Of a stretch of 41,349 nt of DNA, positions 1 through 41,349 are shown in pieces. This DNA comes from a virus. Within the stretch, counting starts at the first letter, position 1. Every line of letters starts with the position of its first letter. Both the position numbers and the translations under genes were made by a program. The DNA lies in IMG/VR virus record IMGVR_UViG_3300001473_000110, positions 1 through 41,349 of that record, one strand, 5' to 3'. Under the pieces are notes generated by a model. The model worked only from the letters and a program-made list of their open reading frames with translations. It was not told the origin of the DNA and ran no database searches.

Positions 1-459
1 TTAGACCTGGACCAGTGAATCGACAAATCCGTTCGCGGCGCGTTCGGACTCCGGTAGTTTCGCGAGATGCTCATAGAGCAGGTGAATGAGACGCCCTTTC
101 TTTCTCGCGTCCACCTCGATGTGATAGGTCGCCAATTTCTCTTCCAAACTCATGATCACATAGGCGAGCAGCTCCGGATCGGGCGCGGCGGATCTGGTTT
201 CCTGCGACGGATCCATGTCATCGCCCAGAAACAGCCAATCGAGTGACACCTGCAGGTGATCGGCGATCCGTACCATCGCGAACATGGACGGATCGGTGCC
301 GTTGAACCAGGACTGCAAGGTGCTTTTCGCAACGCCGGCAACGTCGGCCATTTGCTGCCGGTTGTGAAAGAACCGGCTCTCAATCTCCCGCAGGCGCTCT
401 CCGAACTCCCGGCCGAAGGCCTTCTTGGCCTCTTTGTCCACCTGTTGCAGCGCGTTCAT
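1..459 (-). CDS. c: Mu c-like phage repressor, XRE-family helix-turn-helix protein
   Basis: Predicted lysogeny repressor of 152 aa, encoded opposite to the early operon and first in the window, the usual place of the Mu c gene. The N-terminal third holds a Cro/C1-type helix-turn-helix (QQMADVAGVAKSTLQSWFNG, then a DHLQVSLDWLFLGDD segment typical of XRE repressors). The C-terminal part has no recognised domain and may carry oligomerisation. I chose the ATG at 457-459 because a GGAAAGG ribosome site lies just upstream on the minus strand; the frame also continues up to a TTG at 499-501, which has no good site. Its stop codon is the first triplet of the window. The fold is clear; the repressor role is inferred from position and divergence from ner. 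Confidence 0.85.
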   Translation of the reverse strand: MNALQQVDKEAKKAFGREFGERLREIESRFFHNRQQMADVAGVAKSTLQSWFNGTDPSMFAMVRIADHLQVSLDWLFLGDDMDPSQETRSAAPDPELLAYVIMSLEEKLATYHIEVDARKKGRLIHLLYEHLAKLPESERAANGFVDSLVQV

Positions 460-630
460 TGCCCAGCCTTTCCGCACTTCAAGACCGTGCGAACAGGCCA
501 AAAAACGATATTCCGATTCATGATGACCGGTTCTTCGTTGACTTGATCATAAAATCGGTTCACGTTTCTTCTCATTCGTGAAAACTCATTCCCAAAAACA
601 AGGCCGCGACGCGACCCCGACCAACGCACA
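460..630. promoter_or_regulatory. Divergent control region between repressor and ner
   Basis: This AT-richer, 171-bp gap separates the repressor from the early operon and should hold both promoters and their operators. On the plus strand TTGACT (538-543) is a fair -35 box but has no good -10 at standard spacing. On the minus strand TATGAT (551 down to 546) is a five-of-six -10 box for repressor transcription, with a poor -35. Promoter assignment is therefore tentative. Confidence 0.5.
559..582. promoter_or_regulatory. Inverted repeat, candidate Ner or repressor operator
   Basis: TTCACG at 559-564 is repeated in inverse as CGTGAA at 577-582, with a 12-nt spacer. It lies between the divergent genes, next to the possible promoter boxes. 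Mu Ner binds an inverted repeat in the equivalent region, so this is a reasonable operator candidate. Six-base arms alone are weak evidence. Confidence 0.4.
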
Positions 631-942
631 ATGGCAGCACGGCGAAACATAAACCCCGAGGACCTGAAGGCTAGAATTCGCAAGGAATTCGGCACCCTCG
701 GAGCGATGGCGGATCACATCGGGATCAACAGAGCGACGCTTCGAAAGTCGCTTGCCGTTCCCTGTCCCCTCGGAAACCGGGCCATCGCCGACTACTATGA
801 CGAACCGGTTTTTCGTTTTTGGCCCGAGTGGTATGACAGTCGCGGCCACCGGATTACTGCACGCCGGAACAGTAGCAGGAATCGGAAAACCGAGTCCCGT
901 CAAAAAACGCGACCGCTTTGTCAATCCGAGGGGGGCCGATGA
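631..942 (+). CDS. ner: Ner-like early regulator, Nlp/SfsB helix-turn-helix family
   Basis: A 103-aa protein with the Ner/Nlp pattern. After NPEDLKARIRKEFGTLGAMA comes the recognition region DHIGINRATLRKSL and the family ending (PLGNRAIADYYDE, then FWPEWYD), which matches the Ner motif of a proline, glycine, IA and WPxxY. The C-terminal 30 residues are basic and without recognised structure. Ner proteins bind between the divergent promoters and turn down early transcription after induction. It is the first gene of the early operon, and its stop overlaps the next start (ATGA at 939-942). The ATG at 631 lacks a strong ribosome site, so the transcript may be nearly leaderless or poorly translated. 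Confidence 0.85.
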   Translation: MAARRNINPEDLKARIRKEFGTLGAMADHIGINRATLRKSLAVPCPLGNRAIADYYDEPVFRFWPEWYDSRGHRITARRNSSRNRKTESRQKTRPLCQSEGGR

Positions 943-1730
943 GACAGGTTTCGATTCCGTTGGACAAGATTTCGGTCATCGACCGTCTGGACTCCGTTGA
1001 TCCAGACTGGGTCGACGCCCTTGCCACCGGGATCGAGGCCATCGGCCTGTTGAACCCAATCACCGTCCGTCGGGAGGGCGACGGCTATGTTCTGATCGCA
1101 GGACGTCACCGGCTGCTGGCGCACGTCCGGCTTGAGCGCGAGGAGATCGCGGCGACGGTGCACGACGTCTCTCCGGACGAAGCCCGGCTGATGGAGATCG
1201 ACGAGAACCTTCTCGACCGTAAACCGACGCCCCTGAAGCGGGCGGTCTATCTCGCCGAACGCAAGGCAGTCTACGAGCGGCTGTATCCGACGTCGAAGAA
1301 GGGCGGGAACCGAGGCAACCAGCATACGGGCGGGCGCCAAAGCGACACGATGTCGTTTAGCCAGTCGACAGCCGAGGCGCTGGACCTGTCGGAACGGTCA
1401 ATCGAGCGCGCCGTGCGGATCGCCAGCAATATCGACCGGGATCTCTTGTTGGCGCTGGACGGAACGCCGGTCGCGGACAGTCAGAAGGATCTGCTCAAGC
1501 TGGCCAGCACCTCGCCGGCGCTTCAGCAGGAACTGGTCGAAGCGCTGACGCGCGCGGAGAAACCGGTCAAGTCCTTGTCCGCGGCGATCGCCGAAGTCGG
1601 CGGCCACACGCCGAAGAAAGAAGACAAGACCGACAAGGCCTACCGCGCCTTGCTGGACCTGTGGGATCGCACGCCCAAGGCCGCCCGCGACCGTTTCATA
1701 GAAGAACTCCGCGAGCGGGGTGAGCTGTGA
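939..1730 (+). CDS. ParB/Srx-domain protein of the early operon
   Basis: 263 aa with an N-terminal ParB-like domain. The segment IPLDKISVIDRLDSVDPDWV leads to the box GLLNPITVRREGDGYVLIAG followed by RHRLLAH, the family signature (GxRR/H-type nucleotide-binding box). An ENLLDRKPTPLKRA stretch follows, then a helical region (residues about 125-190) resembling the KorB/ParB helix-turn-helix part. ParB-fold proteins bind DNA and many bind CTP. No ParA partner is present, so plasmid-style partition is unlikely, and related early genes are known in Mu-like phages such as RcapMu. The start at 939 is supported by a GAGGGGGG ribosome site; the TTG at 918 is less likely. It overlaps ner and the next gene. 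Confidence 0.75.
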   Translation: MRQVSIPLDKISVIDRLDSVDPDWVDALATGIEAIGLLNPITVRREGDGYVLIAGRHRLLAHVRLEREEIAATVHDVSPDEARLMEIDENLLDRKPTPLKRAVYLAERKAVYERLYPTSKKGGNRGNQHTGGRQSDTMSFSQSTAEALDLSERSIERAVRIASNIDRDLLLALDGTPVADSQKDLLKLASTSPALQQELVEALTRAEKPVKSLSAAIAEVGGHTPKKEDKTDKAYRALLDLWDRTPKAARDRFIEELRERGEL

Positions 1731-2197
1731 TGGCGAAGGCGCGCGGCGATCAAAACACCTTGGACCTGCTGATGTGGGCGCCCGAGGTGAATGTCGAGGC
1801 CTTCGAACCGAAAACCATCCGCGCCGCTACCCTGACCGGGAAGATCTCCAAGGCGGTCACGGTCATTCTGAAAGATGCGCGCGATCCGGAAGGCAAGCGA
1901 CTGGAGCGGCAGGAGATCGCCGCGCGGATGTCCGACTATCTCGGCGAGAAGATCACCGCGGCGACGCTCTCCGCCTACGCGTCGGAAGCCAAGGTCGACC
2001 ACAACATCTCACTGCAGCGCGCGATCGCCCTGATGGTCGTCACCAATGATGGGCGGCTGCTGTCCCTGATGGCCGAGCCGCTTGAGATGGCGGTGATTCC
2101 CAAACGGTTCGAGTCGGCGGTTGAGGAAGCCGTCCTGGTCGAGAAGCGCGAAGAGATCGACGCCCGAATCGCGCAGTCGCGAAAGAACCGACGCTGA
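1730..2197 (+). CDS. Early protein upstream of transposase, unknown function
   Basis: 155 aa, translationally coupled to both neighbours: its ATG shares bases with the preceding stop, and its stop TGA (2195-2197) shares a base with the transposase start. The protein is mixed charged and predicted helical. RQEIAARMSDYLGEKITAAT followed by LSAYASEA looks like a helix-turn-helix, so a DNA-binding accessory to transposition is possible. I do not recognise a named family. Equivalent small genes directly before the A gene occur in alphaproteobacterial Mu-like phages, so I treat it as a real early phage gene of unknown role. Confidence 0.65.
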   Translation: MAKARGDQNTLDLLMWAPEVNVEAFEPKTIRAATLTGKISKAVTVILKDARDPEGKRLERQEIAARMSDYLGEKITAATLSAYASEAKVDHNISLQRAIALMVVTNDGRLLSLMAEPLEMAVIPKRFESAVEEAVLVEKREEIDARIAQSRKNRR

Positions 2198-4119
2198 TGC
2201 AGGAATGGTTCACCATCAAGGAACTGACGGAGGCGCAGCTGCCGGGGTTGCCGAAGGGCCGACGCGGTATCAAGGCTAAGGCCGACCGGGAAGGATGGGG
2301 TGAACGGCTGAACTGCGCCGGCGCCCTGCTGAGCCGCCGCCGGATCGGTCTGCGGGGTGGTGGAAATGAGTATCACTTCTCTCTGTTTCCGGATCCGACG
2401 CAACGTCACCTTCTGCGCAATAAGCAGCTTTCAGAGCCGACCGAGACGGCGAGGAGCGCCTGCTGGGACACGTTTGAGACCCTGACGGAAAAGCAGAAGC
2501 AGACCGCGCGAGACCGTCTTCTGGTCATCGAGAAGGTCGAAACGCTGGTGCGCCACGGCCTTCAAAAGAACATCGCGGTTTCCACCATCGCCGCGGAACA
2601 GAAGGTATCGGGCCGGTCGATCTACAACTGGTTTGGGTTGGTGGACGGGAAACCGCAGGGCGATTGGCTGCCGCTGCTGGCGCCGCGTCATGCGGGGCGG
2701 CGCACCTCCAAGCCTTGCGACCCTCAAGCCTGGGAATTCATCAAGGCGGACTATCTCAGGCTCTCGGAACCGAGATTCCGGGATTGCTTTCGGCGTCTTG
2801 AACTCGCTGCCCGTGAACACGGATGGACCATTCCTTCGGAGAAAACCCTAAGCCGGCGCATGGAGCAGGAAGTCCCGCTGCCGGTGCGCGTGCTGCTGCG
2901 GAAAGGGCAGGAAGCGCTGAAGCGTATGTATCCGCCGCAGGAGCGTGACCGGTCCTGCTTCCACGCCATGGAGGCGGTCAATATCGATGGGCACAAATGG
3001 GACGTCTTCGTCAAATGGCCGGACGGCAGCATCGGGCGGCCCCTGATGGTGGCGATCCAGGATCTCTATTCCGGGAAGATCGTCAGCTGGCGCGTCGACA
3101 AATCGGAGAATGCTGATCTGGTCCGGTTGGCCTGCCGCGACATGTTCGAACAGTATGGGATCCCCGACCAGATCACTCTGGACAACGGGAAGGCCTTTGC
3201 GTCCAAGCTGATCACCGGCGGCGCGACGAATCGGTTCCGGTTCAAGGTGAAGCCGGAAGAGCCGACCGGCATCCTGACCGCCTTCGGGATCAACCTGCTT
3301 TGGACGCAACCCTATTCTGGGCAATCGAAACCGATCGAGCGGGCCTTTCGCGAACTGTGCCAGGCGGTGGCCAAGCATCCCGCCTTCGAGGGGGCTTATA
3401 CGGGCAACAAGGTCGACGCCAAACCGGAGAATTACGGATCCAAGGCGGTCGATCTCGCGACCTTCGTCGATATCGCCGGCCAGGGCATCATCATGCACAA
3501 CCAGATCCAGGGACGCCGCGCGCCTGTCTGTGCCGGGATCCATTCCTTCAACGATGTCTTCCAGCGTTCCATGGCGACCGCCATGGTCCGCCGCGCGAGC
3601 GAAGAGCAGCTCCGGATGTGTCTTCTGGCGGCGGAGAACGTGCACGCCAACAAGGAGGACGGCTCGATCCGGCTGGACGGAAACCGCTACTGGTCGGAAT
3701 TGCTGGTCGGGCTGAGGGGGACGAAACTGACCGTCCGTTTCGACCCGGACGCCCTGCATGCGGGCGTCGATGTCTATCGGTTGGACGGCGTCTTCGTTGG
3801 CCGTGCCGAGTGCCTGGAGGCGGTCGGGTTCAACGATAAGACCGCCGCCCGCGAGCATGCGCGCGACCGGAAAGCGTTCATCAAAGCCAACAAAGAGGCG
3901 GCCCGGCTACATCGCAAGCTTTCGCTGGACGAGCTATCCCGCCTGATACCCCGGATCGAGGATGAAGACCCGCCGGCATCGCCCGCCGTGCGGCTGGTCC
4001 ATGTTGCCAAGAATGCTGCGGCGCTGGCCGCCGTAGAGGACAGGGTGCCGGAAGAGCAGCCCGAAGAAGAAGACCTTATGGAGCGCCTCAGTGCCGGCCT
4101 TCGGCTGGTGACGGAGTAA
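2197..4119 (+). CDS. A: MuA-type DDE transposase
   Basis: 640 aa, close to the 663 of MuA. Residues 1-65 form the Mu-type winged DNA-binding domain (WFTIKELTEAQLPGLPKGRR, ending NEYHFSLFP). Residues 90-160 resemble the end-binding Ibeta/gamma helices. The rve-type catalytic core follows, with the three acidic residues placed as in MuA D269/D336/E392: D264 in NIDGHKWD, D329 in ITLDNGKAF and E381 in SKPIERAFREL. The C-terminal third is the Mu transposase beta-barrel and tail that bind MuB and ClpX. It performs strand cleavage and transfer of phage ends for integration and replicative transposition. All key residues are present, so it should be active. The next gene, MuB, follows after 22 bp. 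Confidence 0.96.
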   Translation: MQEWFTIKELTEAQLPGLPKGRRGIKAKADREGWGERLNCAGALLSRRRIGLRGGGNEYHFSLFPDPTQRHLLRNKQLSEPTETARSACWDTFETLTEKQKQTARDRLLVIEKVETLVRHGLQKNIAVSTIAAEQKVSGRSIYNWFGLVDGKPQGDWLPLLAPRHAGRRTSKPCDPQAWEFIKADYLRLSEPRFRDCFRRLELAAREHGWTIPSEKTLSRRMEQEVPLPVRVLLRKGQEALKRMYPPQERDRSCFHAMEAVNIDGHKWDVFVKWPDGSIGRPLMVAIQDLYSGKIVSWRVDKSENADLVRLACRDMFEQYGIPDQITLDNGKAFASKLITGGATNRFRFKVKPEEPTGILTAFGINLLWTQPYSGQSKPIERAFRELCQAVAKHPAFEGAYTGNKVDAKPENYGSKAVDLATFVDIAGQGIIMHNQIQGRRAPVCAGIHSFNDVFQRSMATAMVRRASEEQLRMCLLAAENVHANKEDGSIRLDGNRYWSELLVGLRGTKLTVRFDPDALHAGVDVYRLDGVFVGRAECLEAVGFNDKTAAREHARDRKAFIKANKEAARLHRKLSLDELSRLIPRIEDEDPPASPAVRLVHVAKNAAALAAVEDRVPEEQPEEEDLMERLSAGLRLVTE

Positions 4120-4141
4120 TCCAAACTACAAGGATAACAAA

Positions 4142-5101
4142 ATGTCAGATCAGGTTCCCAAGAGTTATCAGGAAGACTTTGTAACCCAGCAGCGGCTTGC
4201 ACTGACTGCGTATAAGGAGCGGTCCGGCTTCAGCTGGGATGTGCTCGCCAAACGGTCCGATATTAAGCGCGGCACACTCTCCGCTTTTGGCGGCGGAACC
4301 TATCAAGGCAATGCCGAAGACGTCGCCAAGCGGGTGCAGCAGTACCTTGAGTCCGAGGAGAAGCGGCGCGGCATCTCGCGAAACGTCAAGGACGGTCCGG
4401 CCTTTGAGATGACGCCGACGGCGGAAAAAATCTGCAACGGTCTGACCTATGCGCACAGCCTGGGCGGCATCGCGGCAATCGTCGGACAACCCGGCCTGGG
4501 CAAGTCTGTGGCCTTTCGGCGCTATGTCGCAAACACGCCGAACGCGTTCCTGGCGACCATGCGGCCCGAGATCACCCGGATCAACAAGATGCTGGTCGAG
4601 ATCGCGGAAGGCATGGGGATCCACACCTGGAGCTACCACACGCTGCGCGGAAAAATCGTCTCCAAGATCGAGAACGCTAACGCGCTGCTGATCGTCGACG
4701 AGGCGCATCACCTCGACCTGAAGCTGATCGACAGCCTGCGGAACCTCAACGATGTCTACGGTTTGGCGATCGTCTTGGCGGGCAATTTCGGGGTGCTGGG
4801 CAACGTTAGCGAGGCGCGGGCGGAATTCGCCCAGCTGTCGAGCCGGGTCGGACTGAAGATTCAACTGAAGAAACCGGCGGCCGGCGACATCTCCGCCTAT
4901 GTCGCCGCCTGGGGCGTTGAAGACCCGGAGGTCATCTCACTGTTGCGCACGATCGGCATGAAGCCGGGCGCGCTGCGGAACATCTATCAGACCATGCGGT
5001 TCGCCACACTGTTGGCGGCGGGGGCGGACCGCGAGCAGGTTTCGGCGAAAGACGTGCGGGACGCTTGGGAGAACATGGCTGCCAGCGAGTTCGGGTCATG
5101 A
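4142..5101 (+). CDS. B: MuB-type AAA+ target DNA activator
   Basis: 319 aa, matching the MuB length. The N-terminal 70 residues contain a helix-turn-helix of the MuB type (WDVLAKRSDIKRGTLSAFGG). The AAA+ domain has Walker A GQPGLGKS at 115-122, Walker B ALLIVDEAHH at 181-190 (D186, E187) and a sensor I LAGN near 212-215. MuB polymerises on target DNA with ATP, delivers it to the transpososome and gives target immunity. The ATG at 4142 is preceded by an AAGGATAAC ribosome site. Its stop overlaps the ATG of the next gene, so translation is coupled. Gene order A-B is as in Mu. Confidence 0.95.
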   Translation: MSDQVPKSYQEDFVTQQRLALTAYKERSGFSWDVLAKRSDIKRGTLSAFGGGTYQGNAEDVAKRVQQYLESEEKRRGISRNVKDGPAFEMTPTAEKICNGLTYAHSLGGIAAIVGQPGLGKSVAFRRYVANTPNAFLATMRPEITRINKMLVEIAEGMGIHTWSYHTLRGKIVSKIENANALLIVDEAHHLDLKLIDSLRNLNDVYGLAIVLAGNFGVLGNVSEARAEFAQLSSRVGLKIQLKKPAAGDISAYVAAWGVEDPEVISLLRTIGMKPGALRNIYQTMRFATLLAAGADREQVSAKDVRDAWENMAASEFGS

Positions 5102-5316
5102 GCGACCTTCGGACATTGGCCATGAGGATACGCGCGGACACGACCACGATCCTGGATCAGATCGATGCCGGCACGCTGACCGAGGCGCATCTCGTGTGCA
5201 TCGCGCGGCGGATGAACAGCACCGCCGGCGAGATCCTGGACGCCACCAGAGCGGCCGAACCCTTCAACCGGCAGGTTTGGGACAGCATGCAAAGCGCCTG
5301 GAGGGGGTGGCTATGA
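5098..5316 (+). CDS. Small early protein, unknown
   Basis: 72 aa, starting at the ATGA overlap with the B gene and ending in an ATGA overlap with the DnaA-like gene. The sequence is helical and mildly acidic, with the segment ILDQIDAGTLTEAHLVCIARR, and shows no signal peptide or metal motif. I do not recognise a family. Its place inside a chain of coupled early genes argues that it is translated; the role is unknown. An upstream in-frame GTG or TTG near 5065 would add 11 residues within the B gene, but the coupled ATG at 5098 is more natural. Confidence 0.55.
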   Translation: MSDLRTLAMRIRADTTTILDQIDAGTLTEAHLVCIARRMNSTAGEILDATRAAEPFNRQVWDSMQSAWRGWL

Positions 5317-5813
5317 ACGCCTTCGTTCAAGGGCCGGTCCGCGTGGTCGTCCAGATCGTCGCCGAAGAGTATGGCGTCAAGGTCCACGACATCCTCTCGG
5401 ACCGGCGCGAGCGGCCCGTCTGCGAGGCGCGCCACATCGCGATGCATGTAGCGAAAACCACGACCCTCCGCAGCTATCCGGCAATCGCTAAAGCCATAGG
5501 CCTTAGGAATCACTCCACGGTGATGTATGCGGACAGGAAAGTAAGAGCCCGCCGTGTCAGTGACGCCGAAATGGATGCGCGCATAACGGCGATCGAAGCC
5601 GCAGTCCGGAAGCGGTTCGGTGGTGCGGAGGAGAACCTACGAATCTCCCTTATTCCGCGTAGCTCGCTGAAGCCGGGCATAGGGAAAGCGCTAACCGCGG
5701 CCTGTGATGAGTTCGTCGATCGGTTGGAGACGCTTGCCATGCTGAATCCGGACGGCTGCCTTCGCTTCGTTGCCCAAATGAATGAACAGCTGCGTCAAGA
5801 GGTCGAGAAATGA
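5313..5813 (+). CDS. Free-standing DnaA domain IV DNA-binding protein
   Basis: 166 aa. Residues about 10-80 match domain IV of DnaA, the part that recognises DnaA boxes: VVQIVAEEYGVKVHDILSD, then EARHIAMHVAKTTTLRSYPA, then the signature IGLRNHSTVMYADRKV (62-77). In E. coli DnaA the equivalent D433-H434-T435-T436 contacts the box; here it is N66-H67-S68-T69. There is no AAA+ ATPase domain, so this is not an initiator by itself. The remaining 85 residues are helical and unrecognised. It could bind host DnaA boxes, or use similar sites on the phage, to steer replication after transposition. Domain assignment is strong; function is inference. Both ends overlap neighbours by ATGA. Confidence 0.85.
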   Translation: MNAFVQGPVRVVVQIVAEEYGVKVHDILSDRRERPVCEARHIAMHVAKTTTLRSYPAIAKAIGLRNHSTVMYADRKVRARRVSDAEMDARITAIEAAVRKRFGGAEENLRISLIPRSSLKPGIGKALTAACDEFVDRLETLAMLNPDGCLRFVAQMNEQLRQEVEK

Positions 5814-5914
5814 CCCGCCGCCGGCATCCGATCCTTTTCCACATCCGGCAGCAGATCCGCTGGTGGGTGACGCTGTACCTGCATTCTCCCCGAAAGAAGG
5901 AAAGGGTGTCATGA
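5810..5914 (+). CDS. 34-aa basic peptide between DnaA-like gene and gam
   Basis: A short open frame that starts in an ATGA overlap with the DnaA-like gene stop and ends in an ATGA overlap with the gam start, the same coupling as every neighbouring gene. The peptide is arginine-rich with an aromatic centre (TRRRHPILFHIRQQIRWWVT) and ends in a basic RKKERVS tail. A single amphipathic helix that might touch a membrane or nucleic acid is plausible. At this length there is no family evidence; the double overlap is the main support. It also bridges the otherwise empty 100 bp before gam. Confidence 0.45.
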   Translation: MTRRRHPILFHIRQQIRWWVTLYLHSPRKKERVS

Positions 5915-6447
5915 GCAAACCCAAACCCAAGACGCCGGCCGTCGTCGCCGAGCTGACGCCGTTGTGCGAAGCGCTGTCGGAGGAGCTGGGCCTGCTGAGC
6001 AAGACCGTGTCGGCGACGCAGACCAAGATGCGCAAGGTGCTGTCCGACGCCCGCGCCGGGATCGAGACGAGGACGGAACGGATCAACGCGCTGGAGGAGA
6101 AGATCCGCGCCCTGATCGACGGGAACCGCAGCGCGTTCAAGAAGCCCAAGACGCGTACGCTGGGCGGGATCAGGGTCGGCCTGCGCCGGAAGACGGGCAA
6201 GGTCGTCTACGACTGCGACGACGACACGATGGTCGCGCGGATCCGCGACGCGTTCGGCCGATCCGCCGGTCCGTATCTGGAGACGAAATCGGTACCGGTG
6301 AAGGACGCGCTACGGAATCTGCCGGAAGAGGAGCGGAAGAAGCTGGGCGTGCAAATCGTCGACGACACCGACGAGGTGCAGGTCAAGCCCGCCGAGTCCG
6401 ATGCGCGGAAGCTGGCAGCGGCGCTGCTGGACGGCGGCACGCCGTGA
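5911..6447 (+). CDS. gam: Gam host-nuclease inhibitor, end-binding protein
   Basis: 178 aa, similar in size to Mu Gam (174). It has the Gam organisation: an N-terminal coiled-coil region (residues about 15-70, with TQTKMRKVLSDARAGIETRT and INALEEKIRALID) followed by the beta region around LGGIRVGLRRKTGKVV and the C-terminal PYLETKSVPVKDAL-NLPEEE part. Gam is a Ku-like dimer that threads onto double-stranded ends and shields them from exonucleases such as RecBCD. The ATG at 5911 has a GAAGGAAAGGG ribosome site. It overlaps the following gene by GTGA. Confidence 0.93.
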   Translation: MSKPKPKTPAVVAELTPLCEALSEELGLLSKTVSATQTKMRKVLSDARAGIETRTERINALEEKIRALIDGNRSAFKKPKTRTLGGIRVGLRRKTGKVVYDCDDDTMVARIRDAFGRSAGPYLETKSVPVKDALRNLPEEERKKLGVQIVDDTDEVQVKPAESDARKLAAALLDGGTP

Positions 6448-6647
6448 CGACCGACGCGCGCCTGATGGAAAACATGGCCCTGTCGGCGCAGGCCGTGCTG
6501 GTCGACCCGGGCAACAAGGCTGCCCGGCGGGCGCTGGCCTTCTGCTGCCGGACATGGCGCCAACGTCAGCAGCTTCGGGCGGCGGCCGCGAAAGGGGACG
6601 CGGACCGCGCCGCCGATCCGCGTTTCCGAAAGGACATCGACGGATGA
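6444..6647 (+). CDS. Small early protein, unknown
   Basis: 67 aa starting from a GTG that overlaps the gam stop (GTGA at 6444-6447). An ATG at 6465 is an alternative start. The protein is alanine- and arginine-rich and helical (KAARRALAFCCRTWRQRQQL), with a charged C-terminus. No family recognised. It ends in an ATGA overlap with the MT-A70 methylase, so it lies in the same coupled operon. Composition alone would allow a chance open frame, but the overlaps at both ends favour a real gene. Confidence 0.5.
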   Translation: MTTDARLMENMALSAQAVLVDPGNKAARRALAFCCRTWRQRQQLRAAAAKGDADRAADPRFRKDIDG

Positions 6648-7300
6648 AACTGCCGGCAAACTGGCCCTGGCGCCACCTGAAGATGCTGCACTACCGGCTG
6701 ATCCATATCGATCCGCCCTGGGACTACGAGACACGTTCGGCGGCCGGCCAGGGCCGCAGCGCCAGCCGCCACTACCGCACCATGTCGTTCGAGGAGCTGG
6801 CCGCGCTGACGATCGCCGATCTTGCCGCCCCCGACTGCCTGATCGCCATGTGGGTGACCGATACGCATCTGCTGGAGGGTCTCAAGCTGTTTCAGGCCTG
6901 GGGCATCGACTATTCGACCATCGGGTTCGTTTGGCTGAAAACGAACAAGCGCACGGATCTGCCGCGGTTGCAGCGGGTCGCCGATCTGCTGGCCGCCGGC
7001 GACGTCGAGCGCGCGGCCGAGGTGCTGTTCTTCCTGGGCATGGGGCACTGGACCCGCGCGAATGCGGAGATCGTTTTGCTGGGCAAATACGGCAGTCCGG
7101 TGCGTCTGGAGAAGGACGTGCGCAGCATCATCGTCGCGCCGCTGCGCGATCATTCCCAAAAACCGGACGAGATCTATGCCCGCCTTCGCCGCCTGGCGCC
7201 CGGGCCAGCCTGCGACCTGTTCGGCCGCCTTGAGGACGATGACTTCTGGACCACCTTCGGCGACCAAGCCGGCAAGTATGGAGCACGAACCCATGGATAG
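6644..7300 (+). CDS. MT-A70 family N6-adenine DNA methyltransferase
   Basis: 218 aa. The MT-A70 catalytic motif DPPW is at 23-26 (LIHIDPPWDYE), and SRHYRTMSFEELAAL follows, the usual next block of this family. AMWVTDTHLLEGL and the downstream RANAEIVLLGKYG (about 138-150) match the conserved regions that bind S-adenosylmethionine and close the pocket. The C-terminal REHSxKP-type block is present as RDHSQKPDEIYARLRRLAP. The expected reaction is methylation of adenine N6 in DNA, probably to protect phage DNA from host restriction or to affect regulation. It is encoded early, unlike the late Dam-type and C5 methylases. The start overlaps the preceding stop by ATGA. Confidence 0.9.
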   Translation: MKLPANWPWRHLKMLHYRLIHIDPPWDYETRSAAGQGRSASRHYRTMSFEELAALTIADLAAPDCLIAMWVTDTHLLEGLKLFQAWGIDYSTIGFVWLKTNKRTDLPRLQRVADLLAAGDVERAAEVLFFLGMGHWTRANAEIVLLGKYGSPVRLEKDVRSIIVAPLRDHSQKPDEIYARLRRLAPGPACDLFGRLEDDDFWTTFGDQAGKYGARTHG

Positions 7301-7562
7301 AGACGATTGCCTGCATTGCCTGATCAACGCGGAAGTCAAAAAGCGGCTGGCGCCGGTTGTCGAGAGCGGCACCTCCGACCAGGTAACGGCTGTGTACGTC
7401 GACCTTCTGGCGAAAATCGCACAGTCCGGCGCCAATCTGGTAGCGCAGGCGCCCGAGGAAATCCGCGCCCATTTTAGCACCGTCTTCCCGACGGCCTATG
7501 CGGCGACGCGCGCGCGTCAGAGCCAGACTCCCATCCCGCTTGAAAACAGGAGCGTGCACTGA
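7293..7562 (+). CDS. Small early protein with N-terminal CxxC, unknown
   Basis: 89 aa if started at 7293, where a GGAG lies nine bases upstream; an in-frame ATG at 7278 would give 94 aa. It begins inside the end of the methylase gene. The N-terminus carries a CLHC pair, and the rest looks helical (VTAVYVDLLAKIAQSGANLV). A single CxxC is not enough to claim metal binding. The family is not identified, though short proteins of this style sit near gemA in related phages. The stop TGA shares its last base with the gemA start. Confidence 0.55.
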   Translation: MDRDDCLHCLINAEVKKRLAPVVESGTSDQVTAVYVDLLAKIAQSGANLVAQAPEEIRAHFSTVFPTAYAATRARQSQTPIPLENRSVH

Positions 7563-8239
7563 TGGTTTATGGACGCACCGACCCGAAAGCCCGTGGGAAG
7601 CTGATCGCTGCGATCAAGATCACGCAGAAGCAGCTGCAGATGGACGACCCGACCTATCGGGACTTCCTCGCCAGGAACTTCAGCGGTCTGACATCCTGCA
7701 CGCAGCTGGAACAGGACCAGCTGGCGGAGCTACTCGACGCCCTAAAGCGCGAACTGCCCGAAGGGCACCCCGCGCGCACGAAGGGCCACTACATCCGGCC
7801 GGAACACCGCAAGGCCCGCGCGCTGTGGTTCTCCCTCTTTCATTTGGGGGTGGTTGAGACGGGCAGCGACGCTGCGTTTGCCGCCTATGTCCGGGGCATG
7901 ACCGAGATCGACAATCCGCGCTTTGTCCGCAACTGGACGCCCATCATCGAAGGGCTGAAAGCCTGGGCCGCACGGGAGGGGGGCGTCGACTGGTCCGAGC
8001 GGTGGGACTCCCTGGGCGACCCGCGATCGCAGGTAATCCTGGCGCAGTGGAAACGGTTGGTCGACGCCGGCGTCATTAAGAACCGGCACGCGATGATGAA
8101 GTACGCGCGCAGCACCAAGCACGTGTCGCGTGAATGCATGGTCTGGCAGATGGATCTCGCCCAGCGCGACCGGTTTATCGAACATCTCGGCGGGCGGATC
8201 CGCAAGCTGGGCGAGCGTCCGGCCGCGAGCGCATCATGA
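7562..8239 (+). CDS. gemA: GemA / Mu gp16 family regulator
   Basis: 225 aa of the gp16 (DUF1018) family. The diagnostic N-terminal block is present: a lysine-rich lead, then IAAIKITQKQLQMDDPTYRD followed by FLARNFSG, and later a WFSLFHLGVVETGSDAAF segment. In Mu, GemA/Mor-region proteins alter host gene expression and DNA supercoiling late in the early phase; the biochemical activity is not settled. The gene lies in the same relative position as in Mu, after gam and before the activator. The start shares a base with the preceding stop. The C-terminal 100 residues are less typical but rich in helices. Confidence 0.85.
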   Translation: MVYGRTDPKARGKLIAAIKITQKQLQMDDPTYRDFLARNFSGLTSCTQLEQDQLAELLDALKRELPEGHPARTKGHYIRPEHRKARALWFSLFHLGVVETGSDAAFAAYVRGMTEIDNPRFVRNWTPIIEGLKAWAAREGGVDWSERWDSLGDPRSQVILAQWKRLVDAGVIKNRHAMMKYARSTKHVSRECMVWQMDLAQRDRFIEHLGGRIRKLGERPAASAS

Positions 8240-8514
8240 ACGCCACCAACCTCGCCCAGATACGCATCTTTCAACATCTTCATTTCTTGAGACGGATCGA
8301 AGAGCGCGCGCTGCCGGTCAGCGACGCGCGGATCGGCGAGCTGGAAGCGTTTCTCAAGCGGGCTCGTCCGGCTTTCGAGGCTCCGCCGCGGAACCGTTAT
8401 GCGGTCCGCGTGCGGACTTCCCAGGGGCGTCTCAGGGTCATCTTCGACACGCAGACGGAAACCATCGTCACCGCCTGGCGGATCGATGTGAGCGGGCGCG
8501 GGATCGATGTCTGA
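8236..8514 (+). CDS. Small early protein, possible BECR/RelE-like fold
   Basis: 92 aa, coupled by ATGA to gemA. An N-terminal helical half (FQHLHFLRRIEERALPVSDA) is followed by a beta-rich half, RYAVRVRTSQGRLRVIFDTQ then TIVTAW. Histidine and arginine in the first helix plus a terminal beta hairpin recall small RelE or barnase-like folds, but I cannot align catalytic residues. No antitoxin-like partner is obvious. Treat it as a conserved-style unknown. It overlaps the next gene by eight bases. Confidence 0.5.
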   Translation: MNATNLAQIRIFQHLHFLRRIEERALPVSDARIGELEAFLKRARPAFEAPPRNRYAVRVRTSQGRLRVIFDTQTETIVTAWRIDVSGRGIDV

Positions 8515-8761
8515 AACAGGCTTCTCGGACCTGAAATTCCTGCAGGCGGTCAAGTATCTGCAGCGGCAGGACGAGCAGGTTCACTGGCCGGCCGACGGCC
8601 CGCCGACCATCAACGGCGTGGAGCACAGCGTGCAGGAGGTCGTCGCCTATGCCGAAGAGCTGCGCCAGGCCGGCGCGGAAGGGCCGCTGCCGACCCGGCG
8701 TCCGGGGCGCCCGGCGAAATTCCACCCCCGAAACAAGGAGAACGATCATGACCGGCTTTGA
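8507..8761 (+). CDS. Small early protein with RPGRPAK tail, unknown
   Basis: 84 aa, starting within the last codons of the preceding gene and ending 14 bases inside the second ParB-like gene. The N-terminal half is acidic and helical (LKFLQAVKYLQRQDEQVHWP), the centre has HSVQEVVAYAEELRQAG, and the C-terminus RRPGRPAKFHP resembles an AT-hook-like GRP patch that can bind the DNA minor groove. That resemblance is short and only suggestive. Family unknown. Confidence 0.5.
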   Translation: MSETGFSDLKFLQAVKYLQRQDEQVHWPADGPPTINGVEHSVQEVVAYAEELRQAGAEGPLPTRRPGRPAKFHPRNKENDHDRL

Positions 8762-9575
8762 CCCAAGAGCGGGCCGTCCATCCTTTGCCTGGCTGAACCC
8801 GGAAAGCTGCATTTCCGACGCGCGCTATCAGCGGCCCACGGATGGGAACCGTTCCGCGCGGCTGATCGCCAAGATCGAGCAGGAGTTCAACTGGTCGAAG
8901 TTCGCCGCCGTCGTGGTGACCGATAATGGCGACGGTACGTACGCGGTCCTGGACGGTCAGCATCGGGTCGCGGCCGCCCTCCGGCATCCCAAGGTCTTCG
9001 AGATCCCGGCCCTGATCATGGATACCGAAACGCTCGTGGAGCAGGCCGAGGCCTTTCTGGGCGTGAACCGAGACCGCGTCCTGACCAACAAACCAACCGA
9101 ACACTACGCGCGGCTCGCCGCCCGTGATCCGGACGCGATGGAGATTAACAGGGTTTGCAAGGAGGCCGATGTGGAGATCGCCCGCACAGTGCGGTTGGCC
9201 CAGGATCTGAAACCGAACGAGACCCTGGCGATCGCGTCGATCGGTCAGGCGATCCGCAAGTATGGCAATGAGCCGACGGTCCGCGCGCTGAAGGCGATCC
9301 GCGCCGCCTATCCGGATCGTAAGGGAGAGCTGCGCGCCGGCACGATCAAGGCGACCGCCGAACTGATCTATCTGCACAAGGCGGACATCGACGACGCGCG
9401 CCTGGCGCAAACACTGTCGACCAAGCCGGCGAAAGACCGCGACGAGGCGGCGCGATCGTACAAGGCAAACTTCGGCGGCAGCACTGTGCTGGCGCTGCGC
9501 AAGGCGCTGGAGCGCGACTACAACGGGATCCCTGGCGGCAAGAAGCTGAAGGATCCCGGCGGGAAGGCGAAATGA
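8748..9575 (+). CDS. Second ParB/Srx-domain protein (DUF6551-like)
   Basis: 275 aa with a strong ribosome site (AAGGAG at 8735-8740). The ParB-like region is near the N-terminus: RYQRPTDGNRSARLIAKI, then FAAVVVTDNGDGTYAVLDGQ followed by HRVAAAL, the family nucleotide-binding box. The C-terminal half is helical, with repeated alanine-rich segments. This family is common in phage early regions and is not tied to chromosome partition. It differs clearly from the first ParB-like protein at 939-1730, so the phage has two unrelated members. A role in regulating phage DNA or acting on host DNA is possible, but the activity is unknown. Confidence 0.75.
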   Translation: MTGFDPRAGRPSFAWLNPESCISDARYQRPTDGNRSARLIAKIEQEFNWSKFAAVVVTDNGDGTYAVLDGQHRVAAALRHPKVFEIPALIMDTETLVEQAEAFLGVNRDRVLTNKPTEHYARLAARDPDAMEINRVCKEADVEIARTVRLAQDLKPNETLAIASIGQAIRKYGNEPTVRALKAIRAAYPDRKGELRAGTIKATAELIYLHKADIDDARLAQTLSTKPAKDRDEAARSYKANFGGSTVLALRKALERDYNGIPGGKKLKDPGGKAK

Positions 9576-9910
9576 CGGCGCCATGGCGCCCGGAGGACAT
9601 CATGCTGACACCCTTGGAACACAAGACCCTGCGCGAGACGGTCCGGATTTGTCCGCCGCCCCGCGGGTTCGATCTCAGTGGCTGTAAAAGCCCGGATACG
9701 GCGCGCCGCTTCTGGTTGAAACTGCAAGCCCGAGGATATGCCGAAATCGCGCGCGAGGGCCGCGTCCAGGACGAGACAGTCCAGGGCGAGTTTGTCTTCC
9801 TGACCGAGAAGGGCCGGAAGGCCGCAGCCGAGGAGGCGTCTTATCTGCAGCACGAGGAGGGGCTCACCGATCCCTCCCTCCAATCACACACAGAAGGAAC
9901 AAGCAAATGA
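9572..9910 (+). CDS. Winged-helix-like small protein, unknown
   Basis: 112 aa from the ATG that overlaps the ParB-like stop, or 102 aa from the ATG at 9602, which has a GGAGGAC site in front and may be the true start. The segment ARRFWLKLQARGYAEIAREG, followed by a hairpin and FVFLTEKGRKAAAEE, has the helix-turn-strand pattern of winged-helix DNA-binding proteins. That is a pattern reading, not a family match. It is the last gene of the tightly overlapped early block and overlaps the lipoprotein gene by ATGA. Confidence 0.55.
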   Translation: MTAPWRPEDIMLTPLEHKTLRETVRICPPPRGFDLSGCKSPDTARRFWLKLQARGYAEIAREGRVQDETVQGEFVFLTEKGRKAAAEEASYLQHEEGLTDPSLQSHTEGTSK

Positions 9911-10332
9911 ACCGGACTCTCATTGGATGTGTCGCACTGTTGGCCCTTGCAGCATGTGACGGTCCCGACGACGCGCAGGTCGCTAAACGCAACATGGCAA
10001 AAGCTGCGGATAACTTCGAAATCATGCGGCGCGTTGTCATGTACAACGCAATCCGTGGTGAGAACATCATGGTTTCGGAGGGGCGTTGTTCCGTTGAAGC
10101 CGGTCAACTCCGCACATCTGTAATCTGCAAGATCGGGCCGGATACCTTCATCCGAAACTTCTACGGCAACTCAGACAACACCGTCTATTTCGTAGAGCAA
10201 ATGGACCCGGTGCCGGTCAATGTCTACCACTACCGCCGAACCTTCAAACCGCAAGCTATTCTGCCGGACATCGACTTCCGGGGGAGCGCGTCTGCCGCCG
10301 CCGATGCGTTGACGCCAGACAGCAGCGACTAG
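9907..10332 (+). CDS. Phage lipoprotein (beta-sandwich type)
   Basis: 141 aa with a clear lipoprotein signal: a short basic start, hydrophobic core and lipobox LALAAC, so C17 should be lipidated and the protein anchored at the membrane. The mature part, QVAKRNMAKAADNFEIMRRV followed by VMYNAIRGENIM and a cysteine-containing GRCSVE strand, matches a lipoprotein family often found in phages of alphaproteobacteria, as far as I recall. Lipoproteins expressed by prophages often block superinfection or alter the envelope; that role is inferred here. GAAGGAAC serves as ribosome site. From this gene on, spacing is looser and GC content lower than in the core early operon. Confidence 0.7.
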   Translation: MNRTLIGCVALLALAACDGPDDAQVAKRNMAKAADNFEIMRRVVMYNAIRGENIMVSEGRCSVEAGQLRTSVICKIGPDTFIRNFYGNSDNTVYFVEQMDPVPVNVYHYRRTFKPQAILPDIDFRGSASAAADALTPDSSD

Positions 10333-10354
10333 CGGTCCCTTGAGGAACACACCG

Positions 10355-10726
10355 ATGAATGACGCGAAATGCTCCAACTGCGCAGACCTACAACGTACTT
10401 TTGACCTACGCTGGAAAGCCGACCAGCGCGCAATCAAGATTTGGCAGGAAGCCAACCCCGGCAACGATCTGGTGTGGCCCGATCATGCAGATTTGGTGGT
10501 CTATTTACTGGGCCGACTCTCGCAACCCCTCTCACTGCCTCAGACCCCGATTCAAGGTGAAGGCGGCTCCCAGTTAGACGCCCTGCCCGCCATAGAAATG
10601 GTCGACGATCTGGTTGAAGCGGTCATGAAAATCGAAGTTCGAAACGGCGATCACGTCGAAGTGCTCGGCGATTTTGTGTACCGGGACGAAATCAAACTGT
10701 GGCTGCAAACAGCCCTCGCAAGCTAG
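10355..10726 (+). CDS. Hypothetical accessory protein
   Basis: 123 aa from the ATG at 10355, which has TGAGGA 10 bases upstream. The start region has CSNC, and the middle has two predicted helices (RWKADQRAIKIWQEANPG and DLVVYLLGRL). The C-terminal part ends with a two-strand plus helix pattern. One CxxC pair alone does not support a zinc finger. Not recognised. It sits in the loosely spaced stretch between early genes and mor, so it may be cargo rather than a core replication gene. Confidence 0.55.
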   Translation: MNDAKCSNCADLQRTFDLRWKADQRAIKIWQEANPGNDLVWPDHADLVVYLLGRLSQPLSLPQTPIQGEGGSQLDALPAIEMVDDLVEAVMKIEVRNGDHVEVLGDFVYRDEIKLWLQTALAS

Positions 10727-10735
10727 GAGGCTCTG

Positions 10736-11257
10736 ATGAGCGATAAATATGACTGGTATTTGCCGGGTGCGGAAACCACGGCACGTCTGGAAGCAGCCAG
10801 CGCAGAGCAGGCCGCTACGCAGGAGGCGCGGAAGGCGTTTCAAGATGAGATCGGGGCAGAGATGACTGTCCGCCAAGGCGGCGCAGTGGCCGGCTTTGTC
10901 TTCTCAGATCCGCCCGGCAAGTGGCGATGCATGGGATCTATTAGCGGTCGGGATTTCTACGCACCCTACCGTCGCTCCAAAGCGGACAAGGAACTGTGGT
11001 CACGCATTCAAGGGCTGCACGAAACAGCGGCCAGCGGCTTGAACCGCGATATCTTGGGGGACTCCTGGGGCATCTCGTGCGAACCCGGTCCACGCGGCGG
11101 TTTTGTTCTTCGCGGTGTCTCTGCCCAACAAGTGAATGGCGAATGGCTGCTCGGGTTGCCCCGCTCAAAACAAGCACCCACCGCGCCGGAAGACTGCACA
11201 CCTATCCCGCTGTCTGAATACTACCGCCGTGTTGAGGCGGAAAAGGACGCGGCCTAG
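10736..11257 (+). CDS. Hypothetical accessory protein
   Basis: 173 aa with a perfect AGGAGG site (10725-10730), which overlaps the preceding stop. The N-terminal 45 residues form a helical, alanine- and glutamate-rich lead (ARLEAASAEQAATQEARKAF). The centre is soluble and aromatic (KWRCMGSISGRDFYAPYRRS), and there is no signal peptide or membrane segment. No family is recognised. The strong ribosome site and intact frame make it a likely gene in the accessory stretch. Confidence 0.6.
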   Translation: MSDKYDWYLPGAETTARLEAASAEQAATQEARKAFQDEIGAEMTVRQGGAVAGFVFSDPPGKWRCMGSISGRDFYAPYRRSKADKELWSRIQGLHETAASGLNRDILGDSWGISCEPGPRGGFVLRGVSAQQVNGEWLLGLPRSKQAPTAPEDCTPIPLSEYYRRVEAEKDAA

Positions 11258-11272
11258 TTCGAGGAGGGCTCG

Positions 11273-11476
11273 GTGAGAGACGAAGAGCGCATCGAGAAGG
11301 CTATTGAATTAGCAGTGCAGTATGGCGGCTTTGACGGCGTTCACCACAAAGCCTGGGTCATCGATCAGATGGTTCGCATCCTTGCGGGGGACGATTACGA
11401 CCAACTCGTCACAGACGCAAAGGACGGAGAAGATGGGCCTGAGACCTATGATTGGGATGAGGGCATAGCACCCTAG
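11273..11476 (+). CDS. Small conserved-style phage protein (HHKAWVIDQM type)
   Basis: 67 aa from a GTG with GAGGAGG upstream. The core HHKAWVIDQMVRILAGDDYD is a motif I associate with short hypothetical proteins in many phages of alphaproteobacteria, where it also appears at the N-terminus of nucleotide-metabolism proteins. The acidic C-terminus (DGEDGPETYDWDEG) is typical of the same group. No activity is assigned. It closes the run of accessory genes before the stem-loop and nuclease gene. Confidence 0.6.
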   Translation: MRDEERIEKAIELAVQYGGFDGVHHKAWVIDQMVRILAGDDYDQLVTDAKDGEDGPETYDWDEGIAP

Positions 11477-11526
11477 ACCAAGGAGTCCGCGTTCGGTCAT
11501 GGCCCCGTTTACAACCCAATGCCATG

Positions 11527-11565
11527 CGTTCGATAGTTGCGACTTTCAATAGCAACTCGCGAACG
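11527..11565 (+). promoter_or_regulatory. Long stem-loop just upstream of nuclease ribosome site
   Basis: CGTTCG at 11527-11532 and AGTTGC at 11535-11540 are matched in inverse by GCAACT (11552-11557) and CGAACG (11560-11565), giving a 14-base stem with one two-base internal mismatch and an 11-base loop. The stem ends on the first base of the GGAGGA ribosome site (11565-11570) of the nuclease gene. No T-run follows, so it is not an ordinary terminator; control of translation or mRNA stability, or an operator, fits better. Confidence 0.6.
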
Positions 11566-11577
11566 GAGGAGAGTTCG

Positions 11578-12096
11578 ATGCAACAGGTGCGGAATAGAAT
11601 CGGAAGAGTGTTGAGGGATGCGCTGCTGGCTGGCATCGCTGCCGTGGCGATCGCGGCCGCGCCGGCGGCGGCGTCGGACTTCGTCGAGGGCGACGTGATC
11701 GAGGGGATCGGGTACCCGGTCGATGGAGACAGCCTGGATGTAGGCGAAAAGCGGATCCCCGTGCGCTTGTTCGGGATCAGCGCGCCGGAATACGACGCGC
11801 CGCTGGGGCCTTTCGCGACACGCGTCCTACACGAGTTCGCCTACGGCAAGGACTTCCGGTGCATCGTCATCGATGTCGACAAGTACAAGCGGCCGGTGGC
11901 GGAGTGTTTCCGGCGCGGCGGCGATCTGCTGAACACCTACCTGCTGGGCGCCGGCGCGGCTACCGTCTACCGTCGTTTCCTGTTCAAGGACAGGGATGCC
12001 AAGACGGTCGAGGCCTACCTTGCGGCCGAAAAGGCTGCCTGCGCCGAGCGCCGCGGTATCTGGCGCGATCGCCCGGCCGGGATCTGCGGCAACTAA
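11578..12096 (+). CDS. Exported staphylococcal-nuclease-family protein
   Basis: 172 aa with an N-terminal signal peptide (basic start, long Ala-rich hydrophobic stretch, likely cut after AAPAAAS). The mature domain is a thermonuclease fold: DGD at 49-51 (calcium-binding), then RLFGISAPE with R63 and E71 at the spacing of catalytic R35 and E43, and KRPVAEC with R105 for R87. The position of calcium ligand D40 is serine (S68), so metal use may differ. It should cut nucleic acid in the periplasm or outside the cell, for example incoming DNA of rivals or debris at lysis; the role is inferred. I chose the ATG at 11578 for its GGAGGA site; an ATG at 11524 lies inside the stem-loop region. Confidence 0.85.
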   Translation: MQQVRNRIGRVLRDALLAGIAAVAIAAAPAAASDFVEGDVIEGIGYPVDGDSLDVGEKRIPVRLFGISAPEYDAPLGPFATRVLHEFAYGKDFRCIVIDVDKYKRPVAECFRRGGDLLNTYLLGAGAATVYRRFLFKDRDAKTVEAYLAAEKAACAERRGIWRDRPAGICGN

Positions 12097-12099
12097 ACC

Positions 12100-12471
12100 A
12101 TGAACCGCCTCGCCGTCCCCAGCAGCCTGAATCAGCTAATCGATGCCGCCGGCGTCGATGCCGCGCTGACGCTGGTGGCGGCCCGGCGCGGCACCCGATT
12201 CTGGATCCCGAAGAAGGCGGAAGGGTCCGAACTGGCCAAGATCGTCGGCATTGACGATGCGCGCAAAATCGTCGAGGAATTGGCCAACGAGCGTATCGAG
12301 ATTCCGGTGGCCAAGCGGATCTTGAACCGCTGGCTGCGGGAGCGCGGAGCGTCCCAGGAAGCGCGCGCGAACAAGATCGGCGTCTCGCGCCGCACGGTTC
12401 AAAACTGGGACGCGGCCGAGGGCGCCAGGGTTTCAGGCCCGCAGCCCGATCTGTTCGACGCCGCCGGCTGA
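12100..12471 (+). CDS. mor: Mor/C-family transcription activator
   Basis: 123 aa. It shows the Mor pattern: two related dimerisation segments, LIDAAGVDAALTLVAARRGT ending in RFWIPK, and KIVGIDDARKIVEELANERI, followed by a helix-turn-helix near the C-terminus (ASQEARANKIGVSRRTVQNW). In Mu, Mor activates the middle promoter and the related C protein the late promoters by binding dyad sites just upstream of -35. Here only one such gene is visible, right between early and late blocks, so it probably drives the late genes. The 19-bp palindromes at 12502 and 20166 are natural candidates for its sites. The ribosome site is weak. Confidence 0.75.
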   Translation: MNRLAVPSSLNQLIDAAGVDAALTLVAARRGTRFWIPKKAEGSELAKIVGIDDARKIVEELANERIEIPVAKRILNRWLRERGASQEARANKIGVSRRTVQNWDAAEGARVSGPQPDLFDAAG

Positions 12472-12501
12472 CACCATCCCATCACCGACAGCAACCGAAC
12501 C

Positions 12502-12520
12502 GGGCGCAACTGTTGCGCCC
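12502..12520. promoter_or_regulatory. 19-bp perfect palindrome, late-unit operator candidate, copy 1
   Basis: GGGCGCAACTGTTGCGCCC is a perfect dyad around T12511. The same 19 bases, with seven flanking bases also identical (12499-12524 and 20163-20188), occur in front of the second late unit. No T-run follows, so a terminator is unlikely. Position right after mor and before the lysis genes suggests an activator site. No convincing -35/-10 pair is visible downstream, as expected for an activator-dependent promoter. Confidence 0.7.
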
Positions 12521-12577
12521 TGAATCCGCGCGTCAGGATCGATCATCCTGTCCCCACTGATTTGACAGTAAACACTT

Positions 12578-12603
12578 GGGGGCTTTGCCCCCGTCTTCTT
12601 TGG
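12578..12603 (+). terminator. Terminator-like hairpin in leader of first late unit
   Basis: GGGGGC (12578-12583), loop TTT, GCCCCC (12587-12592), then GTCTTCTTT. This is a canonical intrinsic terminator shape with a short mixed T-run. It lies after the palindrome and only 14 bases before the endolysin start, so any transcript begun near the palindrome must pass it. It may end mor transcription, or act as a leader attenuator. Confidence 0.65.
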
Positions 12604-12616
12604 CGGACGACCTGTC

Positions 12617-12997
12617 GTGACGATTTGGAACCCGAACAGCACGCCGAACTTTTCGCAAGCCGAGATGGCTTGCACCTGCGGCCAGTGCGCCGGCCTGTCC
12701 GATATGGACGGACACTTCATGCTGAAGCTGCAGGTCTTGCGGAGTGAGATCGGGCTTCCGTTTCACATGCTCAGTGCCTTCCGGTGTCCGTTGCATCCCA
12801 AGGAACGCGGAAAGTCGCGCCCGGGATCGCATGCCGCCGGTCTCGCTGCGGACATCTTGGCGGGCGGTCCGCTTCAGTACGAGATCATCGCCCGGGCCAG
12901 ACGACTCGGCCTGGTCGGGATCGGGATTGCCAAATCATTCATCCACGTGGACGGCGGTCACCCTTGGGCATACCGGCCGACCGTCTGGACCTACTGA
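12617..12997 (+). CDS. Peptidase M15 family endolysin
   Basis: 126 aa, a compact M15A/VanY-like zinc carboxypeptidase. The SxHxxGxAxD motif is present as SHAAGLAAD with H72 and D79, and the second zinc histidine is in FIHVDGGH (H110, D112). It should cut peptide cross-links in peptidoglycan at lysis. There is no signal peptide, so release needs the holin encoded next. The start is a GTG at 12617 with only a weak ribosome site, close behind the leader hairpin. It is the first gene of the late lysis and packaging unit. Confidence 0.9.
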   Translation: MTIWNPNSTPNFSQAEMACTCGQCAGLSDMDGHFMLKLQVLRSEIGLPFHMLSAFRCPLHPKERGKSRPGSHAAGLAADILAGGPLQYEIIARARRLGLVGIGIAKSFIHVDGGHPWAYRPTVWTY

Positions 12998-13007
12998 CGA
13001 GGAAATC

Positions 13008-13217
13008 ATGGACAAGCTAACTTACCTCCTCTCCGGAGGGTTTTTGAGCGGGAGGCGGACCTATGTGCTGGGCGCGCTAATGGCGGCCCAGGCGGTGGCT
13101 AGCTGGGCGCTGGGCGACACGACCCTGCCGCAGCTGCTGGAACAGCTGCCCGAGATCCTGGGCGGTCTCGGCATCATGACGCTCCGCGCGGGCATTCAGA
13201 AAGGTGCGGCAAAATGA
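13008..13217 (+). CDS. Holin-like small membrane protein
   Basis: 69 aa with one clear membrane segment (RRTYVLGALMAAQAVASWAL) and a second weaker hydrophobic stretch (LPEILGGLGIMTLRAG) ending in a basic tail. Size, position between endolysin and lipoprotein, and the GLGxxTLRAGI ending fit holins of alphaproteobacterial phages. GACGAGGAAATC provides the ribosome site. The stop overlaps the lipoprotein start by ATGA. Holin activity is inferred from context. Confidence 0.7.
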   Translation: MDKLTYLLSGGFLSGRRTYVLGALMAAQAVASWALGDTTLPQLLEQLPEILGGLGIMTLRAGIQKGAAK

Positions 13218-13582
13218 GGGCGCTGATCGCTTCCACTCTCGCCTTGTGTCTGTTGTCAGCCTGCACCGTTGTTGAAGCGGAAACGCCGGCACAGAAGGCC
13301 TTCGCGCTGAGTTCTGAGTACGCCGCCGCGCTGACCGTCGCGGAAGGGTATGAAGCCCTTCCGCGTTGCACCGCCGGCGTCGAGACACCCTGTTCGGATC
13401 CGGACACGGTCGAGCGGATCCGTAAGGCGGACAAGCTGGCCTATGCGGCCGTGAGCGCAGCGCAGAACTTTGTCCGGGATCATCCAGGGGACAAGGCCGG
13501 CATCGTTGGCGCATTGGCCGCCGCGAACCTGGCCCTCTCCGAGTTTCGAGCCGTGCTCAGTGACAAAGTGACAGGAGACTGA
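13214..13582 (+). CDS. Lysis-cassette lipoprotein, possible spanin-like
   Basis: 122 aa with a lipobox (LCLLSAC, lipidated C17). The mature part is helical and acidic (AQKAFALSSEYAAALTVAEG) and has a cysteine pair around RCTAGVETPC, which could form a disulfide in the periplasm. Proteins of this look stand next to endolysin and holin genes in other phages of alphaproteobacteria. An outer-membrane spanin role (as Rz1) is possible, but the sequence is not proline-rich and no inner-membrane Rz partner is obvious; the coiled-coil membrane protein at 14024 could be considered. Coupled by ATGA to the holin-like gene. Confidence 0.65.
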   Translation: MRALIASTLALCLLSACTVVEAETPAQKAFALSSEYAAALTVAEGYEALPRCTAGVETPCSDPDTVERIRKADKLAYAAVSAAQNFVRDHPGDKAGIVGALAAANLALSEFRAVLSDKVTGD

Positions 13583-13584
13583 CC

Positions 13585-13797
13585 ATGCCGCCAATTTTGG
13601 ATTTTGCCTTTAAAGCGCTCAGCTGGGCATTGATTGCAGCACAGCGGGGCACCGAGGTTGTCGAGCTGCTGAGCGAGACAAAGAGCGCCGTCGAACGGAT
13701 GGTGCTGGAGAAGCGAGACCCGACTGCTGAGGAATGGGAGATCCTCAACCAGCGAATCGAGATCCTGCGCAGCAACCTGCACAGCGACGACGCCTAG
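13585..13797 (+). CDS. Small helical protein of lysis region, unknown
   Basis: 70 aa, two bases after the lipoprotein gene, with an AGGAGA site inside the end of that gene. It has a moderately hydrophobic N-terminal helix (LDFAFKALSWALIAAQRGTE) and a charged second helix with EKRDPTAEEWEILNQRIEIL, a motif I have seen in small proteins beside phage lysis genes. It could be membrane-associated. No activity is known. Confidence 0.6.
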   Translation: MPPILDFAFKALSWALIAAQRGTEVVELLSETKSAVERMVLEKRDPTAEEWEILNQRIEILRSNLHSDDA

Positions 13798-13802
13798 CTT
13801 GC

Positions 13803-14027
13803 ATGGATGCGACGGATGAGGCGACGCGGCAGGAGGAACAAGACCGCGCGCGGGCTTTGGCGGGGGTGAAGAAACGGGCGGCGGTTCAAGAGAACGGCCG
13901 CCCGCCTTCGGCACAGAAATCCTGCGCCGGGTGTGGCTGTGAGATTCCACCCCAGCGCCTCGCTGCAATGCCGGGCGCGACGTTGTGCATCGACTGCGCG
14001 GCAGAGAATGAAGGGCGGGCACGATGA
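13803..14027 (+). CDS. TraR/DksA-type C4 zinc-finger protein
   Basis: 74 aa. The C-terminal half is a DksA/TraR zinc finger: CAGCGCEIPPQRLAAMPGAT followed by LCIDC, giving the CxxC-x17-CxxC pattern. The N-terminal half is a single charged helix, as in TraR, without the long coiled coil of DksA. TraR-type proteins enter the RNA polymerase secondary channel and shift promoter choice like DksA plus ppGpp. Mu-like phages often carry one between lysis and head genes. The start at 13803 lies six bases after the previous stop; it overlaps the gp25-like gene by ATGA. Confidence 0.85.
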   Translation: MDATDEATRQEEQDRARALAGVKKRAAVQENGRPPSAQKSCAGCGCEIPPQRLAAMPGATLCIDCAAENEGRAR

Positions 14028-14425
14028 CGGGGGTCGAGTTTATGAAAGCCATCGCCGAGATCTTCGACCTGATCTTCGCCTTCTTCGCGCTGATCCTATC
14101 GATAGCGGCCTGGTTCATCGCGCGGTCGGGCGTCTCGAAGAGAGAGACAGAGGACAAAATTGATACCGTCAAGGCGGAGCTGACTGCCGAGATCGACAAG
14201 ATCGACCAAGACCTCCGGGAGAACCGGGAGAGCATTGTCCGCGTTGAGGAAAGGGTGAATGCCCTGCCGGACACAGAGTACATGGACAAGGTCCATACGC
14301 GGATCTCCGCGGTTAAGACCATTGCCACCGATACCAAAGAGGAGCTGGCCGCGATCGGAGCAACAGTAACGTCGATCGATAAGGCGGTCGGCACCCTCCA
14401 GAAGGTACTGCACAAACATGACTGA
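14024..14425 (+). CDS. Mu gp25-like membrane coiled-coil protein (DUF2730)
   Basis: 133 aa. An N-terminal membrane helix (IFDLIFAFFALILSIAAWFI) is followed by a long coiled coil (KIDTVKAELTAEIDKIDQDL onward to about residue 130). This matches the DUF2730 family that holds Mu gp25. The function is not established; the shape resembles inner-membrane spanins, so a lysis role has been considered for such genes. It lies in the standard order before gp26, gp27 and terminase. The last eight bases overlap the next gene. Confidence 0.8.
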   Translation: MTGVEFMKAIAEIFDLIFAFFALILSIAAWFIARSGVSKRETEDKIDTVKAELTAEIDKIDQDLRENRESIVRVEERVNALPDTEYMDKVHTRISAVKTIATDTKEELAAIGATVTSIDKAVGTLQKVLHKHD

Positions 14426-14723
14426 CCTGAAGACGATCGAGGCGGAAGACCGGCGCCGGACCATTCTGGATCTGTTGGCTGATGACCAGGACCACATGAC
14501 GTCGGTCGCGATGCTCTACCGCGCCATCCCGCACACCAACACCCTCCACAAGAACGTCGCCATCACCACGGTTCGGGACGATGTCCGCTGGCTTGAAAAG
14601 CGGATGCTGGTGACGCTGAAGATCGAGGACGCGGAGATCTACGTCACGCTGACCCAGCGCGGCAAGGAAGTCTCCGAAGGACGCCAAACGGTCCAGGGCG
14701 TGGCGAAGCCGCTGCTCGACTGA
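14418..14723 (+). CDS. Mu gp26-like winged-helix protein (VpaChn25_0724 family)
   Basis: 101 aa with a winged-helix pattern: RRRTILDLLADDQDHMTSVA, then VAITTVRDDVRWLEKRMLVT and a terminal hairpin ending LTQRGKEVSEG. This matches the small phage family of Mu gp26, located between gp25 and gp27. DNA binding is plausible; its part in packaging or late regulation is unknown. Start overlaps the gp25-like gene and the stop shares a base with the next start. Confidence 0.8.
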   Translation: MTDLKTIEAEDRRRTILDLLADDQDHMTSVAMLYRAIPHTNTLHKNVAITTVRDDVRWLEKRMLVTLKIEDAEIYVTLTQRGKEVSEGRQTVQGVAKPLLD

Positions 14724-15304
14724 TGGGCCGCAAGTCATCCATGGATACACTGCCTGACTCGATCAAGAAGCGGCTCGACTTCCTGATCGGCGAAGGTGCG
14801 TTGACCATCGATGTCCTGACCGCGTGGCTGGACGAGCAGGGCCATCCCCGGTCGCGCTCCGCCGTCGGCCGCCACAAGAGGAAGATAGACCGGGTCGCCG
14901 CCCGTCTGCGTCAGTCGCGAGAGATCGTCGAGGCGCTGACCCCGGAGATTGGCGAAGCGGTTTCCCAAGCCAAGCACGGCCGCATGCTGGTGGAGATGCT
15001 GCGCGGTCAGATCTTCGACATCCTCATGGCCCTACAGCCGGATCCGGACGATCCGGATACAGAACCGACGATCGACACAAAAACGATCGCCAACCTGTCC
15101 CGCTCGGTCGCGCAGCTGAGCCGCGCGTTGCGGCTGGACCAGGATTTCGAGAACAAGATCCGCGAACGCGTCACGCAGGAAGCTCGCGAGGCCGCCGCGG
15201 CGGAAGGCGGTAGGGCATTGGCTCAGAAGGGTCTCTCGGCTGAAGAAATCAGATTTTGGCGTGAGGACTTCCTGGGCGTGAGGAAAGAAGACCCCGATGG
15301 GTAA
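14723..15304 (+). CDS. Mu gp27-like small terminase subunit (DUF3486)
   Basis: 193 aa. The N-terminal half has the DUF3486 pattern: a leading MGRKSS, LPDSIKKRLDFLIGEG, TAWLDEQGHPRSRSAVGRHK and a second helical part. The helix-turn-helix-like start should bind phage DNA, and the C-terminal helices oligomerise. By position before the large subunit, it selects phage ends for headful packaging. Overlaps the large terminase gene by eight bases. Confidence 0.87.
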   Translation: MGRKSSMDTLPDSIKKRLDFLIGEGALTIDVLTAWLDEQGHPRSRSAVGRHKRKIDRVAARLRQSREIVEALTPEIGEAVSQAKHGRMLVEMLRGQIFDILMALQPDPDDPDTEPTIDTKTIANLSRSVAQLSRALRLDQDFENKIRERVTQEAREAAAAEGGRALAQKGLSAEEIRFWREDFLGVRKEDPDG

Positions 15305-16964
15305 ACTGATCCGCCAAATCGACCGGGACGAATTGCCTGCGAGCGTCCTGACCATCCCGGAGGATCTAAACCCGCTTTCCTCCGGGATTTTGATGACCCA
15401 CCAGGCTTGCTGGATCGGCGATACGGCGGACCTGAAGGCGTGCCGCAAGGGACGTCGTACCGGGATCACCTGGGCTGAAGCCCATGACGACACGCTGATT
15501 GCCGCGGCGAGCCGAGAGGCCGGCGGCGACAACGTCTTCTATATCGGCGATACGAAAGAAAAGGGGCTGGAGTGGATCGGCTACATCGCCCATTTCGCCA
15601 AGTTTATCGAGGGGCACCGGCCTGAGATCTGGGAGGCCGAGGAAGAGGTAGAGTACGAACAAGACGGAAAGCGCATCGTCGAGAAGTACACGGCCTATGT
15701 CGTGAAGTTTGCGTCCGGGTATCGGTGTGCGGCGTTGGCGAGCCGCCCGGCCGTCATCCGCGGCCTGCAGGGCGTCGTGGTGATTGACGAGGCCGCCTTC
15801 CATGTCGATGTCCGGGGCGTTATCGACGCCTGCAACGCGCTGCTGATTTGGGGCGGGAAGATCCGGATCATCTCTACGCACAAAGGCGACCTGAATCCCT
15901 TCAACGACCTCATTAAGGAAATCGTTGCCGGCGAGACGGACTATTCGCTGCACACCTACTCGTTTGACGATGCCGTCGAGAATGGGCTCTACGAGCGCGT
16001 TTGCCTGGTCAAGGGCGACACGCCTTCCGTTGAAGGTAAGAAGAGTTGGTACCGCAAGATCCGTGGTTCCTACGGCACCCGCAAAGCCGCGATGCGCGAG
16101 GAGCTGGACGTTATCCCACGCGAAGGCGAAGGCCGATACATCTCCCTCACCTTGATCGAAAACTGCATGACGAAGGATTACACGGTTGCGCGTTGGTCGC
16201 CGCCTGAAGAGACCTTCGTCGACTGGCCCCAATCCAAACGCCGGGAAATCATGAAACGCTGGCTCGACCAAGAGCTGCAGCCATTGCTTCGGGAATTCGC
16301 CGAGACTGTCGCGCACCGTGCCCGCGCCTTCGGTGAGGATTTTGCGATGCGCAACGACCGCACCGCGATCGCATTGGGCTACACCGCCGATGACCTGGTT
16401 CGGCATGTCCCGATCATCATCGAGCTATTCGCATGTCCCTACGATCAACAGGAACAGGTCTTGTTTTATCTGGAAGGTTACCTGCGTCCGCTACAGAAGG
16501 GCATCCTGGATGCCAACGGGAATGGGATGGTCCTCGCGCAGAAAGCCCGTCAGAAGTTCGGCGCCGCCCGGATTGAAGAGCTTGTCGCAAACGACAGTTG
16601 GTACCGGGATCACTCGCCACGCTTCCGCGACGCATTTGAGAGCGGCACAATCCGCATTCCCCAGGACCGTGACGTTCGCAACGACATCGCGCTGATGGAA
16701 ACAAAAGACGGTGTTGGGAAGGTTCCGAGAAATATCCGCACCGACGGCACAGACGCCTCGGGCGGCGGCAAGCGGCATGGGGACGCCGCCGTCGCGCTCC
16801 TGAATTTCCACGCGGCGACCTTTGGCGAGATCGTCGCCTACGACGGCTATCAGGGCGTGCCGCGGGACAGCCTGGGCGGCGGTGGCCGCCGGGGAGACTT
16901 CATGCACGCGCCGCCGGACGACGACATCCCCGATGACGACAAGTGGGTGAAAGGGGCCTGGTGA
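15297..16964 (+). CDS. Large terminase subunit, Mu gp28 family
   Basis: 555 aa, as expected for gp28. The ATPase half has a deviant Walker A region CRKGRRTGIT (49-58), as common in this family, and Walker B VVVIDEAAFH (160-169; D164, E165). The coupling motif is IRIISTHKG. The RNase H-like nuclease half includes GEDFAMRNDRTAIALG, ILDANGNG and a C-terminal KRHGDAAVALLNF segment carrying a metal-binding aspartate. It powers DNA translocation into the prohead and makes headful cuts. The gene lies between the small terminase and portal genes. Intact, no anomalies. Confidence 0.95.
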   Translation: MGKLIRQIDRDELPASVLTIPEDLNPLSSGILMTHQACWIGDTADLKACRKGRRTGITWAEAHDDTLIAAASREAGGDNVFYIGDTKEKGLEWIGYIAHFAKFIEGHRPEIWEAEEEVEYEQDGKRIVEKYTAYVVKFASGYRCAALASRPAVIRGLQGVVVIDEAAFHVDVRGVIDACNALLIWGGKIRIISTHKGDLNPFNDLIKEIVAGETDYSLHTYSFDDAVENGLYERVCLVKGDTPSVEGKKSWYRKIRGSYGTRKAAMREELDVIPREGEGRYISLTLIENCMTKDYTVARWSPPEETFVDWPQSKRREIMKRWLDQELQPLLREFAETVAHRARAFGEDFAMRNDRTAIALGYTADDLVRHVPIIIELFACPYDQQEQVLFYLEGYLRPLQKGILDANGNGMVLAQKARQKFGAARIEELVANDSWYRDHSPRFRDAFESGTIRIPQDRDVRNDIALMETKDGVGKVPRNIRTDGTDASGGGKRHGDAAVALLNFHAATFGEIVAYDGYQGVPRDSLGGGGRRGDFMHAPPDDDIPDDDKWVKGAW

Positions 16965-16965
16965 C

Positions 16966-18585
16966 ATGGCGCAGCTGCTCGACCAATTCGGCAATCCGGT
17001 GAGTTCCAAAGATCTGAGGCGCGAGATTGCCGCGCCCAGCCTGACGGGCGTTCGACAGACCATCAGCGAGCATCCGTCGGTCGGCCTCACCCCGGCCCGC
17101 CTGGCGGCGATCCTTCGGCATGCGGAAGACACCTATCCGTCCGAGTACCTGGCCTTGGCCGAGGACATGGAGGAGAAGGAATGGCACTACATGTCGGTGC
17201 TGGGCACCCGCAAGCGCCAGGTCTCCCAGCTGGAGATCACGGTGGAACCGGCGAGCGACAGCGCGGACGATCAGCGCAACGCGGAACTCGTGCAGGAATT
17301 CATCGACCGCGGAACGTTGCAGGATGAGCTGTTCGATATCCTGGATGCGATCGGCAAGGGTTTCTCCGTCACCGAGATCCTGTGGGACATGTCCGAAAGG
17401 GATTGGCGGCCGGTTGAGCTGAGGTGGCGCGATCCGCGCTGGTTCATTTTCGACACGCCCGATCGGGACACGCCGCGGCTGCGGGACGACAGCGGCCAGG
17501 GGATGGACCTGGCGCCCTTCAAATTCATCGTTCACAAGGGTAAGGCGAAGAGCGGCCTGGCGATCCGCGGCGGCCTGGCCCGCGGCGCGTCCTGGGCCTA
17601 CCTCTTCAAAAACTTCAACGTGAAGGCTTGGGTCGAGTTCGCCGAGATCTTCGGCCAGCCCTTGCGGGTGGGTAAGTACGAGCCGGGCGCGTCTTCGAAG
17701 GATCTCAATGTGCTCTTGAACGCGGTCGCCAGCATTGGCCGCGACGCTGCGGCGATCCTGCCCCAGAACATGCTGATCGAGTTCATCGAGGCGCAGAAGG
17801 GCGGCAGCACCGGCGGCGCCGATGTCTATCACAAGCTGGCGCAGTATCTCGACCACCAGATCTCCAAGATGGTGCTGGGACAAACTGCGACGACCGACGC
17901 GATCGCCGGCGGCCATGCGGTCGGTCAGGAGCACAACGATGTGCGCGGCGACATCGAACGCGCCGACGCCAACCAGCTGGAAGCGGTGCTGGCCCGCGAC
18001 ATCGTCCGGCCGCTGATCGATCTGAACCACGGCCCGCAGGAGGCCTATCCGACGGTCCATATCGGCCGGGCGGAAGAAACCGACATCACCAAAATGAGCG
18101 ACGCGCTGGCCAAGCTGGTGCCGATCGGGTTGGAGGTGTCCGTGGCGGAGGTGCGCGGCAAGCTGGGCCTGGAGGAACCGAAGAAGGGCGACAAGATCCT
18201 GGGCGCGCCGCCGGCGGCCGGCGGCCAGGATGAAGACGAGGATCCGCCCGAGCCCCCCGATGACGATCCGGATCATGGGGTGGAAGAGGAAGAAGACGAT
18301 GCGGATCCGCCGGCGCCGCCGCAAACGGCCGCCGCCCGCCGCGTGATGGCGAAGGATGCGGACGACGTCCTTGCCGATCGGCTGGATCAGAGCGCAGCCG
18401 CCGCGATGGGACGGATGATCGACGGCGTTCGCGCCATCGTTGACAAGGCCGAGAGTTTCGAGGAGATCGCCCAGCGCTTGCTGAAGGACAGTCCGGACCT
18501 TTCCGAGGACGGGCTGCAGGAACAGCTTCAGCTGGCCATGACGGTCGCCGAAATGTCCGGCCGGTCGGACATCCTGGACGGCTGA
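16966..18585 (+). CDS. Portal protein, Mu gp29 family (DUF935)
   Basis: 539 aa of the DUF935 portal family. Features include the N-terminal AEDMEEKEWHYMSVLGTRKR, the core RWRDPRWFIFDTPDRDTPRL, GLARGASWAYLFKNFNVKAW and EIFGQPLRVGKY, and the LGQTATTDA segment. The last 110 residues begin with a proline- and acid-rich linker (residues about 410-450) and continue into a helical tail. The portal forms the ring through which DNA enters and leaves the capsid. One base separates it from the terminase stop. Nothing unusual besides the low-complexity linker. Confidence 0.93.
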   Translation: MAQLLDQFGNPVSSKDLRREIAAPSLTGVRQTISEHPSVGLTPARLAAILRHAEDTYPSEYLALAEDMEEKEWHYMSVLGTRKRQVSQLEITVEPASDSADDQRNAELVQEFIDRGTLQDELFDILDAIGKGFSVTEILWDMSERDWRPVELRWRDPRWFIFDTPDRDTPRLRDDSGQGMDLAPFKFIVHKGKAKSGLAIRGGLARGASWAYLFKNFNVKAWVEFAEIFGQPLRVGKYEPGASSKDLNVLLNAVASIGRDAAAILPQNMLIEFIEAQKGGSTGGADVYHKLAQYLDHQISKMVLGQTATTDAIAGGHAVGQEHNDVRGDIERADANQLEAVLARDIVRPLIDLNHGPQEAYPTVHIGRAEETDITKMSDALAKLVPIGLEVSVAEVRGKLGLEEPKKGDKILGAPPAAGGQDEDEDPPEPPDDDPDHGVEEEEDDADPPAPPQTAAARRVMAKDADDVLADRLDQSAAAAMGRMIDGVRAIVDKAESFEEIAQRLLKDSPDLSEDGLQEQLQLAMTVAEMSGRSDILDG

Positions 18586-18588
18586 CCC

Positions 18589-19839
18589 ATGTCGGATGAA
18601 GAACTGGGGCTGCCGTTCCGCGAGGCGATCCGGTTCCTGCGGCAGAAGGTGCGGCTGCCGTCGCGGGCCTGGACCGAATTGCGGGAGTCGGCGCACGCCC
18701 GATCCTTTGTCGTCGCCGGCGCGATCAAGGACCAGCTGCTGGCCGATTTTCAGAACGCCCTGATCGAGGCGCTGGAAGAAGGCAAGACGCTGCAGGAATT
18801 CCGCAAGGACTTCGATCGGATCGTCGCCGCGCACGGCTGGAGCTATCGCGGCCGCCGCGGCTGGCGATCGGGCGTGATCTACAACACGAACATGCGCATG
18901 GCCCGCGCGGCCGGACGCTGGGCGCAGATCCAACAGGTGAAGGCCGCGCGCCCCTACATCCGATACTTCGCGGTGTTGGATTCGCGGACCCGGCCGCTGC
19001 ACCGGGATTGGCACGACGTCGTTCTGCCGGTCGACCATCCGTTCTGGAAAACGCACCTGCCGCCGAACGGTTGGAACTGCCGCTGCACCATCCAGTCGCT
19101 GTCGGAACGCGATCTGAAACGCCGGAAGCTAAAGGTCACCGACCCGGCGCCGGCGGTTCAGACCGAAGCGCGCCAGGTCCGAACGCCGGAAGGGTTTGAG
19201 AACTGGCCGACGCCCAAAGGGATCGATACCGGCTTCGGCTACAATGTCGGACATGCCTGGCTGCATGGCGCCGTACCTCCGCCGCTTCAGAGCCCGCTGC
19301 CGCAGGCGCAAGGCATCAACCCGCCCTTGCCGCGCGACCTGGACCTGACGATCACGCCGACGCCGGTCGATCCGGATCAGCTGCTGCCCGACGGTCTGTC
19401 GGACGAGGAGTATGTGAACGCCTTCCTGGGCGAGTTCCGCGCCGGCATCGGTCGGCCGCGGGCGGTGCGCGATCGCGCGGGCCACCTGGTCGCGGTCGGC
19501 GAGGATTTGTTCATCGACCGCCGGCGCTCGGCCGAGGCGGGCGAGACGGTCTACAAGGTCCGCAAGGGCGGCCGCGAACGCTACACGCTGCTGATGGCCG
19601 ATGCGCTGAAAGAGCCGGATGAGATCTGGCTGCACTGGCGCCGGGATCCGAACACCGGGCGCTACGCTCTCTCGCGGCGCTACCTCAAGGCCTGGGATCT
19701 TCCGGGCCGCGGCGGGGCCTACACCTCGTTCACCTGGACCGATGACGGCTGGGTCGGCGTCACCAGTTTCCCGCCCGACCGGGAGAGCTATCTGCTGTCC
19801 CAGCGCGAAGGCGCGCTGCTGTACAAACGGAAATCCTGA
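18589..19839 (+). CDS. F-like minor head protein with C-terminal PBECR2-type nuclease domain
   Basis: 416 aa. Residues about 1-190 form the Mu F/SPP1 gp7 head morphogenesis domain, with the signature YIRYFAVLDSRTRPLHRDWH and LPPNGWNCRCTIQSLSERDL. The last ~118 residues (RAGHLVAVGEDLFIDRRRSA onward, with YTLLMADALKEPDEIWLHWR and a SFTWTDDGWVGVTSF strand) match the PBECR2 domain, a barnase/EndoU/colicin/RelE-like RNase fold attached to phage head proteins. Such a domain is thought to be injected with DNA. The F part helps head assembly next to the portal. Last gene of the first late unit. Confidence 0.88.
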   Translation: MSDEELGLPFREAIRFLRQKVRLPSRAWTELRESAHARSFVVAGAIKDQLLADFQNALIEALEEGKTLQEFRKDFDRIVAAHGWSYRGRRGWRSGVIYNTNMRMARAAGRWAQIQQVKAARPYIRYFAVLDSRTRPLHRDWHDVVLPVDHPFWKTHLPPNGWNCRCTIQSLSERDLKRRKLKVTDPAPAVQTEARQVRTPEGFENWPTPKGIDTGFGYNVGHAWLHGAVPPPLQSPLPQAQGINPPLPRDLDLTITPTPVDPDQLLPDGLSDEEYVNAFLGEFRAGIGRPRAVRDRAGHLVAVGEDLFIDRRRSAEAGETVYKVRKGGRERYTLLMADALKEPDEIWLHWRRDPNTGRYALSRRYLKAWDLPGRGGAYTSFTWTDDGWVGVTSFPPDRESYLLSQREGALLYKRKS

Positions 19840-19864
19840 TCCCGGTACCGGAAGGCCAAAAGTA

Positions 19865-19892
19865 AAGGCGGCCAGGAACGCCCTGCCGCCTT
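19865..19892 (+). terminator. Strong hairpin after F gene, probable terminator of first late unit
   Basis: AAGGCGG (19865-19871) pairs with CCGCCTT (19886-19892), and inside it CAGG (19873-19876) pairs with CCTG (19882-19885), leaving one bulged C and a five-base loop. It starts 26 bases after the F stop. Only two T residues end the stem, so efficient intrinsic termination is uncertain. Confidence 0.5.
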
Positions 19893-20165
19893 GTGGCCGG
19901 GTTTCGCGATCCCGGCGTCGGGTCAACCCAGCAAGCGGAATATAATCGATGCGGGCCGCGTTTTCCAGATCGTCGAGTCCGTGCGCGGACAGCGCCGCTG
20001 GCGGCCTCAAGGCCCTGTCCCCCCAAAAAAACCGGTCCCACGCGTCTTTGGGCGTCTTAGAGGCGATTCCAGGCGATCTAATCCGCTTTTCCGCAAGCCT
20101 GTTGCGCCGTTCGCTTAACGTCGTGTAGGACTCGATGGCCGATGGCCCACCGCGTCATCCGCACC

Positions 20166-20184
20166 GGGCGCAACTGTTGCGCCC
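20166..20184. promoter_or_regulatory. 19-bp perfect palindrome, late-unit operator candidate, copy 2
   Basis: The same GGGCGCAACTGTTGCGCCC as at 12502-12520, again in a noncoding gap and again ahead of a large late unit. A poor -10-like CATAGG (20206-20211) lies about 33 bases from the dyad centre, which is the spacing expected if an activator dimer covers the -35 region. This fit is suggestive only. Confidence 0.7.
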
Positions 20185-20224
20185 TGAAACCATCCCCCCG
20201 AACCTCATAGGTTGGTCCCGATCA

Positions 20225-20250
20225 CCGCCGCATCGGCGGTTCGTTTGATT
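20225..20250 (+). terminator. Terminator-like hairpin in leader of second late unit
   Basis: CCGCCG (20225-20230), loop CAT, CGGCGG (20234-20239), then TTCGTTTGATT. It has the same three-base loop, six-pair GC stem and T-rich 3' side as the hairpin at 12578, and lies 40 bases after palindrome copy 2 and 20 bases before the protease start. Confidence 0.6.
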
Positions 20251-20259
20251 GAGGACCGA

Positions 20260-21297
20260 ATGCCTTACCTGGCGCACGCCGCAATGCAGATCGCGCTCTC
20301 TTCCGGGGACACGCCGCCGGAATGGATCCAGCTGTTTCCGCTGGGCCGCGTCGGCGCGAAGGATGGTCGTGGGCCGTGGGTCATCGATGACCCGCAGGCC
20401 ATCATTGAGGCGAGCCAGGCCGATCAGCGTCCGCTGCCTATCGACTACGACCACGCCATCGACCTTGGGGCGAAGTCCGGCCAACCCGGCATCGCAGCCG
20501 GTTGGATCGTCGAACTGCAGGCGCGGGACACCGGCATCTGGGGGCGGGTCGAGTGGACGGAGAAAGGCGGCGCAACAATCACCGCCAAGGAATACCGCTT
20601 CGTCTCGCCGACCTTCACGTTGGACGACAAGAAGACCCATGTCGCCCGGATCATGCGTGCGGCCCTTACGAACAATCCCGCCATCCAGGAGCTGCCGGCG
20701 CTGGCCCGCTCCCAATCAGAGGAGGATCCTGTGGACCTTGAACAATTCCTGGCCGCCTTGGCCAAGGCTCTCGGCGTGGAGAACCCCACGACCGAGTCGA
20801 TGCTGACCGCCGTTACCGCGATGGCCAGCGACCGTTCGGCGGTTCGCGCGGCGATCGTCGCGAGCGCGTTGTCGGTTGAGGACGGGTTCGAGCCCGACGA
20901 GATCGGCGCCGCCGTCACGGCCGTGTGTCAGGCACCGGCCGACGCCACGGCCGCGGCTGCCATTCAGGGACTGCAGACCGAGGTAAATGCCCTGAAGGCG
21001 AACGCGGCCAAGGAAAAGGCCGAGGCGGCCGTCGCGGCCGCCATGAAGGACGGCAAGATCGCGCCGGCCACCAGGGAGCACTTCCTGACCATGGCGACCA
21101 ACGATCCGGACGGGTTCGCCGCCTTCGTGAAGGCCCAGCCGGTCATCGTGCAGCCGGGCACGACGGCGGCAACGGACCCGCCGCCGGCGGACGGCAGTCT
21201 GACGGAACTGGAACTGGCAACCTGTCGGGCAACCGGGATCTCCGTGGAAGACTTCAAGAAAGCCCGCAAGGCTGAAATCGAAAAGGGGATCTTCTAA
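20260..21297 (+). CDS. I: Mu I-like prohead protease with scaffold region
   Basis: 345 aa. Residues about 1-150 are the Mu gpI protease domain: WIQLFPLGRV at the start, then LPIDYDHAIDLG, where the histidine-containing block is characteristic of the family, and ITAKEYRFVSPTFTLDDKKT, holding the conserved serine region. The C-terminal 190 residues are a helical scaffold with a coiled coil (ALKANAAKEKAEAAVAAAMK). The protease matures the prohead and removes scaffold. I chose the ATG at 20260 with a GAGGA site; an upstream TTG at 20212 would place the start before the leader hairpin. Stop overlaps the next ATG. Confidence 0.9.
   Translation: MPYLAHAAMQIALSSGDTPPEWIQLFPLGRVGAKDGRGPWVIDDPQAIIEASQADQRPLPIDYDHAIDLGAKSGQPGIAAGWIVELQARDTGIWGRVEWTEKGGATITAKEYRFVSPTFTLDDKKTHVARIMRAALTNNPAIQELPALARSQSEEDPVDLEQFLAALAKALGVENPTTESMLTAVTAMASDRSAVRAAIVASALSVEDGFEPDEIGAAVTAVCQAPADATAAAAIQGLQTEVNALKANAAKEKAEAAVAAAMKDGKIAPATREHFLTMATNDPDGFAAFVKAQPVIVQPGTTAATDPPPADGSLTELELATCRATGISVEDFKKARKAEIEKGIF
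20731..21297 (+). CDS. Nested scaffold protein (Z-like), internal start in protease gene
   Basis: A GTG at 20731, in frame with the protease gene (157 codons downstream of its start), is preceded by an excellent AGAGGAGG ribosome site (20718-20725). It would make a 188-aa protein consisting only of the C-terminal scaffold region, starting VDLEQFLAALAKALG. Mu makes its scaffold Z from the 3' part of I, and lambda makes Nu3 inside C in the same way. The boundary falls just after the protease domain, as expected. Good sequence support; expression not shown. Confidence 0.75.
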   Translation: MDLEQFLAALAKALGVENPTTESMLTAVTAMASDRSAVRAAIVASALSVEDGFEPDEIGAAVTAVCQAPADATAAAAIQGLQTEVNALKANAAKEKAEAAVAAAMKDGKIAPATREHFLTMATNDPDGFAAFVKAQPVIVQPGTTAATDPPPADGSLTELELATCRATGISVEDFKKARKAEIEKGIF

Positions 21298-21704
21298 TGG
21301 TCGCGCTTACCAAGGACCGCAATACGCCCTACCGCCAGGGCGACATTCGCCGTTTTCCGGTCGCGGCCGGGGCCACCATTTTCGCCGGCGCGCTGGTCGT
21401 TCTGAACGCCGGCAACGCCGCGCCCGGATCGACCGCGCTGAACCTGATCGCGCTGGGCCGCGCCGACCAGCACGTCAACAACGCGGCCGGTGTCGCTGGC
21501 GCGGAGATGGTCAATGTCCGGCGCGGGGTCTTTCACTTCGCAAATTCCGCCGCCGCCGACGAGGTGGTCCTCACCGACATCGGCGCGGACTGTTTCATCG
21601 TTGACGACCAGACGGTCGCCAAGACCAACGGCGCCAACACCCGGTCCGTTGCGGGCAAAGTCTACGACGTGGACGCCCAGGGCGTCTGGGTCGAAATCAG
21701 TTAG
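21297..21704 (+). CDS. Capsid cement/decoration protein (DUF2190-like)
   Basis: 135 aa, beta-rich and without charged clusters. The pattern VAAGATIFAGALVVLNAGNA, a later VRRGVFHFANS and a final VYDVDAQGVWVEIS fit the DUF2190-type capsid cement proteins that stabilise the shell after expansion. The place between protease/scaffold and major capsid agrees. The start shares a base with the protease stop. Confidence 0.75.
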   Translation: MVALTKDRNTPYRQGDIRRFPVAAGATIFAGALVVLNAGNAAPGSTALNLIALGRADQHVNNAAGVAGAEMVNVRRGVFHFANSAAADEVVLTDIGADCFIVDDQTVAKTNGANTRSVAGKVYDVDAQGVWVEIS

Positions 21705-21716
21705 GAGGGGCATCCG

Positions 21717-22613
21717 ATGCTTTTGAATTCGACCAACCTGCGGACGCTCCGCACAACCTACAGCGCCGCCTTCCAACGCGGTCTGGGGCAATACGAGTCG
21801 CAGTATTCCCGGGTTGCGACCATGGTGCCGTCGACGACCGGTCAGAACGAATACGGCTGGCTCGGCAAACTGCCGAACGTCCGCGAATGGATCGGCGAGC
21901 GGGTCGTCCATGGCGTCGGCGCGCACGACTACACCATTAAAAACAAGAAGTTCGAACTGACGATCGGCGTCGACCGCGACGACATCGAGGACGACAACTA
22001 CGGCATCTATGCGCCGCTGTTTACCGAGATGGGCGAGTCTTCGGCGGCCCATCCGGATCAGCTGGTGTTCCCGATGCTGAACAACGGCTTCAACAGCCTT
22101 TGCTACGACGGGCAGTTCTTCTTCGATACGGACCACCCGGTCTTGGACAAGAACGGAAAGGAGACGTCGGTCGCCAATACCGACGGCGGCGTCGGCACCC
22201 CCTGGTTCCTGCTCGACGATACCCGGGCGTTGAAGCCTATTCTCTATCAGCAACGCAAAAGCTTCGAGTTCGTCGCGAAGGACAATCCCGACGATGACAA
22301 CGTCTTCGACAAAGCCGAGTTCAAGTACGGCGTCGATGGGCGGTCCAACGTGGGATACGGCTTCTGGCAGTTTGCCTGGGGGTCGCAGCAGACGTTGGAC
22401 AAAGCCGCCTACAAGAACGCCCGGGAATCGTTGATGGCCATGAAGGGCGATAACGGCCGCCCGCTTGGGATCCGGCCGCGGCTGCTCGTTGTGCCCCCCA
22501 GCCTGGAAGAGGTCGGCCTGGAGCTGCTGAACGCAGAACGCAATGCCGCCGGCGCCACCAACGTCTATCGCAACACGGCGGAACTGTTCGTGACGCCCTG
22601 GCTGACGATCTAA
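21717..22613 (+). CDS. T: Major capsid protein, Mu gpT family
   Basis: 298 aa, near the 305 of Mu gpT. Typical family blocks are visible: LRTLRTTYSAAFQRGLGQ, YGWLGKLPNVREWIGERVVH, FELTIGVDRDDIEDDNYGIY, and DGQFFFDTDHPV followed by NTDGG. The C-terminal part includes GIRPRLLVVPPSLEEVGLEL and ends in NVYRNTAELFVTPWL, all common in gpT. It forms the HK97-fold shell. A GGAGGGGC site precedes the ATG. Confidence 0.95.
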   Translation: MLLNSTNLRTLRTTYSAAFQRGLGQYESQYSRVATMVPSTTGQNEYGWLGKLPNVREWIGERVVHGVGAHDYTIKNKKFELTIGVDRDDIEDDNYGIYAPLFTEMGESSAAHPDQLVFPMLNNGFNSLCYDGQFFFDTDHPVLDKNGKETSVANTDGGVGTPWFLLDDTRALKPILYQQRKSFEFVAKDNPDDDNVFDKAEFKYGVDGRSNVGYGFWQFAWGSQQTLDKAAYKNARESLMAMKGDNGRPLGIRPRLLVVPPSLEEVGLELLNAERNAAGATNVYRNTAELFVTPWLTI

Positions 22614-22626
22614 GGAGGACACGTAC

Positions 22627-23160
22627 ATGTACAAGTTTCTCTTGGTTCGCGCGGTGGGGATCCCCTCGCGCCGGCGCAGCGGGATCAGTTTCACCGAAGT
22701 ACCGGTGCCGGTGCTGCGCGACACGCTGGACGAAGATCAGCTGAAGGCTATCCGCGACGACAGGTATCTGCAGCTGATCACCGACCCAGCCGCCTATGAA
22801 GAGGCGATCGAGCAGAACCCGCTCCTGGCCGACGACGGTCCGGAGTTATCGGTGACGAGCACCGATCCCGCCACGGAACCGCAAACCACCCCGCCGGCCG
22901 ACCCGGCCGCCCCAGGCGGCTCCCCCGGCCCGTGGGAGGACATGTTCGACACGCCGATCGGCAAGGCGATCCGCTCACTGGATCCGAAGACCGAGGGACA
23001 TTTCACGAAGGGCGGACTGCCGGAGCTGTCGGCCATTCAGAAATGGCTGGATGACAACAAGGTCGAGGAACAAGTCACCGCGGCCAAGCGCGACGCCGTC
23101 TGGCAGGCGCTGCAGGAGTACGAAGCCTGGCAGAAGGCACAAGAGACTGAAGCGGGATAG
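22627..23160 (+). CDS. Mu gp35-like head protein (HI1506-type N-terminus)
   Basis: 177 aa after an AAGGAGGACACGTAC ribosome site. The N-terminal 60 residues follow the FluMu gp35/HI1506 pattern (ISFTEVPVPVLRDTLDEDQL and LKAIRDDRYLQL). A low-complexity Pro/Thr/Ala linker (about 80-100) leads to a second helical domain with IGKAIRSLDPKTEGHFTKGG followed by LPELSAIQKWL, also common in this family. Role in head assembly is not defined. The gene's last ten bases, including its TAG stop, are also the 5' end of the tRNA. Confidence 0.8.
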   Translation: MYKFLLVRAVGIPSRRRSGISFTEVPVPVLRDTLDEDQLKAIRDDRYLQLITDPAAYEEAIEQNPLLADDGPELSVTSTDPATEPQTTPPADPAAPGGSPGPWEDMFDTPIGKAIRSLDPKTEGHFTKGGLPELSAIQKWLDDNKVEEQVTAAKRDAVWQALQEYEAWQKAQETEAG

Positions 23161-23226
23161 GGCAGCGGTCAGCCCGGCTGGCTCATAACCAGCAGGTCGG
23201 GGGTTCGAATCCTCCTCCCGCAACCA
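23151..23226 (+). tRNA. tRNA-Met (anticodon CAU) with A1:A72 mismatch
   Basis: A full 76-nt cloverleaf with encoded CCA. Acceptor GCGGGA (23152-23157) pairs with TCCCGC (23216-23221), but the outer position is A23151 against A23222. D stem GGGC/GCCC (23160-63/23172-75); anticodon stem GCTGG/CCAGC with loop CTCATAA (anticodon 23184-23186); variable AGGTC; T stem GGGGG/CCTCC with loop TTCGAAT; discriminator A. The missing 1:72 pair is a hallmark of bacterial initiator tRNA, but the three G:C pairs next to the anticodon loop are only partly present (T:A, G:C, G:C), so elongator, initiator-like and Ile2 (lysidine) identities all remain possible. It sits inside the head gene cluster. Confidence 0.9.
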
Positions 23227-23414
23227 ATCCGCCGCGCCGCATCCATGAGCCTGACCGGCGCGGCGGATAGAGATGCACCGCAGAGAGCGGGCGAAAGCCC
23301 GGCGGCTTCGGTTGCCGGAAGGAAGGATGGAAGGGCCTGGTCCGACTGTCCGGAGCCCACAAAAAAAGTCCCCCCGCCCGCGCGACCAGGCCGCAAAGGC
23401 GGGGGGCGCTACGT
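23227..23414 (+). ncRNA. Structured noncoding segment downstream of tRNA
   Basis: One base after the CCA, 12 bases (23227-23238) pair perfectly with 23257-23268 (18-nt loop). Then come CGGGC-GAAA-GCCCG (23288-23301, GNRA loop) and an overlapping alternative CCGGCGGC-TTCG-GTTGCCGG (23299-23318, UUCG loop, two G:U pairs). Finally GGCCTGGTC (23334-23342) matches GACCAGGCC (23384-23392), while CCCCCCGCC (23370-23378) matches GGCGGGGGG (23398-23406): interleaved, so either a pseudoknot or two exclusive hairpins. No gene with a ribosome site is visible here. Whether it is a separate RNA, a tRNA-processing or an mRNA control element is unknown. Confidence 0.55.
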
Positions 23415-23426
23415 TAGGAGCGAGGA

Positions 23427-23852
23427 GTGCCCTACACGACGCAACAGGATCTGGTTGACCGCTATGGCGAGGAAGAACTGATCGACCTGACCGACCGGGC
23501 CAAGCCGCCGATCGGCGCGATCGACACGGCCGTCCTGGATGCGAAGATCGCCGACGCCGACAATCTGATCGACAGCTATCTGGCCCGCCGCTACGTCCTG
23601 CCGGTGTCCGAGACGCCGCTGGTCCTGACGCGGATCGCGGCCGCCATCGTCCGCTACTACCTCTACACCGACGCACCGACCGAACAGATCCGCGACGACT
23701 ACAACGACGCGATGAAGTTCCTGGGCCAGGTTGCGTCGGGCAAGGTCGACCTGCCACTGCCGACCGGCGCGGATCCCGAAGGCGATTCCACCGGCGCCGT
23801 CCTGGACGGGCCCGGGCGGATCTTCGACGCCGACTCCCTGCAGGGCTTCTGA
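23427..23852 (+). CDS. Mu gp36-like head completion protein (DUF1320)
   Basis: 141 aa starting at GTG with AGGAG (23416-23420) upstream. DUF1320 features: TTQQDLVDRYGEEELIDLTD, DAKIADADNLIDSYLARRYV and LTRIAAAIVRYYLY, ending in a short loop region. Members bind at the head-tail junction, as gp36 of Mu. Note that the start codon lies just beyond the structured RNA segment, so that structure forms the immediate upstream context of this gene's translation. Confidence 0.9.
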   Translation: MPYTTQQDLVDRYGEEELIDLTDRAKPPIGAIDTAVLDAKIADADNLIDSYLARRYVLPVSETPLVLTRIAAAIVRYYLYTDAPTEQIRDDYNDAMKFLGQVASGKVDLPLPTGADPEGDSTGAVLDGPGRIFDADSLQGF

Positions 23853-23853
23853 C

Positions 23854-24363
23854 ATGGCGGGCGTGACGTTCCGGATCGACATCGATGACGCGGCCGTGCG
23901 CGACGGCCTGCGGGATCTGCGCGCGGCCGCCGCCGACCTGACGCCGGCGATGACCGAGATCGGCGTCGCCATGGTCGCCAACACCCTGTTCCGGTTCGAG
24001 GACGAGGAAGCGCCCGACGGCACGCCCTGGCAGGCTTCCATCCGCGCTATCGCCACCGGCGGCAAGACGCTGACCGACCGCGGGCATCTGCGCGACTCCA
24101 TCACCTTCCGCGCCGAACCAGACGCGGTCACGGTTGGCAGCAACGTGCGCTACGCACGGATCCACCAGCAGGGAGGCACCATTCAGGCCAAGACGGCGCG
24201 CGGGCTGATCTTCCGCCTGCCCGCCGGCGCCGGCGCCAACAAGCCGGAATTCCGGCGCAAGCAATCGGTCACTCTGCCCGCCCGTCCCTACCTCGGCGTC
24301 AGCGCCGCGGATCAGGAAGACATCACCGACGCCCTGCGCCGGCATCTGGAGGGCTTGGAATGA
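23854..24363 (+). CDS. G: Virion morphogenesis protein, Mu gpG family
   Basis: 169 aa of the phage virion morphogenesis (tail completion) family. Supporting blocks: FEDEEAPDGTPWQASIRAIA, KTLTDRGHLRDSITFRAEPD and VRYARIHQQGGTI, ending PARPYLGVSAADQEDI. The order differs from Mu, where G lies between F and I; here it follows gp36. It joins heads and tails. One base separates it from the gp36-like stop, and its stop overlaps the next ATG. Confidence 0.9.
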   Translation: MAGVTFRIDIDDAAVRDGLRDLRAAAADLTPAMTEIGVAMVANTLFRFEDEEAPDGTPWQASIRAIATGGKTLTDRGHLRDSITFRAEPDAVTVGSNVRYARIHQQGGTIQAKTARGLIFRLPAGAGANKPEFRRKQSVTLPARPYLGVSAADQEDITDALRRHLEGLE

Positions 24364-24776
24364 TCCTCCCGACCATCGCCCGTCTGCAGCAAGAGGTCGA
24401 TTACTTCTACACAATTGAGGGCGCGATCGAACTGTCCGCCATCACGGACACGCCGCAGAGGCCCGCTGCCTTCGTCGTGCCGATGATCGACACCGCGCAA
24501 CGCTCGGGCACCGGGACGCAAGTCGTCCGCCAGCTGGTCGCGGAGACGATCGGGGTGGTGATGATGATCCGCTCGCGCAACGACAAGTACGGCGGTCGGC
24601 AGCTGGACCTGGTCAACACGGTCCGCGCCGATGTCCAGACAGCTCTGCTCGGCTGGCAACCCAGCCCCAACCATGAGCCGTTCGAATTTGACCGCGGCCG
24701 TCTGCAGGACTGGAAGGACGGCGTTGTTATGTGGCTCGACCAGTACCGCACAGAGAAACAGATCCGCTCGACTTAG
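24360..24776 (+). CDS. Mu gp37-like tail terminator (DUF1834/Gp37-type)
   Basis: 138 aa with alternating helix and strand, typical of tail terminators: PTIARLQQEVDYFYTIEGAI, PAAFVVPMIDTAQRSG, VVMMIRSRNDKYGGRQLDLV and NTVRADVQTALLGW. It should cap the tail tube and link it to the head. Its place between gpG and the tail tube gene matches gp37 of Mu. ATGA overlap with gpG. Confidence 0.78.
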   Translation: MILPTIARLQQEVDYFYTIEGAIELSAITDTPQRPAAFVVPMIDTAQRSGTGTQVVRQLVAETIGVVMMIRSRNDKYGGRQLDLVNTVRADVQTALLGWQPSPNHEPFEFDRGRLQDWKDGVVMWLDQYRTEKQIRST

Positions 24777-24785
24777 GAGGAAATC

Positions 24786-24920
24786 ATGGCCGAAGGCGGC
24801 AAGTACATCCGCGACAAGAAGGGCGGCCCGCGCAAGCTGGTCGAACGCACCAAGCCGAAACCCCGCAAGGAGGCGGCAAAGGCTGAGGCGGAACCGAAGG
24901 ACGAAGGGAAAGCCAAATGA
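24786..24920 (+). CDS. 44-aa basic protein before tail tube gene
   Basis: A small frame with a very good TAGGAGGAAATC site. The product is highly charged, with a basic first half (YIRDKKGGPRKLVERTKPKP) and an alternating Lys/Ala/Glu second half, probably unstructured or helical. Its stop overlaps the tail tube ATG (ATGA at 24917-24920). Mu and relatives have a very short gene (DUF2635, gp38) at this place, but I cannot align the sequences. Likely real on ribosome site and coupling. Confidence 0.6.
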   Translation: MAEGGKYIRDKKGGPRKLVERTKPKPRKEAAKAEAEPKDEGKAK

Positions 24921-25840
24921 AGTTCAACAAACGCGCGGTCGCCATGAAGATCGAGCCTGTCTACGGGACCGACTCCGTTCCGACGGCCGCGGCAAACGCC
25001 CTGCTGCTGTCGAACGTTAACATCACGCCGATGCCGGGCGACAGCATCGAGCGTAATCTGGTCGGCCGGTCGATCGGCCAGCAGGCGCAGATCCTGGTTG
25101 GTACCCATGTTGTGCTGGAAGGGTCGATCGAACTGGCGGGATCGGGCGCCGCCGGCACCGCGCCCGCCTGGGGGCCGGCGCTGCGGGCCTGCGGCTTCTC
25201 CGAGACGGTCACGGTGGCGACCGACACGGTCTACGCGCCGGTCTCCGATAACGAGGAATCCGTTTCGATCTATTTCAACATCGATGGTCAGCGGCATGTG
25301 ATGCTCGGGTGCCGCGGATCGTTGTCGCTACAGATCCCGGGCCGCGGCATCCCGACCATCCGCTGCCGGTTCACCGGCCTGTTCCAGGTGCCGACCGCGG
25401 TCGCCTATCCGACCAGCGACTTCACCGCCTTTCGGAAACCGCTGGCGATCACCAACGCCAACACACCGACATTCACCCTGCACGGCCATGCGGGCGTGTT
25501 GCACAACTTGGCCATCGATCAGAGCAACACCGTCGTGCATCGGGATTTCGTGAACGAGGAGTCGGTCATCATCACCGACCGCGGCATGAACGGCACCGTG
25601 ACGATCGACGATCCTCGGGTCGATGTGAAGGACTTCTACACGGCCGCGAAGGATGAAACGCTGGGGGTGATGCAGCTGGTCCACGGAACGGTGGCCGGTA
25701 ACGTCATCCAGATCGATGCGCCGCAGGTACAGGTCGGCCGGCCGACCGTTGGCGACGCCGACCGCCAGGCCACCATGACCCTGCCGCTGGGCCTGGTTCC
25801 GACCGCCGGCGACGACGAACTCACCATCACTGTCCGTTAG
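24917..25840 (+). CDS. Major tail tube protein, siphovirus type
   Basis: 307 aa. The start VYGTDSVPTAAANALLLSNV and the following ERNLVGRSIGQQAQI, then LEGSIELAGSGAAGTAPAWG and PALRACGFSETV are typical for tail tube proteins of lambda-like and B3-like phages. The last 100 residues form a beta-rich second domain (LHGHAGVLHNLAIDQS onward). There is no contractile sheath gene beside it, which fixes the tail as flexible and non-contractile. ATGA overlap with the preceding small gene. Confidence 0.85.
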   Translation: MKFNKRAVAMKIEPVYGTDSVPTAAANALLLSNVNITPMPGDSIERNLVGRSIGQQAQILVGTHVVLEGSIELAGSGAAGTAPAWGPALRACGFSETVTVATDTVYAPVSDNEESVSIYFNIDGQRHVMLGCRGSLSLQIPGRGIPTIRCRFTGLFQVPTAVAYPTSDFTAFRKPLAITNANTPTFTLHGHAGVLHNLAIDQSNTVVHRDFVNEESVIITDRGMNGTVTIDDPRVDVKDFYTAAKDETLGVMQLVHGTVAGNVIQIDAPQVQVGRPTVGDADRQATMTLPLGLVPTAGDDELTITVR

Positions 25841-25850
25841 GAGACGCCGC

Positions 25851-26198
25851 ATGTTTCAGATCCCTGAGCTGCACGAATTCACCTGGCCGGTCACGGTCCG
25901 CAAGCCGGTCGACGGCGGAAACTTCGAGAGCGAGACCTTCACCGGCCGCTTCAAGATCATCGAGCAGAGCCGCGCGGACCAGCTGGTCACCGACGGCGCG
26001 GCCGAAGAGTTCTTCATCGGCTGGGGCGAGGATGTCGCCGGCGCCGATGGGAAGCCGCTTCCGGTGACGGAGGCGAACAAGGCCCTGCTGCTCAACATCC
26101 CCTACGTGAAGCGCGCCGTCCATGAAGCCTACCTGGAAGCCGTCGTCATCGGGAAGGGACCGGAAAAAAACTCCAGGACGCGGCGCGGGCGTGGATAG
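25851..26198 (+). CDS. Tail assembly chaperone, short form (G-like)
   Basis: 115 aa in the 0 frame, preceded by TAGGAGACG. It shows FTWPVTVRKPVDGGNFESET, FKIIEQSRADQL and EAYLEAVVIGKG, the pattern of tail assembly chaperones located between tube and tape measure. The last nine residues after the slippery site are basic and look like read-out of a hidden frame (SRTRRGRG), as expected when only part of ribosomes shift. The short form coats the tape measure during tail assembly. Confidence 0.85.
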   Translation: MFQIPELHEFTWPVTVRKPVDGGNFESETFTGRFKIIEQSRADQLVTDGAAEEFFIGWGEDVAGADGKPLPVTEANKALLLNIPYVKRAVHEAYLEAVVIGKGPEKNSRTRRGRG

Positions 26199-26521
26199 CC
26201 CGGCGGCCGCGCGGCGGAGACGACCAGGTCGCCGAGGACTTGGCCGCGCTGGGTGCTGACGAAGAGACGATTGAACAATGGCGGGACCGGCCGGAAGAGA
26301 CCGAGGAAGAGATCACGCTGTGGCCGGAGAACGTCCCGGCCGTTCGTTTGTTTCTGGCGCTCGGCACCCAATGGCGCGGCAGCGGCCTGGGCGGTGCCGG
26401 CTTGGACTACGCGGCGATACCGCCGACCGCGGCCATGATGGAGATCCCGATGTCGCCGGCGCTGTTCGACAAGCTGCAGATCATGGAAGCCACCGTGCGG
26501 AAGGAGCTGCGCCGTGAGTGA
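25851..26521 (+). CDS. Tail assembly chaperone, -1 frameshift fusion (G-T-like)
   Basis: Reading the 0 frame to 26171 and then the -1 frame from 26171 to the stop at 26519-26521 gives 223 aa: 107 residues of the short form plus 116 new ones. The added part begins LQDAARAWIARRPRGGDDQV and includes EETEEEITLWPENVPAVRLF then LALGTQW, a pattern of the DUF1799-type tail chaperone T. The -1 frame has no stop before 26519, and its own first ATG is late (26240), so fusion is the natural expression route. It ends inside the tape measure start region (GTG at 26514). Confidence 0.82.
26165..26171 (+). promoter_or_regulatory. Slippery heptamer A AAA AAC, programmed -1 frameshift site
   Basis: In the 0 frame the codons are GAA AAA AAC, giving the canonical X XXY YYZ heptamer A AAA AAC. 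A ribosome-site-like GGGAAGGGA (26151-26159) lies just upstream, and a hairpin CGGGC/GCCCG (26186-26190, 26198-26202) lies 14 bases downstream; both are typical stimulators. Confidence 0.85.
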
Positions 26522-28832
26522 CATGGAATTCGGCGTCCGCATCACGGCCGACAGCACCGGCCTGGTTGGGGCGGTGCAGGTTTCTGAAAACGCGGTCCAG
26601 CAGCTGGGCGCGCAAACCGCTGCGTCAGGCGCGTCGGCACAGCGGGCGAATGTTAGTTTCAACGAGCTGCGCGCCTCGATCGAGCGTCTCGCCAGCATGT
26701 CCGACCTGGCGGCGCGGCGCGCCACCCTGCTGAAACAGGCCCAGGACAGGGCATCCGTTTCCTCCAGCGGCCTGGCGCGCGCGGCGGTTCAGAACGTGCG
26801 GGTCAGTCGGCAGATGCAGCTTGGGCTGCAGCAGGCGGGTTTCCAGGTCGCCGACTTTGCCGTCCAAGTCGGCGCCGGGCAGAGTGCGATCCTCGCCTTC
26901 ACCCAGCAGGGGACGCAGCTGCTGCAATTCTTCGGGCCGTGGGGGTCGATCCTCGGCGCGGCCGGCGCCGTGTTGGGCGCGCTGGCCATCGGGTTCATGG
27001 CTGCCGGCGAGTCGGCGGACGAGGCCGCGGACCAGGTCGAAAGCTTCGGCGATGTGATCGAGGATCTGGAGAAGCGGATCCGCAGCGCCAACCAGGCGCG
27101 GCTCGATATCTCCGGTCAGATCCTGGCGATCGGCGCCGCCGACATCGATCGTTTGAAGCAAGACCTGTCTGAGCTGGAGGCGCAACGCGAACGGTTTATC
27201 GAACAGAGCGACCCCTTTACCGTCCGGACGGACCAGGACGACGACTTCGGCGCTGAATTTGCGGCGCGCCGGCGCCGTGTCTTGGAACAGGCCGCCCAAC
27301 AGACGCCGGAGATCGTGGAACTGGACGGCCAGATCGCCCAGCTGCGCGACACCATCACCACGCTGCAGCTGGAAGAGACCACGAACGCCTTTCAGGATCT
27401 GACCGGTGAGCTGGATCCCGCGACGGCCGCCTGGCGCCGCTACGAGGAGCAGCTGGGGCTGATCAATCTGGCGGTTGAACGTGGGGTCGACGGCGCGGCC
27501 GCGTTGGAGGATCAGCTGCGCGCGGCCGCCCGCGCCGATCTGGACGCCAGCCTGGAGCGCCTGAACAGCCAGGACCGGGAGAGCGACCGGCGGACCGATC
27601 CCTTCGCCCGCGCGGTGAATTCGCTGGAGGACCGGACCCGCCTGTTGACCGCCCAGGCCGATGCCTTTTCGGAAGGCGCGGACGCGCTGGAGAAGCTGCG
27701 CGTCGAAACACAGCTGCTGACGGCCGCGCAGGCCGCCGGTATTCCCATCACCGAGGATCTGCGGACCGAGATCGCCCTGCAGGCCGAAGGCTATGTCCGC
27801 GCCAGCGCCCGGCTGAAGGAGCTGCAGGAAGCGGAGAAACAGCTGCAGCGCGAGGCCCAACTTACCGCCCGCCGGCACGACGCGGCCGTCGCCGACATCG
27901 AGCGTCAGCTGCTCGGCATCCTGCCGCCTTACGAAGCGGCGGTTTTGGCGGCCGAAAGATGGCGCGAAGAAGCACTTGAGAACCTGGACGAGACGGCGGC
28001 CGGCTACGAGGAGTTCGCGGCCGATGTGGAGCGGATCTTTCAGGAGCGCCTGAAGGATGCGCAGGAAGAACATCTGCGATCGTCCCGGGAATGGTCCGAC
28101 GGCGCCCGGCGCGCGCTGCGCGATTACGCCGACGAGGCGACCGACGCGGCCGCCAATGTCGAGAACGCGATCACCTCCGGCCTGCAGACAATGGAAGACG
28201 CGCTGGTCGACTTCGTCACGACCGGGAAGCTGAACTTCAAGGATCTGGTCGACTCGATCCTGCAGGATCTGGCGCGGCTCTTCATCCGTCAGAACGTGAC
28301 CGGCCCGCTGGCCCAGGCGCTGGGCGGAGCATTCGGCGGCGCGGGCGGCGACGGTGGGATCGGCAGCCCGGTCGACGTCCGCGACTTGCTGCCCGAGTTG
28401 GGCGGCTTCGGCGAATTCCCGTCTTTCGATGGCGGCGGTATCTTCGGCGAGACAGCGCGGCCGACCCAGCGGCTGCCGCTCTCCATGCTGGCCGGCGCGC
28501 CCAGTTTCGGCGGCGGCGGCATCTTCGACCCAGATGCGGGACCGGCCATCCTGCACCGGAAAGAGGGCGTCTTCACGCCCCAGCAGATGGACAATGCCGA
28601 CCACTTGATCCGGGCGGTGATGAACCAGCGGCGCGGCACCGTCATCTCCGACGGCGCGATCCGGAACTCGAATTACTACGACTTCCGGAATGCCGACGCC
28701 TCGACCGTCGCCCAGCTGCGGGCCGAGGCCGAGCGCATCGAGAACGAGGCGGTTTCCAAGTCGATCGCGGCCATCCGTGGCCTCGTCCTTGAGGGCGGTG
28801 ACTACAGTAAAGACATGACGCGGGGGATCTGA
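26514..28832 (+). CDS. Tail tape measure protein
   Basis: 772 aa, the length measure of the tail. N-terminal VRITADSTGLVGAVQVSENA is the usual start. A hydrophobic segment (residues about 138-164, FFGPWGSILGAAGAVLGALA) fits a membrane-piercing part. Long helical repeats follow (about 165-560), and the C-terminal VTTGKLNFKDLVDSILQDLA, with LFIRQNVTGPLAQALG, is the lambda-H-type C-terminal domain. A glycine-rich tail region comes before the end. It starts at GTG within the chaperone stop region, so translation is coupled. By the usual 1.5 Angstrom per residue rule the tail would be roughly 110-120 nm. Confidence 0.93.
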   Translation: MSDMEFGVRITADSTGLVGAVQVSENAVQQLGAQTAASGASAQRANVSFNELRASIERLASMSDLAARRATLLKQAQDRASVSSSGLARAAVQNVRVSRQMQLGLQQAGFQVADFAVQVGAGQSAILAFTQQGTQLLQFFGPWGSILGAAGAVLGALAIGFMAAGESADEAADQVESFGDVIEDLEKRIRSANQARLDISGQILAIGAADIDRLKQDLSELEAQRERFIEQSDPFTVRTDQDDDFGAEFAARRRRVLEQAAQQTPEIVELDGQIAQLRDTITTLQLEETTNAFQDLTGELDPATAAWRRYEEQLGLINLAVERGVDGAAALEDQLRAAARADLDASLERLNSQDRESDRRTDPFARAVNSLEDRTRLLTAQADAFSEGADALEKLRVETQLLTAAQAAGIPITEDLRTEIALQAEGYVRASARLKELQEAEKQLQREAQLTARRHDAAVADIERQLLGILPPYEAAVLAAERWREEALENLDETAAGYEEFAADVERIFQERLKDAQEEHLRSSREWSDGARRALRDYADEATDAAANVENAITSGLQTMEDALVDFVTTGKLNFKDLVDSILQDLARLFIRQNVTGPLAQALGGAFGGAGGDGGIGSPVDVRDLLPELGGFGEFPSFDGGGIFGETARPTQRLPLSMLAGAPSFGGGGIFDPDAGPAILHRKEGVFTPQQMDNADHLIRAVMNQRRGTVISDGAIRNSNYYDFRNADASTVAQLRAEAERIENEAVSKSIAAIRGLVLEGGDYSKDMTRGI

Positions 28833-29464
28833 TGGCACCGCTTCCCTTTCCCACGGTCAACGGCGCGGAGATCGGCCTGTCCCAGGTCAGCTTCCACCTG
28901 CTCAACCAGACCGACCATTTCCCCAGTCCGCTGAACCAGGCGGAGCGGGTGCGGGCCGGCGTCAATCCGCGTTGGACCGGCACCCTGACGACTCAGGATC
29001 TGAAAGAGGTGGAGTGGCGGGCCTGGACCGCCTTCCTGGCCGAGCTGGAAGGCGCCGCCGGTCGCTTCCTCTATTCGCCCCGGCACGCACCGCGGCCGCG
29101 CGGCGGCATCCAGGGAGCGCCGACCGTCGCCGGCGCCGCGCAGACCGGCCGCCAGCTGACGACAGCCGGCTGGAACCCGAATGTCACGGTCCTGCAGCGC
29201 GGCGATTTCTTCTCCTTCGCCTCCGGCGATGTGCACGAGCTGAAGATCGTCACGTCCGACGCCGCCAGCGACGGTGCCGGCGCGGCCACCGTGAAGTTCG
29301 GGCCGCCGATCCGCCGCGCGCCCGCCGACGGCGCGGTGCTGACGATCGACAAGCCGCTGACCGTGATGCGCCTGGTTGACGACCGCCAGGGCGAGACGCG
29401 CTTCCGGCACAGAAGGGTCATCGCTGAAACGGTCAGCATCACCGTGTTGGAGAGTTTTCTGTGA
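28832..29464 (+). CDS. Distal tail protein, unknown family
   Basis: 210 aa directly after the tape measure (start shares a base with its stop). It is beta-rich with GRFLYSPRHAPRPRGG in the middle and a repeat-free C-terminal half (KIVTSDAASDGAGAATVKFG). Its size and position match lambda M/L or Dit-type proteins that form the ring below the tube. I cannot name the family with confidence. Overlaps the next GTG by four bases. Confidence 0.6.
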   Translation: MAPLPFPTVNGAEIGLSQVSFHLLNQTDHFPSPLNQAERVRAGVNPRWTGTLTTQDLKEVEWRAWTAFLAELEGAAGRFLYSPRHAPRPRGGIQGAPTVAGAAQTGRQLTTAGWNPNVTVLQRGDFFSFASGDVHELKIVTSDAASDGAGAATVKFGPPIRRAPADGAVLTIDKPLTVMRLVDDRQGETRFRHRRVIAETVSITVLESFL

Positions 29465-30048
29465 AGGCGCTGTCCCCCGAACTGCAGGCCTTGATCCAGG
29501 GCCGGGTTGCTCGTTGGGTGCATCTGGTCCGGCTGCATTTCCAAAGCGACACGCTCTACGCGTCGGACGCTGCTCGGGGCGTCTCTTTCCTTTGGGAAGA
29601 CGTCGCCGGCAGCGGGATCGAAAACGAGTTTCGCGGGTTCGGCGAACTGGCCGGGGTCAGCGAGATCGAGGAAGGGATCGAGACCAAGCCCTACAACCTG
29701 ACCCTGGGGTTGACGGGGATCGACGATCCTTGGATTTCGGTCGCCTTGACCGAGAAGGTTCAGAACCGCCGCGTTTTCATCTGGCGCGCCTGGCTGAACG
29801 AGGATCATCGGATCGTGGATCAGCCGGTCCTGCGCTTCGCCGGCCGCATGAACAACTTCACACTCGAACGCAACCCGGGCGGATACTCCACGGCCCTGCT
29901 GGCTGTCACCAACCGGTTGGCGGACTGGGACCGCAAGGCGGCCGTCCGCTTCAACGACAAGAGCCACCAGGCGCGGCATCCGGGCGACAAGTTTTTCGAG
30001 TTCGCCGAAGCCTCGGCCGAGCGTGAGTTGATTTGGGGAAAGCAATGA
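29461..30048 (+). CDS. Tail tip protein, unknown family
   Basis: 195 aa from a GTG overlapping the previous stop (GTGA). Aromatic beta-rich sequence: VARWVHLVRLHFQSDTLYAS, LWEDVAGSGIENEFRGFGEL, RVFIWRAWLNEDHRIVDQPV, ending AEASAERELIWGK. The order between a Dit-like protein and an NlpC-like protein is that of tail-tip genes in lambda-type and gene-transfer-agent clusters. A DUF2163-like assignment was considered but the key motifs are not clear. Confidence 0.6.
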   Translation: MKALSPELQALIQGRVARWVHLVRLHFQSDTLYASDAARGVSFLWEDVAGSGIENEFRGFGELAGVSEIEEGIETKPYNLTLGLTGIDDPWISVALTEKVQNRRVFIWRAWLNEDHRIVDQPVLRFAGRMNNFTLERNPGGYSTALLAVTNRLADWDRKAAVRFNDKSHQARHPGDKFFEFAEASAERELIWGKQ

Positions 30049-30503
30049 CGCTGCGCCGCACGCCCGGCTGGGAACTACGCTTCTCCGAGTTGCTGACCAC
30101 CGCCCAGCGGACGCCCTTTCAGTACGGGTCGTTCGACTGCTGCCTGTTTCCCGGTGATGCCCTCTTCGCGCTGTCTGGCGAGGATCTCAGCGCCGCCTTT
30201 CGCGGCCGGTACCGGGAACGCCGAGGCGCCTGGGACATGCTGAAGCAGCTGGCCGCCGACGGCCCGGCCGACGGACCGCTTGTTGCCCGCGCGTTGGCCG
30301 GCCTGGCCCAGAAACACGGCGTTCCATCGCGCCGACCGCGCTTCGAACGGGACGGCGATGTCGTCATCGTCGACGCGCCGGTCCGCGACATGGAACAGCC
30401 GGCTGCCGGCGTCGTCGCGGGCGCCTTTGTCATGATACCGGGCACGGTCGGCACGGTGCCGGTCCCGCGCGCGAACATCCGCCTGGCCTGGGGGATCGAC
30501 TGA
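30045..30503 (+). CDS. NlpC/P60-like tail protein (DUF6950-type)
   Basis: 152 aa. The N-terminal block TPFQYGSFDCCLFPGDALFA has the cysteine position (C32) of NlpC/P60-like phage tail hydrolases (DUF6950 group), followed by a helix. A catalytic histidine is not easily placed; DVVIVDAP and a later AGAFVMIPGTVGTVP stand where the family has its His strand, so activity is uncertain. Such proteins help the tail tip cross peptidoglycan. I use the ATG at 30045 with GGGGAAAGCA upstream; it overlaps the previous stop. Confidence 0.72.
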   Translation: MTLRRTPGWELRFSELLTTAQRTPFQYGSFDCCLFPGDALFALSGEDLSAAFRGRYRERRGAWDMLKQLAADGPADGPLVARALAGLAQKHGVPSRRPRFERDGDVVIVDAPVRDMEQPAAGVVAGAFVMIPGTVGTVPVPRANIRLAWGID

Positions 30504-33500
30504 TGCCGACGGTCGCCGTTGCCGTCGCCGGCACCATCGCGGGGGCGGCCGCCAAGGCGGCGATCGCCGGTACCGCCTTTCAGCTGACCACCGGCCTGTT
30601 GGTGAAGGCGGCCTTCTCCGGCCTGCTCGCCGGGGCCAGCAGCCTGCTGTCGAAAAAGGACAAGGCGCCGTCCGCGGCAACGCCTTTCAAAGTAACGGCG
30701 CGCGATCGAAAGGTGACGATCCGCTCGGCGGTGTCGGAAGGGCAGCTGCTTTACGGTACCGTCAAGGTCGGCGGCACCCTGCCGATGGTCGACACGACCG
30801 GCACGGACAACAAGTACATGCACCTGGTCCGCGCCATGAGCCACCGGCCGGTCACTGAAATTCAGGAGACGTTCTTCTTCGAGACACCGGTCTCCGACCC
30901 TCGGTTCCGGGACCGCGTCCGGATCACAAACTACGACGGCACCCAGACCGAGGCGGATCCCGATCTGGTCGCCGAGCTGGACGGCTGGACCACCGATCAT
31001 GTCGGCTACGAGGTCGCCTACCAAGCCGCCCGGCTGGAGAACGATCCGGACGTCTTCTTGTCGGGCGTGCCGGAGCCGTCGACCATTTGCCGCGGCCATG
31101 CGCTGTACGACCCGCGCGAGCCGGGGCATGACGTCACGGACTGGCGGACCTGGTCCTGGTCCGACAATGCGGCGTTGGCGCTGCTGGACTATGTCCTGTC
31201 GGAAGACGGGCTGGACGCGGACCCGACGCTGGAGATCGGCTGGGATCACTGGATCGCCGCCGCCAATCGCAGCGACGACCTGATCGATATCCCCGGCAAA
31301 TCCTCGACCTTCAATTTCGAGACACACGCGGCCAGCACCGTGGCGATCACCGGTTTCAAGTACGTGCAGGAAACCTTCGGCACCAACCGGGAGGGAGATC
31401 CCAAGACGCGGGTGGTTCGGCAGCAAATCGTGAAAGGTTACGAGGACCACGTCCTGCTTGCCACTGACACGACGCTGGAGACCGGCGACGTCGTCCGCGT
31501 TGCGACGGCCGGCACGCCGCCGGCGCCGCTGCAGACTGGGATCGACTATTTCGCCATCGTTGACCGGGTCGACCAGATCAGATTTGCGACGACCTACCAG
31601 AAGGCGCTGGCCGGGGACGCGATCGACCTGTCGACGGCGGCGCCGGGCGACCTTCAGGTCGTCGCCGCGTCGCGGGTGACGATGGCGGAGCCGATCGACG
31701 CGGTGACCGGCGAGGTCGTGGAGATCACCTCGACCGGCACGCTGCCGGCGCCGTTGACCAACGGGGAGGCCTACGTATCCGTTTCGCCTGTGACCGGCGG
31801 GCTGCTGCTGTGCGCGTCCTACGACGACGCCCATGACAGGAAGGGAATCGATTTTACCGGCTTCGGGTCCGGCACACTGACGATGCGCCGCATCAAGCAA
31901 CGCCGGTTCACCTGCAACGGCACGATCCAGCTGGGCGACAAACCCCGCGACAATATCGAGAAACTCCTGGGCGCCTGCGGCGGCGTGATGAGCTATGTCG
32001 ACGGCCAGTATCGCCTGCATATCGGTGGTCCGGACGCGCCGGTCCTGACCATCACCGAGGACATGCTGGCCCCGGGTCCGATCGTCTTCACGCCGGAGGT
32101 GCCGCGGATCAACCGCTTCAACACGGTGACCGGCACCTATTCCGGCCCGCTGAAGTCCTTCGAGCCAACCGACTACACCCGCGTGACGGACCCCGCCTTC
32201 GTAGCGGAAGACGATGGCGAGGAGATCATCAAGGATCTGGATCTCGACTTTGCCAACGATGACATGCGCGCGCAGCGGGTCGTCCGGATCCTGTTGAACG
32301 ACCAGCGCCAGCAGATGACTGGCCGGCTGCCCTGCGACTTTTCGGTTTGGGGGCTGGAACCCTACGACGTCGTGTTGCTGGATCTGCCGACCTACGGCAT
32401 GGCCCAGAAGCGGTTCCGGGTTCACAAGATCGAGGAAGGCAGCACGCCGGGTGAGGCGCCCTTGACCCTGACGTTGAAAGAAGATGCCGCCAGCGTCTTC
32501 GACATCGGGCCGGCCGACCTGCAACAGCAAGACCCGACACCAAACACCAGTTTCGACAATCCGCTGATCGTCACCCCGCCCACGATCGGCGAGCCGGACA
32601 GCGGCACGGCACAGATCATCGGGACGGGCGGCAACGCATTGATGACGCGGATCCGCGTGCCGCTGACGCCGCCGGCAAACGGGTTTGTTACCACCGGCGG
32701 GTCGATCCAGGTCCGGTACCGGAAGGTCACCGAGACCACGCTGGGACCGTATGAGATCCTGACCGTCGAGGGTTCTGCGACCGAAGCCTTCCTGCACCCG
32801 GTGGAGGATCTGGCAACCTACGAGATCGATGCCCGCTCGGTCAGCACGCTGGGTCCGAAGTCCGCCTGGTCCGCTTCGATCGTGCACACGGTGATCGGCA
32901 AGTCCGAACGGCCTGCCGACGCGGTCAATCTGTTCCGCCAGGGCGACGACGCGGTCTGGGAGTATCCCGACAAGCCGATCGACTTCGCCGGTTTCAGGAT
33001 TCGGGTGCATAGCGGCAAGACACGCAACTGGGACGACGGCGAGGACTGGCCGAGCGAGGGGGCCATCCTGCAGGCCCATGCGCTCTCGCTGATGCAGCTC
33101 GGCGCCGGCGTGCGCACGATCATGGTGCGCGCGATCGACACCAGCGGGATCCTCAGTGCCAATCCGGCGATCCTGACTGTCAATCTGGGCGAACCGTCGC
33201 CGGCGAACCTGATCCTGACCCACGACGAGGCGGCCCTGGGGTTTCCGGGTCAGGTCAGCAACGGCCAGCTGGTCGGCGGCGACATGCTGCGCGGGGACAT
33301 CCTGCCGGGTGATCCCTATCTGCCCGACGACGGCGCGCTCTACCTGCCGAACGACCTGGCCGCGTATCTGCCGACCAGTTTCGCGGATCTGGGCTACGCC
33401 TTCAGCTACAGCGTGCCGCAGCAGGCCACGCCGGCGTCTCTATTTCTGACGGCCGCCACGGCCGGGGACAGCACCTCTTTCCGGTACCGCCGCCGGGGCA

Positions 33501-33931
33501 CAGGCGATGTCTATCTGGGTAACGACGACGAACCGTACCTGCCGGACGGCGCCGGCCTCTACCTGGGCGGAACCGGACCCTGGCAGCAGATGCCGGCGCG
33601 CATCGATGTCGATCGGGAGACGCTGGATTTCACCATCGAGGCGCGGGGCCCCAACCGGCGCGCGGAAATCGCATCTCTCATGCTCTCCGTCGACGTCCCG
33701 GACGTGGTTGAGAGCTTCCAGGATCTGGTCATAGACGCCGCCGGGACGCGGCTGCCGATTACCAAAACATACCGCGTCATCAAGTTCGTCGGCGCCATCA
33801 CCCTGCAAGACGACGGGAACGGGGCGACGGGTATCGCCCTGGTCGACAAGGATCCGGTTCTGGGGCCGCTCCTGAAGGCGGTCGGCGCCCCGCAGGCGAC
33901 CGTCGATATCGAGAACATGAAGGGGTACTGA
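30503..33931 (+). CDS. Tail tip / host specificity protein (J-like hub)
   Basis: 1142 aa, the largest gene. A hydrophobic N-terminal segment (AGTIAGAAAKAAIAGTAFQL and continuing to LAGASSLLSKK) precedes the tail hub domain (KVTARDRKVTIRSAVSEGQL, LYGTVKVGGTLPM, HVTEIQ-type region). The second half contains beta-sandwich modules (GPYEILTVEGSATEAFLHPV, ASVVHTVIGKS-like) and the repeated pattern YLPDDGALYLPNDL, YLGNDDEPYLPDGAGLYLGG. It should close the tail tip and contact the cell surface or carry the fibres. Start shares a base with the NlpC-like stop. Confidence 0.85.
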   Translation: MPTVAVAVAGTIAGAAAKAAIAGTAFQLTTGLLVKAAFSGLLAGASSLLSKKDKAPSAATPFKVTARDRKVTIRSAVSEGQLLYGTVKVGGTLPMVDTTGTDNKYMHLVRAMSHRPVTEIQETFFFETPVSDPRFRDRVRITNYDGTQTEADPDLVAELDGWTTDHVGYEVAYQAARLENDPDVFLSGVPEPSTICRGHALYDPREPGHDVTDWRTWSWSDNAALALLDYVLSEDGLDADPTLEIGWDHWIAAANRSDDLIDIPGKSSTFNFETHAASTVAITGFKYVQETFGTNREGDPKTRVVRQQIVKGYEDHVLLATDTTLETGDVVRVATAGTPPAPLQTGIDYFAIVDRVDQIRFATTYQKALAGDAIDLSTAAPGDLQVVAASRVTMAEPIDAVTGEVVEITSTGTLPAPLTNGEAYVSVSPVTGGLLLCASYDDAHDRKGIDFTGFGSGTLTMRRIKQRRFTCNGTIQLGDKPRDNIEKLLGACGGVMSYVDGQYRLHIGGPDAPVLTITEDMLAPGPIVFTPEVPRINRFNTVTGTYSGPLKSFEPTDYTRVTDPAFVAEDDGEEIIKDLDLDFANDDMRAQRVVRILLNDQRQQMTGRLPCDFSVWGLEPYDVVLLDLPTYGMAQKRFRVHKIEEGSTPGEAPLTLTLKEDAASVFDIGPADLQQQDPTPNTSFDNPLIVTPPTIGEPDSGTAQIIGTGGNALMTRIRVPLTPPANGFVTTGGSIQVRYRKVTETTLGPYEILTVEGSATEAFLHPVEDLATYEIDARSVSTLGPKSAWSASIVHTVIGKSERPADAVNLFRQGDDAVWEYPDKPIDFAGFRIRVHSGKTRNWDDGEDWPSEGAILQAHALSLMQLGAGVRTIMVRAIDTSGILSANPAILTVNLGEPSPANLILTHDEAALGFPGQVSNGQLVGGDMLRGDILPGDPYLPDDGALYLPNDLAAYLPTSFADLGYAFSYSVPQQATPASLFLTAATAGDSTSFRYRRRGTGDVYLGNDDEPYLPDGAGLYLGGTGPWQQMPARIDVDRETLDFTIEARGPNRRAEIASLMLSVDVPDVVESFQDLVIDAAGTRLPITKTYRVIKFVGAITLQDDGNGATGIALVDKDPVLGPLLKAVGAPQATVDIENMKGY

Positions 33932-33932
33932 C

Positions 33933-34469
33933 ATGCCTGATACGTCCCTGCCGGATGCCGGCACCTTTACCAACGCCAGCACCACCAACGGCGGCGCCAA
34001 ACAGGCGCAAGACGATATCATCGCCTATCTGCGGGAGCGGTTCGGCAACACCGACAACGTGATCGATTTTGGCAATCGCGACTTTCAGAACGCCGGCGCC
34101 CTGCTGTTGGCAGATGCGCTGCAGGCGCTGACCGGCGGAAAACACTTCACCCCGCAGGACGTGAACAGCAACGGCGGCGTTCTCGCGCTCGACTTCACCA
34201 ACGGCAATGTGATCCGGACCGTGCTTAGCGAGAATGTCACCTCGATCACCATCGCCGGGACCAACGACGGCGGGGTCTATGAACTGTGGGTGCATCAGGC
34301 GGCGGCCTCGTCCTTCACGCTGGGCGGCTGGCCGCCCGCGGTCGACGCCTGGACGACGGCCGACGGACTGGCGCCCTCGATGTCTGCGGTCTTCAACGCT
34401 CGCCACTATGTTCAGCTGCGCCACGATGGGGCGGTCTTCACCGGCTCGATCTTGAGGACCGCCGCATGA
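33933..34469 (+). CDS. Tail fibre or tip-associated protein
   Basis: 178 aa, one base after the tip protein. N-terminal SLPDAGTFTNASTTNGGAKQ resembles the attachment segment of phage tail fibres. The rest is beta-rich (NVTSITIAGTNDGGVYELWV and YVQLRHDGAVFTGSILRT), without catalytic motifs. It probably links to or forms part of the fibre complex. The stop overlaps the next ATG. Confidence 0.65.
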   Translation: MPDTSLPDAGTFTNASTTNGGAKQAQDDIIAYLRERFGNTDNVIDFGNRDFQNAGALLLADALQALTGGKHFTPQDVNSNGGVLALDFTNGNVIRTVLSENVTSITIAGTNDGGVYELWVHQAAASSFTLGGWPPAVDAWTTADGLAPSMSAVFNARHYVQLRHDGAVFTGSILRTAA

Positions 34470-35935
34470 GTTTCGCCCTGTTCCCGATCGGCGATGGCGT
34501 TGTGGATGCTTACGACACCACACGCGTGCAGGAGAGCTGCTCGTTCGACGGCGTTGCCGAAAAACTCGAAAGGGTTCCGGTGGAGCTGGGGGCGAGCAAG
34601 CGCGTGTTCACGTCTTCCGCCTGGATTTTGTTGCTGGAGGCCCATGCTGGCGTCTACAACGCGACCCTGCCCGGCAACGCGAACATCAACAGCTCGAACT
34701 TGATGGCCGTCGCCGTCAACAACGGGCAGATAATCTGTCACCATTTCGTCGGCGCGACAGACTTCCATCTCAGAACCACGTCCATCATCAGGGGTACTGG
34801 CTGGCTCCATCTCCACATCATCGTGGATGTCGACAACGCCGTCCTCGGGGATCGTGTGCAGATCTGGGTTAACAACCAGCGCGTCTCTACGTTCACTGTC
34901 GAGACCTATCCGGCGGTCCCGGCCGACATGCTCTACATTCACAACGCCGCGGCTAGTCAGAAAATGGGGCAAGCGGTCAGCACTGCCTTTGCGCGGCATG
35001 GTCTTGCTCAAGCGGCGTATGTGGACGGATCCGTCCTCATGCCGGACAGCTTCGGTGAGACCGTCAATGGACAATGGGTGCCGAAGAGCGACGCCGATGT
35101 GATCGCGGCGGTCGAGGCGGCGGGTGGCGTGAACAGCTACGCCCTGACCAATCTGATCGGAGACGGCATCGATGCGACCACCAACCTGAATCACTTCACG
35201 CCGACCGGCATGAGCCACGCGGTCAACGGATCGAAGAACACGCCCAGCAACCGGCATCCGGTGTTCAACGACCTGCATCCCGACGCCTTGGGCACGCTCG
35301 ACGATGGGAATCTGTCGGTCAGCGGGACGGTGCATCAGGTGACCGATATCGCGCTGTTCTCCGGCCGCTGGTCCTGGCGGGTGACGGACGCCGGCGCCGG
35401 CGGCGCTTACGGCATCGAGACGGCCGACGGAACGGAGACGACCTACACGGCCGCCGGGTCGGACGCGTTGGAGTTTGAGTTCGACATGGCGGCCGGCACG
35501 CTGGAGGTCCGGGTTAACGGCGCTGCGCCGGTCAGTGTAGCAGCGGGTCTTTCGGGCGTCTTTCTGCCGCTTGTGAAGGCGCCGTCGACGATCGATTTTG
35601 AAACGGCGCCGACCGACCCGTCCTTCAAGACCATCAACAGCGGCAACATGCCGCCGCCCAGCCTGGTCGACCCGCAGGTGGGCGTGTTCCTCAACGGGAA
35701 TGCGGACGCGAACGGGCCGTTCGTGCCGTTGGGCATGCCGCCGGACCAGGCGGGCGTTTCCACCATCAACGGCAACGCGGTCGTCTGGGGTACCCATGCG
35801 ATCGCGCTGCCGGACGGTTTCAAGATCATTACCGCGGACACGCTCTACAACGCGATCGGATCCAACACCTATTCCATCGCGGTCACGCAGGGCGGCGGCG
35901 GCGTGCTGCCGCCCGTTCCCGGACAGCTGAGCTAG
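34466..35935 (+). CDS. Receptor-binding/fibre protein with lectin-like domain
   Basis: 489 aa from the ATG overlapping the previous stop. The first 180 residues have the jellyroll pattern of a laminin-G/concanavalin-like lectin (VQESCSFDGVAEKLERVPVE, FTSSAWILLLEA, WLHLHIIVDVDN). A second beta domain around DIALFSGRWSWRVTDAGAGG with YGIETADGTETTYT resembles SPRY. The C-terminus is glycine- and asparagine-rich. A carbohydrate-binding role in host recognition fits. The frame is also open upstream (from 34286) inside the preceding gene, but the overlapping ATG is more credible. Confidence 0.7.
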   Translation: MSFALFPIGDGVVDAYDTTRVQESCSFDGVAEKLERVPVELGASKRVFTSSAWILLLEAHAGVYNATLPGNANINSSNLMAVAVNNGQIICHHFVGATDFHLRTTSIIRGTGWLHLHIIVDVDNAVLGDRVQIWVNNQRVSTFTVETYPAVPADMLYIHNAAASQKMGQAVSTAFARHGLAQAAYVDGSVLMPDSFGETVNGQWVPKSDADVIAAVEAAGGVNSYALTNLIGDGIDATTNLNHFTPTGMSHAVNGSKNTPSNRHPVFNDLHPDALGTLDDGNLSVSGTVHQVTDIALFSGRWSWRVTDAGAGGAYGIETADGTETTYTAAGSDALEFEFDMAAGTLEVRVNGAAPVSVAAGLSGVFLPLVKAPSTIDFETAPTDPSFKTINSGNMPPPSLVDPQVGVFLNGNADANGPFVPLGMPPDQAGVSTINGNAVVWGTHAIALPDGFKIITADTLYNAIGSNTYSIAVTQGGGGVLPPVPGQLS

Positions 35936-35944
35936 GAGAAATCG

Positions 35945-36622
35945 ATGCAGCAGACCGACGGACAACACTACTTCGTTCATGCCGGCACCATTCACGCCTC
36001 GGCCGAGGCAGAGATCCTGCGCCTGGTTCACTATCACCACGGGGTCGGCATGGGCCGCGATCTTTTCCGGCGCCCGGCGCCGGTCAAGCGGCAGTTCGGC
36101 GTCTATGAAGGGGAAATCGACGGCGCGGCCGTCGACGACGACTTCACGATGATGACAGACACCGGCCCGGTTTACGATCCGGTCGCCGACCGCGTTGCCC
36201 GAACCTTGGGCGGCGTCGAGCGCCCGATCGCGGAGATCCGGGCCCGGCTGGAAAGGAAGGCGGCCGAGCGGCGCAAGGCTTACCTGATCGGTGGCTTCCG
36301 TTTGCCGAACGGCCTGGCGGTTCGGACGACCGCCGAAAACCGCGAATTGCTGGACCGGGCGCGGCGGTCGGCCGACGCCGGCCGGGTCGACCCGGTCAAC
36401 TGGAAAGGCAGCGTCAACGGCGATCGGCGATTCACCGACCTGGACGCAGCGTCGATCATTGAGATCGACACCGCCGTCACCGCGCATATCGAGTCGGCGT
36501 TCGATTACGAGAAGCCTGTCTTCGACGCCATCATGGATCCGGCCGCGACTGTGGCCGATCTCAGGGCCGTGGATCTCACCGCGATCCCCGACCCGATACT
36601 GCCTGAAGAGGAAAGGAACTGA
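35945..36622 (+). CDS. Fibre-region protein with DUF4376-like domain
   Basis: 225 aa with TAGGAGAAATCG in front. The C-terminal half follows the DUF4376 pattern common in tail-fibre assembly proteins: RKAAERRKAYLIGGFRLPNG then LAVRTTAENRELLDRARRSA, and VNWKGSVNGDRRFTDLDAAS, ending in a helix. The N-terminal half is beta-like. It may be a fibre chaperone or a minor fibre part. Confidence 0.7.
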   Translation: MQQTDGQHYFVHAGTIHASAEAEILRLVHYHHGVGMGRDLFRRPAPVKRQFGVYEGEIDGAAVDDDFTMMTDTGPVYDPVADRVARTLGGVERPIAEIRARLERKAAERRKAYLIGGFRLPNGLAVRTTAENRELLDRARRSADAGRVDPVNWKGSVNGDRRFTDLDAASIIEIDTAVTAHIESAFDYEKPVFDAIMDPAATVADLRAVDLTAIPDPILPEEERN

Positions 36623-36625
36623 GTT

Positions 36626-37063
36626 ATGTGGGAACGTTGTAGGATTTCTGAAATCCGCCACCTGGACGGGACCGAGGCGATCGACTTTGACGGACCAGAC
36701 GCGACCCCGATGAAGCTTTTCATCTCGTCACAGGCGGGTCTGGATCCCGACACGGTGGCCGAGGTCACGGCGCTGACGGAGGTCGCGACCGGAACCGGCT
36801 ATGTCGCCGGCGGACCGTCCGTCACCAATCCGGCGGTGACCACGCCGGCGGCGCGACAGGTTGGGTTCGATTGCGACAACTTCATCATCGCCCAGGATGC
36901 GGTCACCGGGTTTTCGAATGGCCGGACCTTCATCATCTACGAAGACCAGGGTCTGACGAAACACGCTCTTTTCATGTACGAGCACCCGTCCGCCTTCGGA
37001 AATGTCGACGGCCCGATCGAGCTGCAGATCTCGCCCAACGGCGTCGTCGTCAGGACGTTGTAG
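36626..37063 (+). CDS. Hypothetical tail-region protein
   Basis: 145 aa, three bases after the DUF4376 gene, with AAAGGAACTG as ribosome site. Beta-rich and acidic, with AVTGFSNGRTFIIYEDQGLT and FMYEHPSAFGNVDGPIELQI; it has no signal, membrane or catalytic features. Its place among fibre genes suggests a structural role; family not recognised. Confidence 0.58.
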   Translation: MWERCRISEIRHLDGTEAIDFDGPDATPMKLFISSQAGLDPDTVAEVTALTEVATGTGYVAGGPSVTNPAVTTPAARQVGFDCDNFIIAQDAVTGFSNGRTFIIYEDQGLTKHALFMYEHPSAFGNVDGPIELQISPNGVVVRTL

Positions 37064-37073
37064 AGGCCGGATC

Positions 37074-37430
37074 GTGTATTCTCTCGTTGCCATCGCCCCG
37101 GTTGAGGTTGTCGATGCCCTGGACCTGGTCTTGCAGACACAGGGTTGGGGCGCGGGGTCTCTGTCTCGCAGGTTGTCTGCAACAGGCGCGGAGCCGGCGA
37201 CCCACTTTGCGGGCCACGGGGCGTCCGTCACGCAGGCGACGAGAGACCTTGCCGAAGGCCGCGCAATGCCGGCGGGCTTGAACCCTGACCAGCTCGCCGC
37301 GCTGCCGGGATTATTGGCGCAGTGCCGCGTCTCTTTTGAGCCGGCCGACGGGACCATGACCGGCCGTCAGCATTTTCAACGGGAGCTTGATGCGGCGGGG
37401 CTGCAGGTGATCGAGGAGCCGATCCCGTGA
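37074..37430 (+). CDS. Hypothetical fibre-region protein
   Basis: 118 aa from GTG at 37074 with TAGAGGCC upstream. A mixed fold with VVDALDLVLQTQGWGAGSLS and the C-terminal FQRELDAAGLQVIEEPIP. The sequence carries histidines and a GRQHFQRELDAAG helix but no known motif. It overlaps the next gene by GTGA, so it is translated with the following fibre gene. Possible fibre chaperone; unproven. Confidence 0.55.
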   Translation: MYSLVAIAPVEVVDALDLVLQTQGWGAGSLSRRLSATGAEPATHFAGHGASVTQATRDLAEGRAMPAGLNPDQLAALPGLLAQCRVSFEPADGTMTGRQHFQRELDAAGLQVIEEPIP

Positions 37431-38662
37431 CACTCTGGACCCCTGCTGAAATCAACTCCGCGATTGAACACTACATAGACGCCAACGACGCGGCGACCAT
37501 CACCGTCGAGACGGGCGTTTCCGTCTGGTCGGACAAGAGCGCTCACGGTCGCGACTATTTTCAAGGGACCTTAATGCGTCAGCCGCTTTACAGCGCGACC
37601 GGGTTTAACGGCGTGGCGGGCGCCGTCACGTTCAATGGGATCGACGACTATTTGAGCGGGTTTTCCTGGGCCAAGCCCGACAACACGGTCGGATCTTCCG
37701 TTTTTGCTATGTTCCAGAAAAGCCCTGGTGCGTCGCAAATGTATTCGAACGTCGGCACCGGCGGAGGCCGAAGCCGATACAACCTTGCGGCGGTGGGCGC
37801 TAACTTTGGGAATGGTGGCGTACAGCTCGACTTGCTCCTGGCCGACGACACGCCGCAATTCTATTACGAAGAAATTGACGCCGGGGAGACTAACCCGGAA
37901 CAGCGCGGTTATGCCAACGGCGCGTTGACGCCTGTCAGTCAGACGGTTCCTAGTCGGCTGAACAGCACTACCGGCCATGTCCTTGGTGCCTATAGTTCGT
38001 CGTCGGGTTTCAGTGCGGTGACGGTCCACAAGATCATGATCTTCAACCGTCACCTGACGACGGACGAACGCCAAAGGCTGGAAGGGTGGGCGGCCTGGGA
38101 CGCCGGGCTTGAGAGCCTGCTGCCGGTCGGTCACCCGCACAGGGACGCGGCCCCGACGGTTCCCGGCAGTGGCACGACGGCGACGCCGGCGGCTGGAAGC
38201 GAGACCGAGGTCGGTCAGACGCCGTCCGTCATCGAGACGACGGTTGTTGCGCCAGCCGCGGCCGCCGAGGCGGACCAGGGTCAGGCGCCGGCCCTTGTGG
38301 AAACGACGGTTATCGCACCGGACCCCGGCGCCGAGAGCGAGGCGGGCCAGTCACCCAGTATCGCCGGCACCACCGTCATCGCGCCCACGGCCGGAAGCGA
38401 GGCGGATGCGTCTGACGCACCCACGGTGCTGCAGTCGATCCTGGTGGTGCCGGCGGCAGAGACGGAGGAAGGCCAAGCGCCGAACCTTCTTCAGACGACC
38501 GTTGTAAAGGTCGAGCCCGGGCAGGAGGTCACTACCGGCCAGGCGGCCTTGCTGGTGATCGGTACGCTCGATCTCTCGACCACCACCTTCATCGAATACG
38601 ACGTTCCGGCCGTCGCCGAGGAATACGACGTTCCCGCCGTCGAGGAGGAGTTTTATGCCTAA
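37427..38662 (+). CDS. Tail fibre with lectin-like domain and tandem repeats
   Basis: 411 aa from a coupled GTG. Residues about 20-225 form a laminin-G-like jellyroll (VSVWSDKSAHGRDYFQGTLM, VTFNGIDDYLSGFSW, VTVHKIMIFNRHLTTDERQR, LEGWAAWD). The remaining part holds about six imperfect repeats of 20-24 residues, each of the form APxxGxExExGQxPxxxETTVx. Two short repeats EYDVPAV (390-396 and 399-405) finish the protein. The repeats are likely a flexible or fibrous stalk. The protein ends inside the next gene. Host recognition is inferred. Confidence 0.72.
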   Translation: MTLWTPAEINSAIEHYIDANDAATITVETGVSVWSDKSAHGRDYFQGTLMRQPLYSATGFNGVAGAVTFNGIDDYLSGFSWAKPDNTVGSSVFAMFQKSPGASQMYSNVGTGGGRSRYNLAAVGANFGNGGVQLDLLLADDTPQFYYEEIDAGETNPEQRGYANGALTPVSQTVPSRLNSTTGHVLGAYSSSSGFSAVTVHKIMIFNRHLTTDERQRLEGWAAWDAGLESLLPVGHPHRDAAPTVPGSGTTATPAAGSETEVGQTPSVIETTVVAPAAAAEADQGQAPALVETTVIAPDPGAESEAGQSPSIAGTTVIAPTAGSEADASDAPTVLQSILVVPAAETEEGQAPNLLQTTVVKVEPGQEVTTGQAALLVIGTLDLSTTTFIEYDVPAVAEEYDVPAVEEEFYA

Positions 38663-38930
38663 GAAGGTTGATGCGAAACACCCAGCCGATCGGGCGAAGA
38701 TCGTTTTCAACTGGTCTGGCCGGTTGCCGCCGGATGACGTGATCCTCTCCACGGATTGGACGCTGGAGACACCACTAGCGCTGAGTGCGCAGGCCGTCGT
38801 TGGTTTGCGATGCATCCTTTGGCTGACCGGGGGCACGCTAAACACCGAACCGCGCATCACGCTGAGGATGACGTCGCAGGCCGGCTACGACCTTACCCGA
38901 TCGGTCTTGATGCCCATTCGAGATCTCTAA
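38655..38930 (+). CDS. Phage fibre-tail adaptor protein
   Basis: 91 aa, overlapping the end of the repeat fibre by eight bases. The pattern matches small fibre-tail adaptors: a DWS-type start (IVFNWSGRLPPDDVILSTDW), then a beta strand with ILWLTGGTLNTEPRITLRMT, then YDLTRSVLMPIRDL. These beta-sandwich proteins attach fibres to the tail. It is the last gene of the long structural unit, followed by hairpins. Confidence 0.75.
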   Translation: MPKKVDAKHPADRAKIVFNWSGRLPPDDVILSTDWTLETPLALSAQAVVGLRCILWLTGGTLNTEPRITLRMTSQAGYDLTRSVLMPIRDL

Positions 38931-39044
38931 CCCCGCCAACCGCGGGGGCCGGGGTGCGCCAACACCCCGAACCGACCGGCTGCCACCGGTCACTTAGGAT
39001 GGCGTACGATCCGCCACCGGTCGCCCCGCTGCCTGACGCCAGGC
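38931..39044 (+). other. Cluster of four hairpins between structural genes and com
   Basis: The stop of the adaptor gene is followed directly by CCCCGC/GCGGGG (38931-38947), then CGGGGTG/CACCCCG (38950-38969), GACCGG/CCGGTC (38974-38991) and GCCTG/CAGGC (39031-39044). None has a T-run, so intrinsic termination is not assured. The cluster separates the structural genes from the com-methylase pair and may end or process the long late mRNA. No gene is visible in these 139 bases. Confidence 0.5.
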
Positions 39045-39069
39045 ACGGAAATCGTGAGGGTCTTCGTCT

Positions 39070-39222
39070 GTGGAGTCGACTCGGAAAAAGGACGTCCGCT
39101 GCGGCCGCTGCGGTAAATTACTTGCGCGCTGGAGCGGCAAGGAACTAGAAATCAAATGTCCCCGCTGCGGGACGCTCAATCACGTGAGAGCCGAGAGCAC
39201 CACGCAAGAGGGCCAGTCCTGA
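39070..39222 (+). CDS. com: Com-like zinc-finger translational regulator
   Basis: 50 aa from a GTG at 39070 with GAGGG nine bases upstream; a TGA at 39055 blocks any longer frame. It matches Mu Com: two CxxC knuckles, VRCGRCGKLLARW and IKCPRCGTLNHVRAE, with the diagnostic LEIKCPRCGTLNH. Mu Com binds the mom mRNA and opens a stem that hides the mom start. Here the next gene is a D12-class adenine methylase rather than mom, an arrangement also seen in other Mu-like prophages. Below the usual size cut-off for gene finding, so easy to miss. Confidence 0.9.
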   Translation: MESTRKKDVRCGRCGKLLARWSGKELEIKCPRCGTLNHVRAESTTQEGQS

Positions 39223-39232
39223 CAAGGACACC

Positions 39233-39272
39233 GAGCCGCCGATCGTCACAGGAGACGAACCATGGGCGGTTT
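39233..39272 (+). promoter_or_regulatory. Candidate stem covering the methylase start
   Basis: Bases 39233-39240 can pair with 39265-39272: five G:C pairs (CCGCC with GGCGG), then G:U, A:U and G:U. The loop carries the GGAG ribosome site, and the ATG (39262-39264) abuts the 3' arm. This is the arrangement by which mom is silenced in Mu until Com acts. A second small hairpin GTCCT/AGGAC (39216-39229) spans the com stop. Confidence 0.4.
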
Positions 39273-40077
39273 CAGACAGGTCGAACCGGCACTGCCGGCG
39301 GCACCCTACATCGGCGGAAAAAGGAACCTGGCCAAGCGCCTGGTCGACCGCATCCAGGCGCAGCCTCACCGCACCTATGTCGATGTCTTCGGCGGCATGG
39401 GCGGTGTCTTCCTGCGCCGCGACCTGGCGCCGCCGGCGGAGGTTTTCAACGACAAGAGCGGCGATGTGGCGAACCTGTTTCGGATCCTGCAGCGGCACTA
39501 CACCGAGTTCACCGGCATGATCCGCTGGCGCCTCACCACCCGCGCGGACTTCGATCGTCTCGCCAAGACCGATCCGGAGACCCTGACCGACCTGGAACGC
39601 GCCGCCCGTTTCCTCTACCTCCAACGCACGGCCTTCGGCGGCAAAGTCTCCGGCCGGACCTTCGGCGTGTCGAACGAGCGACCGGCCCGCTTCGATGTAA
39701 ACCGGCTGAGCGAGACACTGGAGGATTTGCACGCCAGGTTGTCGGGCGTCGTCATCGAGTGTCTGGACTATGCCGACCTGATCCCGCGCTACGACCGGCC
39801 GACAACTCTCTTTTATCTCGATCCGCCTTACTACGGTTCGGAGGGGGATTACGGCCACGCGCTGTTCGGCCGCGCCGATTTCGAGACCTTGGCCGATTGC
39901 CTCGCCAAGGTGCGCGGCCGGTTCATCCTGTCCTTGAACGACCATCCGGAGGTGCGCCGGATCTTCGCCGGCTTCGCGATCGAGGCGGTGGAGACCACCT
40001 ACACGATCGCAAAGGATCGGAAGGGGAAGACGGCCGCGGCCGAGCTGATCGTCACCGGCGGTCGGGCATGGTCGTGA
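39262..40077 (+). CDS. Dam-type (D12 class) DNA adenine methyltransferase
   Basis: 271 aa with an AGGAGACG site. Motif I-like S-adenosylmethionine region YVDVFGGMGGVFLRR (39-53; FGGMGG) comes after the class start PYIGGKRNLAKRL. Catalytic DPPY is at 187-190 (LFYLDPPYYG). Other family blocks: EVFNDKSGDVANLFRILQRH and FLYLQRTAFGG. It transfers methyl to adenine N6; the target is not predictable here, GATC being only one option. It follows com, so its translation may be Com-controlled and late, protecting packaged DNA from restriction. Confidence 0.92.
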   Translation: MGGFRQVEPALPAAPYIGGKRNLAKRLVDRIQAQPHRTYVDVFGGMGGVFLRRDLAPPAEVFNDKSGDVANLFRILQRHYTEFTGMIRWRLTTRADFDRLAKTDPETLTDLERAARFLYLQRTAFGGKVSGRTFGVSNERPARFDVNRLSETLEDLHARLSGVVIECLDYADLIPRYDRPTTLFYLDPPYYGSEGDYGHALFGRADFETLADCLAKVRGRFILSLNDHPEVRRIFAGFAIEAVETTYTIAKDRKGKTAAAELIVTGGRAWS

Positions 40078-40084
40078 GGCGGGG

Positions 40085-40636
40085 ATGGAAAAGCTGCGCC
40101 ACCTCGATCTCTTCAGCGGGATCGGCGGCTTCGCTCTCGGCCTTGAACGCACCGGCGGCTTCCGCACCGTGGGCTTCTGCGACATCGACCCGTTTTGCCG
40201 GCAGATCCTCCGCCGGCATTGGCCCGATGTGCCGATCTTCAACGATGTCCGGACGCTGACGGCCGATGCAGTTGGACCTGTGGACATCGTCACCGGCGGC
40301 TATCCCTGCCAGCCCTTTAGTCTTGCCGGGCAGCGGCGAGGCGAGGCGGATGACCGTCATCTCTGGCCGGAAGTGCGTCGGCTCCTGGCTGAACTCCGGC
40401 CCTCTTGGTTCATTGGAGAAAACGTTGCTGGGCACATCTCGATGGGCCTCGACGACGTGCTTTCTGACCTGGCGGCCGAAGGCTACGCCGCACGGCCGTT
40501 TGTACTTCCAGCTGTCGCCGTCGACGCCAAACATCGGCGCGATCGCGTCTGGATTGTGGGCCACGCCGCAGGCGAGGGACGGCGATCCGCGTGGCGCCCA
40601 GGCGAAACGATTTCTCAACAAGGAACGGTCGAATGA
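40085..40636 (+). CDS. C5-cytosine methylase, N-terminal part (motifs I-VIII)
   Basis: 183 aa. Motif I DLFSGIGGF (8-16), motif IV GGYPCQPFS (71-79, catalytic C75), motif VI GENVAG (111-116) and motif VIII RRDRVWI (151-157) are all intact. The protein then stops at TGA 40634-40636, before any target recognition domain or motifs IX-X. Motif X appears again in the same frame at about 41078-41107, after a second in-frame TGA (40745-40747). A full enzyme therefore needs two chains, as in split enzymes M.AquI and M.EcoHK31I, or the gene is decaying. It starts seven bases after Dam. Confidence 0.82.
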   Translation: MEKLRHLDLFSGIGGFALGLERTGGFRTVGFCDIDPFCRQILRRHWPDVPIFNDVRTLTADAVGPVDIVTGGYPCQPFSLAGQRRGEADDRHLWPEVRRLLAELRPSWFIGENVAGHISMGLDDVLSDLAAEGYAARPFVLPAVAVDAKHRRDRVWIVGHAAGEGRRSAWRPGETISQQGTVE

Positions 40637-41084
40637 CCTGCCGGACCAGGTGGCTGCCGTCGAGGGCGGCTTGTGGCCCACACCCACGGTGGGAGGCGGC
40701 GGGCAGACGCTGCCGGCCGGGACCACGCCGACCGGAAAAACGCCTGACGGCCGCAAGCAGACTGTCTGTCTCGAGCGGTTTGTCCAGAACGTGGAGCGAG
40801 GGCTATGGCCGACACCGATAGCGAACGACGCGGAGAAGCGCGGCGTGCCGAAAGTCGGCGCGGGCCTGGCCGGCGCTGTTCATCTGTTTCCGACCCCGAC
40901 GCTGGCGGCCGTGAAGGGGTCGTGCGCGGGGGCGATGAACAGGGCGAACGGTCGCAGCCGGGAGAACGACCGGCTGGACTACGCGGTGGAGGGGAAGGAT
41001 CCGGTGAGGAATGGCCGCCTGAACCCGACGTGGGTCGAGTGGCTCATGGGATACCCAACCGGGTGGACCGCCTTAAAGCGTTAG
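40266..41084 (+). CDS. Overprinted frame within C5 methylase, LWPTP-repeat protein
   Basis: 272 aa in the +1 frame relative to the methylase and open across both methylase stops. It has conserved-looking features: SGRKCVGSWLNSGPLGSLEK, CFLTWRPKATPHGRLYFQLS, four copies of the L[WF][PA]TP box (97-101, 136-140, 180-184, 207-211) and the C-terminal LNPTWVEWLMGYPTGWT (252-268). I recall this layout from many phage proteins annotated as hypothetical or methylase-related, which argues for a real gene rather than a chance frame. The ribosome site at the ATG is weak, so the true start could lie elsewhere. Function unknown. Confidence 0.6.
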   Translation: MQLDLWTSSPAAIPASPLVLPGSGEARRMTVISGRKCVGSWLNSGPLGSLEKTLLGTSRWASTTCFLTWRPKATPHGRLYFQLSPSTPNIGAIASGLWATPQARDGDPRGAQAKRFLNKERSNDLPDQVAAVEGGLWPTPTVGGGGQTLPAGTTPTGKTPDGRKQTVCLERFVQNVERGLWPTPIANDAEKRGVPKVGAGLAGAVHLFPTPTLAAVKGSCAGAMNRANGRSRENDRLDYAVEGKDPVRNGRLNPTWVEWLMGYPTGWTALKR

Positions 41085-41155
41085 GCAACGCCGTCGTCCC
41101 GCAGATCCCCGAATATATCGGGTACGCCATCCTGGCCGCTCTGGCGGGCCTTTGA
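40805..41155 (+). CDS. C5-cytosine methylase, C-terminal part (motif X)
   Basis: 116 aa from ATG at 40805, in the same frame as the N-terminal part but separated from it by two TGA codons. Residues 71-101 (PPEPDVGRVAHGIPNRVDRL, then KALGNAVVPQI) are the end of a C5 methylase: motif IX surroundings and motif X. The first 65 residues are Arg/Gly-rich and could be the rest of the recognition region, or noise from overlap with the other frame. It could act as the beta subunit of a split enzyme. No clear ribosome site. Confidence 0.55.
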   Translation: MADTDSERRGEARRAESRRGPGRRCSSVSDPDAGGREGVVRGGDEQGERSQPGERPAGLRGGGEGSGEEWPPEPDVGRVAHGIPNRVDRLKALGNAVVPQIPEYIGYAILAALAGL

Positions 41156-41163
41156 CGGCAGGG

Positions 41164-41349
41164 TCACATTTCACCGCGTAGCGCCCGTTGGACGAAGGCG
41201 GCCGTCTTCGATGCCGTCCAGTCGTCCGGCGCCTTGTCCGAGACGGCCGCAACGGCCCGGCCCTTGGCCTTTGACTTGTTGAAAGGTTCCGCCTGGATAC
41301 TGGCGGCATAGGCGGTCCGGGCGGTTTCGGCGAGTTCTGCTTCGGTCAT
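41164..41349 (-). CDS. Small minus-strand gene at right edge, unknown
   Basis: 61 aa, convergent with the methylase genes and ending nine bases after the last one. The ATG is the final triplet of the window, so a longer N-terminus outside cannot be excluded. It is alanine- and lysine-rich and helical (LAETARTAYAASIQAEPFNK, then GRAVAAVSDKAPDDWTASKT). Not recognised. It may be the last gene before the right phage end or an accessory gene there. Confidence 0.5.
   Translation of the reverse strand: MTEAELAETARTAYAASIQAEPFNKSKAKGRAVAAVSDKAPDDWTASKTAAFVQRALRGEM

Follow-up and report, generated by a model that had tools for sequence, protein, structure and literature searches.

A repeated palindrome as the predicted operator of a Mor/C-family late activator in a Mu-like phage

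Mu late promoters and the corresponding dyads in the window

In the annotated genome of phage Mu (AF083977; PMC4461284) gene C is followed by Plys and lysis and, further downstream, by F, G, PI and I, and the window analysed here, the whole 41,349-base stretch of a virus record, has the same order. Both have a C-type gene directly 5′ of Plys and a second site ahead of I, and in both the late promoters (predicted ones in the window) combine an activator site upstream of –35 with poor –10 and –35 elements. Mu differs from the window in its four C promoters, its separate Mor and an unrelated operator sequence, the window dyad being absent from the Mu Plys and PI regions. At the Mu promoter Pm the dyad bound by Mor extends from –51 to –36 (centre –43.5), and the promoter lacks a –35 element (PMC4287176, PMC4390567); Mor drives middle genes, whereas the sites in the window front late genes.

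When the complete record was scanned, the 19-mer GGGCGCAACTGTTGCGCCC was found as exact copies at 12502–12520 and 20166–20184 only, its arms matching perfectly around a single unpaired base at the centre, and a third site was absent even with 3 mismatches (0.05 expected from dinucleotide shuffles). The identity around the 19-mer covers 26 bases, ACCGGGCGCAACTGTTGCGCCCTGAA, at 12499–12524 and 20163–20188. This bears out a preliminary description of the sequence, which had reported a pair of 19-bp palindromes with 26 identical bases each and no third copy. It had further placed them in the only two large gaps of the late region; two late-region gaps do each hold a copy, but they are not the only ones, as a further gap at ∼38931–39155 is without the dyad.

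Copy 1, the putative operator of the predicted Plys, lies 30 bp past the stop of a plus-strand gene (12100–12471) for a 123-aa Mor/C-like late activator (phrog_836 ‘late transcriptional activator’, E 1.3e-20), and ahead of the first gene 3′ of this promoter, a plus-strand M15-type endolysin gene (12617–12997; PF08291 2.9e-10, phrog_894). Copy 2, the putative operator of the predicted PI, has no strand assigned, like copy 1, and lies between the F/PBECR2 gene, which ends at 19839, and the first gene 3′ of the predicted PI, which encodes a Mu I-like head protease on the plus strand (20260–21297; PF10123 2.7e-72, a match obtained on the longer frame from 20212, the ATG at 20260 having been picked by eye). 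A second Mor/C-like gene gave no match below E 0.75 in the window, and because one Mor-family gene is found here, compared with Mor and C in Mu, the regulatory cascade may have one step fewer.

Several neighbouring genes were also recorded. The F-like protein (18589–19839) carries a PBECR2 nuclease-like domain at its C-terminal end (PF18810, 1.4e-28), and the gene immediately 5′ of the mor-like gene (11524–12096) encodes a protein that resembles Staphylococcal nuclease and probably has a signal peptide. The early/middle region of this transposable phage includes genes for a ParB-like protein (8649–9575, phrog_1033) and a VG64/RDF-like protein (9907–10332), and an MT-A70-type methyltransferase domain lies in the early region (6401–7300).

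The same dyad and a fixed hexamer distance in relatives

The dyad, written as GGGCGCAA-N2/3-TTGCGCCC with a half-site spacer of 2 or 3, is common to 11 other Mu-like phages or prophages. Nine of the 11 have both sites, one 3′ of mor and one between F and I (L004, L125, L126, L127, L131, L132, L133, L136 and the L137/L180 genome, in which the second site of L137 sits in L180), and a single site was found in L003 and L144. An exact scan of viral contigs returned the full 19-mer in one further contig, L003, where it again lies between F and I. The core GGCGCAANNNTTGCGCC was also considered as a diagnostic; it occurs in at least 119 stretches of the viral contigs, and because most of these have no window-like genes nearby and are probably chance matches, it is not diagnostic alone.

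The nearest relatives of the Mor-like protein (L004/L005) are 59% identical to it and have GGCGCAACGCTTGCGCC immediately 3′ of their gene, and family searches added ten more activators that form one clade, 48–58% identical to the window protein. The dyad lies directly 3′ of the mor-like gene in 10/10 of these clade phages, with a second copy between F and I in 9/10; neither F nor I could be recognised in the remaining one, L144/L179. Named hosts of the same-dyad relatives are Thalassospira, Magnetospira and a Rhodospirillales MAG. Their prophages (L135–L138) encode Mor-like proteins 47–54% identical to that of the window and carry the same dyad at both promoters, differing in a half-site spacer of 2 or 3 and in occasional half-site substitutions. 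The papers found contain no description of the L135–L138 dyads, nor was a paper on this operator found in a search that reached a minority of subscription journals.

Alignment of 21 sites shows a –10-like hexamer, xAxxxT, at positions 24–29 past the dyad end in every one of them, the next best offset giving 6/21. Further fixed bases past the dyad are a T at +1 (20/21) and an A at +3 (21/21), and a G stands straight after the hexamer at 16 of the 21 sites; a G(T/A)CCC motif at +39 from the dyad centre, spotted by hand, failed past the first four sites. The hexamer was placed at –12 to –7 by assumption, and with the hexamer 24 nt past the dyad, the dyad would therefore extend from about –54 to –36, which is where Mu Mor binds Pm. 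The two arrangements share a dyad end at –36, a dyad in the place of the –35 element and a –10 element only, with centres at –43.5 in Mu and about –45 here. They differ in that the Mu Mor site consists of a pair of 5-bp repeats separated by 6 bp, whereas the arms in the window are 8–9 bp long with 2–3 bp between them.

At the fixed offset the window has the plus-strand hexamers CATCCT for Plys (12544–12549) and TAGGTT for PI (20208–20213), with predicted starts at ∼12556 and ∼20220. Both match TATAAT poorly, and a search for ordinary sigma-70 promoters in the region gave one match, about the chance number. When dyad and hexamer were combined into one score, the window and four relatives each had two sites per phage, scoring 19–20 of 20, compared with ≤15 elsewhere on the plus strand and ≤16 in shuffled windows; the same score revealed no third promoter over background in the window. 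A short inverted repeat, CAGGAT-cgatc-ATCCTG (12534–12550), overlaps the Plys hexamer and is absent at copy 2.

As RNA the dyad itself folds into 8 bp with a 3-nt loop (z –4.0), and it might thus be a terminator, attenuator or processing signal that ends the mor and F transcripts. We consider this highly improbable: the dyad has no T-run after it and is missing from the terminator scan list, its relatives include 2-nt centre gaps, and such a hairpin leaves the invariant –10-like hexamer 24 nt on unexplained. Each predicted late leader also contains a separate plus-strand hairpin ahead of the first start codon, at 12577–12593 for Plys, where TCTTCTTT follows it, and at 20224–20240 for PI. These hairpins are GC-rich and some are T-rich-tailed, similar ones occur in L125 and L127, and they might either stabilise the leader or act as weak terminators.

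More distant alphaproteobacterial Mor-like genes have other dyads 3′ of the gene, for example CGCCCCTGACAGTTGTCAGGGGCG, CCCGGACAGTGTCCG and TTCCTGAAACACTTCAGGAA, and in several of these relatives a near-identical dyad is also found ahead of I. In a blind test covering 47 distant alphaproteobacterial loci the single best dyad 3′ of each gene was chosen with the promoter ignored, and 16 of the 26 top dyads had an xAxxxT hexamer 31.5–33 nt from the dyad centre, compared with 0–3 in windows of similar width at distant offsets. The 31 failures among the 47 loci comprise 21 without a dyad above threshold and 10 with a dyad and no hexamer. In 7/7 further I-side dyads, one of them from Alteromonadaceae phage B23, the hexamer lies 32–33 nt from the centre. 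The 30 best phylum-wide phrog_836 hits showed as a rule no comparable dyad plus hexamer 3′ of the gene, and because of this the geometry rule is proposed for the alphaproteobacterial branch and Alteromonadaceae phage B23 only. Across these relatives the comparison shows that the sequence of the predicted site varies along with the activator and that its distance to the putative promoter is constant. Proteobacterial genomes with 4–5 Mor-like genes each were also seen (G725, G754, G775 and G839 among them).

The Mor-like protein and its predicted operator

Mu C matches phrog_836 as well (2.1e-11), and the window protein has remote sequence similarity only to Mu C. The Pfam Mor family (PF08765) is matched by 5/9 clade members at E<=1 (best 4.9e-4), the window protein being unmatched, and a sequence search of the PDB for Mor gave nothing significant. 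An AlphaFold2 monomer model of the window protein (pLDDT 80) has a C-terminal HTH, and a PDB fold search with it returned no significant match to Mor. Membership in the family is supported by sequence through phrog_836, and a Mor/C-like mode of working is strongly supported by the comparisons.

Mor protein identity correlates with half-site similarity (Mantel rho 0.47, 0/5000 permutations), also without the window’s clade (rho 0.52), and two mosaic phages separate the activator from the remaining late genes. L131 has a Mor 51% identical to that of the window and the same dyad, its terminase is just 24% identical and matches to portal, F and I are undetectable; L165 has a terminase 65% and an F 50% identical, yet a distant Mor and another dyad. 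In these comparisons the predicted operator tracks the Mor gene and not terminase, portal, F or I. Together, co-variation and mosaic comparison support the earlier proposal that the Mor-like protein is the probable binder.

These data also bear on whether another phage or host protein uses the dyad, as parS for the ParB-like protein (8649–9575) or as a packaging or gyrase site. The ParB-like gene (phrog_1033) is indeed present in the window, and the Mu gyrase cut site, between G and I, falls in the equivalent interval. However, a ParB relative went undetected in the 20-kb loci L126, L131, L132 and L133, all of which have both sites, the operator does not track terminase, and a gyrase site would not be expected to recur ahead of lys, so that we give this explanation very little credence. 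It is equally hard to believe that the Mor-like protein binds the dyad as a repressor or for autoregulation, for although copy 1 is close 3′ of the mor gene, the dyad follows that gene and precedes the –10, which is the position that the activator site has at Mu Pm, and copy 2 is 7.7 kb distant.

We therefore consider it very probable that the phage’s single Mor/C-family late activator uses both palindromes as operators, at two activator-dependent late promoters. The earlier suggestion of a late-activator site is supported by the pair of sites in every phage in which both regions could be recognised, by the hexamer at 21/21 sites and by the positions of Mu Plys and PI. We infer that a dimer of the Mor-like protein would bind each dyad, which would stand in for the –35 element at about –54 to –36, and that the bound dimer would contact host sigma-70-type RNA polymerase and recruit or activate it at the weak –10. 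Transcription late in infection would then yield one transcript from ∼12556 covering lysis, packaging, portal and F, and a second from ∼20220 covering I, head and tail. The geometry matches that of Mu, but the sequence of the site and its half-site spacing do not, and on this basis the comparison also favours the proposed new activator-operator pair, and our best reading is that the operator specificity of this Mor/C-type regulator is new.

A candidate recognition residue and C-terminal motif

The predicted recognition helix contains RRTVQNW (residues 97–103, plus strand 12388–12408; AlphaFold2 helix 97–109), with the codon of Q101 at 12400–12402. Among 28 matched activator/operator pairs, Q at residue 101 goes with TTGCG or TTACG in 11/11, an aromatic residue with TTCA in 5/5, E with TGTCG in 5/5 and R, K or S with TGTCA/C in 6/6 (Fisher p 0.002 within the TGTC class), and a single R is paired with a TTCCG operator. 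This code is a hypothesis at this stage, as it was derived from the very pairs that it sorts and as relatedness makes the sequences non-independent.

Middle and late transcription of Mu depends on replication, and T4 late transcription employs T4’s own sliding clamp. The window protein ends in QPDLFDAAG, in a tail with a pLDDT of ∼50 in the AlphaFold2 model, and family tails together with a published consensus mark QPDLF (residues 115–119, plus strand 12442–12456) as beta-clamp-binding-like. That consensus is QL(S/D)LF, and Pol III alpha carries QADMF (PMC11139829; PMC4549789); QPDLF fits such a motif in a flexible tail, its proline at position 2 not being preferred. Motifs in the tails of relatives are QADLF, QTDLF, QSDLF, QLSLF and QADMF, QxDLF/QLSLF-like tails being present in L004, L125–L133, L185 and L222–L224. 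Mu C carries QPDLF at its C-terminal end plus QHDLF at its N terminus, and Mu Mor ends in QPSLL. The strict motif is found in 25/89 family tails, compared with a shuffle mean of 0.14, and in 21/3150 control tails of open frames, of which ∼16 of 21 are Mor family members. The phylum-wide search also returned many Mor-like relatives that stop right after the HTH without a C-terminal tail. No paper linking Mor/C to the sliding clamp was found in the same partial coverage of subscription journals.

As a tentative and rather doubtful joint proposal, the C-terminal QxDLF/QLSLF of Mor/C activators might bind the host beta sliding clamp, so that late promoters would work mainly on replicating phage DNA, as in T4 with its own clamp, and one recognition-helix residue (Q, E, R/K/S or aromatic) might select the operator class (TTGCG, TGTCG, TGTCA/C or TTCA, respectively). 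The tail motif could in this way couple late transcription to replication and, if clamp binding is true, this would be such a mechanism outside T4. The 28 matched pairs suffice for testing a recognition code of the Mor/C-type family. For Mu-like phages of the branch in which the geometry is seen, the comparison allows late promoters to be read from sequence by a rule, namely a dyad 3′ of the mor-like gene that is repeated ahead of I, with the –10 hexamer 32–33 nt from the dyad centre.
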